DNA of 64,000 bases from Methylacidimicrobium tartarophylax. GTDB lineage: Bacteria > Verrucomicrobiota > Verrucomicrobiia > Methylacidiphilales > Methylacidiphilaceae. Location of the stretch: contig NZ_CABFVA020000065.1 in assembly GCF_902143375.2 (NCBI RefSeq), positions 62,001 through 126,000 on the forward strand, in the 5' to 3' direction. The notes under the pieces are model-generated. The model had not been told where the DNA came from and searched no databases. It saw only the letters and a list, made by a program, of their open reading frames with translations. The position numbers and the translations under genes were made by a program. Every line of letters begins with the position of its first letter. Within the stretch, counting starts at the first letter, position 1. Below, one piece after another: positions 1-64,000 of the stretch.

Positions 1-296
1 GTCTAGGGCCCGATCTTTCCGACGTGGGAGAGCGCCGCACCGATCCCCGCTGGTACTATCGCTTTTTGTACGATCCTCGGGTCATTTATCCAGGCACGGT
101 CATGCCGTCCTACCGATACCTTTTCGCGCGCGTCCCGCTGTTGGGAACCCCGCTGCCCGACTCTCTTCCCCTCTCCGGCCGAGATGCGCCCCGGCCAGGG
201 TTCCAGGTCGTGCCCGGACCGGAGGCTCGGGCCCTGGTGGCCTATCTGCTATCCCTTAAAAGAGTGCCGCCCGGGGAGACGGGCAAGACGCCATGA
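1..296 (+). CDS. cytochrome c, C-terminal part (partial at window start)
   Basis: The reading frame is open from base 3 and the true start lies upstream, so only the C-terminal ~97 residues are seen. The motif GPDLSDVGERR followed by LYDPRVIYPGTVMPSY is typical of c-type cytochromes related to the monohaem subunit of cbb3 oxidases (FixO) or alternative complex III cytochromes. The Met in VMPSY would be the axial haem ligand; the CxxCH site must lie upstream. The last residues form a short helix (ALVAYLLSLKR) usual at the end of such domains. The gene overlaps the next cytochrome gene by 4 bp (ATGA), so the two are probably co-expressed as periplasmic electron carriers feeding the oxidase downstream. 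The exact subunit identity is uncertain. Confidence 0.7.
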   Translation, partial: LGPDLSDVGERRTDPRWYYRFLYDPRVIYPGTVMPSYRYLFARVPLLGTPLPDSLPLSGRDAPRPGFQVVPGPEARALVAYLLSLKRVPPGETGKTP

Positions 297-940
297 ATTG
301 CGAAGATCAGCCCGAGAGAAGGGGCCAGGAGATCTCTTCGAAAGAACGCCTCCCCTGTTTCTTTCTAGTGTTTTCGACCGTCATCGTGCTCTTTGCGGGG
401 GGCTTTTTCCTCCGGTATAGCGGGGGCTTGCGCTGGGACGTCTATGACGCAAGCGGGTATCTTGCCGGTCTTCCCCGGCCGACTGCGACCAGCGCTGTGC
501 TCGCGGGCGGGCCGGCGCAAAAGCCTGCGGCGGTCAATCCGATCCAAGTTGGCCAGGACGTCTACCAAGCGAACTGCGCCGCCTGCCATCAGCCCACCGG
601 TCAGGGGATGAGCGGCCAGTTTCCTCCGGTCGCCGGCTCGGACTGGGTCAATGGGGATCCGCGGGTGCTGGCGGCAATGGTCCTTGGCGGCTTACAGGGA
701 CCCGTTCGGGTTGCGGGAGCGGAATACAACGGGATGATGCCGGCTTGGAAGACGGTGCTCAACGATGCCAAGATCGCGGCGGTCCTGACCTTTCTGCGTC
801 AGTCGTGGGGCAATCACGGTTCCGCCGTCGAAGAAGACCAGGTGAAGTCGGTCCGAGCGGAGACGGCAAACCATGCGGCGCCCTGGAAGGTCGAGGAGGT
901 AGAGACACTCGGCAAGAGTGCGGGGAAAGAAGCAAAATAG
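293..940 (+). CDS. membrane-anchored monohaem cytochrome c
   Basis: This 215-residue protein has one N-terminal membrane segment at about residues 22-44, a linker, and a class I cytochrome c domain with the haem site CAACH near residue 101. A likely axial Met lies in GMMPAW near residue 148. The C-terminal ~40 residues are charged and probably disordered. The ATG overlaps the stop of the preceding cytochrome gene. Its position just before the terminal oxidase operon suggests it passes electrons to subunit II of the aa3 oxidase, or belongs to an upstream quinol-oxidising complex. This is inference from context. It is followed by 239 bp without a gene, containing an AT-rich patch (TAATATAA, about 1138-1145) that may be part of the oxidase promoter. 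Confidence 0.8.
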   Translation: MNCEDQPERRGQEISSKERLPCFFLVFSTVIVLFAGGFFLRYSGGLRWDVYDASGYLAGLPRPTATSAVLAGGPAQKPAAVNPIQVGQDVYQANCAACHQPTGQGMSGQFPPVAGSDWVNGDPRVLAAMVLGGLQGPVRVAGAEYNGMMPAWKTVLNDAKIAAVLTFLRQSWGNHGSAVEEDQVKSVRAETANHAAPWKVEEVETLGKSAGKEAK

Positions 941-1179
941 AACGAAAAAGGCACGTCCGCCTGGCCTGTTTCCTCTGGGGGAAGCACGTACCCTCGGGCG
1001 AACCCCTAGGCAAGAATCCTCCCAAAGCCGTCTGAGCCGATGGAAAGGCGCCAGGCATTGGAGAAGCTTGTGTGCGAACTTGTTAGGACAAGCGGAGTAG
1101 AAAAATCTTGTCAGCGTGCGCGGAAACGATTCAGTTGTAATATAAGGAAGCGACGATAGAATTTAGCGTTCTAAAAGCC

Positions 1180-3081
1180 ATGAAGGAAGAAACGGGAGTG
1201 CCGCAGGAAATGAACGAGCAGGGGGTTGCGACGGGAGGGCCGCACGGCGGCGGGAGCGGAACGGCCGCGCACGGAGCCGGCCATCACGAACACCAGATTG
1301 AGCTATCGTGGTGGAGACATTACGTCTTTTCCACCGACCACAAGGTGATCGGCATCCAGTACATGATCACCTCTCTGCTCGTTGCCCTCTTCGGTTTCGG
1401 GCTGATGGTGGTGATGCGCTGGCAGCTCTCGTTCCCGGGCAAGCCCGTGCCGGTCATCGGTCCGCTCTTGACTGCGGTGTTCGGCGCCAACCTGGCCCCA
1501 GGCGGCGTGATGACCCCGAATCTCTACAACTCCTTCGGAGCCATCCACGGAACGATGATGATCTTCATGGCGATCGTTCCGGCACTCTTCGCCGGCTTCG
1601 GCAACTTCGTCGTCCCCTTGCAGCTCGGTGCCCCAGACATGGCTTTTCCTCGCCTCAACATGGCGAGCTTTTGGAGCTTCTTCGTGGGTGTCGTGATCAT
1701 GCTCGGGAGCTTTCTGGTTCCCGGAGGAGCGGCGAAGTCGGGTTGGACCTCCTATCCGCCCCTGGCCGATATCGCCGACACGGGAATGGGCTTCGAACCG
1801 ATTCTCAACGGGCAGACTCTCTGGCTGATCGGCATGGCCTTCAACATTACTGGATCGCTCCTCGGCTCGATCAATATCATTGCCACGATCATTCAGCTGC
1901 GTGCCCCCGGCCTGCAATGGATGCGGCTGCCCGTCTTCGTCTGGTCCGAGCTGGTCACGGCTTTTCTCTTGCTCCTGGCGTTTCCGCCGCTCGAATCGGC
2001 GGCGATCATGCAGCTGATGGACCGGCTATTCGGAACCAGCTTCTTTTCGCCCGACGGCCTTATCATCGGAGGCCGCCACTGGCCGGCGAGCGGGGGCGGC
2101 TCGGCCCTGCTCTGGCAGCATCTTTTCTGGTTCCTCGGCCATCCCGAGGTCTATGTGCAGATTCTGCCCACCATGGGAATCGTGGGGGAGGTGTTCGCGA
2201 ACAACACGCGGAAGCCCTTGTGGAGCTACAAGATTTTCGTCTATTCCCTGCTGTCGATCGGTTTCCTCTCCATGGTCGTTTGGGCTCATCACATGTACAT
2301 GACGGGCATGGGGCAGAGCATTACCACCTTCTTTCAGATCTTCACGACCGTGATTTCGATGCCGTCGGTTCTTTTGGGAACCGTTCTTCTCCTTTCCCTT
2401 TGGGGTGGATCGATCCGGCTCCCAACCCCCATGCTCTTTGCCCTTGCTTGGCTGCCGATGTTCGGAATCGGCGGATTGACCGGCCTGCCGCTCGGGTGGA
2501 CGCCTTCGGACATGGTGCTCCACGACACCTACTACGTGATCGGCCACTTCCACTACATGATGGCGCCGGCTTCGATCATGGGGCTTTTTGCCGGGCTCTA
2601 CTACTGGTTCCCCAAGGCAACCGGGCGGATGATGAACGACTTTTGGGGAAAGGTGCACTTCTGGATGACCATCATCTTCTTCAACGGGGTCTTTTTCCCG
2701 ATGCTGATCCAAGGGTTCAACGGAGTACATCGCCGCTGGTACGATGGCGGGGCCGGCTGGCAGATGGCGCAGCCTGTGCTCTGGCTCAACCAGGTAATGT
2801 CCGTCTCGGCCTGGATTCTTGCGCTCGGACAGATCCCATTTATCATCAACTTCTTCTGGAGCATCTGGCGCGGGAAGAAGGTGACTTCCGACAATCCGTG
2901 GCAAGCGACCACCCTCGAGTGGGCCACCCCGACGCCTCCGGGACATGGGAATTTCCTCCATCCCGTCGCGGTCTATCGTGGTCCCTATGAGTATAGCGCT
3001 CCCGGAGCCGCTCGTGACTTTCTGCCACAGTGGGAGCAGGAAGAAAGCAGAGTCGCGGAACCGAAACTTTCCTCCGTATAA
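1180..3081 (+). CDS. ctaD: cytochrome c oxidase subunit I (aa3 type)
   Basis: Catalytic subunit of haem-copper oxidase, reducing O2 to water while pumping protons in the cytoplasmic membrane. The 633-residue sequence has about 12 membrane helices. Signature residues are visible: GHPEVY near residue 321 (CuB His and cross-linked Tyr), WAHHMYM near 368 (two more CuB His), and the haem ligand helix DTYYVIGHFHYM near 449. An N-terminal ~45-residue extension rich in Gly and His precedes the core. The first ATG is used here; a second ATG at 1210, preceded by a better purine-rich sequence, is a possible alternative start. Subunits III and IV follow at once, while subunit II comes last in the operon, which is not the common order. 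Confidence 0.95.
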   Translation: MKEETGVPQEMNEQGVATGGPHGGGSGTAAHGAGHHEHQIELSWWRHYVFSTDHKVIGIQYMITSLLVALFGFGLMVVMRWQLSFPGKPVPVIGPLLTAVFGANLAPGGVMTPNLYNSFGAIHGTMMIFMAIVPALFAGFGNFVVPLQLGAPDMAFPRLNMASFWSFFVGVVIMLGSFLVPGGAAKSGWTSYPPLADIADTGMGFEPILNGQTLWLIGMAFNITGSLLGSINIIATIIQLRAPGLQWMRLPVFVWSELVTAFLLLLAFPPLESAAIMQLMDRLFGTSFFSPDGLIIGGRHWPASGGGSALLWQHLFWFLGHPEVYVQILPTMGIVGEVFANNTRKPLWSYKIFVYSLLSIGFLSMVVWAHHMYMTGMGQSITTFFQIFTTVISMPSVLLGTVLLLSLWGGSIRLPTPMLFALAWLPMFGIGGLTGLPLGWTPSDMVLHDTYYVIGHFHYMMAPASIMGLFAGLYYWFPKATGRMMNDFWGKVHFWMTIIFFNGVFFPMLIQGFNGVHRRWYDGGAGWQMAQPVLWLNQVMSVSAWILALGQIPFIINFFWSIWRGKKVTSDNPWQATTLEWATPTPPGHGNFLHPVAVYRGPYEYSAPGAARDFLPQWEQEESRVAEPKLSSV

Positions 3082-3099
3082 CGAAAAAGGAAGCAAGAG

Positions 3100-3900
3100 A
3101 TGGAATTGGAAATTCCCTATACCGTTACCGCACGGCCGGATACGGGCTCATATAACGCGAAGATCGGCATCTGGCTCTTCTTGGCCTCGGAGGTCATGCT
3201 CTTTGGTGGCTTCTTCTCAGCCTACATCTTCCTCCGGATGGGGGCGACCCATTGGCCGCACCACCTGCTGAACGTGCCCATGGGGCTCTTCAACACCTTC
3301 GTGCTGATCACCTCCAGCATTACGATGGTGATGGCCTGGACTGCACTGAAGATGCGGCAGTTTCAGAGCTATCGGCGCTGGCTTGCAGCGACCCTGGTTT
3401 GCGGCGTCGTCTTCCTGGGGATCAAGTCGATGGAGTACAAGGACAAGTTCCATCATTACGGGGTGATCCTTAACAATGGGCAGGAGATCACGGGGCATCT
3501 GGAAATGACTCCCGCCGAAGCGATGAAGAGCTCGACGCTTCGGATCCTGCCGGATGCGGAAGACGCTGGCAGCTTTGGTTATCAACTCCGGTCGATCTTC
3601 GGCCGCCCGGCTGCGGGCGAGGAAAAGGTGCTCGAGATCCCGAAGAGCGATATCCAGTGGTGGTCGAATTTCACGCCGCGGTATAGCACCTACCTCGCGA
3701 CCTACTTTACGATGACGGGGCTTCACGGCCTCCATATTATCGGGGGACTGTTGGTGCTCGGCTTCTTCTGGGGGCCGGGGGCAAAGCTCTACCGGACCAA
3801 CCCTGAGCATTTGGCCAATCGTGTCGAGGTCGCCGGGCTCTTCTGGCACTTCGTCGACTTGGTCTGGATCTTTCTCTTCCCCACCCTCTATCTTTTGTAG
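3100..3900 (+). CDS. ctaE: cytochrome c oxidase subunit III
   Basis: A 266-residue integral membrane protein that stabilises subunit I and its proton uptake. The N-terminal helix LFLASEVMLFGGFFSAYIF and the C-terminal block FTMTGLHGLHIIGG with FWHFVDLVWIFLFPTLYLL are diagnostic for the family. Between them lies a longer soluble loop (about residues 110-185) than in many bacterial homologs; it carries no motif I recognise. The start ATG has an AAGGAAG ribosome site and lies 18 bp after subunit I, so it is in the same operon. Confidence 0.93.
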   Translation: MELEIPYTVTARPDTGSYNAKIGIWLFLASEVMLFGGFFSAYIFLRMGATHWPHHLLNVPMGLFNTFVLITSSITMVMAWTALKMRQFQSYRRWLAATLVCGVVFLGIKSMEYKDKFHHYGVILNNGQEITGHLEMTPAEAMKSSTLRILPDAEDAGSFGYQLRSIFGRPAAGEEKVLEIPKSDIQWWSNFTPRYSTYLATYFTMTGLHGLHIIGGLLVLGFFWGPGAKLYRTNPEHLANRVEVAGLFWHFVDLVWIFLFPTLYLL

Positions 3901-3927
3901 GACGATTGTTTTTAACGGAGACAAGCA

Positions 3928-4239
3928 ATGAGCGAAGAAATCCATGATCCCAGGAAGCAGGTTCCCGCTTATGTCAAGGTGTTCGGCTTGCTCCTGCTGC
4001 TCGCCGTAATCAATGTTGCCGCCTCCTACCTCCCGCTCGGCGGAGGAAACATCGGGGTGGGGTTGCTGGTTGCCGGAGCGCAGGCGATCCTCGCTCTGGG
4101 GATCCTGATGCACTTTTTTTCGGAAAAGAAGACCGTGCATCACCTCATGGCCCTTGCGATTGCTTCGGTGGTGGCGTTACTTGTCATATTCGTCTGCTGC
4201 TATGCGGATCAGCTCAACTCCGTCACCCCTGTAAAGTAG
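3928..4239 (+). CDS. ctaF: cytochrome c oxidase subunit IV (prokaryotic type)
   Basis: A small 103-residue protein with three predicted membrane helices (about residues 13-33, 38-62 and 71-93), matching the size and helix spacing of the prokaryotic COX4 family. The motif LMHFFSEKKTVHHLM between helices 2 and 3 is typical. It is an accessory subunit of the aa3 oxidase. The ATG is preceded by an ACGGAGAC ribosome site, and the gene sits 27 bp after subunit III. Confidence 0.85.
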   Translation: MSEEIHDPRKQVPAYVKVFGLLLLLAVINVAASYLPLGGGNIGVGLLVAGAQAILALGILMHFFSEKKTVHHLMALAIASVVALLVIFVCCYADQLNSVTPVK

Positions 4240-4246
4240 ATCAAAT

Positions 4247-4456
4247 ATGTCGCTTCGGCAGTTTCACCTCCTCTTCGTAAGCATCGTCACCTGCCTTTTT
4301 CTTGGACTGGGAGCCTGGTCGCTGAAAGGTTACTACAGTCATCAAGGAGGACTGCTTCTCTGGTTAGGCGCGGGCTCTTTTGCGGCCGCGTTGTTGGTAG
4401 TCGTTTACGGGGCTTGGTTCCTGCGAAAGACCCGGCGGATGGGACTTGTGGAATGA
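4247..4456 (+). CDS. small two-helix membrane protein in the oxidase operon
   Basis: This 69-residue protein is not assigned to a family. It shows two hydrophobic segments (about residues 5-26 and 33-56) and a short basic tail, so it should be a small inner-membrane protein. It starts 7 bp after subunit IV without a clear ribosome site and overlaps the next gene by 4 bp (ATGA), which suggests translational coupling. Its position inside the oxidase operon suggests an accessory or assembly role; this is inference only. Confidence 0.65.
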   Translation: MSLRQFHLLFVSIVTCLFLGLGAWSLKGYYSHQGGLLLWLGAGSFAAALLVVVYGAWFLRKTRRMGLVE

Positions 4457-4761
4457 AATCGCGAATGAGCAAGTTGCTGTCCGTGGGCGGAGGTCTCCTC
4501 TTCCTCGGGGCACTTGGGTTCGTCGCGATCGGGGATGCCTTCTTTGGGTCCTCGCTGAATATCCCTGCGGTGGGTCACGAGCCCGGAGACGCCGCGGCCT
4601 GGGCGCTGGTGGCGATCGTCTTGATCCCACTGGGAAGCGTGGTACTGCTGATCAGGACGCTCTATCGGCGGTCTCGGAAGCCTCCGCCAGCTTACGCGGA
4701 GTTTCTGGAAGAGGCGAATGGGGAAGAAGTGGATGCGGCTGGAGAGGCGCGATATCGATAG
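4453..4761 (+). CDS. small membrane protein in the oxidase operon
   Basis: This 102-residue protein has two predicted membrane helices (about residues 8-32 and 46-72) and a charged C-terminal tail rich in Glu. The start is placed at the ATG whose last two bases overlap the stop of the preceding small gene; an earlier ATG-less extension is possible but less likely. I recognise no family. With its neighbours it forms a block of three small membrane proteins between subunits IV and II. Confidence 0.6.
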   Translation: MKSRMSKLLSVGGGLLFLGALGFVAIGDAFFGSSLNIPAVGHEPGDAAAWALVAIVLIPLGSVVLLIRTLYRRSRKPPPAYAEFLEEANGEEVDAAGEARYR

Positions 4762-4813
4762 GGCATTGCCCATCATTCGACGGCGAGGGAATGAGGATCG
4801 GAGGAAACGGCAG

Positions 4814-5059
4814 ATGAATCGCTGGGGCAATGTGCGGGTTTTGCTCATCGGGCTTGCCTGTTCAGTCCCTGTCGAGAGTTGGGCGTGCGCCGTTTGCGGA
4901 GTGCCCAAGTCTGCGGCAACCCGGGGGATCTTGCCGGCCGTGGTGCTGATGCTGGTATTGTTGGGGATTGTGTTCGGTGCCTTCATTCGTTTTTTTATTC
5001 GGGCTAATCGGTCAAAACATCAATCGGGAGGGTTAGATCGTGTTCGCACTTCTTCTTGA
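4814..5059 (+). CDS. small exported/membrane protein with CxxC motif
   Basis: An 81-residue protein starting at an ATG preceded by a strong GGAGG site. The N-terminus looks like a signal peptide ending near residue 22 (VESWACAVCG), which leaves two Cys separated by two residues near the start of the mature protein. One membrane helix follows (about residues 36-60) and then a basic tail. Small proteins with an N-terminal Cys pair and a single helix occur near cytochrome oxidase genes, so a redox or metal-related assembly role is possible but unproven. The end overlaps the subunit II start by 20 bp. Confidence 0.6.
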   Translation: MNRWGNVRVLLIGLACSVPVESWACAVCGVPKSAATRGILPAVVLMLVLLGIVFGAFIRFFIRANRSKHQSGGLDRVRTSS

Positions 5060-5831
5060 GCTTACGGGAATTTCACGCTGCATGTCCCAGCATGGGCGGC
5101 AGATTGATGAATTCATGGAAGCGATCCTCTGGTTCTCGCTCATTCTTTTCGCGATCTGGTTCAGCTTTTTCGTCTATGCCCTCTATCGGTTCCGGGCGGA
5201 CAAGAGCCCGAAGGCCAGCTACGAGGGGCTCAAGGCGGATTGGCCCAAGCATTTGGAGTGGAGCATCGTTTTTGTGGAAATGGTGCTCCTCTTCGGGTTT
5301 TCGGTGCCGCTTTGGGGAAACCGGGTGCTTGATCCTCCTGGCCCGGGAGAAGCCGTGACGCTGGAAGCGGTCGCGCAGCAATTCGGCTGGATCTTCCACT
5401 ACCCGGGACCGGATGGCAGGTTGGGCCGCCGTGACATGCGCTTGGCGGACGGGATGAATCCGATCGGCCTCGACAAGACCGACCCGGCTTCCAAGGATGA
5501 CATCATCACGATGAACGAGATGCACGTGCCCGTCGGCAAACCCGTCTTAATTTATCTGGGGTCCCGGGACGTCGTTCATAATTACTACGTCATTCAGATG
5601 CGCATTCAGCGTGACGCAGTTCCCGGCCTGACCATTCCGGTCTGGTTCACGCCGACGCACACGGGCCGTTTCGAAATCGCCTGCGGCCAACTTTGCGGGG
5701 TCGGCCATTTTGCGATGAAAGGATTTCTCGTTGTCGATACCCAGAGCGACTACGAGGCTTGGCTCAAGGATATGAGTCAGCTTTCGCAGGTCGCACCACC
5801 GACCGGCGAGAAGGTCATCGCGCGGCAGTAA
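5040..5831 (+). CDS. ctaC: cytochrome c oxidase subunit II
   Basis: The 263-residue electron-entry subunit. It has two N-terminal membrane helices (about residues 26-48 and 75-98) and a periplasmic cupredoxin domain. The CuA ligands are complete: a His in HNYY near residue 180 and the motif CGQLCGVGHFAM near 215-226. There is no fused cytochrome c domain, so a separate cytochrome must donate electrons, perhaps the protein encoded at 293-940. The GTG start at 5040 has a GGGAGGG site; an ATG at 5082 is the alternative. The TAA stop coincides with the left edge of a palindromic repeat. Confidence 0.93.
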   Translation: MFALLLELTGISRCMSQHGRQIDEFMEAILWFSLILFAIWFSFFVYALYRFRADKSPKASYEGLKADWPKHLEWSIVFVEMVLLFGFSVPLWGNRVLDPPGPGEAVTLEAVAQQFGWIFHYPGPDGRLGRRDMRLADGMNPIGLDKTDPASKDDIITMNEMHVPVGKPVLIYLGSRDVVHNYYVIQMRIQRDAVPGLTIPVWFTPTHTGRFEIACGQLCGVGHFAMKGFLVVDTQSDYEAWLKDMSQLSQVAPPTGEKVIARQ

Positions 5832-6029
5832 CGTCTGCCTGTCTCAGAAGCGTTCTCCTACGGCTTACGAAGGGGAGTCGTCTGCTTCGTTGAGAAGACT
5901 TGGGTGTTTGGTCCTCGTTCGTGGGATGTCGTCATACCACTCCGGGGGAAAACCTGCGCCCCTTCTTGCATCCATGGCCATCCGCCCCGCGCCTCGAGTA
6001 CGTGGCCTTGTGGTGAGACAGGAAGGCTG
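5829..6029 (+). repeat. palindromic TA-bounded repeat, copy A (diverged)
   Basis: A diverged, about 200-bp member of the dispersed hairpin family. It starts at the TAA stop codon of ctaC. Its termini, CCTGTCTCA at 5838 and TGAGACAGG at 6014, are perfect inverted repeats but differ from the CCGCCATTTCTC ends of copies B, E and F. The core is recognisable (CTGCTTCGTTG, GTCGTCATACCACTCCGG, GAAAACCTGCGCC). The right edge shares its TG (degenerate TA) with copy B, which follows head to tail. No protein gene is supported here. Confidence 0.8.
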
Positions 6030-6211
6030 GCCGCCATTTCTCACAAGCTTTCTCCTGCGGCTTGCACAATGGGTTTGTCTGCTTCGTTGGGCTTGGTTTT
6101 CCATCCTTGCAGTATGTCGTCATACCACTCCGGTGGAAAACCTGCGCCGCGCCTTGCATCCAAGCCCATTTGCGGCGCCTCGGCTACGACATTTGCGACA
6201 AATGGCGGCTA
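6028..6211 (+). repeat. palindromic TA-bounded repeat, copy B (reference copy)
   Basis: A 184-bp element with ends CCGCCATTTCTCACAA (6031) and, at 6208 on the other arm, CCGCCATTTGTCGCAA, matching at 14 of 16 positions. Nested inverted repeats continue inward: GGTTTTCCA with TGGAAAACC and GTATG with CATAC around a TCGT loop, so the whole unit can fold into one long hairpin. The bounding dinucleotides are TG and TA. The 156 bp after it, up to the convergent lipoprotein gene, hold a run of eight G but nothing else I can name. Confidence 0.9.
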
Positions 6212-6367
6212 GTTGCGGATGTCGCTCCTCGGCAGCGAGGGTGAGGGCTTCCAGCGGCACTGCCTGGGGGGGGAAGGGGCAGGATGGCTGTTTACCAGCA
6301 TGCTGGGTCAGCGATGCGCTCCTTCCATGGAGCAAGTAGAGCCCGGAAGGGTGGGGAGCCCGCGGAC

Positions 6368-6802
6368 TTACGGTACGACGAAGATCTTGCCCGTGTAAGG
6401 GCAACGCACCTCCGTTCCCGGCGGGAAGCCGCGAACATCGACGAGCCCCGCTTCAGGTGCGTAGGGGCTTTTTACGTAACCCGGTTTCCCGTCGACGGCA
6501 ACGCCCTTGGGATACCTTGTGGCCGCGGTGGACGGTCCCCCGGAAGACTGACCTTCTTGGCCCCACGGCTTGTACTGGCCGGTTGCCGGTGTCTGACTCG
6601 CGGGGGCGCCCGACGGCGTGGAAGAAGAGGGAGAAGTGCCGGCCGGTTGATTCGCAGCAGCCGATTCCGGCTGGTTGGCCGGCTGGGGCATCGAGCCCGA
6701 ACTGGCGCCTGCGGCCTCACCGCTCTTTACTTTCTTTGACGGAGATGCACAACCGAGGACAAAGAAACTGAAGCTTAACGAAACCAGAAAGATCTTTTTC
6801 AT
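6368..6802 (-). CDS. lipoprotein with CPYTGKIF C-terminus
   Basis: A 144-residue protein with a lipoprotein signal peptide ending in LGCAS (lipidated Cys near residue 18). The middle (about 25-90) is a low-complexity linker of Ser, Pro, Ala, Gly and Gln. The conserved-looking tail has [20 protein letters not shown] and ends in [11 protein letters not shown], a pattern I associate with small uncharacterised verrucomicrobial lipoproteins. The single Cys in the tail could bind or crosslink. The function is unknown. It lies downstream of the GH57 genes on the same strand with a 37-bp gap and may be their last operon member. Confidence 0.75.
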
Positions 6803-6839
6803 CCCTTGCGCAGGAGAGTAGAGAGAAGCCTCACGGAGA

Positions 6840-8876
6840 TCAACCTTGGAGATGTTGAAATCGGGTGAAAATCGTAAACACTTGCCTTTCCTGCGAAGCA
6901 AGGTGCAGGGGCCAGACGATTCCGAGAGCCGCACCCTGATAATTGTGCTCAAACTCTCCGTTGGCATAGCCGATGGTATAGACTGGGTGATGCCAGAGCG
7001 TGCAGGGCCCCTCGGGCAGCGTCCAGGACCAACGCAAGAAACGGATTTCGTCGACCAGGTCCCAAGACTGGATCCCGGATTTTTCAAAAAGGAGGCCGCA
7101 GGGAAGCTGCTCCCCCTCGACGGAGACAAATCGGTTCCCCTCGGGGGCGAGAAAGCTGTAGTTTGCTTCACAGAGAAAGAGGAGTTCGAGCGGGAGTTCG
7201 CTCTCGTTGCTGATCGTGTATCGAATCCGAAGGGCATCGGGCTCCTCGAGCTCGAAGAGCTTTTGGCAGCGGAGTGCTCTTCGTTCCTGGTCGAGATAGA
7301 TCCCTCCCTCCCGTTCGAGGAGTAGTCGCCGCACGCCCCCGTCCTCCGCAAGCGAAACAATGCGATACGGCAGGTTTACGAAGTCTCCGTGCTCGATGTA
7401 GGACTCCTTCTCGAATTGGGAGAGGGACGTTCCGCCCGGGACGAAGTGTTCCTGGAAGAGATGACGACGATGCCAGTCCTCGACCAGCTCTCCGGGAGGA
7501 AGGTCGGGATAGACCTGGGAATGCCGCCGCAAGGTGTTGGAGACATTGTAATGCGACGGCAGAAAGGCCATCTCTACAAGAGAGCCGCCGTAATCCGGAT
7601 CCACGATCGCGCGGCAGATTTGGGTGCGCAGGACGACTTCCGGCTCGCGATCCCCATCGAGATCCGTCATCTCGGTCGCCGGAGGAGGAGTGATCCGATC
7701 GATCTCCTCTTCGGCTTGGAGGAGCAAACGATAGACGGCATCCCGCAAGTAGTTGGCAAAAAGGCCGCCACTGAGCGCGTGCCAATAAGGAGTATGTTCC
7801 TGGGCTGCGAGCAGGCGATCCCGACAGGTCAGGGAGTCTGCATTCGCGATCCCATGGAGTCGTCGGGTGAGCGAGAGCATCTTGCTGTGCATCCAGTTCG
7901 CCTCGGAATACTTTTCGAGAAACTCCTGCCAAGCTCCGCCATGGAGAAAGCGGAAAAAGCGATCCGCATCGAAGCGGTGCGATAGGTCTTCCCGGACAGC
8001 AAAGTAGGAACGGCATGCGGTTGTAGGAAGCGCATATCCCTCCAGGTCGGTCCGCGCACCGGATGGCAAAAAAACGCGGGGCCAGCGCCCGACCGTGGTT
8101 TCGGCCGGCAGGGGCATGGTAAGCCGCTCTGACTGGCTCTCCAGGTAGGTCAGCCACTCTTCGAGAACCGCTTCCTCATAAAATCGATGGAAGGTGGAAG
8201 GCCAAAAGCCATAAGCCTCCGCACGCTGCGCCAGAATCAACATCTGCGGCTCCGGCCGGTGCCAGAGCTGAACGAGGGAGGCATGAATGTCCCGGAGCGG
8301 ACGGAAAGGGATCTCCGCCGAAAGGCGGGAAGAGATCGGCAGGAGGGAAATGGTAGAAGACAGGTGGCTGGTCAAAAAGGGATGGCAGAGCGCGGCTCGC
8401 TCTATGCCCGCTCGTTCCAGCAGATTGTCTTCCAGCAGTACGTAGTCGTAGCCTCCTTCCGCCAGGAGAGCCGGAAAGTACGGTTCCCAGACCGATTCGG
8501 GCAGCCAGGCGCCGCGCGGGGTCACGCCAAAATGCTCCTGGATCCAGACGACGGTTTTCCGGAGCTGCGCCAGGGCGTCTTCCCGAGGAATCATGCTTAA
8601 GATGGGTTCGTAGAAGCCGCCGCCCAATAGCTCCACCTGACTGCGGGCTACGATCCGGCGGATCTGCTCCAGGAGTCCGGGCTCCTCGTGTTCCAGATAG
8701 GAAAAGAATCCGCCCGAAAAGTGGAGCCCCATGCGAATGCGCGGATGGCGTTCCAAGGCAGCTAGAAAAGGGCGACAGACACGTTCCAGGAAGCGGCAGT
8801 AGGTTTCCGGAAAGTTGCCCAAAGGTTGATGAAAGTGGACAACCCAAACCAACTGCATGGAGTCTAGACGAACCAT
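6840..8876 (-). CDS. GH57 4-alpha-glucanotransferase-like protein, catalytic Asp apparently lost
   Basis: A 678-residue protein resembling GH57 4-alpha-glucanotransferases: motif 1 [10 protein letters not shown] near the N-terminus, motif 2 GGGFYEPI, motif 3 WLPESVWEP (nucleophile Glu kept), and a C-terminal beta domain like DUF1926. In known enzymes motif 4 reads DDGEKFGVWP and contains the catalytic Asp; here the aligned segment is [11 protein letters not shown], so both Asp are replaced. It may be inactive or use a different acid. The ATG at 8876 overlaps the upstream GH57 gene by 13 bp; an internal ATG at 8858 would remove six residues. The expected role is alpha-glucan (glycogen) remodelling, possibly regulatory. 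Confidence 0.82.
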
Positions 8877-11023
8877 TGACGAGCTTCGAAATCCCGGGAC
8901 GGAAAACGGAAGTCGATCGTTCCCCGCTCCGGATATCGTTCCAGAACGAGCTTTTCGCGCAGCAGGCGAACGAAAAAGCTGACCGGATCCTTCTCCTTCC
9001 ATCCGAGCGCTGCGACCGGCACCATCAGGACAAAGAAGTCCTCCCAGGCGGCTGCGCCCCGTTCGTCGGCGACGGAGAAGAGAACCGCATCTTCGGAATG
9101 TTCGGTGCGGACCTTCCACGAGCCGTTCGGCAGAACGGACGCCGTCACGCGACGGATCTGTGGGGAGAGGAACTCCACCTCGATTTCCTCCGGGGCGCCG
9201 ACAAAGTCGATCCGCAGATAGAAGTGTTCTTCGTCAAAGCCGAAATAGAGCTTCTGGCCCAACCGGTTCGGTTGAAACATGGCCGTCTGTTGGACAAGGG
9301 CGTCCACGGTACCGGCTCCCACCCAATCGAAGAAGTTGTCCAATCGGCCCGTAAGCTGCGGGTGAATGTAGAGGCGCGGAATCGCATAGGGCGTGGGAAC
9401 CGTGGGGGCGCAGATCGGGAAGTCGAGATAGGGAGGAGGAGAAAATCCAAGTGCCAGATAGACGTTCCGCAGATGTGTGCGAAAGATCTCGTCGAAGAGG
9501 AGATCGGAGTCGGTCGAGAAATCGGGCCCGTACCACCAGAACCAGTCGCTTCCCTCGGCCGCGTAGAGGGAGCGCATCGCCGCCGCCGTCTTTTCCGCGG
9601 GTAGCGACCGGTCTTCTCCGATCCGGCGCAAGAACTGGCGGGTTCGTCCTAACCATTCCCAGGCACGGTTTTCCTCGGGATCGCCGATCCAGATGTCAAA
9701 ATCGGCGTTGATCCAGGAGCCCGTATGCAGTGCGCCCAGTTCGACTTTCGGACGGTAGGCGTCGAAGTAGTCGCCCGGCCGCGAGGTCCGAAGGCGGCTG
9801 TGGGTCGTGAGACCTTGGTAGAGGGAAGAGAGAAAACGTTCTCCTCCGTCCGGAAAGGCCTCCCAGGCGTTTTCGCCATCCAGGGCGATCAAGACGGCCG
9901 CCTCTTCGGAGGACGCCACCTGGCAGATATTCTCGAAATGGTGGAGGAGAAAATTGGCCGCTTGATCCGGGGGATTCTGCGAGGCTCGAAAGCCGACGAA
10001 ATCCGAAAGAGGCCTTTCGCGGAACAGGGCGTCCACGGTGGTCCCTCCCCAACTCACCGTCCATCCTTGGAAGAGAACCATGTGATCGACGCCCCTGCCG
10101 CGCCAGCGCGGATCCAGTTCCAAGCTTCGGAAAAGAATCGCCTCGTCCGTGAAGAAATAATCAAAACCCGCCTCGCGAAAGAAGGGAATGAGTTCGGGAG
10201 CGACGGACCCTTCCGAGGGCCAGAGCCCTCGGGCCGGTGCTCCGAAAACCTCCCGCATCCTTTTCTGGGCGAGGACCAGATGGCTCCGCACGTCTTCCGG
10301 AGCGCAGAATTGGGGAGGAAGATTGACGTGAGGCATCGACCGACGGGCAAGATTGGTGTCCAGGAGCAGCGGCAGGATCGGATGGCAATAGGGAGAGGTC
10401 GTGATCTCGACCTGACCTCGTTCGATCGCCGCCCGGTAACGGGAGAGCACCGTCCGGACGATCTCCCGGTGGAGATCGAGCAGTTGGCTCTTCTGGTCTT
10501 CGGTGAAGTCCCGCCCCTGTGCGCGCAGTTCCCGGAGCAAGGGGTAGGCCTGGTAAGCCGCAAAGCCGCACCAGGCCAAATTGTAGAGAGTCTGCAGATC
10601 GCGATAGTCTTGGGCGGAGAAGAGGTTGGTCACTTCCGCCAGGTTCTGAAAGTCGACCATGCGGCCGCGTTGATTCAAGAGGTCCCAAAAGCGCGGCAGA
10701 GGACGGATGAGGGTATCGAAATTGGCACGGAAGAAGTGCTCGAGGATCTTTTCTTTCTCCCCCTGACCGAGGTTCTCAGCCCGGATGCGGCTCCAGGCTT
10801 CGCAGTCGTCGATCACCTCGCCTGCCCCGATCTCGACCAGCTGCTCGAGCAGGACGGGGGTGAAGTTGAACGCGACCTTCAGCGTGGGAAATCGCTCGAC
10901 CATCTCGATCATATCGAGATAGCTGTGCACCGCATGGAGACGGACCCAAGGCGTGCGGGCCTTTCCGGTCTGCCGATCGACGTAGTCCGGCTGGTGCATA
11001 TGCCAGAGGAGAACGACATTCAT
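8864..11023 (-). CDS. GH57 family alpha-amylase/glucan hydrolase
   Basis: A 719-residue GH57 enzyme. Motif 1 is LLWHMHQPDY at residues 4-13. The nucleophile region is GLWPSEGSV and the catalytic Asp region is LIALDGENAWE, so both active-site acids are retained, unlike the downstream paralog. A C-terminal beta domain (from about 530) probably binds glucan. There is no signal peptide, so it should act in the cytoplasm on glycogen or maltodextrin. It is followed by the second GH57 gene with overlap and preceded by a GalT-like gene 81 bp upstream on the same strand, suggesting an operon for alpha-glucan turnover together with glgA elsewhere in the window. Confidence 0.87.
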   Translation of the reverse strand: MNVVLLWHMHQPDYVDRQTGKARTPWVRLHAVHSYLDMIEMVERFPTLKVAFNFTPVLLEQLVEIGAGEVIDDCEAWSRIRAENLGQGEKEKILEHFFRANFDTLIRPLPRFWDLLNQRGRMVDFQNLAEVTNLFSAQDYRDLQTLYNLAWCGFAAYQAYPLLRELRAQGRDFTEDQKSQLLDLHREIVRTVLSRYRAAIERGQVEITTSPYCHPILPLLLDTNLARRSMPHVNLPPQFCAPEDVRSHLVLAQKRMREVFGAPARGLWPSEGSVAPELIPFFREAGFDYFFTDEAILFRSLELDPRWRGRGVDHMVLFQGWTVSWGGTTVDALFRERPLSDFVGFRASQNPPDQAANFLLHHFENICQVASSEEAAVLIALDGENAWEAFPDGGERFLSSLYQGLTTHSRLRTSRPGDYFDAYRPKVELGALHTGSWINADFDIWIGDPEENRAWEWLGRTRQFLRRIGEDRSLPAEKTAAAMRSLYAAEGSDWFWWYGPDFSTDSDLLFDEIFRTHLRNVYLALGFSPPPYLDFPICAPTVPTPYAIPRLYIHPQLTGRLDNFFDWVGAGTVDALVQQTAMFQPNRLGQKLYFGFDEEHFYLRIDFVGAPEEIEVEFLSPQIRRVTASVLPNGSWKVRTEHSEDAVLFSVADERGAAAWEDFFVLMVPVAALGWKEKDPVSFFVRLLREKLVLERYPERGTIDFRFPSRDFEARQWFV

Positions 11024-11104
11024 GGTGACGCCCCTTTGGACGCATCCTGGGGAAAGCCCCAGGATGGGTTTCCGCTGCTTTGCGAGAAGTGCAAAAGCCC
11101 CATC

Positions 11105-12130
11105 CTATGTTTCCTCACGAACCCGACGGAGGAAGCTCGCAGCCTCCTCAGGGAAGGTGGTGTTGATGTAGAACCCCGTGCCGTATTCAAACCCGGCGGC
11201 CTGCGCCAACCGGGGAAGGATTTCGATATGCCAGCGAAACTCCATTTCCGCGGGGACCAACTCCCGGACCCGCGCCTGGTGAAAGGGTGCTGTCTGAAGG
11301 ATCAGGTTATAGGCGGGCTTCTGGAGACCTTTTCGGATTCGGCGAAGGACGTGGCGGAGTGCCTCCGCAAGCAAGCCTAGGTGATAATCGTCGAGGGTGT
11401 GGAAGTGGGCGGCGGGAAACTTCGGCATGATCCATGTTTCGAAAGCGAAGCGGCTAGCCCAAGGACAAAAGGAGGCGAACGCCGAGTTTTCGTAGACCAG
11501 CCGATCCCCCGATCTTATCTCTGCCTGCAAGACATCGGCGAAGAGACTTCGCTCCTTGAGCTCGAAGTGGGCGCGGGCGGTCTCTATCTGCTCTTCGACC
11601 GCGCGAGGAACGATCGGGAGTGCGATCAGTTGAGAATGGGGGTGGCGCAGGGAAGCTCCCGCGAGCATGCCGACGTTCTTGAAAACGAAGATGTAGCGGA
11701 AGCGGATGTCTTGAACCAAGTCGATGATCCGAGCCCGATAGGCCCGAAGCACGTCGGTGATGGCCCCTAGGGGTTGATCCTCGAGCTCCTGATCCGGATC
11801 CGGCGTCTCGATGATCACTTCGTGAGCGCCGATCCCATTGATCTGATCGTAGATGCCGACCCCTTCCGGGAAAAGCTCTCCCTCGATGCGAAGCGCCGGG
11901 AAACGGTTGGGGACGACGCGAACCGTCCATCCGGGAGAGTTTGGGGCTCCTCCCTTTGGCCGAATGGCGAAGACCTCGTGGGGGGTGAGGCTCTCGTTGC
12001 CCGCCATGAAGGGACAGAGTGAGTTCGGCGCCTCGGGCAGAGGAGGATAGTCCATCGGACGCTGCTTGCGCTCCGGCGCAAAGACAACCCATCGTTTGGG
12101 GAAAAGCGGTTCTCGGCGCAATTGCGGCAT
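11105..12130 (-). CDS. galT: galactose-1-phosphate uridylyltransferase-like protein
   Basis: A 341-residue HIT-superfamily nucleotidyltransferase. The catalytic motif HPHSQ (near residue 164) holds the His that becomes uridylylated. NRFPAL and the C-terminal EFRWHIEILPRL block also match GalT. The N-terminal zinc site is altered: the usual CPFCPGNE reads CPFMAGNE, so one zinc Cys is Met. Because it sits beside alpha-glucan genes rather than galactose genes, it could handle another sugar phosphate or nucleotide sugar. The family is clear, the substrate is not. Confidence 0.82.
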   Translation of the reverse strand: MPQLRREPLFPKRWVVFAPERKQRPMDYPPLPEAPNSLCPFMAGNESLTPHEVFAIRPKGGAPNSPGWTVRVVPNRFPALRIEGELFPEGVGIYDQINGIGAHEVIIETPDPDQELEDQPLGAITDVLRAYRARIIDLVQDIRFRYIFVFKNVGMLAGASLRHPHSQLIALPIVPRAVEEQIETARAHFELKERSLFADVLQAEIRSGDRLVYENSAFASFCPWASRFAFETWIMPKFPAAHFHTLDDYHLGLLAEALRHVLRRIRKGLQKPAYNLILQTAPFHQARVRELVPAEMEFRWHIEILPRLAQAAGFEYGTGFYINTTFPEEAASFLRRVREET

Positions 12131-12214
12131 ATCGCGATGATCGGACGCTTCCTCTCCATGCAGCTCGGCGTCGTCCCGCGAGCTGAAAAAGGTTGCGAGA
12201 CTTCTCTTCTATGA

Positions 12215-13821
<1,607 letters not shown>

Positions 13822-13852
13822 GAAGCCAACGGAAGCGGAGAGAGAAAACGCC

Positions 13853-16147
13853 ATGCTGCTCTGGTCCTTTGTCACGGCCCTCTTCTTCCTCATCGCGCTG
13901 ATCTGGTATTTCACCGCGACGGAGGAACGGGTGCGCCGCTGGGTGGGCCTCTTCTGCATCGTGATGCTCCTGGCGAATGCCGGTCTTTCGCTCTTTCCTC
14001 TAGACCGGGGGATTCGGCTCGGCCTTGATCTCAAGGGAGGGACGGCCTTTCTCTTGGAGTTGGAAGGCCAGCCTTCCCCGGGGGCGTTGCAGCAGGCCAC
14101 GGCAGTGATCCGGAAGCGGGTGGATAAATTCGGCTTGTCCGAGCCGATCATCCAGCCGGTGGGCCGCAACCGAATCAGCGTTCAGATCCCCGGGCTTGCC
14201 GAAGCCGAAAAAAACGCCGCCCGGCAACAGCTTTCCAAAGTGGCCAAGCTCGAGTTCAAGCTGGTCCACCCGCAGAACGGCCAACTCCTCGCGGAGGTTC
14301 AGGCGGGCCAGGGCCGTATCCCCGCCGATTACGAGCTGCTTTCCTTTGCCCCGGAGGAAGGACGGTCTACCGGATTGCGTCAGATCTTGGTGAAACGTCG
14401 AGCGGAGATGGGAGGGAAGCATGTCCGTCGGGCTTTTCGAGGGTTCGACGAAGTCGGCCGTCCCACCGTGGTGATCGAATTCAGCGAAGAGGGATCGCGC
14501 CGCTTTGGGGCGCTGACCAGCGCCAACATCGGGAGGCAGCTCGCCATCGTGTTGGATGGAGAGGTGCGTAGTGCCCCCGTGATTCAGTCGGCGATCTTTC
14601 GAAGCGCGATCATTTCAGGGGGCAACATGAGCCCCAAGGAGGCGGAAGATCTGGCGAGCGTCCTGGAAAATCCCCTGGAGATGCCGGTCAAGTTGCTGGA
14701 GGAGCGTGGGATCGATCCTTCTCTAGGCCGCGACTCGATCTTGAGCGGAGCAAGAGCGGGATGGGTGGCTTTAGCCCTCGTTGTGGTCTTCATGGTGGCG
14801 TATTACCGCGCAGCCGGGGTAGTGGCTGTGCTCGCCCTGGGGGTGAATCTTTTTCTTCTCTTCGGATTTTTGGCGCAATTCCATTTCACCTTGACCCTTC
14901 CCGGGCTTGCCGGAGTCATCCTGACGATCGGTATGGCCGTAGATGCCAACGTCCTGGTCTATGAGCGAATGCGCGACGAGATCGACGCAGGGAAGCCGAT
15001 CCGTCAGGCAGTGACCACCGGTTTTGAACGAGCCTTCAGCGCCATCTTCGACTCTAACGTCACCGTCATCCTGGTGGCCGTGATCCTGATGTGGCTGGGG
15101 AGCGGACCGCTACAGGGATTCGCCGTCACCCTCGTGTTGGGTATCGTGGCGAATCTCTTCGCCGCCCTTGTGGTGACTCGGAATGCCTTCGAATGGCTCC
15201 TGGCGAGCGGCTGGTTGCAGCGTCTTTCCATGATGCGGATCTTGACGCATCCGAACTTTCCTTTCCTGGCCTGGCGCCGGGTGGCGTGCTGGCTGGCTCT
15301 GGTTCTGCTCGCCGCAGGGCTGACGACCTTCTTTCTCCGCAGCAATAAGCTCCTGGGAGTCGATTTCGTAGGGGGAGACTCCCTTACGGTCGGATACCAG
15401 CAGGAGGCCCCGGTCCAGGAAGTGCGGGCGGCCCTGGAAGGGGCGGGCATTCATCCGAGCATGATGCAATATGCGCGGGAATTCCGGCAACTCTCGCTCG
15501 AGACCCGATACGGCGAGGGTGCGCGTGCGTTAACGGTCCTCCAGCAAAAGCTCCCGTCGGCCGGGTTCGCCAATGCCAGGCTCGACAGTGTGGGCCCTGT
15601 GGTGGGAGAGGAACTGAAAGGACGGGCGATGCTGGCTCTCTCCCTCGGGCTGGCGGCGATTCTGCTCTACGTGACCCTGCGTTACCAGTGGTCGTTTGCG
15701 GCCGCGGCTGCCATTGGACAGCTGCACGACGTTTTGCTTGCCGTGGGGGTCATGGCGATCCTGGGTCAAGAATTCACGATGCCGCTGGTCGGCGCTTTCC
15801 TGACGATTCTCGGCTACTCGATCAACGAGAAGATCGTCATTTCCGATCGTGTTCGAGAGGCGGGCCGGCTGCGCCTCGCCGGTACCTTTTGGGATCATAT
15901 CAATAGCGGGGTCAATCTGACTCTGGCTCGTACGTTGATCACGGGCGGCACCGTTCTTCTGGCCACTCTTTCCATGCTGCTGCTCGGAGGTCCCGTCATC
16001 TCCCCCTTCGCTTTGGCGATTCTCATCGGCGTACTGGGCGGCATGTTTTCCTCTCACTTTCTCACGCCGGCGCTGATTTATTGGTTTCATGAGCTTCGAG
16101 AAAAACGCGGCCGAGTGACGCAGCACCCGGAACCCCAGAGTGCCTAG
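13853..16147 (+). CDS. secDF: protein translocase SecD-SecF fusion
   Basis: A 764-residue single polypeptide joining SecD and SecF, using proton motive force to pull exported proteins through SecYEG. The SecD part starts with a helix, then DLKGGTAFLLE and a periplasmic P1 region, then helices with GMAVDANVLVYERMRDE. The SecF part begins near residue 470 with helices and VDFVGGDSL, and ends with GYSINEKIVISDRVREAG. About twelve membrane helices are expected. Fusion of both proteins is common in some phyla, including Verrucomicrobiota and Bacteroidota. Stop TAG; a repeat copy starts 63 bp later. Confidence 0.95.
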   Translation: MLLWSFVTALFFLIALIWYFTATEERVRRWVGLFCIVMLLANAGLSLFPLDRGIRLGLDLKGGTAFLLELEGQPSPGALQQATAVIRKRVDKFGLSEPIIQPVGRNRISVQIPGLAEAEKNAARQQLSKVAKLEFKLVHPQNGQLLAEVQAGQGRIPADYELLSFAPEEGRSTGLRQILVKRRAEMGGKHVRRAFRGFDEVGRPTVVIEFSEEGSRRFGALTSANIGRQLAIVLDGEVRSAPVIQSAIFRSAIISGGNMSPKEAEDLASVLENPLEMPVKLLEERGIDPSLGRDSILSGARAGWVALALVVVFMVAYYRAAGVVAVLALGVNLFLLFGFLAQFHFTLTLPGLAGVILTIGMAVDANVLVYERMRDEIDAGKPIRQAVTTGFERAFSAIFDSNVTVILVAVILMWLGSGPLQGFAVTLVLGIVANLFAALVVTRNAFEWLLASGWLQRLSMMRILTHPNFPFLAWRRVACWLALVLLAAGLTTFFLRSNKLLGVDFVGGDSLTVGYQQEAPVQEVRAALEGAGIHPSMMQYAREFRQLSLETRYGEGARALTVLQQKLPSAGFANARLDSVGPVVGEELKGRAMLALSLGLAAILLYVTLRYQWSFAAAAAIGQLHDVLLAVGVMAILGQEFTMPLVGAFLTILGYSINEKIVISDRVREAGRLRLAGTFWDHINSGVNLTLARTLITGGTVLLATLSMLLLGGPVISPFALAILIGVLGGMFSSHFLTPALIYWFHELREKRGRVTQHPEPQSA

Positions 16148-16210
16148 CGGGGCGGGGGAAGGGAGTGCCATGGGGGAAGCCGAGGCAGGCGACCAAGAGC
16201 AACGAGAAGT

Positions 16211-16393
16211 TAGCCTGCATATCTCGCAAGCGTTCTCCTGCGGCTTGCGAAATGTACCTGTCTGCTTCGTTGGGACTTGGTTTTCCCTCTCGCAGTATGT
16301 CGTCATACAACTTCAGGGAAAACCTGCGCCCCGCCTTGCATCCAGACCCATTCGCCGCGCCTCGGGTACGAACTTTGTGAGATATGCAGGCTA
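16211..16393 (+). repeat. palindromic TA-bounded repeat, copy C
   Basis: A 183-bp element. Its ends are TAGCCTGCATATCTC and the exact reverse complement GAGATATGCAGGCTA, both including the TA boundary. The inner stem is GGTTTTCCC with GGGAAAACC, and the tip is GTATG-TCGT-CATAC. Compared with copy B, both arms have changed together. The right arm contains the recJ start codon (ATG at 16384), so the first three recJ codons are element sequence. Confidence 0.9.
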
Positions 16394-18111
16394 GTCCTAT
16401 CTGGGAGATCGATTCTCCTGGGGAAGAAGCCGAAACCCTCGGACGGGAACTCGGCGTCTCTCCCTTGCTCGGGGGGCTTCTCGTGGAGCGAGGACATCGC
16501 GATCCGGAGGAGGCCTCCCGCTTCCTCAACCCCAAGCTGTCCGCACTGGAAGATCCTTTTCAGTTGAGCGGCTTGCGGCAGGCGGCCGAGCGGTTGCGGC
16601 AGGCCATTGTCGAAAGGCAGCGGATTCTGGTTTACGGCGATTACGACGTCGACGGAGTAAGCTCCACGGCTCTTTTGGTCCGAGCCCTCCGGTTGCTCGG
16701 GGCCTCGGCGTCGGCGTTCATTCCTGAGCGGGCATCGGAGGGCTACGGGCTCACTCGGAAGGGCCTGGAGCGGGCGTTCCGTCTTTTCTGCGAGGAGAGA
16801 GGGAATCATGACCCCGGGCAGAAACAGCTGCCCGATCTCGTGGTGGCCGTCGACTGCGGCACGACCTCGATCGAGGAGTTGTCTTGGCTCGCGGAGAAGG
16901 GCGTAGAGGCCATTGTCGTGGACCACCATCGGCCCGCCGGCTGCTGGCCACCGGCTTGCGCGATCCTCAACCCTCACCGGGACGGCCGGGGCAGCCATTT
17001 TGCGAGCGCGGGTCTTGTTTTTAAGCTGCTCCACGGGCTCCTCAAGCTGGAACCGGCCTATCGCGAGCGGCTGCGGCTACGGGAGGAACTGGATCTGGTT
17101 GCCCTGGGAACCATTGCCGATATCGTCCCGTTGACCGGTGACAATCGGATTTTCGTCGCCCGAGGCCTGGAGCAACTCGGCCGCCGCCGGTTGCCCGGTT
17201 TACGGGCACTGGCGAGTGTTTCGAAGATGGGCGAGAAGCCGACAGTGGAGGATGTCGCTTTTCGGCTTGCCCCTCGGCTCAATGCGAGCGGGAGGCTCGA
17301 CGACGCGATGGAATCGGTGCGCCTCCTTCTGACCGACTCGCCCACCGAAGCGGAGCAGGGCGCCCTTTCGTTGCATCGGAAGAACCTGCAACGACGGCTC
17401 GTCGAGCGGGAGATGCTCGAGGACGCTCTCGGTACCTTGGAGAAAGAGCCTGCGGTTTTCACCGGCGGGGCGATCGTGGTCGGAAAGAGGGGGTGGCATG
17501 CGGGAGTGGTAGGAATCGTGGCCTCGCGTCTCTTGCGCCGGTTTCACCGGCTGGTCGCCGTCGTCGCCTTTGATGAACGGGGAGAAGGGAAGGGGAGCGC
17601 ACGTGGGATTCCCGGGATGTCGATCGTGGAGGGGTTGCGGGCCAGTGCCGCTCACCTGGAGAAATTTGGCGGACACGATCTGGCGGCGGGCTTTTCCCTT
17701 CGAGAGGAAAACCTGTCTGCGTTTCGTGCGAGCTTGGTACAATGGGCGAGCCGCGCAGGCTCGCCGGAGATCTTCCGTAAACGGCTCAGAATCGCCGGGG
17801 AGCTTCCGCTCTCCGCGGCGGGCCTCCCGCTCTACGAGGAGTTGGAGCGGCTGGCCCCCTTCGGGGCGGGGAATGCCCGGCCGCTCTTCGCCTTTCCCAG
17901 CCTTTTCTTAGAGGGGGTGCCCATTCAAGCACGAGGGTGCACTCGGATCTCTCTTCGTTCCGGCGATGCCCGGCGCGAGGCCTTCGGGTTCGACCTCCCG
18001 GTGAACGGCGTGATCGCAGGCCGCTTTCAAATTGCGGGCCACCTCGACTGGGACTCGCTGGGCAAGCGGGTGCGGGTGCGGATCGTCGATTGGAGAGCGG
18101 AACAGGGTTAA
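16384..18111 (+). CDS. recJ: single-stranded-DNA exonuclease RecJ
   Basis: A 575-residue 5'-3' ssDNA exonuclease used in recombination and mismatch repair. DHH-family motifs are visible: VYGDYDVDGVSS near residue 81, VAVDCGTTS near 154, VDHHRP (DHH) near 179, and the DHHA1-type GGHDLAAGF near 430, followed by an OB fold. A TGA two codons upstream of the ATG limits the N-terminus, and the conserved SPIW region begins at residue 4, so translation must start at this ATG, which lies inside the right end of repeat copy C. No good ribosome site is seen. The TAA stop is the first codon of repeat copy D, so the gene is bracketed by two repeats. Confidence 0.92.
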   Translation: MQASPIWEIDSPGEEAETLGRELGVSPLLGGLLVERGHRDPEEASRFLNPKLSALEDPFQLSGLRQAAERLRQAIVERQRILVYGDYDVDGVSSTALLVRALRLLGASASAFIPERASEGYGLTRKGLERAFRLFCEERGNHDPGQKQLPDLVVAVDCGTTSIEELSWLAEKGVEAIVVDHHRPAGCWPPACAILNPHRDGRGSHFASAGLVFKLLHGLLKLEPAYRERLRLREELDLVALGTIADIVPLTGDNRIFVARGLEQLGRRRLPGLRALASVSKMGEKPTVEDVAFRLAPRLNASGRLDDAMESVRLLLTDSPTEAEQGALSLHRKNLQRRLVEREMLEDALGTLEKEPAVFTGGAIVVGKRGWHAGVVGIVASRLLRRFHRLVAVVAFDERGEGKGSARGIPGMSIVEGLRASAAHLEKFGGHDLAAGFSLREENLSAFRASLVQWASRAGSPEIFRKRLRIAGELPLSAAGLPLYEELERLAPFGAGNARPLFAFPSLFLEGVPIQARGCTRISLRSGDARREAFGFDLPVNGVIAGRFQIAGHLDWDSLGKRVRVRIVDWRAEQG

Positions 18112-18293
18112 CCGCTATTTCACACAAGCTTTCTCCTACGGCTTGCAAAATGGGCTTGTCTGCTTCGTTGGACTTGGTTTTCCATCCTTGGCAGTATGTC
18201 CTCATACAGCTCCGGTGGAAAACCGGCGCCGCGCCTCGCATCCAAGCCCATTTGCGGCGCCTCGGCTACGAAATTGGTGAGAAATGGCGGCTG
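18109..18293 (+). repeat. palindromic TA-bounded repeat, copy D
   Basis: A 185-bp element beginning at the TAA stop of recJ. The ends are TAACCGCTATTTCACACAA and TTGGTGAGAAATGGCGGC, imperfect inverted repeats. The inner stem GGTTTTCCA/TGGAAAACC and the tip GTATG-TCCT-CATAC are intact, and AAATGGGCTTG pairs with CAAGCCCATTT over 11 bp apart from one mismatch in the left arm. The right boundary is TG instead of TA. The remaining 83 bp before mqnA show no clear signal. Confidence 0.9.
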
Positions 18294-18376
18294 AGGCCAG
18301 GATATGCGGGCTTGCGTAGCGGAACGATTGAACCAGAAGCGGTCGATCGGCTAGAAAGGCGGTGAGACCAACGCAA

Positions 18377-19108
18377 ATGAGTCCTTTTCGCATCGGCTGT
18401 GCCCCCTATCTCAATGCCAAGCCCCTGATCTACGGACTGGAGAAGCAGGCATTGTTCTTCCCGCCCGCGGAACTGCCCGAACGGCTTCGCTCGGGTGAGG
18501 TCGACGCGGCGCTTGCTCCATTGGGCGCCTCCTTGTCCGAAGAGTTTGCCCTAGTGGATGGTGTTGGAATCGTAGCGGATGGGCCGGTGAAAAGCGTCAT
18601 TCTTGCCCACGATGCGCCGCTTTCTGAAATTCGGAGCATTGCCATCGACCCCCATACGCGATCTTCCTTCCTGCTGCTTCGGGTGCTTTTAGAGAATTTT
18701 CTTGGTTTCCGTCCGAACTACGTTCCTTTTTCCGAGCGGAGCGCGTCACGGCTTTTGATCGGAGATCGGGCGCTCGCGTATCGAAAGGAAAATCCAAGGG
18801 TGACGCTCCTGGATCTGGGTGAAGCGTGGCGGGATCGGACGGAGCTTCCCTTCGTTTTCGCGGTTTGGACGGTCCGGCGGTCGGAAGCGAAGGGCAAGGA
18901 AATCGCAGCCCTCTTTCGGGAGGCGAAGAGGCTCGGTCTTGCGGCACGAGGGTCCATTGCCAAAGACAAAAGCGAGTGGGAGTACTTGACTCGCTATATC
19001 CGATACGAGGTGGGGGAGCGGGAGAAGGCGGGCGTGGCACGCTTTTGTGATGAACTGCGGGTCCTGGGGGAGAAAGCGGTCGTTGGAAAGGAGCTGTTGT
19101 GGATTTGA
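18377..19108 (+). CDS. mqnA: chorismate dehydratase MqnA (menaquinone, futalosine route)
   Basis: A 243-residue protein of the MqnA/MqnD fold, catalysing the first step of the futalosine pathway, chorismate to 3-(1-carboxyvinyl)-oxybenzoate. The N-terminal GCAPYLNAKPLIYGL block and SVILAHDAPLSEI fit MqnA. The ATG at 18377 is preferred over a GTG five codons upstream, although neither has a clear ribosome site. It overlaps mqnC by 10 bp. Menaquinone made here would supply the respiratory chain. Other futalosine genes (mqnB, mqnD, mqnE) are not in this window. Confidence 0.88.
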   Translation: MSPFRIGCAPYLNAKPLIYGLEKQALFFPPAELPERLRSGEVDAALAPLGASLSEEFALVDGVGIVADGPVKSVILAHDAPLSEIRSIAIDPHTRSSFLLLRVLLENFLGFRPNYVPFSERSASRLLIGDRALAYRKENPRVTLLDLGEAWRDRTELPFVFAVWTVRRSEAKGKEIAALFREAKRLGLAARGSIAKDKSEWEYLTRYIRYEVGEREKAGVARFCDELRVLGEKAVVGKELLWI

Positions 19109-20196
19109 GCAACGGAAACGGCGTGAAGAGAGCTGAGGCAAAGGTTCTGGCCGGGGAGAGGATCTCGCCCGAAGAGGCGCGTGCCCTCTACTCTCTTCCT
19201 CTGCCGGAGCTTGGGATCTTAGCCGATGTGCGGCGTAGGGGAAAAAAGAAGGCTGCCTACGAAGGGGCCGGCGAGAGGATCGTCACCTACATCGTCGATC
19301 GGAATATCAACTACACCAACGTCTGCAACGTCGGGTGCAAGTTCTGCGCCTTCTACCGGCGAAAGAGGGATCCGGACCACTACGTCCTCAGTCCGGAGAA
19401 GATCAGCGAGAAGGTCGCCGAGCTGGAAGCCATTGGCGGAACCCAGATCCTCATGCAAGGCGGACACCATCCGGACCTGGGCATCGACTACTACTTGGAA
19501 CTTCTCCAGTATCTGAAAGAGAAGCATCCGGGCATCAACATCCATGGGTTTTCTCCGCCGGAGTTCATTCATTTCTCCCAAACCTTCGAAATGCCGCTTG
19601 AAGAAGTGCTGCGCCGGTTTCGAGACGCCGGCTTGGGCTCGGTGCCTGGAGGGGGCGCCGAAATCCTGGTCGACGAGGTCCGCAAGCGCATCGCGGCGCG
19701 GAAATGCACGGCCGACCAGTGGCTCGAAGTGATGCGGACCGCGCATCGGTTGGGGTTGCGATCGAGCGCCACCATGATGTTCGGGCATGTCGAAAGTCTT
19801 GCGGACCGGATCGAGCATCTCCGTCGTCTTCGCGAGCTTCAGGATGAGACCGGCGGCTTCACCGCTTTCATCTGCTGGACCTTTCAGCCCGAGAATACGG
19901 CACTTCCCGCTCGAAAGCTCGGACCCTCCGAATATCTGCGCATGCAGGCCCTCTCACGGATCTTTCTCGACAACGTCGAGAATATCCAGGCTTCGTGGGT
20001 GACCCAGGGCCCGGAAATCGGACAGGTGGCTTTACGATTTGGAGCCAATGACTTCGGAAGCGTCATGATGGAGGAGAATGTCGTCTCGGCGGCGGGTACG
20101 ACCTTTCGCATGACCGAGAAGGAGATCGAAAGCTTCATCCGGGAGGCGGGATTCGAACCGAGGCGTCGGAACAACTGGTATGGTCTTTTGTCATGA
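19099..20196 (+). CDS. mqnC: cyclic dehypoxanthinyl futalosine synthase MqnC
   Basis: A 365-residue radical SAM enzyme that cyclises dehypoxanthine futalosine. The cluster motif CNVGCKFC lies near residue 75, preceded by the typical INYTNVCNVGC and followed by FYRRKRDPDHYVLS. GGHHPDLGIDYY and the PENTAL region near 270 are further family hallmarks. The GTG start has an AAAGGAG site inside the end of mqnA. A very close homolog, MqnE, shares the fold, but the length and these motifs favour MqnC. Confidence 0.92.
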   Translation: MDLSNGNGVKRAEAKVLAGERISPEEARALYSLPLPELGILADVRRRGKKKAAYEGAGERIVTYIVDRNINYTNVCNVGCKFCAFYRRKRDPDHYVLSPEKISEKVAELEAIGGTQILMQGGHHPDLGIDYYLELLQYLKEKHPGINIHGFSPPEFIHFSQTFEMPLEEVLRRFRDAGLGSVPGGGAEILVDEVRKRIAARKCTADQWLEVMRTAHRLGLRSSATMMFGHVESLADRIEHLRRLRELQDETGGFTAFICWTFQPENTALPARKLGPSEYLRMQALSRIFLDNVENIQASWVTQGPEIGQVALRFGANDFGSVMMEENVVSAAGTTFRMTEKEIESFIREAGFEPRRRNNWYGLLS

Positions 20197-20202
20197 AGGG
20201 AC

Positions 20203-20245
20203 CATTTTGCAAGCCGTGGGAGAAAGCTTGTGAGAAATGGCGGTT
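20203..20245 (-). repeat. fragment of the palindromic repeat upstream of carB
   Basis: This stretch matches the last ~43 bp of copy E (GCAAGCCG, GGAGAAAGCTTGTGAG, AAATGGCGGTTA) with a TA boundary. The other half of the element is absent. It ends five bases before the carB start codon, so most of the short mqnC-carB spacer is element-derived. Confidence 0.75.
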
Positions 20246-20250
20246 AGACT

Positions 20251-23200
20251 ATGCCCAGGCGGGATGATCTCCATTCGGTTTTGCTGATCGGCAGCGGACC
20301 GATCGTGATCGGTCAGGCCTGCGAATTTGACTATTCCGGGGTGCAGGCCTGCAAAGCCCTCAAGGAGGAGGGTTATCGCGTTATCCTCCTGAATAGCAAT
20401 CCGGCGACCATCATGACCGATCCGGAGTTTTCGGATCGCACCTATTTGGAGCCGATCTCGGTCGAGGTTCTGGCAAAGATCCTTGAGAGGGAGAGGCCCG
20501 ACGCACTTCTTCCCACCCTGGGAGGGCAGACCGCGCTCAATGTGGCCACGGCAGCGGCCGACGCGGGCCTTTTAGAGCGCTACGGCGTTCGGATGATTGG
20601 TGCCCAGCCCGAGGCCATCAAGAAAGCCGAGAATCGACAGCTCTTCAAAGAGGCGATGCTGCGAATCGGGCTAAGCGTTCCCAATTCGGGAACGGCGCGG
20701 AGCGCCGAGGGGGCCCGGAGCATTGCCGAGGCGATCGGACGGTTTCCGTTGATCATCCGGCCCGCATTTACCCTTGGCGGCATGGGAGGAGGGATCGCCT
20801 ACAACCGCGAGGAGTTCGAGCGGATTGTGACGGGAGGCTTGGCGACCTCCCCCATCGGAGAAGTTCTCATCGAAGAGTGCCTGCTCGGCTGGAAAGAGTT
20901 CGAAATCGAGGTCATGCGCGACCGGGCGGACAACTGTGTCGTCATCTGCTCGATCGAGAATTTCGATCCCATGGGGGTGCATACCGGAGACAGCATCACC
21001 GTCGCGCCGATCCAGACGCTTTCCGATCGGGAGGTTCAGAGGATGCGCGATGCGGCATTCGCCGTGATCCGGGAGATCGGTGTCGACACGGGCGGGTCGA
21101 ACATTCAATTTGCGGTCGATCCGAAGACCGGGCGGCAGCTTGTTATCGAAATGAATCCCCGGGTCTCCCGCTCTTCAGCGCTTGCCTCGAAGGCGACGGG
21201 CTATCCGATCGCCAAGATCGCCGCAAAGCTGGCGATCGGGTACACCCTGGATGAGCTGCGCAACGACATTACCCAGGTGACCCCGGCGAGTTTCGAGCCG
21301 ACGATCGACTACGTCGTGACGAAGCTGCCGCGCTTCACCTTCGAAAAGTTTTCGGCTTCCGATCCGACGCTGACCTCCTCGATGAAGAGCGTCGGCGAGG
21401 CGATGGCGATGGGGAGGACCTTCCAGGAGTCGCTCCAGAAGGGGCTTCGCTCTCTGGAGGTGGGAGCCTGGGGCTTGGGAGCGGGAGGTGCGGAGTCCGA
21501 TTCCGACCCATCGATGGAGACGATTCGTCACTATCTGGTCACTCCTCGGGCGGAACGGATCTTCTATATCCGCCACGCCTTCCGGGCGGGGATGAAGCTT
21601 GAGGAGATTGCCGAGCTCTCGGGTATCGACCCCTGGTTTCTCGAGCAGATTCGAGATCTGACCGAAGAGGAGGAGAGGCTTTCGCAGGCACCGAAAGACT
21701 TGAGGGCGCTCGCACGGGCCAAACGAAAAGGATTTTCGGACCGGCAGTTGGCCCACCTCTGGCGGCTCTCGGAAGAAGAGGTCCGCTCCCTGCGGAGCGA
21801 GCGGAATCTTCGTCCCTCCTACCGGCTTGTGGACACTTGCGCCGGGGAATTCACGGCCTATACCCCTTATTACTATTCCAGCTACGAGGACGGATGCCGG
21901 GAACTGCCGCCGCTCGGCGAAAAGAAGCGGATTCTGGTTCTCGGCGGCGGTCCGAATCGAATCGGGCAAGGAATCGAGTTCGACTACTGCTGCGTCCACG
22001 CGGCGATCGCTCTGCGGGAGATGGGAATGGAGGCGATCATGGTCAACTCCAATCCGGAGACCGTCTCTACCGACTATGATTGCAGCGATCTGCTCTTCTT
22101 CGAGCCGCTCACGCAGGAGGACGTGCTCAATGTGTACGAGGCGACTCAAGCCTCCGGGGCCATCGTCCAATTCGGCGGACAGACGCCGCTCAACCTTGCT
22201 GCCTCCTTGGAGCGTGCGGGAGTGAGCATCCTGGGGACGACCGTGCGCTCGATCGAGCGGGCGGAGGATCGGGAGCTCTTCACCGATCTGGTGGCCAAGC
22301 TCGGTTTGCGTCAGCCGCTGAGCGTGACCGCGCGGAGCGAGGAAGAGGCAGCGGCCGGGGCGGCTAAGATCGGCTATCCGATCCTCGTCCGACCGTCCTT
22401 TGTCCTCGGAGGAAGGGCGATGCAGATCGTCTATACAGAAGAGGACTTGCGACGTTACGTCCGGGAGGCGCTGCTCGTCTCTCCGGAGAGGCCAATCCTG
22501 ATCGATCGGTTTCTGGAAGACGCGACGGAAGTAGACGTCGACTGCCTTTGCGATGGGCGGGCCGTCGTCGTGGGCGCGATCATGGAGCACATCGAGCAGG
22601 CCGGGGTCCATTCCGGCGACAGCGCTTGCGTGATCCCCGCTCCCACCCTCTCGGACGCCATTCAGAAAGAGATCCGGGAAGCGGTCCGAGCCTTGGCGCT
22701 GGAACTCGAGGTCAAGGGGCTGATGAACGTTCAATTTGCGGTTAAGGGCGACGGGCTCTACGTCCTGGAGGTCAACCCCCGGGCTTCCCGGACGGTTCCC
22801 TTCGTCAGCAAAGCCGTCGGCGTCCCGCTGGCGAAGATCGCAGCGAAGGTGATGGCTGGGAAGACGTTGGCCGAACTTGGGTTTACGCGGGAAGTCATCC
22901 CGAGCTATTATTGCGTCAAGGAGGCGGTCTTCCCTTTCCGTCGATTCCCTGGTGTCGATATCCTCCTGGGCCCCGAGATGAAGTCGACGGGCGAGGTGAT
23001 GGGGATCGACGAGGATCTGGGTCTGGCCTACGCCAAGACGCAGACGGCCGCCTCGCCGAGCCTCCCGCTCCGGGGCAACGTCTTTCTGAGCGTTCGAGAT
23101 CAGGATAAGCAAGAGGGGGCCCGGATCGCCCGCGTCCTTCAGGAACTTGGTTTTACCCTCTACAGCACGGCGGGAACCGGCCGAGCGCTTGCCGAAGCGG

Positions 23201-23484
23201 GCGTCCCTTGTCATCGCCTGCACAAGCTCTCGGAAGGGCGCCCCAATATCCTGGATATGCTCAAGAACGAGGAGATCGCGCTCGTGATCAACTGCCCCGG
23301 AGGACGAACCGCGCGGCAGGATGAGATCCAGATTCGAACGACGGCTCTCTACGCCGGAGTCCCCGTCATGACGACGATGGCGGCTGCCTGGGCGACGGTG
23401 CAAGCAATCCGCTCCCTGCAGCATAAGGAATTCCGGGTCAAGGCGCTGCAAGAGCATCACGCGACTTTGGCATCGATCGAATAG
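20251..23484 (+). CDS. carB: carbamoyl-phosphate synthase large subunit
   Basis: A 1077-residue enzyme making carbamoyl phosphate from bicarbonate, ammonia (delivered by CarA) and two ATP, for arginine and pyrimidine synthesis. It has the duplicated ATP-grasp architecture: first half with [16 protein letters not shown] and [20 protein letters not shown], second half with [17 protein letters not shown] and [18 protein letters not shown], then a C-terminal MGS-like allosteric domain (about 940-1077). The length is standard. carA is not in the window. The start codon directly follows a repeat fragment, and no ribosome site is evident. Confidence 0.97.
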
Positions 23485-23503
23485 GAGCCGATCGGAGGGC
23501 ACC

Positions 23504-24694
23504 GTGGCACGCCGGATCCCGGGGATCTCTCTCTCGGCTCTCCTGATTGGCGGTTACCTGGCCCTCGGACTTTACGTGGTCCTTCGCGGGTGGGCCGTCG
23601 TCCCTCCTTCCCCCTTCCCGCGGATCGGTTACCTCTGTCTCGCGGCCGCTTGTGTTTTCGGCTATCCCGCGGCACGGCGCTGGCAGGAGAGGAACCCCTC
23701 CCCGGTCGCGGATTGGGCTGTCCTCCTCTCCTCCCTCTGGATCCCTTCGGTGCTCTATCTTTTTCTCGGAATCTCCGCTTGGGACCTGCTGCAGCTCCTA
23801 CCGGGTGCGGCAAAGCTGGAGGAAAGCCTCCTTCCTCCCTGGGCTCCTCCGGTGGGCTTGATCGCTCTGGTCGTGCTCCTGCTCCTCCGAGGGACCGTCA
23901 ACGCGCGCCGGATCTTGGTCCAAGAGCTCGACCTTTTCCTCGATTCGTCCCCGCCTCCTTCTTCGTTTCTCCCTGGTCTGACGATCGCCGTCGCCGCCGA
24001 CCTCCATATTACCGGAACCTTTGGCGCAAGGAGACTCGCCCGCATCGCCAAGGCAATCCGGTCGACCTCGCCCGATCTCGTCCTGCTATCCGGAGATCTG
24101 GTCGATGCTTCCGCGCCCGTGCTGGAGAAGGCTGGCGTGGGGCCGCTCTTCCGCTCTCTTTCCGCTCCCTTGGGGGTCTTTGCGTGTCTGGGAAACCACG
24201 AGTACTATAGCGGTGCCGATGGGGCGGTTGCCTTTCTGGGCGAAAACGGGATTACCGTTCTGCGCGACCGGTGCGTGGAGGTCGGGGGCGTCCTCCGAAT
24301 CGCCGGCAGGGATGATCGAGCCAAAATGGTGCTGGGCGACGGTCGTCCACGCGAGCCGCTTCGTCGGCTCCTGGAAAAGAGCAATCCGCGCCTACCACTC
24401 TTGGTCCTAGACCATCGCCCCTCTGCGCTGGACGAAGCAGCCGATTGCGGCGCCGATCTCCTCGTCTGCGGCCATACCCATAACGGCCAGTTTTGGCCCA
24501 TCAACCATATCGTCTCCCGGCTCTACCCGCTTGCCTACGGCTATGCGCGCCGGGGGAAGACCCACATCGTCGTCACTCGCGGCGCCGGCACCTGGGGTCC
24601 TCCGATCCGCATTGGGCAGTGCTCGGAAATCTTCCGAATCACCCTTCACCTTGCTTCCGGGTCCATTTCGCCGGCTGCAGAAGAACGCTTGTGA
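23504..24694 (+). CDS. membrane-anchored metallophosphoesterase
   Basis: A 396-residue protein with four N-terminal membrane helices (first ~130 residues) followed by a calcineurin-type phosphoesterase domain. Metal-binding motifs run in order: ADLHITG near residue 166, LSGDLVD near 197, CLGNHEYY near 228 and CGHTHNGQ near 325. It resembles YaeI/YkuE-type enzymes; the substrate is unknown, perhaps UDP-diacylglucosamine-like lipids or phosphodiesters. The GTG start has a GGAGGG site. The last ~11 residues (GSISPAAEERL) and the stop lie in a repeat fragment and overlap the convergent hisA by 49 bp. Confidence 0.85.
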   Translation: MARRIPGISLSALLIGGYLALGLYVVLRGWAVVPPSPFPRIGYLCLAAACVFGYPAARRWQERNPSPVADWAVLLSSLWIPSVLYLFLGISAWDLLQLLPGAAKLEESLLPPWAPPVGLIALVVLLLLRGTVNARRILVQELDLFLDSSPPPSSFLPGLTIAVAADLHITGTFGARRLARIAKAIRSTSPDLVLLSGDLVDASAPVLEKAGVGPLFRSLSAPLGVFACLGNHEYYSGADGAVAFLGENGITVLRDRCVEVGGVLRIAGRDDRAKMVLGDGRPREPLRRLLEKSNPRLPLLVLDHRPSALDEAADCGADLLVCGHTHNGQFWPINHIVSRLYPLAYGYARRGKTHIVVTRGAGTWGPPIRIGQCSEIFRITLHLASGSISPAAEERL

Positions 24695-25437
24695 GACAGG
24701 CGGCTAAAAGACCCTTCTCCGCCGACCTCCGCCCGCCCATCGTGGAAGGAGACCGTCTTTTCGTAGATCGCGCGACCGAGGACCGCGCCGTAGAGCCGCG
24801 GGATCCGCTCCAGCGAGCGTAGATCTTCGGGCTTGCCGATCCCTCCGGAGGCAAAGATCGGGAGCGGGACGGTTTGGACCAGCTCCCGGGTTCTCTCCAG
24901 GTCCGGACCGGAGAGCATCCCATCGACCGAGACATCGGTGTAGAGAAGGAAACCGGCTCCCTGAGTCTGGGCGTGCCGGGCGGCATCGATCAGCTTCTTC
25001 CCCGTACCCCGCTCCCAGCCGGCGATCCGGACCTCCCCGTTACGGGCATCGAGGGCGACGACGATCCGCTCTGGTCCAACACGGGCGGCGAGCTTGGGAA
25101 GGAATTCGGGCTCTTCCCATGCGCGCGTTCCTATGACGACCCGGGAGGCTCCGCGTGCGAGGGCTTCTTCCACGGCTTCTTCGGTGCGGAGGCCTCCGCC
25201 GAGCTGGATGGGAATCCGGACTCGCTTTGCGATCGCCTCGACCCAGGGCAGAGAGGAAGAGGCGCCGGAGAATGCTCCCTCCAGGTCGACGATGTGCAGG
25301 CCGTCCGCCCCTTCCCTCTCCCAATGGAGGGCTGCCGCCACCGGATCGTCTGAATAGACGGTGGCGGACTCCCGTTTTCCTTGCCGGAGACGCACAACTT
25401 TGCCTCCGAGCAGGTCGATGGCGGCGAATAGTTTCAT
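24646..25437 (-). CDS. hisA: ProFAR isomerase HisA
   Basis: A 263-residue TIM-barrel isomerase of histidine synthesis converting ProFAR to PRFAR. The N-terminal MKLFAAIDLLGGKVVRLRQG holds the first catalytic Asp; YTDVSVDGMLSGPD holds the second; SGGIGKPEDL and GAVLGRAIYE complete the phosphate site. The protein is about 17 residues longer than usual: the tail after about residue 246 reads into a repeat fragment. It overlaps hisH by 4 bp and was probably translated with it. Confidence 0.93.
   Translation of the reverse strand: MKLFAAIDLLGGKVVRLRQGKRESATVYSDDPVAAALHWEREGADGLHIVDLEGAFSGASSSLPWVEAIAKRVRIPIQLGGGLRTEEAVEEALARGASRVVIGTRAWEEPEFLPKLAARVGPERIVVALDARNGEVRIAGWERGTGKKLIDAARHAQTQGAGFLLYTDVSVDGMLSGPDLERTRELVQTVPLPIFASGGIGKPEDLRSLERIPRLYGAVLGRAIYEKTVSFHDGRAEVGGEGSFSRLSHKRSSAAGEMDPEAR
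24660..24706 (-). repeat. repeat fragment coding on both strands
   Basis: The reverse complement of this 47-bp stretch, beginning TAGCCGCCTGTCTCACAAGC, matches the left ends of copies A and C (CCTGTCTCA as in A, AAGCGTTCT and GCGAAATG as in C). It encodes the C-terminal residues of the phosphoesterase on the plus strand and residues SRLSHKRSSAAG of HisA on the minus strand. The rest of the element is missing. Confidence 0.75.
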
Positions 25438-26117
25438 GGAGCGGATCGAGTGGGTCTCTCGCGGCATGCGGCGACTTCCACGAAAGCCCGCAAGAGTTGC
25501 AACCCCACCCGCTGGCTCTTTTCCGGATGGAACTGGACCGCGAAGAGGGCGCCTCGGCAGACACCGCTGGCGAAGCGCACTCCGTATTCGGTTTCGAGCG
25601 CGATCCATTCCGGATCTTCGGGAACCGGAACGTAGCTGTGAACGAAGTAGACGAAATCGCCCGAGCGGATCTCCCGGGTGAACTCGCTCTGGCGGAGGAT
25701 CCGGATCGTGTTCCAGCCGATGTGGGGTACCTTGCCGACTTCCTCGGGGAAACGGACCGACTTGCCGGGAATGACTCCCAATCCAGCCACTCCCGGGCTT
25801 TCGGCGCTTCCTTCGAAGAGGAGCTGATAGCCCAGGCAGATGCCGAGGAAGGGCTTGCCGCTCGCGGCCCACTCCCGCAGCGGATCCCACAATCCGGTTT
25901 GCGCCAACTGGGCAGCACAGTCGCCGAAGGCCCCCACTCCGGGAAGTACGATGGCGGCCAGATCGGTCAGATCCTCGGGCTTCGTGACGCGCCGGGGAAC
26001 GGCGCCGACGAACGCGAGCGCCTTTTCTACGCTCCGGAGATTGCCCATGCCGTAATCGACGACGCCGAGAAGAGGTCGGGAGCCGGCGCTAGCAGGTTCA
26101 GGAGAAGGGGAGTCCAA
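25434..26117 (-). CDS. hisH: imidazole glycerol phosphate synthase glutaminase subunit HisH
   Basis: A 227-residue class I glutamine amidotransferase supplying ammonia to HisF. The N-terminal VVDYGMGNLRS, the nucleophile region GICLGYQLLFE (Cys near 100) and the C-terminal FAVQFHPEKSQ (His, Glu) complete the triad. The reading frame starts with TTG at 26117; the first ~16 residues are unconserved, so the exact start is uncertain. The gene is directly upstream of hisA with coupled translation. hisF is not in the window. The divergent dapF lies 59 bp away. Confidence 0.92.
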   Translation of the reverse strand: MDSPSPEPASAGSRPLLGVVDYGMGNLRSVEKALAFVGAVPRRVTKPEDLTDLAAIVLPGVGAFGDCAAQLAQTGLWDPLREWAASGKPFLGICLGYQLLFEGSAESPGVAGLGVIPGKSVRFPEEVGKVPHIGWNTIRILRQSEFTREIRSGDFVYFVHSYVPVPEDPEWIALETEYGVRFASGVCRGALFAVQFHPEKSQRVGLQLLRAFVEVAACRERPTRSAP

Positions 26118-26176
26118 CGTTTTTTGTGTAAATCGTTTGCAAAAGATCGGATTCGATCAAAACTTTGCAGTCACGA

Positions 26177-26995
26177 ATGAAGCTCCATTTTACGAAAATG
26201 ACCGGGGCCGGCAATGACTTTGTCCTCGTCGACAACCGGGATGGCCGCTTTCCGTTCCGCCCGGAAGAGATCGCGCGGCTCTGCGATCGTCACTTCGGCA
26301 TCGGTGCCGACGGGATGCTTGTCGCAGAAAAGGACGGGGCGGAAGACCGCATACGGATGCGTTATTATAACTCGGACGGCGGAGAGGCCTCGCTTTGCGG
26401 GAATGGCGCCCGCTGCTTCGCCCGTTTCCTGCAGTCTCTCTTGAAAGGGAAAGAGGGGGATCGGGTCTCTTTTTTAACCGGTGCTGGGCCCGTGGATGCA
26501 TGGTTTTCCGGAGAAGAAGTCTCGATCTCGATGCCCGATCCGGGCGCGGCGCGCCTCCGGCAGCTGGTTGCCACTCGGCATGGACCGCTGGAGGTGCATT
26601 GGATTCATACCGGAGTGCCTCACTTGGTAGTCTTCGTGCAGAGCGTCGAGGGGATTGACGTGGAGGAGCTGGGGCGAGAGTTGCGATGGCTGCCCGACTT
26701 CGCTCCCGAAGGAGCGAATGCCGATTTCGTCGAGCTCCTGGGCTCCGACCGGATCGCGGTACGGACCTACGAACGAGGAGTCGAGGCGGAGACACTTGCG
26801 TGTGGAACCGGGGTCACCGCTTCGGCTCTTGTGTCTCATCTGGTCAAGGGGCTGGTCTCCCCCGTCTCGGTTCTCGTCCGGAGCGGGGACTGCCTCGGCG
26901 TCCGATTCGAGCCCACGGGCGATGGATTTCGCGGGGTCAGACTCCAAGGTCCCGCGATCATGGTGTTCACGGGAGAGGTGGAGGTAAGAAAATGA
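26177..26995 (+). CDS. dapF: diaminopimelate epimerase
   Basis: A 272-residue enzyme converting LL- to meso-diaminopimelate for peptidoglycan and lysine. Both catalytic Cys are visible, in ASLCGNGARCFARF and ETLACGTGVTASAL. The start KLHFTKMTGAGNDFVLVDN is standard, so the ATG at 26177 is chosen over a TTG four codons upstream. It overlaps dapA by 4 bp in a dapF-dapA-dapB operon, which places three steps of the diaminopimelate route together. Confidence 0.96.
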   Translation: MKLHFTKMTGAGNDFVLVDNRDGRFPFRPEEIARLCDRHFGIGADGMLVAEKDGAEDRIRMRYYNSDGGEASLCGNGARCFARFLQSLLKGKEGDRVSFLTGAGPVDAWFSGEEVSISMPDPGAARLRQLVATRHGPLEVHWIHTGVPHLVVFVQSVEGIDVEELGRELRWLPDFAPEGANADFVELLGSDRIAVRTYERGVEAETLACGTGVTASALVSHLVKGLVSPVSVLVRSGDCLGVRFEPTGDGFRGVRLQGPAIMVFTGEVEVRK

Positions 26996-27870
26996 AGCTT
27001 TCAGGAGCATATACGGCACTGGTCACTCCGTTTCGCGGCGATGCCGTGGATGATGAGGCCTTAGAGCATCTGGTGAAGGAGCAAATCGAAGGGGGGATCG
27101 CCGGGTTGGTTCCCGTGGGAACGACGGGAGAATCGCCGACACTGACCCTGGAGGAGCATATTCGGGTCATTGCCAAAACGGTCGAGTTTGCGGCGGGAAG
27201 GGTGACGGTTTTGGCCGGCACAGGCTCCAACAGCACAGTCGAGGCGATTGAACTCACGCAGGCGGCGGAAAAGGCAGGAGCCGACGGAGCCCTTCTGGTC
27301 ACTCCCTATTATAACAAGCCGAGCCAAGCCGGGCTCTACGCCCATTTTTCCGCTATTGCCCGAAGTACGCGGCTGCCTCTGGTCCTCTACAGCATTCCTG
27401 GGCGGTGCGGTGTCGAGATCGCGGTCGAGACCGTGCTTGCTCTCTCGCAGGCGCACAAGACCATCATCGGCCTGAAGGAAGCGGGCGGTTCGGTCGATCG
27501 GCTCAGCCAGCTTCGTCAAGTGCTCCCTGAGGACTTTGCCCTTTTGAGCGGCGACGATTCGTTGACGTTGCCCTTTTTGAGCGTGGGTGCGGTCGGGGTA
27601 ATCAGCGTTGCCTCGAACCTCTTGCCCAAGGCGGTCGTCGGCTTGGTTCACGCCTTTCTGTCCGGCAACCTCCAGGAAGCCGAACGCCTTCATCGGCGCC
27701 TTTACCCGCTCTTCCGCGATCTTTTCGTGGAGACCAACCCGGTGCCGATCAAGACGGCTCTCTCGCTTCAAGGTTGGATGGCACCCGATGTCCGGTTGCC
27801 GCTGGTCCCCCTGCAGCCGAGCAACCGGGCTCGACTGGAGAAGACGCTCTCGCTCGTGGGAATGGAGTAG
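26992..27870 (+). CDS. dapA: 4-hydroxy-tetrahydrodipicolinate synthase
   Basis: A 292-residue TIM-barrel aldolase condensing pyruvate with aspartate semialdehyde. The active-site motifs GTTGESPTL, LYSIPGRCGVEI (Tyr) and IIGLKEAGGSVDRL (Schiff-base Lys near residue 162) are intact. The start ATG overlaps the dapF stop. dapB follows 15 bp later. Confidence 0.97.
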   Translation: MKLSGAYTALVTPFRGDAVDDEALEHLVKEQIEGGIAGLVPVGTTGESPTLTLEEHIRVIAKTVEFAAGRVTVLAGTGSNSTVEAIELTQAAEKAGADGALLVTPYYNKPSQAGLYAHFSAIARSTRLPLVLYSIPGRCGVEIAVETVLALSQAHKTIIGLKEAGGSVDRLSQLRQVLPEDFALLSGDDSLTLPFLSVGAVGVISVASNLLPKAVVGLVHAFLSGNLQEAERLHRRLYPLFRDLFVETNPVPIKTALSLQGWMAPDVRLPLVPLQPSNRARLEKTLSLVGME

Positions 27871-27885
27871 AAAAAAGGGGAAGGA

Positions 27886-28620
27886 ATGATTCGGCTGGCC
27901 GTGGTGGGTGCTAAGGGGCGCATGGGGAGGGCGGTTCTCGAGCAGGCGCTTCGGGCGGGCGACTGGGAGATTGCAGGAGAAATCGACCAAGGGGATCCTC
28001 CGAAGCCGGCGCTCGCGCGGAGCGACGTGGCGATCGACTTTAGCGCGCACGCGTTTTCCACCCTCATCGCCGAAGCGAGTGCCGAAGAAGGCAAGCCGCT
28101 GGTGGTCGGGACGACGGGCCACTTCCCCGAGGAGGCCTCTCGGGTGCGCCGGGCCGGGGAGAGGATTCCCATTGTTTGGGCGCCCAACTTTTCCACTGGG
28201 GTCAATCTGCTCTTTTATCTCGTGCGGAAGGCGACTGCGGTTCTCGGAGGCGAGTTTGATTCGGAGATCGTGGAAGCGCACCATCGAGGGAAACGGGATG
28301 CGCCCAGTGGAACCGCGCGCCGCTTGGCGGAAATCATTGCCGAGGTGCGCGGGCTCTCGCTGGAGCAGGTCGCACGACACGGAAGGTCGGGGGAACCCGG
28401 GCCGCGAAAGCCGGAGGAAATCGGGATTCATGCGATCCGCGCAGGGCAGATCGTCGGACTTCATACCGTGCTCTTCGGCGGACCCGGAGAAGTTCTGGAG
28501 CTCACGCACCGGGCCGAGACAAGGGACACCTTCGCGCTCGGGGCTCTTCGGGCGGCGCGCTGGGTGGTGGGAAAGCCTCCGGGAGTCTATTCGATGGAGG
28601 ATGTTCTCGGGTTGACGTAG
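27886..28620 (+). CDS. dapB: 4-hydroxy-tetrahydrodipicolinate reductase
   Basis: A 244-residue NAD(P)H-dependent reductase, the step after DapA. The N-terminal nucleotide-binding VVGAKGRMGRAV, the family signature EAHHRGKRDAPSGTA (catalytic His and Lys) and GTTGH are present. The gene is slightly shorter than the E. coli enzyme, like many bacterial forms. It has a GGAAGG ribosome site and ends the dap operon. Confidence 0.95.
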   Translation: MIRLAVVGAKGRMGRAVLEQALRAGDWEIAGEIDQGDPPKPALARSDVAIDFSAHAFSTLIAEASAEEGKPLVVGTTGHFPEEASRVRRAGERIPIVWAPNFSTGVNLLFYLVRKATAVLGGEFDSEIVEAHHRGKRDAPSGTARRLAEIIAEVRGLSLEQVARHGRSGEPGPRKPEEIGIHAIRAGQIVGLHTVLFGGPGEVLELTHRAETRDTFALGALRAARWVVGKPPGVYSMEDVLGLT

Positions 28621-28666
28621 AGGCGAAGCGGGTTGCTTGCCCTCTGGTAGGAGGAGAGACGGTCGG

Positions 28667-28687
28667 CCTGCATGAGAAATGGCGGTT
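28667..28687. repeat. short remnant of a palindromic repeat end
   Basis: The sequence TGAGAAATGGCGGTTGA at 28673 matches the right terminal repeat (TGAGAAATGGCGGTTA) with the TA boundary changed to TG. Only about 15-20 bp remain. It lies in the dapB to Fe-S carrier spacer, which has an AGGAGGAGAG stretch just upstream of it. Confidence 0.45.
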
Positions 28688-28733
28688 GACCGGGTAGGAG
28701 GAGAGGGGGAACATTCGAGCCGGCGGAGAGACA

Positions 28734-29102
28734 ATGGAAGGAGCGTCTTTGGTTTCTTACACGGTGGGCAACGAGAAGCTTTGCCAGATCACGAGCGAGG
28801 CAGCCCGCGAGCTCTCCCGCCTTCTTCAGGATTCCGACAAGGCGGGCGGAGCCCTTCGGATCGCCGTGGTGGGAGGTGGCTGCTCGGGGCTGCAGTACCA
28901 GATGGATCTGGTCGATCGGCTCCGGGAAAAGGACATCTTGGTCGAAGCGGCTGGGGTGCGGCTGGTTGTCGACCCAAAGAGCGCCCTCTTTCTCGCCGGG
29001 TCCATCTTGGATTACTCGGATGACCTTCAGAATCGGGGCTTTGTCGTGAAGAATCCGAATGCATCTTCTCACTGCTCTTGCGGGAAGAGCTTTTCGGTTT
29101 AG
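28734..29102 (+). CDS. A-type iron-sulfur carrier/insertion protein (ErpA/IscA family)
   Basis: A 122-residue protein with the three conserved cluster-binding Cys: one in GGGCSGLQYQM and two in the C-terminal CSCGKSFSV. It delivers Fe-S clusters to client proteins, which in this window include MqnC. The first ~10 residues are extra compared with the core family. The start ATG lies after GGCGGAGAGACA. Whether it is closer to ErpA or IscA cannot be decided by eye. Confidence 0.9.
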   Translation: MEGASLVSYTVGNEKLCQITSEAARELSRLLQDSDKAGGALRIAVVGGGCSGLQYQMDLVDRLREKDILVEAAGVRLVVDPKSALFLAGSILDYSDDLQNRGFVVKNPNASSHCSCGKSFSV

Positions 29103-29114
29103 CCTGCCGGCCTC

Positions 29115-30347
29115 ATGAGTGAAGGCGGCCGAAGGCAGAGCCGTTCCGAAAGCGCCGTTCTGCGCATCATCCTGCTCTTCGGTGCCGTTAGTCTCTTCGC
29201 GGACATGACCTACGAGGGGGCGCGTTCGATTCTCGGTCCTTTTTTGGGTAGCTTGGGTGCGAGTGGGGCGGCGGTCGGCCTCGTCGCCGGCATGGGAGAG
29301 CTTGCCGGCTACGGGCTTCGGCTTTTTTCCGGCGTTCTGGCGGACCGAACGCGCTCCTTCTGGCGGCTCACGTTTTCAGGCTATGGCGTGAATCTCTTGG
29401 CTGTGCCGCTCTTGGGGCTTGTTTCGGGATGGCCCGCGGCGGCGGCGCTCGTGGTTGCCGAGCGGCTAGGGAAGGCGATTCGAACGCCGGCGCGGGACGT
29501 CCTGCTCGCAGCGGCAACGAAGGATTTCGGGCGGGGACGCGCCTTCGGCCTGCATGAAGCGATGGACCAGATCGGTGCGGTCCTGGGTCCCTTGACGGTC
29601 GCGCTGGTCCTGGCCTGCCAGGGAGGGTACAGGACGGGCTTCCTGTTGCTTGCCCTGCCCGCTCTCTTCTCCTTTGCGGCTCTCGGGTTGGCCCGTGGTT
29701 CTTACGGCAGATGGCAAAACTCCCGAGGGATGCCCGAGGGAGCGGGAGAAGAGGAGGAAAACGGCTCGCGACACTTGCCTTCCGCTTTCTGGAGCTATCT
29801 GGCCGCGGTCGGCTGCGTCGCGGCGGGCTACGCCGACTTCGCCCTGATCGCCTTTCACGCGGCAAAGACCGGAGTGGTCGCTCCGCAAGGAGTGCCCTTG
29901 CTCTATGCTCTTGCGATGGGGATCGACGCCGGGGCGGCCTTTTGGGCCGGGCGGCTCTTTGATCGCAAAGGGTTTGCATCCCTACGAGGTCTGGTGGTCT
30001 TAGGGGCTCTGGCGGCTCCGCTGCTCTTCCTGGGGCATGGGATTGGACCCGTTTTGGTGGGAGTGCTCTTTTGGGGAGTCGGGATGGGTGTCCAGGAGTC
30101 GGTGATTCGAGCGGCGGTGGCGGAGTTGGTGCCGGATCGGCGCCAGGGCACCGGATACGGGCTTTTCAACATGGCCTACGGCTTTGCTTGGTTCGGCGGG
30201 AGCGCGCTCATGGGTCTCCTTTACGACCGTTCGCCGGTTTTGCTGGTCGCCTTTTCTTGCGGATGTCAGCTCCTTTCCCTTCCCCTCCTGGTGCGAACCC
30301 AGAGACAATTTGCCGCGGAGCAGATTGTCCGAGGGAGAATTGGATAA
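29115..30347 (+). CDS. MFS transporter
   Basis: A 410-residue major facilitator with about 12 membrane helices and a soluble central loop near residues 195-218. The first helix is followed by MTYEGARSILGPFLGSLGAS, seen in a group of uncharacterised bacterial MFS proteins. ADRTRSFWRLTFSGYG after helix 2 corresponds to the loop 2-3 signature. It starts 12 bp after the Fe-S carrier and is probably co-transcribed with it. The substrate is unknown. Confidence 0.85.
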   Translation: MSEGGRRQSRSESAVLRIILLFGAVSLFADMTYEGARSILGPFLGSLGASGAAVGLVAGMGELAGYGLRLFSGVLADRTRSFWRLTFSGYGVNLLAVPLLGLVSGWPAAAALVVAERLGKAIRTPARDVLLAAATKDFGRGRAFGLHEAMDQIGAVLGPLTVALVLACQGGYRTGFLLLALPALFSFAALGLARGSYGRWQNSRGMPEGAGEEEENGSRHLPSAFWSYLAAVGCVAAGYADFALIAFHAAKTGVVAPQGVPLLYALAMGIDAGAAFWAGRLFDRKGFASLRGLVVLGALAAPLLFLGHGIGPVLVGVLFWGVGMGVQESVIRAAVAELVPDRRQGTGYGLFNMAYGFAWFGGSALMGLLYDRSPVLLVAFSCGCQLLSLPLLVRTQRQFAAEQIVRGRIG

Positions 30348-30413
30348 GACGGGGGAGTCTTCCGAAGGATTCCTTGACCCTTTACGAAGAGTGCCCTTCA
30401 ATACGAGGATCAC

Positions 30414-30908
30414 GTGCGGATCCTGGGAATCGATCCTTCCCTACGACGAACGGGCTACGGCGTACTCGAGTTGCTTCCGGGAAGTGAGCGGTTGCTCGAT
30501 TTCGGGGTTATCGCCGTGGGCGCGAAAAGGTCCGAGCTCGAATGCCTTCGGGAGATTTATGGGCGCATCAGCCAAGTTCTCGTGGAGCAGAAGGCCGAAG
30601 AGGTTGCGATCGAGACGGTGATCTACGTGCAGAACCACCGGACTGCGATCCTGTTGGGCGCCGCGCGGGGAGTCGCCCTCCTGGCTGCGGCGAATGCCGG
30701 CGTGCCGGTCTTTGAATATCCCCCGCGCCGAGCAAAGACGGCGGCGACTGGCTATGGAGCCAGCCGGAAGGCCCAAGTGGGGTTCATGATCCGCAGCATT
30801 CTCGGCCTGCAGCAGAACCTTCCGCCCGATTCCGCCGACGCAGTGGCCGTGGCTCTGGCGCATGCCGCCGCGCGAAGACGTGCCCTCGCCTCGCGGAGAT
30901 CTCTGTGA
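30414..30908 (+). CDS. ruvC: Holliday junction resolvase RuvC
   Basis: A 164-residue endonuclease that resolves Holliday junctions. The acidic residues are in place: GIDPSLRRTGYG (first Asp), AIETVIYVQN (Glu) and DSADAVAVALAHA (last Asps). The GTG start gives the canonical MRILGIDP beginning. It overlaps ruvA by 4 bp, forming ruvCAB. Confidence 0.95.
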   Translation: MRILGIDPSLRRTGYGVLELLPGSERLLDFGVIAVGAKRSELECLREIYGRISQVLVEQKAEEVAIETVIYVQNHRTAILLGAARGVALLAAANAGVPVFEYPPRRAKTAATGYGASRKAQVGFMIRSILGLQQNLPPDSADAVAVALAHAAARRRALASRRSL

Positions 30909-31516
30909 TCGGATACCTGCGGGGTCAGCTGATTCGCTCCTCCCCCGCCAAGGTTTGCCTCGAGGTTCAGGGGTTGGGCTTCGAGCTCTTCGTCTCTTTG
31001 AGTTCCTATCAAAGGCTTCCCGCTCCTCCGGCGGAGGTCCAGCTCTTTACCCGCATCCAGGTTCAGGAGAAGGGGATCGAGCTCTACGGGTTTGCCGGGG
31101 AAGAGGAGCGAGCCCTTTTCAGCCTGCTCGTCGATCATGTTCCCGGCATCGGGCCGAGAACGGCGCTTTCGGTTCTCGGGGCGGCCTCTCCGGAAGAGTT
31201 GCGCGGGGCGGTCGCGCGCGGGGATCAGGCGTGGCTTTCACGCATTAAAGGCGTGGGAAAGAAGACGGCGGAGAGGCTCATCGTGGAGCTCCGCGATCGT
31301 TTCCCGGAGGTGGACGCCGACCTTGGCACGGTCCGGAAGCCGTTGGGCGAGGATTCCATCGGGAAAGACGCCCGGCTCGCTCTGCTTGCTCTGGGCTATC
31401 GAGAGGCCGAGGCGGAAAAGGCGGTCCGCCAGGCGCGCGAGCGGTTGCCGGTCGCAGGCGTGGAGGAGCTCATTCGAGAGGCCCTGCGGGGATCGGGAGG
31501 AAAGGCGGCCCGGTGA
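30905..31516 (+). CDS. ruvA: Holliday junction branch migration protein RuvA
   Basis: A 203-residue protein that binds the junction and loads RuvB. It has the N-terminal OB domain ([10 protein letters not shown]), helix-hairpin-helix motifs ([13 protein letters not shown] and [16 protein letters not shown]), and a small C-terminal RuvB-binding domain (about 150-200). The GTG start overlaps the ruvC stop, and the end overlaps ruvB by 4 bp. Confidence 0.95.
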
Positions 31517-32541
31517 AAGAGAGCCCAGAGGCGACGGTTCGTGGGCAGCGGGACGAGCGGCTGGAGGAGGTCCTGCGCCCTTCCACGCTTGAGGCCTTCG
31601 TCGGACAACCACGGATCAAGGAGAGGCTGGCGGTCCTGGTGGAAGCCGCGCAGCGGAGGCAGGAGCCCCTGCCGCATCTCCTCTTCAGCGGTCCGCCGGG
31701 ACTGGGAAAGACGACTCTTGCCCATATCCTGGCCAAGGAGATGGGGGCTAATCTTCGGCTGACCTCGGGCCCGACGCTGGAGAGGGCGGCGGATCTGGCC
31801 GGCCTGCTCAGTGGTCTCGAGCCGGGAGACATCCTCTTTGTCGACGAGATCCATCGTCTGAGCCGGGCGGTCGAAGAGTACCTCTACCCGGCGATGGAAG
31901 ATTTCCGAATCGACATCGTGATCGACCAGGGTCCCGCCGCCCGCAGCGTCTGCCTGAGCCTCCCCCATTTCAGCCTCTTCGGGGCAACCACCCGGGCGGG
32001 GATGTTGACGGCCCCTCTGCGGGGTCGCTTCGGACTCGTCAATCGGGTCGAGTATTACGGCGCCGAGGATCTCGTCCGGGTGGTTCGGCGCTCTTCGCGG
32101 ATCTTGGGGGTGGAAACGGTGGAGTCGGGTGCCTGGGAGATCGCCCGTCGCTCTCGTGGCACCCCTAGGCTGGCCAATAACTTGATTCGCTGGGTTCGAG
32201 ACTATGCCGCCGTTCGGGCGGCCGGCGAGGAGATCTCGGAGTCCGTGGTGCACCATGCCTTGGAGATGCTCGATATCGACGCGGACGGCCTGGATGAGAT
32301 GGACAAGAAGCTCTTGGAAACCATCATCTACAAGTTCGAGGGAGGACCCGTGGGCTTGGGTACTCTGGCCGTCGCCGTCGGAGAGGATGCGGGAACGATC
32401 GAGGAGGTGCACGAGCCTTATTTGATTCTGGAAGGCTTTCTGCAGCGCACCCCGCAAGGACGCGTGGCGACGCGGAGGGCTTACGAAAAGCTGGGCCTGT
32501 CCGCAGAAAGAGGAAAAAACGATCAATCGGAGCTTTTCTGA
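31513..32541 (+). CDS. ruvB: Holliday junction branch migration ATPase RuvB
   Basis: A 342-residue AAA+ motor. Walker A is [12 protein letters not shown] near residue 62, Walker B is [10 protein letters not shown] near 112, sensor 1 is GATTRAGML, and the winged-helix C-terminal domain holds [16 protein letters not shown]. The GTG start overlaps ruvA. The recO, recJ and ruvCAB genes in the same 64 kb cover much of RecFOR-type repair. Confidence 0.97.
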
Positions 32542-32597
32542 AAGCCGGCAGACTATCTTGCAGCGGATCGATCCGCCGTTCGCAGCGGCTTCCCCTC

Positions 32598-33683
32598 TTG
32601 CGCGCGTCGCTTCTGCTCCTTGCGGCGGCAGCACTCGGCTTGCGGTCCGCCGAAGCCGGTTACGGCGGGGAAGGCCGGGGATATGCGGCCGCATCGGCCT
32701 ATTCCGCCCGTCATGGCGGGTCGGCTCTCCTCGTGTGGGAGAAGGGCAGAATCCGTTGGGAGGATGAGGCCGGCGGCGCTCCTGGGGGTGGCACACGGCG
32801 GATCTTCAGCGGCACAAAGGGCTTCTGGATCCTGGCGGCGTTACGGGCCGTCCAGGAGGGGATCTTGTCCCTCGACACCCCGGTTTCGGATACGCTGGTC
32901 GAGTGGCGGAGCGATCCTGCCAAGCGGCGGATTACCGTCCGGGAGCTCTTGAACTTCACCAGCGGGCTTGAGCCTGCCTTTTTCCTGCACACCGATGCCA
33001 TCGAAAATCGAAACACCCGAGCCTTGTTCTTGCCGCTTCTGGCTCGTCCCGGCCAAGTCTTCCTCTACGGGCCGGCTTCTCTCCAGGTTTTTCACGAGTT
33101 TTTTCGAAGGCGCCTGCTGCCGCGCCAGGAGAACCCGACTCATTTCCTGGAAACCCGCGTGCTCCGTCCCATGGGTCTCGGCCGGCAACGTTATCTAGAA
33201 GACGGCGCCGGGAATCCGCTCCTGGCGACCGGTTTTCTTCTGCGAGCGCGGCAATGGGCCGCCATCGGCGACGTCCTCGTGCATCACGGCGCGCCGATTG
33301 TTCCTCCGGAGATTCTGGAGGAGGCGCTTCGGGGCTCGCCGGTCAATTCGGCCTTTGGAATGGGGTTTTGGAACAATCGCGCCGCAGCCTGGCCCGGAGC
33401 CCGTGAGGTCAATGTGGAGGCGATGCTTTCTCGCCCCTGGCGAAGTCAGGATTGGCGAAATGCCTGTCTTTGGCGCGGAGGTCCGACGGATCTGGTGGCG
33501 GCAGTCGGCTCGCACGGTCAGCGCCTCTATGCGATCCCATCCCAGGGATTGATCGTGGTCCGACAAGGATATAGCGATTCGTTTGCGGACGCGGATTTCT
33601 TACGTCTGTTGCTGCCGGGAATCTATGAAGCCCGGCCGATCACCGCGGGGGAGTCCGATTTGCCGTCTTCTTCGGCTCGGTAG
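32598..33683 (+). CDS. exported serine hydrolase (beta-lactamase/penicillin-binding fold)
   Basis: A 361-residue protein with a short signal peptide (about residues 1-20) and a beta-lactamase class C-like domain. The nucleophile motif SxxK is seen as SGTKGFW near residue 72, followed by LSLDTPVSDTL and ITVRELLNFTSGLEP, both typical of the family. The Tyr motif is probably YGPAS near 155. The substrate is unknown. The only available start is TTG at 32598 with no good ribosome site, so the N-terminus is less certain. The 3' end overlaps the convergent gene by 44 bp. Confidence 0.8.
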   Translation: MRASLLLLAAAALGLRSAEAGYGGEGRGYAAASAYSARHGGSALLVWEKGRIRWEDEAGGAPGGGTRRIFSGTKGFWILAALRAVQEGILSLDTPVSDTLVEWRSDPAKRRITVRELLNFTSGLEPAFFLHTDAIENRNTRALFLPLLARPGQVFLYGPASLQVFHEFFRRRLLPRQENPTHFLETRVLRPMGLGRQRYLEDGAGNPLLATGFLLRARQWAAIGDVLVHHGAPIVPPEILEEALRGSPVNSAFGMGFWNNRAAAWPGAREVNVEAMLSRPWRSQDWRNACLWRGGPTDLVAAVGSHGQRLYAIPSQGLIVVRQGYSDSFADADFLRLLLPGIYEARPITAGESDLPSSSAR

Positions 33684-34749
33684 GCCGCGGGGTGCGGGTG
33701 GCGACGACAAGGGAGGCTTCCTCCGGCTTCCATCGGTACCCGAAGCCAAAGGGAAGCGGCGAGGGATTGGCGTGTGCGGTCGCCGCCGCCAAGTCCGGCT
33801 GGTAAAACTCGCGGAAAAGAGAGATGGGACCGCGGTAGAGGCCGAAAAAGCGGAGATTCCATCCAGAGCGGAAGAAGCGGACGGGGATCCCCGAATCGTC
33901 TTGGAGGACCAGCGTGCTGCGGGTGAGCACCAGCCGGCGCAACTCGGAGAAGGCACTCCCGTGCAGTAGATAGGAAGCGGCCTTGATCAAGGTCGGTCCT
34001 CCGGGAATGCTCCCCAAGTAGCGGGGGAGTCCGGAAGCGGCGAGCGAACCGTCTTCCAGGTTGACCGGAAAGTAGTAGAGCCGATGCTCTTCCCCTTCCG
34101 TTCCCTGGAACAGCAGGCAGCTTCTGCGTCCGGCGGAACCCTGCTCGATCGAGAGGAGGCGACAGCCGTCCCGAACCAGGAGTACCGAATAGAGCGGAAG
34201 GATCCCTCCCAGCACGGACGAGGCCGTCAGCCGGCGCGTCTCCTTGGTGATGGAAAAGCTCCATTGGAGAAGCCATTGGAGGGATTGGCGGATGCGCGGC
34301 AGCTCCAGAGCGAGATTTGCCGACTGCAGGCGCGAGAAGGAGGGGGGAAGCCCGGCTTCCTCCCGGGAAGCGAGGACATAGGTCGAGGCGTGAGGGAAAA
34401 AGCAGCGCGGGTAGATGGCATCGGGTCCGCTAAAGGGATAGAAGACCGGGTTGGTGGACGAGGAAGCCGCCCCGAGGAACTCGGCGGACCACTCGCGGAT
34501 CGGGTCGAGCTGGAAATGGCGGAAATACTCCCAGAGCTTGTCCATCTCCTTGGCATGCTCCTGCCAGGATGGCTGCGCGGCGAGGTTCTCCAAGGGCGAT
34601 CCGGGGCCGGGAGGAAGCCCGGCGACGAAGCGAGCGGCTTCGTCCAACTCAGTAGGCTCTGCCAGGGGTTGTCCGGAGGAGTGACGCGTGGAAATCGAGC
34701 ATAGGATCAGGACAAGTGCGAGGGACGGCAGGCGCAAGGGTGGTTTCAT
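33640..34749 (-). CDS. secreted protein of unknown function
   Basis: This 369-residue protein has a signal peptide (cleavage after about residue 26) and no domain I can name. Notable parts are WEYFRHFQLDPIREWSAEF, FYPFSGPDAIYPRCFFP and the following TYVLASREEAG, which look like a conserved core, and several segments rich in Leu and Arg. It overlaps the permease gene upstream by 4 bp, so they are translationally coupled. A periplasmic or outer-membrane role is likely. Confidence 0.75.
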   Translation of the reverse strand: MKPPLRLPSLALVLILCSISTRHSSGQPLAEPTELDEAARFVAGLPPGPGSPLENLAAQPSWQEHAKEMDKLWEYFRHFQLDPIREWSAEFLGAASSSTNPVFYPFSGPDAIYPRCFFPHASTYVLASREEAGLPPSFSRLQSANLALELPRIRQSLQWLLQWSFSITKETRRLTASSVLGGILPLYSVLLVRDGCRLLSIEQGSAGRRSCLLFQGTEGEEHRLYYFPVNLEDGSLAASGLPRYLGSIPGGPTLIKAASYLLHGSAFSELRRLVLTRSTLVLQDDSGIPVRFFRSGWNLRFFGLYRGPISLFREFYQPDLAAATAHANPSPLPFGFGYRWKPEEASLVVATRTPRPTEPKKTANRTPPR

Positions 34750-36053
34750 GGCGAGGTGGGGGAATTCGGCGGGGCGCTCCGCCGAACCAGGGCGTAAATC
34801 GGTAATCCGAGGAGAAGAGTGCCGAGTCCGGCTAAAGATTCCTTGGGCATTGCCCAGAAAAGATCCCAGAGCATCCAGAGGCAGACGGCGAGGAAGAAGA
34901 GGGATGTCCATGGGTAGCCCCAGGCGCGGTAGGGTCGGGGCAAGAGGGGCTCTCTCCAACGGAGAACAAAGACACCAAGAACCGTGGCAAACCAGGAGAG
35001 GGTGAGGGTGAACTGGATGTAGGTGAGGATTTGGGAAAAGGTTCCTGTCGCTAGGAGTAAGACGACAACGCCGTACTGGAAGAGAAGGGCGCGGGAGGGC
35101 ACGCCTTCCCGGTTGCGATGAGCGAACCAGCGGAGAGCAGGATAGTCCTCTCCTACCGCCATGGCGACGCGCGGTCCCATCCAGGTCATGGCGGCGATCG
35201 AGGAGAGGAGGCCGAGTGAGATCGCGCCGGCGACGATCCGACCTCCGGATTCTCCGAAGATGTGGCGCCCGGCGATCATTCCGACTTCGATGATCCCTCG
35301 CATCTGGGTGATCGGCGCTGCATGGAGGAAGGCGACGTTGAGGGCCACGTAGAGGACGATGACGATCGTCGAGCCGATCGCCAGCGAAAGGGGAACGGTT
35401 CGTTGCGGGTTGCGCACCTCCTCGGCGATGTAAACCGAGGCATTCCACCCGGAATAGGAGTACATGACGTAGACGAGGCTTGCAGCGAAAGAAGCTCCGG
35501 TCATTTCGTGCAGCGCCGGCCCTGTGGGAGCAAAGGAGATGGGTTGACCCTGGGTGAGCAGGAAGCTCGAAGCGGAAAGCAGGAGGATCAAGAGAACCTT
35601 GAGGCCGGTTGCCGCTTCTTGAAAACGAGCCCGGAGATCGACGCGGCCTAGTTGCAACAAGGTGAGCAACGTGGCGATCGCCCAGGCAAGCCCGCTTGGC
35701 GAGGAGCCGGGAAAGGCGGCGGACGCGTAGGCACCGAAGGCCATGGAAGCAAGGGCGATAGGAGCCCCGAAGCCGACCGTCGACGAAAGGAAGGCGGCCA
35801 GGAAACCGACCACCGGATGATAGATCCGGCGCAGAAGGCTGTATTCGCCTCCGGAACGGGGGATGGCGGCCGAGAGTTCTCCGTAGGAGAGCGCTCCGCA
35901 GAGGCTCGCGATCCCGCCGAGAAGCCAGAGGAAAGCAATCGAGAAGCCGGTCGACAGCTTCTCCAGTTGAAATCCAAGGCTGGTGAAGACGCCGGTCCCA
36001 ACCATGTTGCCGACGACAAGAAAGACGGTGGTGAGAAGGGGAATGCGTCCCAT
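34746..36053 (-). CDS. APC-family amino acid permease
   Basis: A 435-residue transporter with about 12 membrane helices. The N-terminus VVGNMVGTGVFTSLG holds the unwound helix 1 typical of the APC superfamily, followed by LSYGELSAAIPRSGGEYSLLRRIY, also characteristic. YSYSGWNASVYIAEEVRNPQRTVP is the helix 6 to loop region. It probably imports an amino acid or polyamine. The ATG at 36053 gives the expected start. The divergent YjbQ gene lies 191 bp away, with the promoters in between. Confidence 0.88.
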   Translation of the reverse strand: MGRIPLLTTVFLVVGNMVGTGVFTSLGFQLEKLSTGFSIAFLWLLGGIASLCGALSYGELSAAIPRSGGEYSLLRRIYHPVVGFLAAFLSSTVGFGAPIALASMAFGAYASAAFPGSSPSGLAWAIATLLTLLQLGRVDLRARFQEAATGLKVLLILLLSASSFLLTQGQPISFAPTGPALHEMTGASFAASLVYVMYSYSGWNASVYIAEEVRNPQRTVPLSLAIGSTIVIVLYVALNVAFLHAAPITQMRGIIEVGMIAGRHIFGESGGRIVAGAISLGLLSSIAAMTWMGPRVAMAVGEDYPALRWFAHRNREGVPSRALLFQYGVVVLLLATGTFSQILTYIQFTLTLSWFATVLGVFVLRWREPLLPRPYRAWGYPWTSLFFLAVCLWMLWDLFWAMPKESLAGLGTLLLGLPIYALVRRSAPPNSPTSP

Positions 36054-36244
36054 GCCCTGGCATCTCTTATTGGCCAAGTGGCCATTTCCAGGAAAGAAGC
36101 AGAAGCGGCTGATAGTCAATCCAAAGCCAATGGGAAGCTCCCGATGGGCTTGCAAAGGCCGAAAACGCTGGTAAAAGGAGACTTCCAATCGGCGCTTCTC
36201 TTCCAGGCTGCTCAGCGGACGGTGAAGCAGCCGATTGCCGTCGG

Positions 36245-36661
36245 ATGAAAAGCTTTCGCGAGGAACTATGGTTCGAGTTGCCGGCCCGGCGAGGCTTCGT
36301 CAACGTCACCGGACGGCTGGAAAGCTGTCTCCAAAAGAGCGGTATCCAAGAGGGTCTTCTCCTCTGTAATGCGATGCACATCACGGCGAGCGTCTTCATC
36401 AACGATGACGAGCAGGGGCTCCACGACGATTTGGAGCGCTGGCTGGAGAAGCTGGCTCCGGAGAAGCCCCACTCCCAGTACCGACACAATGTGGGCGAAG
36501 ACAACGCGGATGCCCACCTCAAACGGACAATCATGGGCCGGGAAGTGGTGGTCGCGGTCACCGGAGGTCGGCTCGATCTTGGGCCATGGGAACAGGTATT
36601 CTATGGCGAGTTCGATGGGAAACGGCGCAAGCGCGTCCTCGTAAAGATCGTGGGGGAGTGA
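36245..36661 (+). CDS. YjbQ family protein (UPF0047)
   Basis: A 138-residue protein of the widespread YjbQ fold. Hallmarks are [39 protein letters not shown] and the C-terminal [19 protein letters not shown]. Family members have been linked to a weak thiamine phosphate synthase activity; the real role is unclear. It is coupled to the following rhodanese-like gene by a 4-bp overlap (GTGA). Confidence 0.9.
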
Positions 36662-37236
36662 GCGCGAAAATTCCACCGCAAGCGTTTCTTTTCCGTGCGG
36701 TCTGGTTTGTTCTTGGCATGATCCTGTGCGGCTGCAGCCTGGTTGCTCCTCCGCCCGAGCTTTCTTGGGAGCGGGTATTGCCCGCGATCCGCGACCGCTT
36801 CCCCGATGTTCCGACGATTTCCACCGAAGAGTTGGCCAAAGAGCTCGACGGATCTCGCCAGGAGCGCCCTGTCTTGCTCGATGTGCGGACGGTCGATGAA
36901 TATGACGTAAGCCATCTCAAGGGAGCAATTCGGGTTTCTCCCAATGAGCGCGTGGGATCCTTCTCGCACGAGCTTCGGAAAGATCAACGGATCGTGGTGT
37001 ACGATTCCGTCGGCTTTCGGGCGGCTTCCTTCACGCGGCGGCTCCAGCAGGCCGGGTACACGGAAGCGAAGTATTTGGAAGGCGGGATCTTCAAGTGGGC
37101 GAACCAAGGAAGACCCCTCTACCGGGGCGAGAAGCCGGTCACCGTCGTACATCCTTCCGATTCCTACTGGGGTCAACTGCTGAAGAAGGATCGGCGTTCC
37201 GTTTCCCTTTTTGATTTGAGTGGCCCCGTCTTTTGA
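36658..37236 (+). CDS. rhodanese-like lipoprotein lacking the catalytic Cys
   Basis: A 192-residue protein starting at a GTG that overlaps the yjbQ-like stop. The N-terminus is a lipoprotein signal ending in LCGCS. The rhodanese domain (about residues 55-155) contains [19 protein letters not shown] and [17 protein letters not shown]. The active-site loop, usually YCxxGxR, reads YDSVGFR, so the sulfur-carrying Cys is Asp and sulfurtransferase activity is unlikely. A C-terminal extension of about 35 residues contains [10 protein letters not shown]. Confidence 0.85.
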
Positions 37237-37318
37237 AGATCGCGGGTGGGTGCAAAAGAGAGTTGTTTTTGCGCGGCCTCTCGGCTAGGTGTTCATTTGC
37301 GACAGCGCCATCCCATCT

Positions 37319-37394
37319 GCCTCGGTAGCTCAGTTGGTAGAGCAGGTGACTCTTAATCACTTGGTCGTAGGTTCGAGTCCTACCCGGGGCACCA
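37319..37394 (+). tRNA. tRNA-Lys (anticodon CTT)
   Basis: A cloverleaf is readable: acceptor GCCTCGG pairs with CCGGGGC (one G-U), the D arm has AGCTCAGTTGGTAGAGC, the anticodon loop is CTCTTAA with anticodon CTT, and the T arm has GGTTCGAGTCC. The 3' CCA is encoded. A weak TTGTTT and TAGGTG pair with 17-bp spacing lies about 60 bp upstream and could be its promoter. Confidence 0.96.
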
Positions 37395-37451
37395 AGAGCA
37401 GGACGAGGGAGGGAAACCTCACGAAGGCGAGGGGTTTGTATCAGTTGAGCC

Positions 37452-38918
37452 ATGGTTGCGCTCTGCGACGGGAGCAAGGGGTGGAAACTCGGGAGGCTCG
37501 GTCTCTACTCTTTTCTCTTTTCTCTGATCCTGCCCGCATCCTCCTTTGGGCAGATCCTCGACCCCATCGCCCTCGCGAAGAAGGTGCAGCCGTCCGTGCT
37601 GCTGGTCTTGGAGAAGGAGTCTTCCGGGAAAGTCGTAGCCACGGGGTCGGGCTTTCTTGTCTCGGCGGACGGGAAGCTGGTGACCAACGACCACGGAAGC
37701 AAGAAGGCCGAAGACTTATCGGCGCAGGCGGCGGATGGGCGAGTTTTGCGCGTCCAGAGTATTTTGGAGCGAGACCCTGCGCACGATCGGGAGCTGCTGC
37801 AACTCGCCGCAGAGGGGCTTCCGTTCCTTCTCGTCGCCGCTTCCGTTTCCGTTCATCCGGGGGAACTCCTTGCGATCATCCCGAGTCGTTTTGCGGGCAG
37901 AAACGCCGTCTCTCTCGGCACGGCTTTCGCCGAGCAGAGTCTTTTTGGTCCGAGCCGTTTGCTCGTGGCGACTGAGGCCGTCGCGCGCCTCTACCCTGGC
38001 GCCCCTGTGGTGGGAAGCGAAGGGCAAGTCCTGGGAGTGGCGACGACAAGATCGCGCGCTAAGCCGGGTCAGTTGCTCATTCCTGTGGCAACGATCGGAA
38101 AGCTCACGGTGCTGCCGGCCGCCGGGTCTCCCAAGCAAGGAGCCGTCGCGCCACTCCAGACTGCCACGGAAAGAGCAGGGGCGACGCCCATCGTCGACGT
38201 CGGAAAGGCTTTAAAGACTCCCGGGGCAGGACAAGCGGTTCAGGAACTGATTCCTCTCTCCCCTAGGGAAACGGGAGGCGAGAAGGGAGTCGCCTGGGCC
38301 CTCCTGCAGCACGGGAATTACGAGAAAGCTGCTGCGGCTTTCGAGCAGGCGCTCCGCCGGAGGTCGTCCGACGCTCGCGCCTGGCTCGGGTTCGGCTTGG
38401 CGAAACAGCATCTCGGACAAACGGAGGAGGCGAGCGCCGCCTTCCGGCAAGCAGTCGCTCTTAGTCCTTCGAGCGGGCAGGCGTGGTGCGAGTTAGGGAG
38501 AGTCGATTTAGAGCGGAAGCGATATCGGGAAGCGGCCGGTTCTTTTGAGCGGGCGGTCCGGCTCCAACCGCAAGACGCTCGTGCCTGGCTGGGAGTTGCG
38601 GCTGCCAATCTCGCCCTGGAAAGGCGGCAAGAGGTGCTGGCGGCTCTGGGCCGAGTGCAGGTGAGCGATCCAGCCGATACGGCGATCTGGCGGGGGATCG
38701 GAGAGGTCTATTCCCGGCTTGGTAGGCCGGAGGATGCGGCAACGGCGTTCCAGAGGGCGGTCGACCGCAACCCAGGGGATGCACGGGCTTGGCTGGACCT
38801 TGGTCTTACTTCGGTCGAGCTTGGCCGCATGGAACGGGCCCAGGAGATTCTCCCCAAGCTTTTCGTGCTGGATCCCGATCTAGGAACGGAGTTGGTGCAG
38901 GCTCTGAAGACGAGGTAA
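37452..38918 (+). CDS. exported degenerate trypsin-like protein with TPR repeats
   Basis: A 488-residue protein with a signal peptide (cleavage near residue 34, after SSFG). Residues 40-230 resemble a trypsin-like/HtrA domain: GSGFLVSADGKLVTNDHG keeps a possible catalytic His, but where GNSGGP with the Ser is expected the sequence reads GAPVVGSEGQVLGV, so the nucleophile is lost. Residues 280-480 form about six TPR units (EKAAAAFEQAL, EEASAAFRQAV, REAAGSFERAV, EDAATAFQRAV). It is probably a periplasmic scaffold for protein interactions rather than a protease. Confidence 0.8.
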   Translation: MVALCDGSKGWKLGRLGLYSFLFSLILPASSFGQILDPIALAKKVQPSVLLVLEKESSGKVVATGSGFLVSADGKLVTNDHGSKKAEDLSAQAADGRVLRVQSILERDPAHDRELLQLAAEGLPFLLVAASVSVHPGELLAIIPSRFAGRNAVSLGTAFAEQSLFGPSRLLVATEAVARLYPGAPVVGSEGQVLGVATTRSRAKPGQLLIPVATIGKLTVLPAAGSPKQGAVAPLQTATERAGATPIVDVGKALKTPGAGQAVQELIPLSPRETGGEKGVAWALLQHGNYEKAAAAFEQALRRRSSDARAWLGFGLAKQHLGQTEEASAAFRQAVALSPSSGQAWCELGRVDLERKRYREAAGSFERAVRLQPQDARAWLGVAAANLALERRQEVLAALGRVQVSDPADTAIWRGIGEVYSRLGRPEDAATAFQRAVDRNPGDARAWLDLGLTSVELGRMERAQEILPKLFVLDPDLGTELVQALKTR

Positions 38919-39011
38919 AGAGATCAACGAGGAGTTTGCCGACTTGCGCGTTAAGTGGGCAAATCCGTGGGAGAGGCCGGTCAGAAAAGCATCCAGGAGC
39001 TTGCGCGAAAC

Positions 39012-39902
39012 CTACGTTGTCCGCCGCGCAGCATCCGGGTTCTCGAATGCATGGAGGAGCTCCCGTTCGAGATCGTGGGAAAGGGCTGTGAGGGGAATGG
39101 AGTCGAGCTTGTCTTCGAACGGGTTTTCTAGATTGCGTCCGATTTGATTCAACATCAGCAGGATGAGCGCGACGAACGGGGAGATGACGACGCCCCATGC
39201 TCCGGTCTCGTCGGCAATCCCGAAGGGGAGGAGGAAACTGTAGGTGTAGGTCAGGATTTCCAAGAAGCGGTCATATTGGCGAGGAAAGGGCGTGTTTCGG
39301 AGGCGCTCGCAGCCCCCCTGCACATCCGTCATCCGGGTCAGGGTCTGATCGAGGGCAAGGAACTGGAAGTCGGAAATGGCTTTCTCCGCGCAATTCTCCG
39401 ATATGCGGCGGCTTAGCAGAGTGAGGACGAAAGAACTCGCCTTTGGTTCTCCGGCCAACTTCTTCCCGAGTTCCGGAGAAGGGAGTAAGGGGAGAATCTC
39501 GGTCCACTCTTTTTCTCCGTGCAGTTCCCTACGGAGAGCGCGAATGAAGGCGATCTGAAGCAGGATGAGCTCTCTCTGGCTGTCCTCCACGCCGTGAGGA
39601 TCGGCCCTGCCCAGAAAACTCCTGACTTGGCGCAGCCAGGTTCTCGACGCATTTACGAGCTGACCCCAGAGGATGCGTGCTTCCCACCAGCGGGCATAGG
39701 CCAGGTTCGTCCGAAAGGCGAGAACTACTCCGATCAAGGCTCCCATGAGGGCAAGCGGCTGGTCCGGCATGGCGATGGATCTCAGGACCCGGGTTCGGAG
39801 ATCGGCCAAATAGGCGAGAACCGAGAGGACCAGGATCAGGAAGAGCGGCTTGCGGATCGGGGAAAGACTACGCCGCCAGATGCGATCGAATTCGCTGAGC
39901 AT
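39012..39902 (-). CDS. bestrophin-like chloride channel family protein
   Basis: A 296-residue membrane protein of the bestrophin/UPF0187 family. The signature VVLAFRTNLAYARWWEAR near residue 65 and the C-terminal NPFEDKLDSIPLTALSHDLE are clear. Four membrane helices are expected, forming a pentameric anion channel in known homologs. The ATG at 39902 is used; a GTG two codons earlier (39908) is possible. It is monocistronic, with the mscS-like gene divergent 257 bp away. Confidence 0.88.
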   Translation of the reverse strand: MLSEFDRIWRRSLSPIRKPLFLILVLSVLAYLADLRTRVLRSIAMPDQPLALMGALIGVVLAFRTNLAYARWWEARILWGQLVNASRTWLRQVRSFLGRADPHGVEDSQRELILLQIAFIRALRRELHGEKEWTEILPLLPSPELGKKLAGEPKASSFVLTLLSRRISENCAEKAISDFQFLALDQTLTRMTDVQGGCERLRNTPFPRQYDRFLEILTYTYSFLLPFGIADETGAWGVVISPFVALILLMLNQIGRNLENPFEDKLDSIPLTALSHDLERELLHAFENPDAARRTT

Positions 39903-40044
39903 GGTCACCCGTCGGTCCGCCGTTTGGGGAAAGGATGCAATCGCCTGGCTCTTGCCGGAGGCACATGGACGCGTAAGGATACCCGCGGGACCAGGAGCGG
40001 GAAAGTCCTCAGCGAGCGGTCCGCGGAGAGGTCGTCAAAACCAT

Positions 40045-40072
40045 TTGACAGGCACAAAGTAGAGAAGATTAA
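40045..40072 (+). promoter_or_regulatory. possible sigma-70 promoter for the mscS operon
   Basis: TTGACA (40045-40050) is a perfect -35 hexamer, followed after 16 bp by GATTAA, a weak -10. It sits in the longest gene-free stretch of this region, about 88 bp before the mscS-like ATG. The -10 match is only partial, so confidence is low. Confidence 0.3.
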
Positions 40073-40159
40073 CTTAATTCGAGTTGAACGGATAAGACGA
40101 TCTGCTTCCGTTCGCTTCGCTGGTTTCGTTTTTTGTCGTTCCGGTTTTCCGCTTCCTGC

Positions 40160-41524
40160 ATGACTGCCGTAGCCTACGCTCCAAGGTATTATTGGCAACA
40201 AATGCCTCTGGGCGAGTTGTCGGCCGCCCTGGCGCTGCTGGTTCTGGGCGGGCTTCTGCGAGGGCTGGTCGGGCGTTGGCAGGGGAAGCCGATTCGCTGG
40301 CGGACGCCCGAGGAGCCGGAGGGATGGCGGGAGGGAATCCTAAGCTCCCTCTTCCCCCCGGTCGAGGTGGGCCTCTGGGGGACCTCTGCCGTCATGATCC
40401 TCTTGGCGGCATCCAACTATCTTCGCCATTTCACCGGGCATGGGTTGCCCCGTCTCTCGATCGTGGTCGGGGTAGAGGCCATCTGGTCCTTAGCTTTCTG
40501 GTGGTTTCTCGCACGGTTTGTGGCAATCGGCTTGACTTGGCTCCGCCGGAAAACCGGCATTGGTCGCGGGGAGTGGGCCGTCGTGCTCTTCCCCAGGCTT
40601 GCCCGATTTGTCCATTTCCTTGCTCCCGCGATCGGACTGATTGCCGTCGAAAGCTTCCCGATCCACCACTTCTATCGGCTTATTCTTCATAGGGTTTTGG
40701 CTATTTATGCCATTGGTCTGGTCGGCCTCGCCGGCGGGCAGGGCGTGGCGGCAGTGGGCGACTGGATTCTGCGTCACCACCCGCGCAGCGTGGATCCGGC
40801 CGCCGATTTGCGTTCGCGCAAGCTTCACACCCAAGTGCGCGTGGCCACCCGGGTGCTCTACTTCGTGATCGGGCTGTTGACGTTCTCCTGGGTGCTGATG
40901 CTCTTTTCTGAGGTTCGCCATCTGGGCGCGAGCCTGCTTGCCTCGGCCGGCATCATCGGTGTGATCGGCGGACTCGCCGCGCAGAGGACGATCGGCAACA
41001 TCTTCGCGGGGTTGCAGATCGCTTGGTCTCAACCAGTGCGCCTGGGGGACGTGGTGGTCGTGGAAGGACAGTGGGGGACGATCGAGGAGATCACCCTGAC
41101 CTACGTCGTGGTCGCCGTCTGGAATCAGATCCGGCTGATTCTTCCGATTACCTATTTGATCGATCAGCCGTTCCAGAACTGGACTCGAAACGCAAGCGAG
41201 CTCTTGGGGATCGTCCACGTCTACGTCGACTACACGATGCCGGTGGAGGAGATGCGGAAATACCTCATCGAAATCTGCCGGAAGAATCCGCTCTGGGACG
41301 GGCGCGTGGCGGTGACGCAGGTCACCCAGGCGACCGAGCGAACCATGAACGTTCGCCTGCTGGTGAGCGCGCAAGACTCCTCGAAAGCGTGGGATCTGCG
41401 CTGTGCGGTTCGGGAGCAGATGATCGCATTTGTCCGCGAGCGATATCCGGAATGTCTTCCCAAAATCCGCGCGGAGTGGGAAGCTCTCGCAAAGGAAAGC
41501 AGGAGCGAACTTCTCGATGGATAG
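40160..41524 (+). CDS. MscS-family mechanosensitive channel
   Basis: A 454-residue protein with four to five N-terminal membrane helices, a pore-lining helix near ASLLASAGIIGVIGGLAAQRTIGNI, and the MscS beta domain with IAWSQPVRLGDVVVVEGQWGTIEEITLTYVVV. The C-terminal alpha/beta domain ends near residue 450. It protects against osmotic downshock in known members. The ATG at 40160 is chosen; an upstream TTG (40133) and an ATG at 40202 are alternatives. It overlaps the next gene by 8 bp. Confidence 0.88.
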   Translation: MTAVAYAPRYYWQQMPLGELSAALALLVLGGLLRGLVGRWQGKPIRWRTPEEPEGWREGILSSLFPPVEVGLWGTSAVMILLAASNYLRHFTGHGLPRLSIVVGVEAIWSLAFWWFLARFVAIGLTWLRRKTGIGRGEWAVVLFPRLARFVHFLAPAIGLIAVESFPIHHFYRLILHRVLAIYAIGLVGLAGGQGVAAVGDWILRHHPRSVDPAADLRSRKLHTQVRVATRVLYFVIGLLTFSWVLMLFSEVRHLGASLLASAGIIGVIGGLAAQRTIGNIFAGLQIAWSQPVRLGDVVVVEGQWGTIEEITLTYVVVAVWNQIRLILPITYLIDQPFQNWTRNASELLGIVHVYVDYTMPVEEMRKYLIEICRKNPLWDGRVAVTQVTQATERTMNVRLLVSAQDSSKAWDLRCAVREQMIAFVRERYPECLPKIRAEWEALAKESRSELLDG

Positions 41525-42284
41525 GCCGGGGGACCAGCAGCAGACAAGGCCGCTGGCGCCTCGGGCACGACCGGAAATCCACCGCAAGGTGCGTAAGCTC
41601 CTACGCCGCTTGGCGTTACCGAGCGGCGCGCGCGTGCTGGATCTGCCCCTTGGGCCCGGGGCGATGGCCGAGCAGTTGCAGCGCGACGGATTGGCTGTCT
41701 GGGGAGCCGATCTCGACTTGGCGCAATCCGACGGGCTCCACCCATCGATCCGGCGGGAGCGGGTCGACCTAAATGGAATTCTGCCTTTTCCGGACCAGTT
41801 CTTCGACCTGGTGGTTTCGCTCGAGGGCATCGAGCATCTCGAAAATCCATTCCAATTTCTCCGGGAAGTCGGCCGCGTCTGCCGTCCGGGAGGCTATCTT
41901 CTTCTCTCCACCCCGAACATCTGCAATCTGGAAGAACGGTTGAACTTCCTGGTTCGAGGAGCCTTTTACCGCTATATTTCAGCTCGGGCCTTCGCAGAAC
42001 AGGGCAGCGGCTTCGATCATCAAAATCTCATGACCTGGGTGGAGATCCGTCAGCTACTCGATTGGAACGGCTTTTCCCTGCTCGGGCTCTTCCGCGACAA
42101 GATCAAGTGGAGGCAGCTCCTCTTTCTGGGCCCGCTCGGTCTGCTCCTCTGGGGCTTCGGCAGGCTTCAGAGTCGGGCGCGCAGAGAGAAGTATTGCTGG
42201 AGGGAAACGGAGTCGGCTCCGGTGCTCTTCGGCGGAAGTACCCTGATCGTGCTCGCAAGAAAAGGCGTGGGGCGATCGGGATGA
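41517..42284 (+). CDS. class I SAM-dependent methyltransferase
   Basis: A 255-residue protein with a Rossmann-like methyltransferase core: motif I region VLDLPLGPGAMAEQL, LNGILPFPDQFFDLVVSLEGIEHLENP and the post-core VGRVCRPGGYLLLSTPN. Motif I has P instead of the usual G (DLPLGPG versus DxGxGxG), which might alter SAM binding. The start overlaps the mscS stop and the end overlaps the next methyltransferase gene by 4 bp. Together with the glycosyltransferase that follows, it may modify a cell-surface glycan. Confidence 0.82.
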   Translation: MDRPGDQQQTRPLAPRARPEIHRKVRKLLRRLALPSGARVLDLPLGPGAMAEQLQRDGLAVWGADLDLAQSDGLHPSIRRERVDLNGILPFPDQFFDLVVSLEGIEHLENPFQFLREVGRVCRPGGYLLLSTPNICNLEERLNFLVRGAFYRYISARAFAEQGSGFDHQNLMTWVEIRQLLDWNGFSLLGLFRDKIKWRQLLFLGPLGLLLWGFGRLQSRARREKYCWRETESAPVLFGGSTLIVLARKGVGRSG

Positions 42285-43015
42285 GTACGGAGGCGATCTA
42301 TCGGGCCGTGCTTCCCCTGCTGCGATCCCACCTCCCTCCGGATGGGCGCCATCTCGATGTGGGGAGCGGCTCCGGAGAGCTCATTCGGCGGCTACGGGCC
42401 GGATGGAAGGGGTTGAGCTTCGGCTGCGACTATACTTCCGAATGGATGAAACTCCCGGGGCAGACGGTGGACGTCGCCGACCTCAATCAGGATCCGCTTC
42501 CCTACGAAAACGGCTTTTTCGACGCGGTGAGCTGCACGGAGGTGGTCGAGCATCTCGACGACTATCGCCGGCTTCTTCGAGAGATCTTTCGGGTGCTTCG
42601 GCCGGGAGGAATCCTCGTCCTGTCGACCCCGAACATTCTCAACCTCAAGTCGCGGCTCCGGTTCCTCTGGTTCGGTTTTTGGAACCTCTTTGGTCCGCTC
42701 CCCTTCTCCCGGAGGATTCGCGTCGACACCGATGGACACGTCACGCCCGTGCACTATTTCTATCTTGCCCACGCCCTTGAGGAAGCGGGATTCACGGAGA
42801 TCGGCGTCACGGTAGACCGCTGGCAGCGCTCCTCTCTTCTCTCTCTGGTCCTTCTCTATCTCCCGGTGCGGCTTCTCGGGGGAGCCGCCTATTCGAGAGA
42901 GGTGCAGCGTCATCACACCATCGATGCCGGCAACCAATCGCATGTGAAGGCGGTGAATTCGGTGCCGCTCCTCGTCGGCAGAACATGCATTGTCTGGGCA
43001 ACGAAGCCCGCCTGA
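42281..43015 (+). CDS. class I SAM-dependent methyltransferase
   Basis: A 244-residue paralog-like neighbour of the previous gene. It has a full SAM motif I, HLDVGSGSGELIRRL, then LNQDPLPYENGFFDAVSCTEVVEHLDD and FRVLRPGGILVLSTPNILNLKSRL. The C-terminal third contains hydrophobic and aromatic segments. The ATG overlaps the previous stop (ATGA). The substrate is unknown, perhaps a sugar or lipid intermediate of the surface polysaccharide suggested by the adjacent glycosyltransferase. Confidence 0.85.
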   Translation: MSTEAIYRAVLPLLRSHLPPDGRHLDVGSGSGELIRRLRAGWKGLSFGCDYTSEWMKLPGQTVDVADLNQDPLPYENGFFDAVSCTEVVEHLDDYRRLLREIFRVLRPGGILVLSTPNILNLKSRLRFLWFGFWNLFGPLPFSRRIRVDTDGHVTPVHYFYLAHALEEAGFTEIGVTVDRWQRSSLLSLVLLYLPVRLLGGAAYSREVQRHHTIDAGNQSHVKAVNSVPLLVGRTCIVWATKPA

Positions 43016-43067
43016 TGGGAAGGCGTTCCAGCTCGAGACCGGGAAACCGCGCAACATCCACGGCAAG

Positions 43068-44216
43068 ATGAAGCGATCTCGAATCGCCGTCGTCAGCCTC
43101 TTTTATGGGGAATCCGGAGGTGCGGAGCTCTTTGCGAGCGAGGTGACCGATCGGCTGGCGGAATCCGGGGAATTTGACGTCCACGTCCTGGCCACCCGCT
43201 GGAGAGATAGGACGGGAAAGATTACATTTCACCGCATCGACTTCCGAAAGTGGCCGCGATCCCTCCTCTCTCTCTCTCTCTCGATCCGGAAGATGGCGGT
43301 CGAGGAGGGCTTCGACCTGATCCACACCCATGAATTGCTCGACGTTGCCGATGTGGTCACCTTCGGCGCTCCGGTCGCCCTCTGGCCAAAGATTCAAGGG
43401 AAGAAAGGGGTGCCGCTGCGAACGGTGGTCGATCGTCGTGTCGAAAGACGCCTGCTCCTCTCCGATCGGCTCCGGTGGATCCTGGCGAACTCGAATCAAT
43501 CGGTACGCTGGTTGAGGGCGGAATACCCAGAGTTGGCCGGGCGGCCGGTAGGGGTGGAGACGCTCTACCCGGGAGTCGATCTTCGGCGGTTTGCCCCTCC
43601 CAGCCGGGACGAGCGAGAGTCGAGCCGAGCGCGGCATGCGGGGCGTTTCGGCTGGAAGGCCTCGGACCCGGTTGGCCTTTTTGTGGGAAATTACTGGGAA
43701 CACAAGGGCTTGGGAACCGCGTTGCGCGCCCTTCGGGTTCTTCGGAAGAAGAACTGCCCGGTCAGGCTTCTGGTGATGGGGAACGACCGGAGAAAAGAAA
43801 GATGGCTTTCGGAGATGGCCGACTTGGGCGTGAAAACAGAGGATGTTGCCTTTCTCGGAGAGGTCGCCGAGGGGAGGGAAGCCTATTTCAAGGCCGCGGA
43901 CTTCCTGGTCCTCCTTTCCCGCTTCGAAAGTTTCGGGACCGTGGTCCTGGAGGCCGTGGCTTCCGGGCTGCCGGTCATCCTGAGTAGCCGGGTTCCGGCC
44001 CGGGAGATTCTTCCTCCGGACGGCGGGAGCGTGATCGAGGATCCGATGGACGCCTTCGGGGCGAGCCAGGCGATGGAGGCATGGATCCGAAACTCCGCGG
44101 CGAGGGAGAAGCTCGCCTCCCAAGCGGTGGAAGTCGCCAGGACCTATACGTGGGAAACGGCGGCCGAGAAGACGGCCGCGGTTTATCGAGACTGCTTGAC
44201 CCGAAAAAGGGGGTAA
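43068..44216 (+). CDS. GT4-type glycosyltransferase
   Basis: A 382-residue GT-B fold enzyme. The N-terminal IAVVSLFYGESGGAELFASE is the acceptor-side glycine motif; GLFVGNYWEHKGLGTALRAL starts the donor domain; and ESFGTVVLEAVASGLPVI is the EX7E donor-binding motif. The start ATG at 43068 is chosen because upstream codons overlap the previous gene and are unconserved. It probably adds a sugar to lipopolysaccharide or a related glycan; the substrate is not deducible. Confidence 0.87.
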   Translation: MKRSRIAVVSLFYGESGGAELFASEVTDRLAESGEFDVHVLATRWRDRTGKITFHRIDFRKWPRSLLSLSLSIRKMAVEEGFDLIHTHELLDVADVVTFGAPVALWPKIQGKKGVPLRTVVDRRVERRLLLSDRLRWILANSNQSVRWLRAEYPELAGRPVGVETLYPGVDLRRFAPPSRDERESSRARHAGRFGWKASDPVGLFVGNYWEHKGLGTALRALRVLRKKNCPVRLLVMGNDRRKERWLSEMADLGVKTEDVAFLGEVAEGREAYFKAADFLVLLSRFESFGTVVLEAVASGLPVILSSRVPAREILPPDGGSVIEDPMDAFGASQAMEAWIRNSAAREKLASQAVEVARTYTWETAAEKTAAVYRDCLTRKRG

Positions 44217-44229
44217 CGCGGGTGTCTTC

Positions 44230-45003
44230 TCACGCCTCGAACTGGGTGAGCGCCTCAGCGATCCCCTCGGAGGCAGGAAGGCTCGCGAGGAACCCGCCCT
44301 GACTGCTCACACGAGCCTTTACTTCGGGAATGGCGTTGAAGGGACAGGTCAAGAAAGCGGCGTAGCGGCGATCGAGCATGGGCAGATCGTTGTGGTGGTC
44401 GCCCGCGGCGAGGGTGGCGGAAGCATCCAGGCCGATCTCCTTTTGCACGGCTTCCAGAGCGCTGCCTTTATGAATGTCCCGGTGGGAAAAACGAAAGCCC
44501 TCGCAGTTGCGTTGGAGGGAGAGTTCGGGAAACGGGCGGATCCAATCACGGATCTTCTCATGGATCCGGTCGGCTTCCGTCGCATTCGAAGCCAAGATTT
44601 CCACGGGCGACCATTCGGCGCTCTGGTAGATCGCACGCGTCTGGTGCTGGAGAAAGTCGCGCATCCCTTCCCAAAGAGGGGCGGTGGCTGTAAAAAGCTC
44701 CTGGTGGAGATCCGAGCAGCGCTGGTTCCAGGATCGGTGGGGAATGGGAAGATGACGGTCGATCCGATACACTTCTCGCTCGCCGAGCACGACCCAGTCC
44801 GGCCAGCAAGGGAAGTGTTGTCGCTCGAGCTCGCGCTGCAGACTTTCCCACGACCGGCCGGTATTGATGACCCAGACCACACCTCTCTGCTCTCGGAGTT
44901 GATGCAGGCGAGCAAAAAAGGCGGGACAAACGGAGCGGTCGACTTCCTCCGAAATGGGAAGGAGCGTGCCGTCGAAGTCGGTGCAGACAAGCCGTAGGAT
45001 CAT
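44230..45003 (-). CDS. HAD superfamily phosphatase (subclass IIB)
   Basis: A 257-residue HAD hydrolase. Motif I is VCTDFDGTLLP at residues 6-16, motif II is VINTGRSW, the conserved Lys is probably in DIHKGSALEAV and motif IV is AAGDHHNDLPML. The cap position and length fit the Cof/sucrose-phosphatase-like type, so a sugar phosphate is the likely substrate. The ATG at 45003 is the best start. It is convergent with the glycosyltransferase, 13 bp apart. Confidence 0.85.
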   Translation of the reverse strand: MILRLVCTDFDGTLLPISEEVDRSVCPAFFARLHQLREQRGVVWVINTGRSWESLQRELERQHFPCWPDWVVLGEREVYRIDRHLPIPHRSWNQRCSDLHQELFTATAPLWEGMRDFLQHQTRAIYQSAEWSPVEILASNATEADRIHEKIRDWIRPFPELSLQRNCEGFRFSHRDIHKGSALEAVQKEIGLDASATLAAGDHHNDLPMLDRRYAAFLTCPFNAIPEVKARVSSQGGFLASLPASEGIAEALTQFEA

Positions 45004-45342
45004 AAGTCGCACCAGCGAGAGGCGCCGGCCGCACACTGATTCTTAGCACAAGCCGGATGGCGTGCAAAAGGTCCTTCACGAGGCGATCGAAAGAGCTCAA
45101 ATGCGGGTTCTGCGGCCGGATTCGTCCGATCGGTAGTAGGCAACGCACACGTCAGGAATGGATTACGACCGACAAAAAATGTCACGCAATTGTAACAATG
45201 GTTTTCGCCTCCCCTGCGCTAAATTAGCAAGTCGAGCGACTTAATCCGCAGAATGATTTGCAGCGCAACAGCGGCGAACGGCGTCGACACCCGCAATGCC
45301 GGCAAGCGGCCGTAGAGCAGGAAAACAAGCAAGGAGACGAAC
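45004..45342. other. 339-bp divergent intergenic region before exbB
   Basis: There is no open frame I can support between the HAD gene and exbB. The region has an AT-rich patch (45170-45230), an 18-bp dyad listed separately, and an AAGGAGACG ribosome site next to exbB. Promoters for both divergent units should lie here, but no pair of hexamers with good spacing stands out. Confidence 0.6.
45180..45197. promoter_or_regulatory. 18-bp dyad upstream of exbB-exbD-tonB
   Basis: TGTCAC-GCAATT-GTAACA has the symmetric form TGTnAC-N6-GTnACA, the layout of many dimeric regulator sites. It lies 146 bp before exbB. Tools to test significance were not available, and it does not resemble the usual Fur consensus. 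Confidence 0.3.
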
Positions 45343-45978
45343 ATGTTGATGGAGCTTTTCTCTAAGGGTGGACCGATCATGTGGCCGATCGCGGTCCTTG
45401 CCGTGGTGACGGCGATCGTTCTAGTGGAGAGGGGTATATTCATCTTTCAGATGAGCCTCCGAAAAGATCCCAAGGCGGTACGCACCGTCTTCGAGTTGGT
45501 GGAACAAGGGTCTCTTGACGAAGCCGTCTCCGTGGCAAGCCGCTCCAAGGATCTGGTCGCCCAGGTCTTGGGAGAAGGATTGCGTCATCGCGACACCTCG
45601 CTCACCGAAGCTCTGTCCGAAGGCGCGAATGCGGTACTCCATCGCTTTCACCGGGGGTTGGTCGTGCTCGACACGGCAGTCACCCTTGGACCGCTGCTCG
45701 GTCTCTTAGGTACGGTGACGGGAATGATGCGAGCCTTTAGTCTCGTCGGAGGAGGGGAGCTTGCCGGAAAGCAGGCGGCCATCACCGGCGGGGTTGCCGA
45801 ATCGCTTCTGGCGGTCTGTTTCGGCTTGGGGGTTGCGATCGCGGCGATCGTGCCTCTCAACTTTCTCAATGCTCGGTCGGAGCGTGTGCGCAGGCAGGTC
45901 GAGGCTTCCGCGACGCGGCTCGAGATGCTGATGGCCCGGAAGGGGTCGGAAGCCATGGTGCTGGATCAGGTTGCCTAG
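45343..45978 (+). CDS. exbB: ExbB/TolQ/MotA-type proton channel protein
   Basis: A 211-residue inner-membrane protein with three helices (about residues 10-32, 105-130 and 150-172). The segment GLVVLDTAVTLGPLLGLLGTVTGMMRAF and the following AITGGVAESLLAVCFGLGVAIAAIVPLNF are the family signature. With ExbD it converts proton motive force into movement of TonB for uptake through outer-membrane receptors. It has a strong AAGGAGACG ribosome site. A Tol-type role cannot be excluded, but the tonB gene in the same operon favours ExbB. Confidence 0.9.
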   Translation: MLMELFSKGGPIMWPIAVLAVVTAIVLVERGIFIFQMSLRKDPKAVRTVFELVEQGSLDEAVSVASRSKDLVAQVLGEGLRHRDTSLTEALSEGANAVLHRFHRGLVVLDTAVTLGPLLGLLGTVTGMMRAFSLVGGGELAGKQAAITGGVAESLLAVCFGLGVAIAAIVPLNFLNARSERVRRQVEASATRLEMLMARKGSEAMVLDQVA

Positions 45979-46008
45979 GGAGGCGGTTCCAAGGAAGAAG
46001 ATTGCCCC

Positions 46009-46509
46009 ATGCGCGTCGTCCTACAGGATCGCCATCGGCCGAGACTTGAGATCATCCCGTTCATCGACGTGATGTTCTTTCTCTTGGCTACGTTCATGAT
46101 CGTCTCGCTTTCGATGACCAAGAACGAGGCCATCTCGATTCGTCTGCCCCAAGGAACGACCACGGTGGTCCAGAATCCCAACGATCAGATGATCGTGACG
46201 GTCCTGGCCAACGGGGATTATTCGATCGGAAAGGACAAGGTACCCGCGGACGACATCGGCAAGAAGCTCGCGGCGCTGAAGGCGGCGAATCCGGATCCCA
46301 AGGTTTTTGTCACGGGGGAGTCGGACGCTCCTTTCGAGCGGGTGATTCAGGTGGTTGACGAGGGGCGCAGGCTCGGAATCAGCCGGATCGCCATTCAGAC
46401 GACTAAGCCGAAACCAACTGGACAACCAGGTACTGCCGCACCAGCCGGCCAAACAGCACAGCCTCAACAGCATCGTGCAGGAGAGGGGGTGAACAATGGA
46501 AAGAAATGA
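46009..46509 (+). CDS. exbD: ExbD/TolR-type biopolymer transport protein
   Basis: A 166-residue protein with one membrane helix (about residues 16-38) carrying the essential Asp in IIPFIDVMFFLLATFMI, then a periplasmic domain ending near residue 130. The C-terminal ~35 residues are a Pro/Gln/Gly-rich tail not seen in typical ExbD. It overlaps tonB by 14 bp and belongs to the exbB-exbD-tonB operon. Confidence 0.9.
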   Translation: MRVVLQDRHRPRLEIIPFIDVMFFLLATFMIVSLSMTKNEAISIRLPQGTTTVVQNPNDQMIVTVLANGDYSIGKDKVPADDIGKKLAALKAANPDPKVFVTGESDAPFERVIQVVDEGRRLGISRIAIQTTKPKPTGQPGTAAPAGQTAQPQQHRAGEGVNNGKK

Positions 46510-47116
46510 CTGGTTCGGCTATCTCTTTTCCGTTCTTTTCCACGCCACGCTCCTGTTTGTGGTGGGCCTCTTCTTCATCCAGCGGATGGAGTATGGGATG
46601 CAGGCCGGGAATGCCCCGACGGAAGTCGATCTTACCGAGCCTCCGTCCCCGGAACCCCCCGCGCCGGAGCCTCCCCCGCAAGAGCCTACTCCGCCGCCGC
46701 CTCCGCCCCCGGAGGAAATGGCTCTTCCCACTCCGGAGGTGAAGCCGGCTCCTCCTAAGCCGCCTGTGCTCAAGCCGAGGCCGATAGCACGGAAGTCGGC
46801 GGCGGCGCCCGGTGTCCCCGGAGTGCCCTCCAAGGGAGTCCAGATGGCTGTTCCCGATTATTTGCGGAATCCTCCCCCTTTGTATCCGGCCTCCGCAAAA
46901 TCGGCGGGTCACCAAGGACGAGTAATCCTGCGGGTCCATGTCACTGCGGACGGCAGGGCCGAGTCGGTCGACCTTCTCCAGAGTTCCGGCTACAGCGAGT
47001 TGGACGGGTCAGCGGTCAATGCGGTGCGCCGCTGGAGGTTCCGTCCGGCCCGGATGGGACCGGTCGCGGTGCCGATCAATGTGGATGTGCCGGTCAACTT
47101 CGTCCTCAAAAAATAG
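46496..47116 (+). CDS. tonB: TonB family energy transducer
   Basis: A 206-residue protein with an N-terminal membrane anchor (about residues 9-28), a long Pro/Glu-rich periplasmic spacer (45-95) and a C-terminal TonB domain (about 120-206) with YPASAKSAGHQGRVILRV and AVNAVRRWRFRPA. It links ExbBD in the inner membrane to TonB-dependent receptors, which are not in this window, so the organism has an outer membrane. The initiation codon lies inside exbD. Confidence 0.92.
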   Translation: MERNDWFGYLFSVLFHATLLFVVGLFFIQRMEYGMQAGNAPTEVDLTEPPSPEPPAPEPPPQEPTPPPPPPPEEMALPTPEVKPAPPKPPVLKPRPIARKSAAAPGVPGVPSKGVQMAVPDYLRNPPPLYPASAKSAGHQGRVILRVHVTADGRAESVDLLQSSGYSELDGSAVNAVRRWRFRPARMGPVAVPINVDVPVNFVLKK

Positions 47117-47174
47117 GGTGGGTCGTCGCATCGCGGGCCTTGTGCTTCAGAGCGTGCGTGGGTAGCGTTGGTCT

Positions 47175-48656
47175 GTGGTCACCCCGGGCAGGAAGGCGTT
47201 CCTAGAGCTGGCGAAGAGGGGTAACCTTATCCCGGTCTACCGGGAGATCGTTGCCGATCTGGACACCCCGGTTTCGGCCTTCGCCAAGCTGGGTGCGGAC
47301 CGGCCCTTTGCCTTCCTCCTGGAATCGGCGGAGGCGGGGCGTTTTGACCGCTACTCTTTCCTCGGGGTCGATCCACTCCTTGTGCTGACGGTCCAGGCAG
47401 GGCGGACGCGCATCGACCACCGGGATGGCCGGAGGGAAGAGGCGGAGTGCCGGGACGATCCTCTGCGTGAGCTGGAACGGGTGATGGGCCGGTTTCAACC
47501 CGTCTGCCTCGAGGAACTCCCCCTCTTTAGCGGAGGAGCGGTCGGATTCCTCGGATACGAGGGAGCGACCTACTTCGAACCGACGATCCCTCGCGCCCGT
47601 CGCGCGGATCTTGGCACCCCGGATCTCCTCTTTCTCCTGGCGGATACGGTGATGGTCTTCGATCACCAGGAAAGGAAGATCAAGCTGATCGCCTATGCGT
47701 GGCTCCAGGGCGATCCCGAGGAGGCCTATGCCGAAGCGGTGCGGCGTATCGACTCAATGCAAGACGCACTCAGCCAAGGAGTGCGTCGGCCTTCTCTTCT
47801 TCGTCCGGGGACGGTGGCAGACCTCCCCTTCACGGCGAACATGGAGCCGGAGGAGTATGTTCGGATGGCGGAGAAGATGGCCGAGTATATTCGCGCGGGG
47901 GATATCTTTCAGGTCGTTCCTTCCCAGCGACTGGAGATCGACTTCGCGGGCGACCCCCTCGATCTTTACCGGGCCTTGCGCCTAGTCAATCCCTCTCCCT
48001 ATATGTTTTGCCTGCGTCTCGGGGAGCTTGCTTTAGTCGGCTCCTCACCCGAAGTGCATGTTCGGTGCCGGGAGGGGAAGGCGTTGATGCGCCCGATTGC
48101 GGGAACCCGTCCTCGGCCGGAGGATCCGCGAGAGGAAGAAGCCGTCATCGAAGAGCTGCTGACCGATCCCAAGGAGCGGGCCGAGCATGTGATGCTCTTG
48201 GATTTAGCGCGCAACGACTTGGGTCGCGTCTGTTCCTATGCTTCCGTACGGGTGGCCGATTTTCTCGTCGTGGAGAGGTATAGTCATGTTCTGCATATCG
48301 TTTCCAGCGTGGAAGGCCGACTTCGTCCGGGGAAGGATCCTTTCGACGTGCTCCGTGCCACTTTTCCGGCCGGGACCGTCACGGGTGCCCCGAAAGTTCG
48401 GGCGATGCAGATCATTGCGGAGCTCGAGCCCACCGAGCGGGGACCGTATGCGGGCGTGGTCGGCTACTTCGGATTTTCGGGAACTCTCGACTCGTGCATT
48501 GCGATCCGGACCGTCCTTCTCCAGAAAGGGAAAGCGTTTCTTCAGGCGGGCGGAGGCCTTGTCGCGGACTCCACGCCGTGGGGGGAATATCGCGAATCGT
48601 TAAGCAAAGCGAAGGCGGGGCTAAAGGCCCTTGCTCTAGCAGACGCTCTTCGTTAG
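47175..48656 (+). CDS. trpE: anthranilate synthase component I
   Basis: A 493-residue enzyme of tryptophan synthesis converting chorismate and ammonia to anthranilate. The N-terminal half carries the feedback site region (FAFLLESAEAGRFDRYSFLG); the catalytic half has VSPS-type SPYMFCLRLG, RPIAGTRPRP, LLDLARNDLGRV and GTVTGAPKVRAMQI. The GTG start gives the normal N-terminus. trpG follows after 18 bp. Chorismate is also the substrate of MqnA. Confidence 0.94.
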   Translation: MVTPGRKAFLELAKRGNLIPVYREIVADLDTPVSAFAKLGADRPFAFLLESAEAGRFDRYSFLGVDPLLVLTVQAGRTRIDHRDGRREEAECRDDPLRELERVMGRFQPVCLEELPLFSGGAVGFLGYEGATYFEPTIPRARRADLGTPDLLFLLADTVMVFDHQERKIKLIAYAWLQGDPEEAYAEAVRRIDSMQDALSQGVRRPSLLRPGTVADLPFTANMEPEEYVRMAEKMAEYIRAGDIFQVVPSQRLEIDFAGDPLDLYRALRLVNPSPYMFCLRLGELALVGSSPEVHVRCREGKALMRPIAGTRPRPEDPREEEAVIEELLTDPKERAEHVMLLDLARNDLGRVCSYASVRVADFLVVERYSHVLHIVSSVEGRLRPGKDPFDVLRATFPAGTVTGAPKVRAMQIIAELEPTERGPYAGVVGYFGFSGTLDSCIAIRTVLLQKGKAFLQAGGGLVADSTPWGEYRESLSKAKAGLKALALADALR

Positions 48657-48674
48657 CGTCGATCGTTGGCAAAG

Positions 48675-49277
48675 ATGCTCTTGGTGATCGATAATTACGA
48701 CTCATTCACCTACAACCTCGTCCAGTACTTCGGAGAGCTGGGAGAGGATCCCGTTGTCGTTCGCCACGACGCCCTGGAGGCCGAAGGCGTCGCCGGCTTG
48801 GCTCCCGATTGGATCGTTCTTTCCCCGGGGCCGAAGACCCCGAGGGAAGCAGGCATCTGCTGCGAGGTGATCCGATTGCTCGGGGCCCGGATCCCCATCC
48901 TCGGGGTCTGCCTAGGGCATCAGTGTATCGGGGAAGTCTTCGGAGGGCGTGTCGTTCGCGCTCCCCGATTGATGCACGGCAAGACTTCACCGATCCTCCA
49001 TCGGGGCGAGGGAATCTTTTCTGGAATTCCCTCTCCCTTCGAGGCGACCCGATATCACTCGCTTCTGGTGGAGCGGGAGAGCCTCCCCGAATGCCTGAGG
49101 ATCACCGCGGAAAGCGACCAAGGGGAGATCATGGGGTTGCAGCATCGCACCCTGCCGATCTACGGCGTCCAATTTCATCCCGAATCGATTCTGACTCGGG
49201 AAGGGAAACGAATTCTGGAGAACTTTCTCTCCCTACGTCCGGAAGCCCGCGCCCTCCGGCAGGCAAAGGCGGGCTAG
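48675..49277 (+). CDS. trpG: anthranilate/aminodeoxychorismate synthase glutaminase component
   Basis: A 200-residue class I amidotransferase. It begins [19 protein letters not shown], has the nucleophile in [11 protein letters not shown] (Cys near 80) and the [11 protein letters not shown] triad end. The ATG at 48675 is preferred to a TTG three codons upstream. The component may serve both tryptophan and folate synthesis, as in other bacteria with a single copy. Confidence 0.93.
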
Positions 49278-49295
49278 GGGAAAGTTGGTCTTGGC

Positions 49296-50552
49296 ATGCG
49301 TTTTCTTCTGGATAACCCTATCTTTGCGATGGCCTGCCAGCAGTTCGACCAGGCCGCCGATCTCCTCGAGCTTCCGCAGGACTTAAGAGAGAGGACGAAG
49401 TGGCCGAAACGCCTCGTGACGGTTGCCGTTCCGGTGCGGATGGATTCAGGGGAGGTTTTCGTTTTTAGCGGATACCGGGTGCAGCACCATCTCTCCTTGG
49501 GGCCGACCAAAGGGGGAATTCGCTATGCTCCCAGCGTCGACCTGGGGGAAGTCGCGGCACTGGCGATGTGGATGAGCTGGAAGTGCGCCCTGATGCAGCT
49601 TCCGTACGGAGGAGCCAAAGGGGGAGTCGCTTGCGATCCGGGACAGTTGAGCCGGCGGGAATGCGAGGCATTGACGCGGCGGTACACCCAAGAGCTCATC
49701 TCCTTTATCGGCGCCCGATCGGACATTCCCGCTCCGGACCTGGGAACCGATGAACAGGTCATGGCATGGATGATGGACACCTATTCCACCCATGCCGGCT
49801 TTGCCGTGCCGGAGATCGTCACCGGGAAACCGGTCCCGATCGGCGGGTCTCTCGGGCGACGGGAAGCGACTGGAAGGGGGGTTGCTTTTCTGGTCAACCG
49901 GGCAGCCGAGCTCTGCAAGCTTCCCTCATCCCTGCGTGTGATCGTGCAAGGCTTCGGCAATGTGGGTTCCCATGCCGCGCTCGAGTTGGCTCGGACCGGA
50001 GCGAGAGTCGTGGGCGTTTCCGATCGAACCGGAGCGATTCATCGTACGGACGGGATCGATCTTGCCGCGTTGCAGCAGCATGCGGCTCGCCATGGAGGAG
50101 TCCGAGGATTTCCGGAAGCCGATCCGATCGACGACCGGGAGATCCTGCTTCAGCCGTGCGATGTTCTCATCCCGGCTGCCGTGGAACGGGTGATCACCGG
50201 GGAGATCGCCGGGAAAATTCAATGCCGCATTCTGGCGGAAGGGGCCAACGGCCCCACCACGCCGGAAGCGGACAAGGTGTTGGCGGAGCGCCCCGAGATC
50301 TTTCTCTTGCCGGATATTCTTTGCAACGCCGGCGGAGTCGTCACCAGCTACTTCGAGTGGGTGCAGGATCTGCAAAGTTTTTTCTGGTCAGAGCGGGAGG
50401 TGTACGACGCGCTCTACCGCATCCTCGAGGAGGCGCTTTCAACGATTCTCAAGCGCGTGGGGAAGCAAAAGAGCTCCATGCGAATGGCCGCCCTGATGAT
50501 CGGGATCGAGCGGGTGGCGGAGGCCAAGAGGCTTCGAGGCCTCTTCCCCTGA
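49296..50552 (+). CDS. gdhA: Glu/Leu/Phe/Val-type amino acid dehydrogenase
   Basis: A 418-residue NAD(P)-dependent dehydrogenase, most like glutamate dehydrogenase. The substrate region GGIRYAPSVDLGEVAALA followed by KCALMQLPYGGAKGGV (catalytic Lys), GSLGRREATGRGV and the nucleotide-binding QGFGNVGSHAALEL are all present. It links 2-oxoglutarate and ammonia to glutamate. The preference for glutamate over other amino acids is inferred from overall similarity and length. It lies 18 bp after trpG. Confidence 0.9.
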   Translation: MRFLLDNPIFAMACQQFDQAADLLELPQDLRERTKWPKRLVTVAVPVRMDSGEVFVFSGYRVQHHLSLGPTKGGIRYAPSVDLGEVAALAMWMSWKCALMQLPYGGAKGGVACDPGQLSRRECEALTRRYTQELISFIGARSDIPAPDLGTDEQVMAWMMDTYSTHAGFAVPEIVTGKPVPIGGSLGRREATGRGVAFLVNRAAELCKLPSSLRVIVQGFGNVGSHAALELARTGARVVGVSDRTGAIHRTDGIDLAALQQHAARHGGVRGFPEADPIDDREILLQPCDVLIPAAVERVITGEIAGKIQCRILAEGANGPTTPEADKVLAERPEIFLLPDILCNAGGVVTSYFEWVQDLQSFFWSEREVYDALYRILEEALSTILKRVGKQKSSMRMAALMIGIERVAEAKRLRGLFP

Positions 50553-50614
50553 TTTCTCTTTTTGCTTGCGCAAGAGCCACATCATGGGATTCTTAAAGAA
50601 CTTCGCGTTCCAGC

Positions 50615-51541
50615 GTGACTCTCTTGGCCGTGCGTGGTCTATCCCTTTTTGTCTTCGTTAGCGTTCTCTTCTCGATCGCCGCTTTTGGCCAGGACAGAGC
50701 AGCAGATCGAGGGATACCCCCGGGCGGAACGGGACAAGCGCCTCCCCTAGCGCCCGCGGCCCTTCCGGAGGCTCCCTCTTCTCAAGTCGTGGAAACAGCC
50801 AAGCCTGCGCTTCGTGGAGCGATGGTTCGATTGAGCGATTTCGGGACGGATGACGTGGCCTATCTGTCGATTCCCGATAGTCCTCCGATTGCGGCAGTGG
50901 TTCTGGTACCGGGGATGTGGGGATTGGACGATCGAATCAAGCTCTGCGCCGACCGTCTGGCACGGCAGGGATTCGTGGCTCTCGCCGTAGATCTTTTCAA
51001 CGGACAGGTGCCGTCGGACGTGCGCATCGCCACCGATTTGGAACGGAGCCTTCGCGGAGAATCGTCCTTCCGCGTCATCGAAGCGGGCCTCCGGTTCGTT
51101 CGAGAGAGTCCGCGGTTCCGGACGGACCGGGTGGCGTTGATGGGCTGGGAGATCGGGGCGGGCTTCGTGCTCGAGATGCTCCTCACGGCAAAGGGGATCG
51201 ATGCGGGAGTCTTGTACTATGGTCCGCTCGAACTCGATCGGGGGAAGATGGCAAAGCTCAAGGTTCCGGTCTGTGGGATCTATGGAGATCGCGACCCATC
51301 GATTCCCAAGGAGGAGCTGCTCCGGTTCAGCAAGATCGTCGAGGAGGAGCACAAGCCCTTCGACCTGCATGTTTTCCCCGCGGGCACGAGTTTTGCGGAT
51401 CCGCATAGTCCGAGCTTCGATCCGGTCAGCGCGGAGGCGGCGTGGAACATCGCGGCAAACTTTCTCGGTCGCCAGCTTGCGCAAGGGGGAAAAAAAGACG
51501 GAGGTTGGCGCGATCTCTTTCGCATAAGCGAAAAGAAATGA
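50615..51541 (+). CDS. exported dienelactone-hydrolase-like protein without Cys/His catalytic residues
   Basis: A 308-residue protein with a signal peptide (cleavage near residue 25) and a long linker, then an alpha/beta hydrolase domain of the dienelactone hydrolase type from about residue 70. The nucleophile elbow, usually GYCxGG, reads GWEIGA (Cys to Glu), and the catalytic His, usually in GAGHAF, is replaced in FPAGTSFAD. The acidic position YGDRDPSIP is kept. It is likely inactive as a classic hydrolase. The GTG start has no strong ribosome site. The end overlaps the next gene by 4 bp (ATGA). Confidence 0.8.
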   Translation: MTLLAVRGLSLFVFVSVLFSIAAFGQDRAADRGIPPGGTGQAPPLAPAALPEAPSSQVVETAKPALRGAMVRLSDFGTDDVAYLSIPDSPPIAAVVLVPGMWGLDDRIKLCADRLARQGFVALAVDLFNGQVPSDVRIATDLERSLRGESSFRVIEAGLRFVRESPRFRTDRVALMGWEIGAGFVLEMLLTAKGIDAGVLYYGPLELDRGKMAKLKVPVCGIYGDRDPSIPKEELLRFSKIVEEEHKPFDLHVFPAGTSFADPHSPSFDPVSAEAAWNIAANFLGRQLAQGGKKDGGWRDLFRISEKK

Positions 51542-52236
51542 CGGAGCCCTTTCCTTCCTCGGCCGGCGGAGTGCGGTCTCGCTGGCGGCTCCTCCGGCAT
51601 GGTCCCGGCGGACGCGCTTGGAATATGGCTCTCGATGAAGCTCTGCTGCGGTCCTCTTCGACTCCCCTCCTTCGAATCTACGAATGGGAAGGCAAAGCCG
51701 TAAGCATCGGCTACTTTCAGAGTTGGGAGGAAGTGCCGGAGGAGAGACCATTTGTCCGTCGGTGGACCGGTGGGGGGCTGGTCGACCATGCGGCGGACGT
51801 GACCTACACGGTCATCGTCCCGAGAAGTCATCCCGTCGCCTCCCTCTCGATCTCGGATGCGTACCGGCTTTTCCATGCCGCCGTTTGCCAAGCCCTGCTC
51901 TCGCTCGGGTTTTCTGCGGAATTGACCACCGCGAGCGAGCCTGGATCTTCGGCCCGTTGCTTTGCCCGCCCGGTCCGTTTCGATGTGATGGCCGACGGGA
52001 AGAAGGTTGCCGGCGGCGCCCAGAGGCGGACTCGTGACGGGCTCCTTCACCAGGGCAGCATCCTCTGGCCCACAGCGGCCGATCGCTCCCGAATCGCTTC
52101 CGCTCTTCCCCAGGGGTTCGCGGAAGTCATGGAAGCCGACCTCGTGCCGGATCGCCTTTCCGAGGAGGAGCTTCGGCTTGCCCGGCAGCTTGAGCGGGAG
52201 CGTTACGCGACAGACCAGTGGAACCGAGGGCGGTGA
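51538..52236 (+). CDS. lipoate-protein ligase/octanoyltransferase-like protein
   Basis: A 232-residue member of the biotin/lipoate A/B ligase fold. The conserved beginning NMALDEALLRS, the RWTGGGLVDHAADVTYT loop and the acyl-acceptor Lys in GKKVAGGAQRRTRDGLLHQGSI are visible. It could attach lipoate (LplA) or transfer octanoyl groups (LipM type); the sequence alone does not settle this. Translation is coupled to the preceding gene, a partner with no obvious functional link. Confidence 0.78.
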   Translation: MTEPFPSSAGGVRSRWRLLRHGPGGRAWNMALDEALLRSSSTPLLRIYEWEGKAVSIGYFQSWEEVPEERPFVRRWTGGGLVDHAADVTYTVIVPRSHPVASLSISDAYRLFHAAVCQALLSLGFSAELTTASEPGSSARCFARPVRFDVMADGKKVAGGAQRRTRDGLLHQGSILWPTAADRSRIASALPQGFAEVMEADLVPDRLSEEELRLARQLERERYATDQWNRGR

Positions 52237-52243
52237 AGCCGGG

Positions 52244-52294
52244 TTGCCTCCAGGCTCATTCGCGGCACCTCGGTACGAACTTTGTGGGAAACGG
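52244..52294 (+). repeat. fragment of the palindromic repeat between convergent genes
   Basis: The sequence from CCTCCAGGCTCATTCGCGG through CTCGGTACGAACTTTGTG to GGAAACGG matches the right third of copy C (CATCCAGACCCATTCGCCG, CTCGGGTACGAACTTTGTG) with scattered changes. The left part is missing. It fills most of the 66-bp spacer between the lipoate-ligase-like gene and ald. Confidence 0.7.
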
Positions 52295-52302
52295 TCGCTC
52301 GA

Positions 52303-53412
52303 TCAGCGAAGGATCTTCTTGGGATCGACCGCCTTCCGGCCGAAGGCCTCGGCGACACCTGGGCAACTGACTTCGCCGCCGATGGTGTTGATTGCGGAGC
52401 AGAGGTCCGGATTGGTTTTCGCGGCGGCGGCGCCTGCCGAAGCGAGGATGAGGATCCAAGGGAGAGTCGCGTTCGTCAGCGCAATCGTGGAGGTTCGAGG
52501 GACAGCCGCGGGAATGTTGGTCACGGCATAATGGAGGATGCCGTCCACGGAAAAGACCGGATTGTCGTGGGTGGTGGGATGGGTCACGGTTTCGACGCAG
52601 CCGCCCTGATCGATGGAGATATCCATGACGACGGATCCTCGCCTCATTCGCTGAATGATTTGGCGGGAGAGCAACTTTGGTGCTCGAGCCCCCGGTACGA
52701 GGACCGCTCCGACCACGAGGTCCGCACGCTGGAACTCCTCTTCCAGATAATAGGGGGTGACGACCGCAGTTCGGATACGGCCTCCAAAGAGATCGTCGAG
52801 AAATCGCAGACGAACGGCGTTCTGATCGAAAAGGAGAACTTCTGCTCCCATGCCCGAAGCGATCCGCGCCGCCTGCGTGCCCACCGTGCCGCCTCCGACA
52901 ATGATGACTCGCCCGGGCGGGACGCCGGGCACCCCGCCGAGCAGGATCCCGGACCCCCCTTGCGCATTTTCCAGGAAGTGCGCTCCGGCTTGGACGGCAA
53001 CCCTTCCCGCGACCTCGCTCATGGGAATGAGCAGGGGTAGGCTCCCGTCGGGAAGCTGCAAGGTCTCGTAAGCGAGTGCGGTGACTTCTTGGGAGACAAG
53101 GGCTTCCGTCAATGACCGAGTGGCGGCCAGATGGAGGTAGGAAAAGAGAAGGAGACCTTTACGAAAAAACGGGATCTCCGACTCGATGGGCTCTTTAACC
53201 TTTACGACGAGCTCCGAGAGCCAGCAGCTTTCCCAATCGCCGATTTTTGCCCCCGCTCGGTTGTACTCCGCATCGGAGAAGCCGCTCGAGAGCCCCGCTT
53301 CCGTTTCGACCGTCACCGCGTGACCGGCCTGCACGAGCGCGTGAGCGCCGGCAGGCGTCAGGGCCACTCGATTTTCTCCTTGTTTCCGTTCCTTTGGGAC
53401 GCCGATACGCAT
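52303..53412 (-). CDS. ald: alanine dehydrogenase
   Basis: A 369-residue NAD-dependent enzyme interconverting alanine and pyruvate plus ammonia. It has the N-terminal MRIGVPKERKQGENRVALTP, the substrate residues around SYLHLAA (His), the dinucleotide motif VIIVGGGTVGTQAARIA and VMDISIDQGGCVETVTHPT. The length is standard. It is monocistronic on the minus strand and divergent from the flavin reductase gene. Confidence 0.96.
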   Translation of the reverse strand: MRIGVPKERKQGENRVALTPAGAHALVQAGHAVTVETEAGLSSGFSDAEYNRAGAKIGDWESCWLSELVVKVKEPIESEIPFFRKGLLLFSYLHLAATRSLTEALVSQEVTALAYETLQLPDGSLPLLIPMSEVAGRVAVQAGAHFLENAQGGSGILLGGVPGVPPGRVIIVGGGTVGTQAARIASGMGAEVLLFDQNAVRLRFLDDLFGGRIRTAVVTPYYLEEEFQRADLVVGAVLVPGARAPKLLSRQIIQRMRRGSVVMDISIDQGGCVETVTHPTTHDNPVFSVDGILHYAVTNIPAAVPRTSTIALTNATLPWILILASAGAAAAKTNPDLCSAINTIGGEVSCPGVAEAFGRKAVDPKKILR

Positions 53413-53557
53413 GGTTGCGGTCCTTTCGATTGAGGGCAACAAAGCAGTGCGGTCGTCTGCCGACAAGTCTTTTTGCCGATTTTCCCTTGAGAGAAGGGCC
53501 GGGCTTGGGAAGCTTGGCTTGCCTTTCCGCAAAGAACTCCCTCACGATAACCGTGCC

Positions 53558-54106
53558 GTGATTGCGATCTTGATCGGAACGAATCGATTGGGAAGCCGGA
53601 CGAGGCTCGTTGGGGCCCAGTTGGTCCGTCTCTATCACGAACTGGGAGAGGAAGCTCGTCCGATCGACCTCGGACTCCTACCGATCGAGGTCGGCAGCCC
53701 GCGTGCTTACGCCGACAGGCCGGCGGAAGTGAGCCGGTTTGCCGCGCTTTTGGGAGAGGCACGGGGTATTGTCGTCGTTCTTCCGGAATACAATGGGAGC
53801 TTTCCGGGCATCCTGAAGCTCTTTCTGGATCTTTTGCCGCATCCCAGCCCTTTGGAAGGCAAGCCGATCTGCCTGGTGGGCGCGGCGAGCGGCCGCTTCG
53901 GCGGCCTGCGAGCCGTCGAGCAGATGCAGAATCATCTGCTCTACCGCAGATCCCATCCCTACCCCTATTCCGTTCTGCTTTCGGACGTCGAGATGCTGCT
54001 GGCAAAAACTGCGAGGATCGAAGATCCCGCGACGATCAAACGGCTGCGCGCGCAGGCGGAAGGATTTTTGGGCTTCGTAGCGAGCCTTGCCCCGGAAAAA
54101 GGTTAG
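53558..54106 (+). CDS. NADPH-dependent FMN reductase family protein
   Basis: A flavodoxin-fold protein of about 182 residues. The phosphate loop GTNRLGSRTR near the N-terminus and the flavin site LPEYNGSFPGILKLFLDLL are characteristic. The reading frame is open further upstream to 53411, overlapping the ald start, but conservation begins at VIAILIGTNR, so the GTG at 53558 is preferred. The TAG stop is the first three bases of repeat copy E. Possible substrates are quinones, chromate or azo compounds, as in relatives. Confidence 0.82.
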   Translation: MIAILIGTNRLGSRTRLVGAQLVRLYHELGEEARPIDLGLLPIEVGSPRAYADRPAEVSRFAALLGEARGIVVVLPEYNGSFPGILKLFLDLLPHPSPLEGKPICLVGAASGRFGGLRAVEQMQNHLLYRRSHPYPYSVLLSDVEMLLAKTARIEDPATIKRLRAQAEGFLGFVASLAPEKG

Positions 54107-54287
54107 CCGCCATTTCTCGCAAATTTCGTAGCCGAGGCGCCGCAAATGGGCTTGGATGCGAGACGTGGCGCAGGTTTTCCCCCGGAGTTGTATGACGACA
54201 TACTGCGAGGAGGGAGAACCAAGCCCAACGAAGCAGGCAAGCCCGTTGTGCAAGCCGCAGGAGAAAGCTTGTGAGAAATGGCGGCTA
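54104..54287 (-). repeat. palindromic TA-bounded repeat, copy E
   Basis: A 184-bp element in inverted orientation. The termini TAGCCGCCATTTCTCGCAA and TTGTGAGAAATGGCGGCTA match at 18 of 19 positions as inverted repeats. The terminal TAG on each strand is the stop codon of a different gene: the flavin reductase on the plus strand (54104-54106) and glgA on the minus strand (54287-54285). The inner stem GGTTTTCCC/GGGAGAACC has one mismatch, and the tip is GTATG-ACGA-CATAC. Confidence 0.92.
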
Positions 54288-55718
54288 CCCCGGCCTGCCG
54301 AGTAGTCGCTGGTAGATCTCTTCGTAGGCCGCTGCGCTTCGGTCCCAGGAAAACTCTTGGCGCATCGCCTCCTGGCGCATCGCTTGGAGAGAGGGAGGGT
54401 CGCGATAGACTGCTTTTGCCCGCTGAACGGCCTCGGCAAAGGCGCTTACGACAGGAGCCTGGAAGAGAAACCCCGTTCCTTGTCCCGTAGCCGGATCCCA
54501 GGAGGCAACGGTATCCGCCAACCCTCCGGTTTCGCGGGCGATCGGAAGAGTTCCGTAACGTAGGGCGTAGAGTTGGGTGAGGCCGCACGGCTCGAAGAGG
54601 GAGGGCATGAGCAGGAAGTCGGCGCCGGCCAGGAGAAGGCGGGCAAAAGCCTCGTCGAATCCGATCTGGACCGCGATGCTCTTCGGAAACTCTCGGGCCA
54701 AGCCCAGCAGGCTCTCCTGCAAATAGGGATCGCCTTCTCCCAGCACGACGAGGCGGCCTTCTTCCTTCCGGATCTCGTCGATGATTTCGATCAGAAGCGG
54801 AATCCCTTTTTGCGCGGTGAGCCGGGAGATCACGCAAAAGAGGGGAGCGCCGGACGGCTCCCACCCGACCTGCTTGGCAACCAGATCCTTGGAGAGCTGC
54901 TTGGCGCCCGTGTTGTGCTCGGAATAGGGGGCGGGCAAAGCAGGGTCGCTGCGTGGATCCCATCGGCTGTAATCGGCGCCGTTGAGGATTCCGGAAAGCT
55001 TGTATCTTCTTTCGCGCAGGACCTCGGCGAGCCCGCAGCCGAACTCGGGCGTTTGTATTTCCCGGGCATAGCGCGGACTCACGGTAGTCAGCCGGTCGGA
55101 AAAGACGATCGCCGCCTTCAGGCAGTTGATGTGCTGGTGAAACTCGATTCCGGCGGGAGAAAAGTAGTCGGACGGCAGATTGGTCAAGGGAAAATCCAAA
55201 CCCCAAAAGTTGCCCTGGTAGGCGAGGTTGTGAATCGTGAAAAGCGTCCGGAAAGGGAGGCGTCCGGCGCGAACGAACGCGGGAGCCAGGCCGGTGTGCC
55301 AATCGTGGAGATGAAGAATCTCCGGCGTCGGCCGCACGTGGGGAGCGAGCAGCGGAATGATTTTCGAGAAGAAAAAGAAGCGGCTGGCATTATCCGTGTA
55401 ATCCTTACCCGGAGGACCATAAAGATAGGTCCGGTCGAAGAACTCGTCCTTTTCGACGAGGAAAAGGCGAATCTCCCGGTCGGTCCGACCTTCCCAGATG
55501 CGGGCGCTCTGCAGGCCAGGACCCAAGGGGGCGTGAAGGACGAGGTCGGTGGGCCTTAGCTCCGGGATGGTTTCACGGATCGACCGGAAGAGAGGGAGCA
55601 CGCAGGCAACGGAGTGCCCTCGCCGGCGCAGGGCAACGGGGAGGGCGGCCAGCACATCGGCAAGTCCGCCCGTCTTTGCATAGGGGGAAAGCTCGGTTGC
55701 GGCAAAGAGGAGATTCAT
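54285..55718 (-). CDS. glgA: glycogen (starch) synthase
   Basis: A 477-residue GT5 enzyme extending alpha-1,4-glucan from ADP-glucose. The N-terminal FAATELSPYAKTGGLADV carries the KTGGL motif, LHDWHTGLAPAF is conserved, and the C-terminal PSLFEPCGLTQLYALRYG holds the EX7E residues. It fits with the GH57 enzymes for glycogen metabolism. The stop codon is supplied by repeat copy E, and repeat copy F starts 8 bp upstream of the start codon, so this gene is bracketed by repeats. No ribosome site is evident in the remaining 7 bp. Confidence 0.95.
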   Translation of the reverse strand: MNLLFAATELSPYAKTGGLADVLAALPVALRRRGHSVACVLPLFRSIRETIPELRPTDLVLHAPLGPGLQSARIWEGRTDREIRLFLVEKDEFFDRTYLYGPPGKDYTDNASRFFFFSKIIPLLAPHVRPTPEILHLHDWHTGLAPAFVRAGRLPFRTLFTIHNLAYQGNFWGLDFPLTNLPSDYFSPAGIEFHQHINCLKAAIVFSDRLTTVSPRYAREIQTPEFGCGLAEVLRERRYKLSGILNGADYSRWDPRSDPALPAPYSEHNTGAKQLSKDLVAKQVGWEPSGAPLFCVISRLTAQKGIPLLIEIIDEIRKEEGRLVVLGEGDPYLQESLLGLAREFPKSIAVQIGFDEAFARLLLAGADFLLMPSLFEPCGLTQLYALRYGTLPIARETGGLADTVASWDPATGQGTGFLFQAPVVSAFAEAVQRAKAVYRDPPSLQAMRQEAMRQEFSWDRSAAAYEEIYQRLLGRPG

Positions 55719-55725
55719 TCGGGCT

Positions 55726-55909
55726 TAACCGCCATTTCCCACAAGCTTTCTCCTGCGGCTTGCACAATGGGCTTGTCTGCTTTGTTGGGCTTGGTTTTCC
55801 ATCCTTGCAGTATGTCCTCATACAGCCCCGGTGGAAAACCGGCGCCGCGCCTCGCATCCAAACCCATTTGCGGCGCCTCGGCCACGAAATTTGTGCGAAA
55901 TGGCGGTTA
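55726..55909 (+). repeat. palindromic TA-bounded repeat, copy F
   Basis: A 184-bp element with ends TAACCGCCATTTCCCACAA and TTGTGCGAAATGGCGGTTA (18 of 19 paired). The boundary is TAA on both arms, whereas copies C and E have TAG on both arms. The inner stem GGTTTTCCA/TGGAAAACC and tip GTATG-TCCT-CATAC are intact. The next 232 bp up to phoH are gene-free; an imperfect TTGCAC and TAGGCT pair (55961 and 55984) is the only promoter-like signal I see there. Confidence 0.92.
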
Positions 55910-56141
55910 GGTCACCGGCGGCCGTGTCGGGCGGAGCGGGAGGGTACAAGCGATTTCGATTTGCACGAGTGCGGACTTGAAGATAGGCTACTTTTGGATA
56001 AAAAGATCGAATCGAAATGTCAAAGGCTTGCGCCTTGGCTCGGCAAATCCGCGACTATCATTTCCCTGTCTCGTTCTATTCGACGAGATCCAGCAGGGCG
56101 GTTGAACTCATGTCTTGCAGAGTGTCTAGCGCGCAGGGACG

Positions 56142-57116
56142 ATGACACAGGAAACGCTCGCATTCAGCGGACCGAGAGATGTGGCGGCAATCCTCGGGAA
56201 TGAATCCAAGAATGTGCGCATTCTCGAAGAGGCTTTTTCGGTGAAAGTGATCACCCGGGAAGGGTGGATCCGCATCGAGGGCGAAGCAGACGGCGTGGCG
56301 AAGGCGACACGAGCCTTCCGACAGCTCGAGGATGCTCGCCATCGGGGAGTCAATATTGGGAAACAGGAGCTGCGATATACCGTGGATGTCATAGGACGGG
56401 GGGATGGAGTCGATTTGGCGACGTTGCATCGTCAGGGCCTGCGTCCGTCGAGGAACGGGGCATCGATCGTGGCACGTACTCCCAGCCAGCGCGCCTACGT
56501 AGAGGCGTTGCGCTCTCATGAGCTGGTCTTTGGGGTCGGGCCGGCCGGAACCGGTAAGACCTACTTGGCGGTAGCCGCCGCGGTCGCGGCACACCGGGCG
56601 CAGGAGGTAGAGCGGATCGTGCTCACACGGCCTGCGGTGGAGGCGGGAGAGGCCTTGGGCTTCCTCCCCGGACAGGTGGAGGAGAAGGTCCTTCCCTATC
56701 TGCGGCCTCTTTACGACGCCCTCGACGAGATGCTCCCTGCGGAAGAGTTGCAGCGTTACCTAAGCCGTGGCTGGATCGAGATTGCTCCTCTTGCGTTCAT
56801 GCGAGGTCGGACCTTGGCGCACTGCTTCGTGATTCTGGACGAAGCGCAGAACACCACGCCGGAGCAGATGTTCATGCTTCTCACGCGCATGGGCCCGGGT
56901 TCTCGCTGCGCGGTCACTGGAGATCCCACGCAGATCGACCTTCCCCGCGGTCGCCAATCGGGCTTGTTGGAGGCGATCGCCGCGCTACGGGAGCAGCAGG
57001 GGATCTCGATCTGCGAGTTCGGGGAAGGGGATGTGCTTCGCCACGATCTGGTGCGGCGAATCCTGGGAGCCTACCGCGTGCATCGGGAACGGACCGGTCG
57101 GTTAGCGAACTCATGA
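56142..57116 (+). CDS. phoH: PhoH family ATPase
   Basis: A 324-residue protein with an N-terminal KH-like domain (about residues 10-75) and a P-loop ATPase domain. Walker A is GPAGTGKTYLAVAAA near 132, Walker B is CFVILDEAQNTTPEQM near 232, and GDPTQIDLPRGRQSGL is the family signature. PhoH-like proteins act in RNA metabolism next to YbeY. It overlaps pgpH by 4 bp, heading the phoH-pgpH-ybeY-recO cluster. Confidence 0.95.
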   Translation: MTQETLAFSGPRDVAAILGNESKNVRILEEAFSVKVITREGWIRIEGEADGVAKATRAFRQLEDARHRGVNIGKQELRYTVDVIGRGDGVDLATLHRQGLRPSRNGASIVARTPSQRAYVEALRSHELVFGVGPAGTGKTYLAVAAAVAAHRAQEVERIVLTRPAVEAGEALGFLPGQVEEKVLPYLRPLYDALDEMLPAEELQRYLSRGWIEIAPLAFMRGRTLAHCFVILDEAQNTTPEQMFMLLTRMGPGSRCAVTGDPTQIDLPRGRQSGLLEAIAALREQQGISICEFGEGDVLRHDLVRRILGAYRVHRERTGRLANS

Positions 57117-58756
57117 GCTTGTTCGAGCACTGGCGGTTGAAGCGCAAGGGACTGGCCTGCGGTCGGTCCCGAAGAACGATGAGTTGTTCCAAATGGCGGG
57201 AGATGCTGGAGAAGGACCAGCGAGTCCGTGGGTTTCTCTTCTTTCTCTTTACGGCACTAAGCATCGCCTGCGGCACCTGGTCTCACGCCCATCCCACCTA
57301 CGCGGTCGCCCTGTTGACGGTCGTTTTGTCGGTAGGAATCTTCATCCCGATGCGAATCGGGCTTCCCGAGCTCTTCCAGAGCAATTCCAAGCTTGCGCTC
57401 GTGTTGGTGGCCATTCTGATCAACCTGTTTGTCAGCAAAGCGGTCTACCTCTGGTCGATGCATCAACCGGGGGCGGAGTTTCATGCTCTCTACTTTTATG
57501 TTCCCACCGCGCTCGCCCCTCTGCTGACGACCTCGCTTCTCGGGGCCTTTCCCGGGCTCTTTACCGTTTTTGCTTCCTCGCTTTTCAGCGCGGTTCTGAT
57601 CAACCAGAGCATTCCTCTTCTGGTGAACAATCTCGTATCGGGATTCGTGGGCGTTTACATGACCCAGAGGGTCCGTCGTCGCCGGGACATCATTCAGGCG
57701 GGAATGGCGGTGGGCGTAGTGAGCCTCGTGTGCGCCATGGCGTTCGGCTATGTGGGCGAAACGGAAAGCGATGTGCTCATCGAGCAGGGTGCCTGGAGCG
57801 TAATTCTTGGTTTCCTGACCGGAGTCCTCGTCAACGCAATCTTGCCCTTCATGGAGGAGCTCTTTTGCGTGAACACCGATTTCACCTGGCTTGAGCTCTC
57901 CGACCTGAATCATCCGTTGCTGCGGCGTCTTGCGAGCGAGGCTCCCGGGACTTATCACCACAGCCTCATGGTCGCGAATCTTGCGGAAGCGGCGGCGCAG
58001 ACTGTAGGAGCCAACTTCTCTCTCTGCCGGGTGATGGCCTATTTTCATGACGTCGGAAAGCTGGTGAACCCGCAATATTTTGCGGAAAACATCGATGGCG
58101 CAGAGAACCCGCACGACAGACTCTCGCCTTCGTTGAGCGCCTTGGTGATCGTCTCTCACGTCAAGGATGGGATGGAGCTGGCTCAGCGCTATCATTTGAA
58201 ACGGCCCATTCTGGATGGCATCGAGCAACATCATGGCGATTCCCTCGTATACTATTTTTATCAACGGGCGCTTCGAACGGTCGAAGACTTCAAGGCAGGC
58301 GTCCGCATTTTGGGAGCCTCGGAGAAGGATGTGCCCCGATTCGACGAGAGCCAGTTTCACTATCCTGGGCCAAAGCCGCAGAGCCGGGAAGCGGGGATTC
58401 TGATGCTTGCCGATATCGTGGAAAGCGCCTCTCGCAGCCTGGAGAGGCCGACTGCGCAACGGATCGAGCAGATGGTGCGCGAACTGGTTTGGCGGAAGCT
58501 GGCCAGCCATCAACTCGACGAATGCCATCTCACGCTCCAGGAGTTGCATTCGATCGAAGAAAGTCTGAGCTTTACCTTGAAGACGATGTTGCACAGTCGT
58601 CTCCGATATCCGCAGAAAGAACCCGATGATGCCGAAGCTCTCCGTCTTCAACCGTCAACGGCAGGTACTCCTCTCCTGTCGGGCTTTGCTCCTCCAGTGG
58701 CAGATGGCTCTTCGACGGATCAAGACGCGAGGTCAACCATTACCGCCGAGCATTGA
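57113..58756 (+). CDS. pgpH: HD-domain cyclic di-AMP phosphodiesterase, PgpH type
   Basis: A 547-residue membrane protein. Seven or so helices occupy residues 40-265, followed by a cytoplasmic HD domain with APGTYHHSLMVANLAEAAA, YFHDVGKLVNPQYF and the later ILDGIEQHHGDS metal ligands. It resembles PgpH/7TMR-HD proteins but lacks the large extracellular sensor domain: only a short segment follows the first helix. Known homologs degrade cyclic di-AMP. The last 131 bp overlap ybeY in another frame. Confidence 0.88.
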   Translation: MSLFEHWRLKRKGLACGRSRRTMSCSKWREMLEKDQRVRGFLFFLFTALSIACGTWSHAHPTYAVALLTVVLSVGIFIPMRIGLPELFQSNSKLALVLVAILINLFVSKAVYLWSMHQPGAEFHALYFYVPTALAPLLTTSLLGAFPGLFTVFASSLFSAVLINQSIPLLVNNLVSGFVGVYMTQRVRRRRDIIQAGMAVGVVSLVCAMAFGYVGETESDVLIEQGAWSVILGFLTGVLVNAILPFMEELFCVNTDFTWLELSDLNHPLLRRLASEAPGTYHHSLMVANLAEAAAQTVGANFSLCRVMAYFHDVGKLVNPQYFAENIDGAENPHDRLSPSLSALVIVSHVKDGMELAQRYHLKRPILDGIEQHHGDSLVYYFYQRALRTVEDFKAGVRILGASEKDVPRFDESQFHYPGPKPQSREAGILMLADIVESASRSLERPTAQRIEQMVRELVWRKLASHQLDECHLTLQELHSIEESLSFTLKTMLHSRLRYPQKEPDDAEALRLQPSTAGTPLLSGFAPPVADGSSTDQDARSTITAEH

Positions 58757-59081
58757 GCTCTCCCTGGTCTCTTCGCGAGCCATGGCGGCGCTGCATGTTA
58801 AATGGCTCCGGGAGCCGGGGCCGACCGACGTCCTCTCCTTCGATTACGGAGAGGTGATCGTTTGTCCTTGGGTCGCCGAAAAGGAAGCGCCTCGGCATAA
58901 TCTGACCACGGAAGAGGAACTGCTTCTTTACGGGATCCATGGGTTTCTTCATCTAACCGGATGGGACGACAAATCGCGTGCGGATCGCGTGGCGATGGTG
59001 GCGGAGCAAGGGCGTCTTTTTGCGCTGGCTCGGGGAGCCGTCCCTCGTTCGAATCCCGGGAATGCCGCACGGGAACCCTGA
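58626..59081 (+). CDS. ybeY: endoribonuclease YbeY
   Basis: A 151-residue metal-dependent RNase involved in 16S rRNA maturation and ribosome quality control. The family N-terminus (LSVFNRQRQV), PTDVLSFDYGEVIVCP and the metal site HGFLHLTGWDD are visible. The usual pattern is HGxLHLxGYDH: the third His is Asp here, which could still bind metal. The start lies 131 bp inside pgpH; a later ATG at 58704 would remove conserved residues and is less likely. Confidence 0.9.
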   Translation: MMPKLSVFNRQRQVLLSCRALLLQWQMALRRIKTRGQPLPPSIELSLVSSRAMAALHVKWLREPGPTDVLSFDYGEVIVCPWVAEKEAPRHNLTTEEELLLYGIHGFLHLTGWDDKSRADRVAMVAEQGRLFALARGAVPRSNPGNAAREP

Positions 59082-59084
59082 ACA

Positions 59085-59636
59085 ATGGATCGGGAGCGGC
59101 AAACGGAAGCCATCCTTCTGCGTCGGCATTCCTATTCCGAGAGCAGTTGGATTCTTGGCTGGATGACGGCCGACCTGGGCTGGATCCAGACTCTGGCAAA
59201 GGGCGCAAAAAGATGGACAGGTTCCCACCGCGGACCTCTTGATCTTTTTTATCTCTGCGAGATTGCGGTGCTTGCCCCTCGGACGGGAGATCTCCATCTC
59301 TTCAAGGAGGCGCGAGTAAGAAATCCATTTTTAGCACTTCGAAGAAGCTGGGCCACCTTCTCCTGTGCGCAATATTTCGGCGAACTCTTGGGGGGCTCCG
59401 TGGAGCGGGGAACTCCTTTCCCGGAACTCTACGACTTACTGCGCAAGGCACTCACCTATTTGGAAACGCATCCGCCCTCCCTTATCCTCATCGAGCGCTA
59501 TGAACGTCGCCTTCTGGAGGCGAGCGGGTTGAGGGGAGGTGGCTTCGCTGCTTTGGATGAGCTCCTGGGGAGCAGTGCTTCTCGGATTTTTGCGTCCAGG
59601 AAAAGCCTAACCGAAGCGGTCCTATCCGGCGCCTGA
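59085..59636 (+). CDS. recO: DNA repair protein RecO (short form)
   Basis: A 183-residue protein whose N-terminal OB fold (TEAILLRRHSYSESSWILGWMTADLG and AKGAKRW) identifies RecO, which helps load RecA with RecR. It is about 50 residues shorter than E. coli RecO, and the zinc-finger Cys pairs expected in the C-terminal domain are absent (only two isolated Cys remain). It starts 4 bp after ybeY. The cluster position supports the call. Confidence 0.82.
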   Translation: MDRERQTEAILLRRHSYSESSWILGWMTADLGWIQTLAKGAKRWTGSHRGPLDLFYLCEIAVLAPRTGDLHLFKEARVRNPFLALRRSWATFSCAQYFGELLGGSVERGTPFPELYDLLRKALTYLETHPPSLILIERYERRLLEASGLRGGGFAALDELLGSSASRIFASRKSLTEAVLSGA

Positions 59637-59657
59637 CTTGCCATCCCACAGGCGGAA

Positions 59658-61787
59658 TTACTCTTCCTCGGTGAGCGCGATCTCGCGAAGGCTTCGGAAA
59701 TCAACCTTGCCCAGCGGGGTCTTGGGAATCTCCGGCCGCACGATCACCTTTCGTGGGCTCCAGAGCGAGGAGAGCCCCTGCGCGACGAACTTCCGGCGAA
59801 GTGACGATGTGGTCAGCGGGCGATTGGAAAAAAGGACGAGCTCTTCCCCTCGCTTCCCATGCGGAATGCCCACAACGGCGACTTCGAAGCCTTCCCCCAG
59901 TTCCGGGCCGAAAGAGCGAAGGATGGTTTCTTCCACGGTTCCGTGGGGCACCATCTCCCCGGCGAGCTTGGAAAACCGGCTGATCCGTCCTTCGATCTGG
60001 AGAAAGCCGGCTTCGTCCACGCGTCCCACATCGCCACTCAAGAGCCAGCCTTCGGAGAGGGCCCCTTGCGTGCGGAGCGGATCGTCAAGATAACCGCGGA
60101 AGATATTGGCTCCTCGGAAGCAGAGGATGCCGCGCTCGGAAAGAGAAAGATCGGCCCCGGTGTCCGGGTGCCGGACCCGCACGCTGATCCCCGGAGCAAT
60201 GCGACCGACGGTTCCCGGACGGTTTCGTGCGCGGTAAGCGGAACTATCCACCGGATAACGGAGATCCATGAGGTTTGTGGAAACAACCGGAGAGGCCTCG
60301 GTCAGGCCGTAGCCTTCGCAGACCGGAGTACCGAACTTCGCTTCAAACTCCGCCCTCAACGCTTGGGGAAGCCTTTCGGATCCGACGATCACCAGGCGAA
60401 GGCTGCGCATCTGATTCCGCTCGGCCTTCCGCAAAAGCGTTCTCAGAAAGGTAGGCGCCGTGATGAGAAGGTCGATCCGGTGGGTCTCAATCAGTTGAGC
60501 AAGCTTCTCGGCCTCCATCGGGCTCACGTAGGTGATCGCATGAGGTCCGCCCATGAGTGGCCACCAGAGGGTGGCGGTGGCTCCGAAGCTGTGAAAGACC
60601 GGCAGGCAGGCCAAGACGCGCTCAACCTGGATCTGACCCAGAATCGCCTCGATCTGGCCCACGTTCGCAAGGAGATTGCGGTGGGAAAGAGACACTCCCT
60701 TGGGGTCGCCGGCCGTGCCGCTCGTAAAGAGGAGCGAAGCCTCCCGGTTCCCGCCGGATAGAGGAATGCCGGTCACGCGGAGGGCGAGTCTGGTAGGGAG
60801 GTACGAGGTCAGAAAGAGATCACGGAGGAGAGAGAGACGAGAAAAACCCGATAGGAGCTTTCGCAGGTCGACCGTCCGATCCGTCCAGGGGAAATCGCCA
60901 AGCTTCGCCTGGATGGCTTCGGCGGTGAGGATCGTTCGGAGCCCGGCGTTTCGGATGGCGACGGTGTTCATTGTTCGCCCGGCCGTAAAGTTGAGGTTGA
61001 CGGGGGCCTTCCCCGCGAAGAGACAGGCCAGATTGGCTGCGGCAGCGCCGATCCCATGGGGCAAGACGAGCCCCACCCGCGGTTCGGGAACGGAGCGGCG
61101 CAGCCATCGGGCGAGGCGCAAGCCCAAAGCGAGCAGCTTCGCTCCGCTCAGGGTTCGGCTTTCCTGGAAACCGTCGGTGAGAACGGCGCGAGAACGCGCC
61201 TCGCGCAACGCCAGGAAACAGGCCAAGGCAAGGTTTCCCTCGATCTCCGGCCTGCTGGAAAGCGAGCGCTCCCCGAGGTCGTACCAACTCTTGACGAGCC
61301 AATCGAGAGAGAGGGTCGGGACGGAACGGGGAGGTCCGATATGGATGAGAGAAGATTCTTTCGGGGCAGCGGACTCGAGAGCCCAGCGACGCAAGAGCAG
61401 GATCCACAGTAGATCGATCCATGCGGGGCAAACCGGCCCTGAATAGGCCTCGAAGACCTTTTGGAAGACCGGATTCGGAGGGTGAACCGCGTGATCGGGG
61501 TCCGACCGGATCTCATCCATCAATGCGACGAGTTGACCGGACTCTGTGCACTCGAGGAGCCGCTGCGCGATTCGGGGAGCCTCCTCTTCTCCGAAAACAT
61601 TGACTCCCCTGCGCTGCAACTCCGCCACCTCTTCGCGAGAAAGACCGGTTTCCGGAACTGCCAGGAGGATCGGTCGGGGAGAGTCGTCGACCAGGGAGAG
61701 AAGAGACTCCTTCGGCGCACCGGCAAAGGCTAAGAGACACCCGGTCGGAGGGAGCCATTCTTTTCCGAGCCAGCGGGAAGTCGACAT
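59658..61787 (-). CDS. acyl-ACP/acyl-CoA synthetase (AMP-forming), Aas-like
   Basis: A 709-residue protein. Residues about 180-709 form an AMP-binding domain: LLFTSGTAGDPKGVSLSHRN (P-loop) near 360, EGYGLTEASPVVSTN near 490, LLSGDVGRVDEAGFLQIEGR near 595, and the Lys near the C-terminus in PKTPLGKVDF. NLNFTAGRTMNTVAI resembles the synthetase half of Aas. The N-terminal ~180 residues lack the HX4D acyltransferase motif and are unassigned. It probably activates fatty acids for lipid repair or recycling. No ribosome site is seen before the ATG. Confidence 0.82.
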   Translation of the reverse strand: MSTSRWLGKEWLPPTGCLLAFAGAPKESLLSLVDDSPRPILLAVPETGLSREEVAELQRRGVNVFGEEEAPRIAQRLLECTESGQLVALMDEIRSDPDHAVHPPNPVFQKVFEAYSGPVCPAWIDLLWILLLRRWALESAAPKESSLIHIGPPRSVPTLSLDWLVKSWYDLGERSLSSRPEIEGNLALACFLALREARSRAVLTDGFQESRTLSGAKLLALGLRLARWLRRSVPEPRVGLVLPHGIGAAAANLACLFAGKAPVNLNFTAGRTMNTVAIRNAGLRTILTAEAIQAKLGDFPWTDRTVDLRKLLSGFSRLSLLRDLFLTSYLPTRLALRVTGIPLSGGNREASLLFTSGTAGDPKGVSLSHRNLLANVGQIEAILGQIQVERVLACLPVFHSFGATATLWWPLMGGPHAITYVSPMEAEKLAQLIETHRIDLLITAPTFLRTLLRKAERNQMRSLRLVIVGSERLPQALRAEFEAKFGTPVCEGYGLTEASPVVSTNLMDLRYPVDSSAYRARNRPGTVGRIAPGISVRVRHPDTGADLSLSERGILCFRGANIFRGYLDDPLRTQGALSEGWLLSGDVGRVDEAGFLQIEGRISRFSKLAGEMVPHGTVEETILRSFGPELGEGFEVAVVGIPHGKRGEELVLFSNRPLTTSSLRRKFVAQGLSSLWSPRKVIVRPEIPKTPLGKVDFRSLREIALTEEE

Positions 61788-61833
61788 TCGAAAGGAGTGA
61801 AAATGCGCTAGAAGGTTGCTAATGGCAACTGCT

Positions 61834-61866
61834 TAGCCTGCATTTCTTAAAAAAGTTCGCACCCCA
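61834..61866 (-). repeat. diverged fragment of the palindromic repeat
   Basis: TAGCCTGCATTTCTTAAAA and AAGTTCGCACCC resemble the reverse complement of the right end of copy C (TAGCCTGCATATCTCACAA, AGTTCGTACCC) with several changes. It lies between the acyl-ACP synthetase start and nagZ; nothing else is recognised in this 151-bp spacer. Confidence 0.6.
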
Positions 61867-61938
61867 ACCGGCGAGAAAGTCGGGTGAGCGGCGCCGGGAC
61901 AACGGAGCTTTGGGAAGAGGAGAGACGGAGCCTTCTCT

Positions 61939-63045
61939 TCAAAAGGTTTCGACCGGGGAGTGCTTGGCGTGATCCCGGGTCGGTTCGCTGGCTCTCTGGG
62001 GCGAGAGGGAGTCGACTCGTAGTCTGGCAACTTGGACGTCGAGGTCGACGAACCGTTCGAAAGAAAAGGGGAGTGGAGCAGCCAGCCGCCGGCGCAGGGT
62101 TTCAATTCGTCTTTCGGCCGGTGCACGGACGGCATCGGGCAAGCGGGCCAAGCGCTCGGCTGCTTCCCTAGCGAGCGAAGGCCGGTGGCAGACGAGCAAG
62201 AGATCGTTGCCGGCGCGAAGGGCGAGCTCGGCTGCTTCCGGCAGAGAGTATTGATTGGCGATCGCGCCCATATCGAGGTCATCGGTCACCACAAGTCCGG
62301 AATAGCCCCACTTCCGGCGGAGAATCCCCTCCACGACAGCCGGGGAAAGAGAGCTGGGAGCACCGGAAGAATCAAGGTTCGGACAGCGCACGTGGCCGAC
62401 CATGAGCGAGTCGCACGCCGCAAGAAGCTCGCGAAAGGGCTTCCACTCCGTCGCCTCGAGTTCACGAAGAGTCCGGTCCAGAGTGGGGAGAGTTTGGTGC
62501 GGATCGACATGCACGAAGGTATATCCAGGAAAATGCTTGCCGCAGGAGAGAATTCCCTCAGCCTGCATGCCTTCCAAGAACGCGGAGGCAAAGCGGGATA
62601 CTTCATCGGGACTCCGGCCATAGCATCGATTGCGGAGGGAGTTGTCCGCCTCTTCGTCGACGGCGAGATCCAGAACCGGCGCGAGGTTCCAGTTGAGTCC
62701 GAAAAGCCGGAAGAGCTGACCCGTAAGGGTCCCGTGCCGAAGAATGAGCGAGGAATCCCCTCGTTCGCGCAGATCGCGAGCACTGGGTGGTTCGTTTCCG
62801 ATCCGCCGCAGCCGCGAGACGCGTCCTCCTTCCTGATCCATCGCGAGGAAGGGAGGAAAGGAGGAAAGCCCACGCAGTTCGTCGAGGAGAGCACGGAGCT
62901 GTTCGGCAGAGCGGAGATTCCGGGCGAAAAGAATAAAACCCGAAGGCCGAACGGCCTCGATGAGTTCCCGCGTGGCCAAATCGACTTCCGGGCCTGGTAT
63001 CCCCAGGACGAGAAACTTCCCCCCGTCGGCTAACGAATGAGGCAT
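61939..63045 (-). CDS. nagZ: beta-N-acetylhexosaminidase NagZ-like (GH3)
   Basis: A 368-residue cytoplasmic GH3 enzyme of peptidoglycan recycling removing GlcNAc from anhydro-muropeptides. The N-terminal PSGFILFARNL, AMDQEGGRVSRL, KHFPGYTFVHVDPH (catalytic Asp-His dyad region) and VTDDLDMGAIA (nucleophile Asp) are present. The usual KHFPGHGDT reads KHFPGYTFV, a change in the mobile loop. The C-terminal ~45 residues are unconserved. Divergent from acylphosphatase with a short shared promoter region. Confidence 0.88.
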   Translation of the reverse strand: MPHSLADGGKFLVLGIPGPEVDLATRELIEAVRPSGFILFARNLRSAEQLRALLDELRGLSSFPPFLAMDQEGGRVSRLRRIGNEPPSARDLRERGDSSLILRHGTLTGQLFRLFGLNWNLAPVLDLAVDEEADNSLRNRCYGRSPDEVSRFASAFLEGMQAEGILSCGKHFPGYTFVHVDPHQTLPTLDRTLRELEATEWKPFRELLAACDSLMVGHVRCPNLDSSGAPSSLSPAVVEGILRRKWGYSGLVVTDDLDMGAIANQYSLPEAAELALRAGNDLLLVCHRPSLAREAAERLARLPDAVRAPAERRIETLRRRLAAPLPFSFERFVDLDVQVARLRVDSLSPQRASEPTRDHAKHSPVETF

Positions 63046-63156
63046 GGGCTGTTGATCCTCCTATGGGAAACATTGCTCTTTGCGCATCCAGGGCGATAGA
63101 TTGGAGGACGAAGCGTGGTTCGCCAGGAGGCTGTCGTCCGCCTCGGCTTTTCCGGT

Positions 63157-63456
63157 ATGAGGAAACGGTTGCGCATCATCTACTCCGGTAGGGTTCAAGG
63201 TGTCGGGTTCCGAGCGACGGTGGCTCATCTCGCAAGAAACCTTCCCGTGGAAGGGGCGGTCTGGAACCGGCGGGATGGCCGAGTAGAACTGGTCGTCGAG
63301 GGAGAGGAAAGTGCGATTACGCAACTGCTCGAGGAGATAAGGGCGACTCACCTTGCTCCGCGAATCGAATCGTTCGACTCTGCTTGGGAAGAGCCCACGG
63401 GAAAGCTTCGCGGCTTTGTCATCCACTTGGAGGAAGAGTTCCTCTCAGGAGGCTGA
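63157..63456 (+). CDS. acyP: acylphosphatase
   Basis: A 99-residue enzyme hydrolysing acyl phosphates. The signature [12 protein letters not shown] (catalytic Arg) and [15 protein letters not shown] (catalytic Asn) are intact. The ATG at 63157 gives the normal length; an in-frame GTG at 63115 would add 14 residues. The end overlaps the convergent metE by 12 bp. Confidence 0.9.
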
Positions 63457-64000
63457 TTCCCCCTTTTCCGACAACTCTTTCCGGACCCTCCTGGCCGCTT
63501 CCACCATGTGACGCAAGGAGGGGACCACTTCCGCGGCATTCCTCGTCTTGAGTCCACAGTCGGGATTGACCCAAAGGGCAGCGGCGGGAAGTACCGTCAA
63601 GGCACGCCGAATCCCTTCGACGAGCTCCTCCACCGAGGGAATGCGCGGAGAATGGATGTCCCAGACCCCAGGCCCGATCTCGTTGGGATAACGGAAGTGA
63701 ACGAAGGCGTGGAGCAGCTCCATGCTGGAGCGGCTGGCCTCGATCGAAATCACGTCGGCATCCAAAGCGGCGATTGCATCGATGATGTCGTTGAACTCCG
63801 AATAGCACATGTGCGTGTGGATGGTCGTCGAGTCGGCGACGACGCTCGCGCTAAGGCGGAAGGCCTCGACCGCCCAGGTGAGATAGGAGGGCCAATCGGC
63901 CCGTCGCAGCGGAAGCCCTTCCCGCAGGGCCGGTTCGTCGATTTGAATGGCCGAAAGGCCGGCTTTTTCCAAATCGGCAACCTCGTCGCGAATGGCAAGA
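63445..64000 (-). CDS. metE: cobalamin-independent methionine synthase, C-terminal part (partial)
   Basis: The gene runs off the right edge; only the last ~185 residues are seen. They contain the zinc ligands of MetE in HTHMCYSEF (His, Cys), a conserved Glu in [10 protein letters not shown] and the last Cys in NPDCGLKTR, with [11 protein letters not shown] upstream. It transfers a methyl group from methyltetrahydrofolate to homocysteine. Whether the full protein has the duplicated N-terminal half or is a short archaeal-like form cannot be told from here. Confidence 0.9.

Follow-up and report, generated by a model that had tools for sequence, protein, structure and literature searches.

The DNA analysed here, a stretch of 64,000 nucleotides forming part of contig G000:C65 (hereafter the window), carries several palindromic repeats, and the one at 16211–16393 raises the question of why the two arms of its stem seem to change together from copy to copy. 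An earlier note on this DNA had argued from such paired changes that the hairpin itself is maintained, by selection on structure or by arm-to-arm conversion. The arm strings it quoted are all present in the sequence, i.e. TAGCCTGCATATCTC / GAGATATGCAGGCTA in copy C, CCTGTCTCA / TGAGACAGG in copy A and TAGCCGCCATTTCTC / GAGAAATGGCGGCTA in copy E, as are the ends given for copy F (Table 1), and the inner pair is indeed CCA/TGG in copies B, D and F and CCC/GGG in C; copy E, left unmentioned in this respect, likewise has CCC/GGG. The chosen examples match, whereas copies B (ends TGG..CTA) and D (ends TAA..CTG, with one T.G and one A-A mismatch in the outer stem) do not.

The repeat is a non-autonomous MITE found in bacteria of the family Methylacidiphilaceae. 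It is one copy of a dispersed palindrome of 183–185 nt, short, multicopy and devoid of a transposase gene, with terminal inverted repeats (TIRs) of about 16 nt. The whole region is predicted to fold into one long hairpin, very stable on either strand (−88.3 kcal/mol for copy C against a shuffle mean of −51.5; z = −10.6; none of 200 shuffles equally stable). A covariance model built from 32 copies gave at least 95 matches in the genome that contains the window (G000, 2.33 Mb), at least 68 in the complete genome G006 and at least 37 in G003, counts that take in partial and opposite-strand matches; matches were weak in G001, G002 and G005 (at least 6 each) and in G004 (at least 16), and there were none among those listed for G007–G012, the six genomes from the other two genera of the family. 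The large differences within the arms correspond to two subfamilies and a burst of copies in G006. The window itself holds six full-length or near-full-length copies (A–F) and two half copies (Table 1). Isolated left-arm halves of 45 nt, such as these two and one in G003 (C135, near 5585–5741), could form a small hairpin of their own; at the place of the half copy at 20202–20246, G002 and G004 carry unrelated sequence. Several half matches lie at contig ends, as if the draft assembly breaks within copies, and several G000 copies are of a shorter form that keeps subfamily-1 arms and seems to be a class with an internal deletion.

Table 1. Coordinates of repeat copies, the recJ-like frame and the IS1380-family element (window positions unless a contig or locus is named).
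Feature	Position	Strand	Description
Copy A	5831–6029	+	degenerate, near-full-length, subfamily-1 arms
Copy B	6028–6211	+	full length, subfamily 2, abuts copy A
Copy C	16211–16393	+	full-length MITE, subfamily 1, TIR CCTGCATATCTC; core 16214–16390; flanking 4-mers TTAG (16210–16213) and CTAG (16391–16394)
recJ-like frame	16384–18111	+	as now read, 575 aa
Copy D	18109–18293	+	full length, subfamily 2
Half copy	20202–20246	−	45 nt, left arm only
Half copy	24663–24707	−	45 nt, left arm only, diverged
Copy E	54104–54287	−	full length, subfamily 2, CCC/GGG inner pair
Copy F	55726–55909	+	full length, subfamily 2, TAA..TTA ends
Short-form copies	G000:C26:45867–45989, C66:20695–20818, C31:11774–11897, C86:42905–43028, C14:33688–33811, others		123–124 nt
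IS1380-family IS	L189:794–2503		1710 bp, ends CCGCCATATCTCACC / CGGCCATTTCTCACC, CTAG duplicated

The limits of the element are clearest in G006, where the 4-mer to the left equals that to the right in 34 of the 48 aligned copies (shuffle mean 13.8; best of 2000 shuffles, 21). These flanking repeats are 4 bp long, direct and of the YTAR type, the duplicated 4-mers being CTAG, TTAA, TTAG, CTAA, CTAT, TTGA and TGAA, and the cases that are not palindromic on both sides (n = 21) include eight direct repeats and no inverted ones. The three outermost bases that had been taken as stem are therefore target duplication: the matching TAA or TAG boundary reported by the note is present, but it reflects a 4-bp duplication of a palindromic YTAR target, as seen in G006, and not the stem. 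Stop codons of open frames of at least 100 codons host 36 of 51 G006 copies, against 302 of 571 control YTAR sites, and in those copies the duplicated target restores the stop codon. The enrichment is modest and can be accounted for by selection against insertions that disrupt genes.

In G000 the duplication is weak, with an exact 4-bp direct repeat in 3 of 35 copies and, in another count, in 6 of 48 against 3.8 in shuffles. This fits the waning of MITE direct repeats with time, as described in the available part of PMC10969869. In 41 of the 48 G000 copies (shuffle mean 28.3), however, the bases immediately next to the TIR on the two sides can pair with each other. This would not be expected if a duplication had simply decayed; the faded repeat beside a kept complementary pair may come from the age of the copies, from correction between arms, or from an earlier mobiliser whose ends were slightly longer. 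A longer or shifted duplication in G000 and G003 was also considered in offset scans; one offset gave an excess among 20 subfamily-2 copies, but this was set aside as the product of a few copies that included an orthologous pair. Among subfamily-1 copies of G000 and G003, the TA beside the element is better kept on the left than on the right (A in 31 of 37 against 17 of 37).

Unpaired TIR matches in G006 led to insertion sequences of the IS1380 family, which occur in the same genomes as the MITE, have ends nearly identical to its own (CSGCCATWTCTCAC) and duplicate the same targets. The 449-aa protein of the G006 element in Table 1 (P0001) matches the IS1380 transposase model NF033539 (393.7 bits against a cutoff of 180, NCBIfam) and DDE_Tnp_1_4 (504.3 against 34.7, Pfam), and further copies have the same ends and duplicate CTAG, CTAA, TTAG or ATAG. 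The two kinds of element also meet physically: at two G006 loci (L203 and L209) an IS lies directly beside a MITE with one CTAG common to both, and at L207 in G000 a MITE has inserted in, and split, a decayed IS1380 copy. IS1380 protein matches were found in all seven genomes of the genus, including a 449-residue match without a stop in G003, and the sole full-length copy of G000 is frameshifted near codon 53 in this assembly. G001 and G005 have IS1380 and few MITEs, so carrying the IS is not by itself enough to bring in the MITE. In G005, four copies (L200, L205, L211 and L215) match residues 1–355 or 1–356 only, the rest of each gene lying kilobases away, as if all derived from one interrupted copy. 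IS607/TnpB and IS1182, both present at L195, were rejected as mobilisers as the IS1380 ends fit far better; this locus (G006:C1:1578500–1583500) brings together an IS607 tnpA, an IS1182 insertion and a TnpB-like gene that is truncated by, and fused to the end of, a MITE half.

We give a probability of roughly 0.8 to the reading, drawn from comparison of sequences, that the MITE was moved by IS1380 and that its arms match through palindromic targets and matched donors and then decay independently. An IS1380-type DDE transposase would bind the TCTCACMA-type ends, cut the MITE out or copy it, and join it to CTAG- or TTAA-like sites. Covariation of the arms could then have three causes: the outermost three bases would belong to the duplicated target, whose preferred sequence is a palindrome; new copies would take both arms from few donors, with donors of different times having different, internally matched ends (CCTGCATG, CCTGCCTG, CCGCCATT and CGGCCATT); and recombination between copies may shift inner segments as a block, as from CCA/TGG to CCC/GGG. 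After insertion the arms would decay independently, with nothing visible preserving the hairpin.

The fate of resident copies was followed in a MAFFT alignment of the copies 175–192 nt long, 90 of the 109 taken from the better-scoring of the listed matches. By threshold, 41 of the 48 aligned G006 copies form the burst, 40 of which were set aside to leave a non-burst set of 50. Of the 67 changes that the 41 young copies show at paired columns, every one is confined to one side, with no compensation, and 47 break the pair. Counted as 62 distinct events, 48 fall on 130 paired columns and 14 on 48 unpaired ones, and 13 of the 48 keep pairing against 12.7 expected (26.5%). Both the event rate and the pair-breaking fraction equal the neutral expectation, which argues that the hairpin is not preserved in resident copies, contrary to the maintenance that had been proposed; nor do whole-arm shuffles show any own-arm excess in the burst (642 observed, 642.1 expected). 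In G006 the arms diverge independently and few masters explain most of the differences, largely the outcome that the note had itself named as telling against its claim.

These results weigh against the idea that selection on an RNA hairpin, in a regulatory or processed transcript, keeps the arms of resident copies complementary. Such selection would suit the very stable fold predicted on either strand and the genuine both-side changes, yet the neutral pattern at paired columns comes close to refuting it for G006. The note had expected significantly covarying stem pairs among aligned copies; a tree-based test with a simulated tree null brought no stem pair of the 50 non-burst copies below E = 1, i.e. 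no compensatory change beyond phylogenetic expectation, and the top covarying columns are mostly subfamily markers and mostly not stem pairs. Mismatches in these 50 rows are G.U in 28 cases and A.C in 35, so that no RNA strand is preferred, and the only Rfam family in the window is the tRNA. On the grounds of strand asymmetry, tree-based covariation and neutral pair-breaking in the burst, we rejected RNA-level selection on resident copies and regard it as very unlikely to be the source of the matching. Even less credit goes to a REP/REPIN or IS200/IS605-like element, moved as a single-strand hairpin by a Y1 (RAYT) transposase. The hairpins, the isolated half copies, the TAG at the left end and the weak direct repeats of G000 all recall such elements, but the clear 4-bp direct duplication in G006 and the terminal identity with a DDE-type IS1380 element make this origin extremely improbable.

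That both arms change together is nevertheless real in part, as own arms beat whole-arm shuffles within subfamilies. The 32 copies show many both-side changes at outer pairs 3–189 to 11–181, and, ignoring relatedness, own arms match in 361 of 448 cells in subfamily 1 against 343.7 when shuffled (none of 3000 shuffles as high) and in 214 of 240 in the 15 G000 and G003 rows of subfamily 2 against 207.7 (17 of 3000). At pair 8/175 of subfamily 1 (28 rows), nine of ten rows changed on both sides are paired, against seven one-sided rows (Fisher p = 0.008), and branches with both-side changes number 22 over 18 pairs where about 9.8 are expected on the tree, 17 of them being terminal and six concerning the target-duplication pair. 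Among G000 copies with the TGC-type arm, 6 of 27, copy C included, have identical 8-base arm words (2.9 expected), and the CATATC word of copy C occurs elsewhere with an unmatched partner arm. Arm-to-arm correction, in which the nascent hairpin strand changes template during replication and rewrites one arm from the other, so that the arms are re-matched from time to time, mostly in long-lived donors, would account for this excess in old copies, for the complementary inner pair of the target duplication kept in G000 despite the faded direct repeat, and for matched arms peculiar to a single copy, as in G000:C4:52777 (CCAGC/GCTGG, where position 19 also matches); PMC8604942 describes such a mechanism for other inverted repeats. 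Against it, no event is seen in the 41 young copies, the own-arm excess is confined to the outer nine pairs (3–11) and absent at pairs 12–18, left-only changes at pair 15 stay uncorrected in 12 of 28 subfamily-1 rows, and the orthologous copies G000:C19:4180 and G003:C282:8163 have kept mismatched arms in both species since their split. The conversion proposed by the note thus retains some ground in the covariation beyond subfamily of older copies, and possibly in donors, and loses it in a mismatched copy that persisted in two species. That template switching across the hairpin during replication keeps the donors' ends matched is, in our estimate, a rather doubtful proposition; if it were true, TIR sequences would drift in concert and new end types would arise as matched pairs, and both the coupling of the outer pairs and the extension of complementarity by one base into the G000 and G003 target duplication would be accounted for. 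The two ends of the IS1380 element at L189 differ from each other at positions 2 and 8, so that matched ends are not clearly demanded by the transposase. Under the favoured reading of transposition from matched donors, arm coupling looks like a property of donors and not of resident copies, and the coupling in older copies fits inheritance from such donors. Covarying arms can therefore arise without structural selection, from a palindromic target duplication and matched-donor inheritance, which calls for caution in structured-RNA calls from dispersed palindromic repeats.

Insertion sites were compared across the genus. The close relative G003 lacks copy C at the orthologous site, with a 6-nt gap in its place between flanks that are 93–98% identical, and the other five genomes of the genus lack it as well; the gap fits loss of the element together with one repeat, although taken alone it fits a 2-bp as well as a 4-bp palindromic duplication. 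Copy D is missing from G001, G002, G004, G005 and G006, with an empty site in G002 and others, so that C and D are both polymorphic insertions, and copy A has a counterpart at the orthologous place in G003, copy B being missing from that locus. Copy C split a frame that we take to be recJ-like, about 14 codons from its old beginning, where G003 reads MGEAEPGDDDQREARTIWEIDSP. Read from the old start (ATG 16170), the frame now runs into a TAG at the element's right edge. Reading from another ATG, which lies at 16384 within the right arm, restores the recJ-like frame for 575 codons, and its stop is the TAA (18109–18111) of the left duplication TTAA of copy D. Over window positions 16170–18111, the gene thus appears, as read from the sequence, to take its start codon from one MITE and its stop codon from the target duplication flanking another.

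A high-copy MITE burst is now paired with a likely IS1380 mobiliser in a family of verrucomicrobial methanotrophs, a combination for which a search of open-licence papers found no report; likewise, the available parts of PMC4133298, PMC10813416, PMC10969869, PMC4596501, PMC2229807, PMC6688271, PMC3281130, PMC3542288 and PMC8604942 contain no description of a MITE moved by IS1380. With the IS1380 family (NF033539; IS1247 in the accessible part of PMC3281130, whose Table 2 gives 16-bp inverted repeats and 5-bp repeats) the system has in common the transposase family, TIRs of about 16 nt and a short target duplication; unlike an IS1380 IS, the MITE lacks a transposase gene, and by inspection its core is unlike the IS beyond the ends. 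TIMEs, as presented in part of PMC4133298, are also non-autonomous, moved in trans and predicted to form a stable RNA fold, but derive from Tn3, with Tn3 ends, 5–6 bp repeats and usually a single copy. The bacterial MITEs ERIC, Correia/NEMIS and RUP, which have palindromic folds (PMC2229807 and PMC10969869), are like this MITE dispersed elements of 100–200 bp with TIRs, a long stem-loop and a target duplication that fades with time. The MITEs tabulated in PMC2229807 mostly have TA termini, whereas the MITE described here combines a 4-bp YTAR duplication with IS1380 ends.

Follow-up and report, generated by a model that had tools for sequence, protein, structure and literature searches.

A MITE that duplicates its YTAR target lies between the stop codons of two convergent genes in Methylacidimicrobium

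Two convergent genes of the methane-oxidising bacterium Methylacidimicrobium tartarophylax, encoding a flavin reductase and a glycogen synthase, end exactly at the two edges of one short repeated element, copy E. The locus belongs to a stretch of 64,000 nucleotides that was analysed as a whole and is referred to here as the window. How can one insertion lie flush with two stop codons, and are these stops provided by the element? The features concerned are the following.

53411..54106, plus strand: NADPH-dependent FMN reductase, 231 aa, 4-10 aa shorter than its relatives
54103..54106, no strand: left target-duplication copy at E, TTAG; its TAG is the reductase stop, and the empty site in the relative G002 is a single TTAG
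54107..54284, plus strand: MITE copy E, 178 bp, ends CCGCCATTTCTCGCAA...TTGTGAGAAATGGCGG
54285..54288, no strand: right target-duplication copy at E; it now reads CTAC, in which CTA forms the glgA stop (minus-strand TAG)
54285..55718, minus strand: glgA, glycogen/starch synthase, 477 aa; relatives are 2 aa longer or 3 aa shorter

The two stops lie where the original prediction placed them: the reductase stop (TAG, 54104-54106) abuts the first element base at 54107, and the glgA stop, read as CTA on the plus strand (54285-54287), abuts the last one at 54284. Its further claim, that the element supplies these codons, is not borne out. Copy E is very probably a 178-bp MITE that inserted into a YTAR site and duplicated it, the double stop having existed beforehand, and its mobiliser is most likely an IS1380-family transposase.

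The element and its target site

The element is a MITE, a non-autonomous transposon of 178 bp that forms a hairpin. It is short, has no transposase ORF, carries terminal inverted repeats and is present in many copies; in addition, its target site is duplicated (4-bp YTAR) and empty sites occur in relatives. Copy E with its flanking bases (54104-54287) folds as a single long hairpin (-97.7 kcal/mol, z -9.3). A search of the window against Rfam at the gathering score returned a tRNA as the sole match, and the element matched no RNA family. Copy number is about 40 in this genome, with at least 41 matches at E <= 0.001 (40 of 127 candidates scored), and about 40 in the sister genome G006, where at least 40 copies were counted. 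Few copies are found in the remaining genomes of the genus, G003 excepted, and no element match was seen in 23 relatives outside the genus.

Many copies in G006 are near-identical and therefore recent, while those of M. tartarophylax are older. The G006 copies display the same 4-mer on both sides, outside CGGCCATTTCTCACAA...TTGTGAGAAATGGCCG. Identical flanking 4-mers (outside CGGCC...GGCCG) were found in 34 of the 47 two-ended copies, namely CTAG in 20, TTAA in six, TTAG in four, and CTAA, TTCA, TCAA and ATAG in one each; identical pairs are kept in 3 of 32 copies in M. tartarophylax. The target is thus YTAR (C/T-TA-A/G) and the duplication is 4 bp long. The element was originally proposed to begin with R after a target TA. 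Its true ends are CCGCC and CGGCC, and the neighbouring TA and R belong to the target, TAR and YTA being parts of the YTAR duplication. At copy E the flanking 4-mers are unlike, TTAG versus CTAC, with a mismatch at two of four bases, and the right duplication appears to have changed by point mutation from TTAG to CTAC. Two G006 copies (L072 and L102) have a common left flank and different right flanks; that flank was therefore itself duplicated or recombined.

Each of the sequences CTAG, TTAA, TTAG and CTAA contains TAA or TAG on both strands. If the 3' ends of two convergent genes overlap within one YTAR, that single site serves as both stops, and a MITE that inserts there and duplicates the 4 bp leaves either gene with a stop of its own next to the element. 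Both genes would then end exactly at the edges of copy E without using an element codon, because the shared YTAR was duplicated. As a stop triplet can be read from either strand of YTAR, the element is often found flush with gene ends, and inserting into a YTAR common to two convergent genes is silent for both. The stop must predate the insertion, because before that event the 4-mer on the gene's side was already joined to the gene: an in-frame TAR in the duplicated target was already a stop. The element copies existing stops and does not supply new ones. This mechanism is drawn from sequence comparison, no transposition event having been observed.

Element edges and stop codons in two genomes

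Besides copy E, the window contains further copies of the element.

5834..6022, minus strand: old MITE copy after ctaC; the ctaC stop (5829-5831) is 2 nt from the aligned edge
6031..6208, minus strand: MITE copy adjoining the ctaC-side copy at 5834..6022, flanks CTGG/CTAG
16214..16390, minus strand: copy B, a MITE of the CCTGCAT subfamily at the recJ 5' end, flanks TTAG/CTAG; it carries the ATG now used by recJ
18112..18290, minus strand: MITE copy after recJ; its left flank TTAA holds the recJ stop
20202..20243, plus strand: MITE fragment, right end only, flank TTAG
55729..55906, minus strand: MITE copy upstream of glgA, flanks TTAA/TTAG; neither edge at a stop

Two more genes, recJ and ctaC, had been listed as ending exactly at an element edge. 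The recJ ORF (16384-18111) does so, its TAA at 18109-18111 abutting the copy at 18112-18290. The TAA of ctaC ends at 5831, 2 nt short of the homology-defined edge at 5834, and occupies the same codon in G001 and G004. Three of the four edge stops are therefore exact. The accompanying claim, that such stops exceed the random intergenic expectation, stands: of the edges that face a gene, 20 of 60 in G006 and 11 of 39 in M. tartarophylax fall exactly at a stop, versus 0.3-0.4% of all gene-sparing positions.

The choice of null is decisive for how this excess is read. With genes called computationally by a home-made Markov gene caller, and a null based on 255 kb of M. tartarophylax and 200 kb of G006 plus the loci around copies, stops account for 8-9% of gene-sparing TAs in G006 and 12% in M. 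tartarophylax, and for about one fifth of gene-sparing YTARs (21% and 20%, respectively). Copies lie at stops in 16 of 42 cases in G006 and 8 of 24 in M. tartarophylax, which corresponds to a pooled odds ratio of 2.1 against the YTAR null (p 0.03). The excess predicted over the TA expectation near gene ends is thus largely gone once YTAR is taken as the null (about 20% versus 33-38%), and the odds ratio of about 2 that is left is marginal. Most of the stop enrichment is explained by target choice and gene avoidance. Double-stop shared YTARs also occur naturally, at 3 of 131 gene-sparing YTAR sites in G006.

Divergent sites can never be stops. Between convergent genes the stop share of the null is 12/28 (43%) versus 10/18 (56%) for copies in G006, and 11/28 (39%) versus 2/5 (40%) in M. 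tartarophylax. We attribute the remaining twofold excess to purifying selection that removes insertions from genes and promoters; it matches the outcome expected if promoter damage is selected against, and a weak targeting bias is also possible. Alternatively, copies in convergent gaps may have been kept because their hairpin terminates transcription from both sides or forms an RNA-stabilising end. The hairpin is indeed very stable, and G006 copies favour convergent gaps (18/42 versus 28/120, p 0.03). Selection against promoter damage, however, also predicts convergent enrichment, as read for pneumococcal repeats (PMC3049150), and copy E is absent from five relatives; retention as a terminator is therefore improbable. 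Slightly more doubtful still is the idea that the YTAR preference is a stop-codon-targeting strategy, with insertion biased to gene ends beyond sequence availability. If true, a gene-end bias (e.g. via transcription or terminator structure) would represent a built-in safe site for the element.

Orthologous gene ends and empty sites

In G002, the closest relative in which the E locus was found, the site is empty, and the reductase TAG and the glgA TAA overlap tail to tail as one TTAG. The element is likewise absent from this locus in G001, G004, G005 and G006, where the two stops are about 8-10 nt apart; the 83%-complete G003 assembly gave no match to the reductase or glgA. When the joined flanks of 21 stop-edge copies were compared with five relatives (3217 of 4058 bases, the last three pieces being left out), several junctions aligned gap-free; they contain one 4-mer, and the stop stays in register. 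These empty junctions away from E read TTAG in G005 and G001, CTAG in G003 and G002, GTAG in G002 and TTAG in G003, bearing in mind that some G003 comparators may carry the same insertion, since the element at G003 C223 adjoins the orthologue of the L168 gene.

Protein ends, which the original prediction had proposed to compare with homologues, use the same stop codon in 32 of 44 orthologue comparisons covering 14 stop edges, and general truncation is not observed. The ends that do not match are those of recJ versus G001 and G005 (+9) and of both genes at E, the reductase being 4-10 codons shorter than that of every relative and glgA falling 2 codons short of its G002 counterpart and exceeding the remaining four by 3. 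These length differences therefore point to small indels near the E junction, which may have preceded or followed the insertion. Copy E is the one place compared where small indels have evidently occurred as well.

Could the element nevertheless create stops, by inserting inside coding sequences and truncating genes at a TAR encoded at its edge? The shortened reductase would fit, as would a gene (23504-24694) that ends within an element fragment. This explanation is very unlikely, since a duplicated in-frame 4-bp YTAR was already a stop before insertion, the stop is conserved in 32 of the 44 orthologue comparisons and is in place at empty junctions, and 12 of the 14 stop edges compared contradict it, the remaining two being those of E. 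Stop creation by truncation is ruled out as a general explanation by the orthologue stops. Of the original statement that insertion creates or keeps a stop, only the keeping is retained.

The gene at 23504-24694 terminates within an element fragment (window 24640-24710), and its last codons and TGA are element-derived, unlike those of its relatives. At recJ (window 16214-16420), copy B has taken the place of the original 5' end, for which relatives have an in-frame upstream ATG (MGEAET.../MDEA...). Upstream of the conserved IWEI motif, the sole start seen in M. tartarophylax is the ATG in the end of copy B (ATG CAG GCT AGT). The element appears to supply a start codon to recJ, a better version of the earlier idea that it supplies stops. 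The element ATG is open in frame at 6 of 32 nearby outward edges, which is not above chance.

A candidate mobiliser and comparison with known systems

A 1.71-kb IS is present in G006 in about ten near-full copies; its ends are CCCCCATTTCTCACCA, it is flanked by CTAG, TTAG or ATAG, and its transposase belongs to the IS1380 family (NF033539 equivalog, 369 bits; Pfam DDE_Tnp_1_4); one IS1380-family copy with an intact reading frame is present in M. tartarophylax (G000 C52). The 16-bp ends of this IS and of the MITE (CCGCCATTTCTCACAA) are alike at about 14 of 16 terminal bases. Both ends and duplication are thus held in common with an IS1380-family IS of the same genome, which suggests that an IS1380-family element mobilises the MITE in trans. 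An IS5-family origin, first guessed from the YTAR target, was dropped as the IS with matching ends is of the IS1380 family. A MITE of IS630/Tc1-mariner type with a 2-bp TA duplication, as originally assumed from the TA present at nearly all edges of window copies, can practically be discarded: the duplications are 4 bp long and include the bases flanking TA (CTAG...CTAG; TTAG...TTAG), the minor duplications TCAA and TTCA lack TA, and the family of the matching IS is again a different one.

Three further arrangements involve IS1380 elements. At three G006 loci (L043, L105 and L113) an IS1380 element directly adjoins a MITE, with one CTAG in common, and element edges therefore themselves serve as targets. 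A second, 176-bp element (G006 L114 1803-1979) has a right end equal to the IS1380 left end and is probably a distinct derivative formed by internal deletion. Four IS1380 copies in G005 C1 (e.g. 872224-875851) are split at IS position 524/525 by about 2-4 kb, which suggests a compound element that carries additional DNA.

The target sequence of a transposon can thus by itself mimic the writing of stop codons. From this follows a simple rule for gene-end annotation beside elements of this kind, together with the caution that the coincidence of an edge and a stop should not be taken as function. In the literature searched, neither this element nor insertion into YTAR at a stop codon was described, and there was nothing relevant on IS1380 elements with CTAG/TTAG target duplications.

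Closely comparable are IS1380-family elements: within the genus, their autonomous copies resemble the MITE in the 16-bp ends and make 4-bp duplications of the same YTAR type. The MITE, by contrast, has no transposase ORF, and beyond its ends its sequence is not recognisably that of the IS. For IS1247, another member of the family, the duplication is given as 5 bp (PMC3281130). IS1380 transposases are the prokaryotic outgroup for the TTAA-targeting piggyBac (PMC10813416), a connection that would fit the target of the MITE and is considered a lead only. The piggyBac target is likewise of the 4-bp TTAA type, but piggyBac is eukaryotic and the MITE accepts several YTAR sites, TTAA among them. Correia (NEMIS) elements differ from the Methylacidimicrobium MITE in target, ends and host. 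They and other bacterial MITEs resemble it in being non-autonomous, in having terminal inverted repeats and in being parasitic on an IS transposase (PMC2229807). The pneumococcal repeats RUP, BOX and SPRITE are also small hairpin repeats enriched between convergent genes, RUP and SPRITE favouring convergent gaps, and 36 genes have their stop codon encoded by BOX, with truncation not strongly evidenced (PMC3049150). Their sequence is unrelated and their target different; moreover, the BOX stop lies inside the repeat, whereas the stop at the MITE edge lies in the duplicated target.
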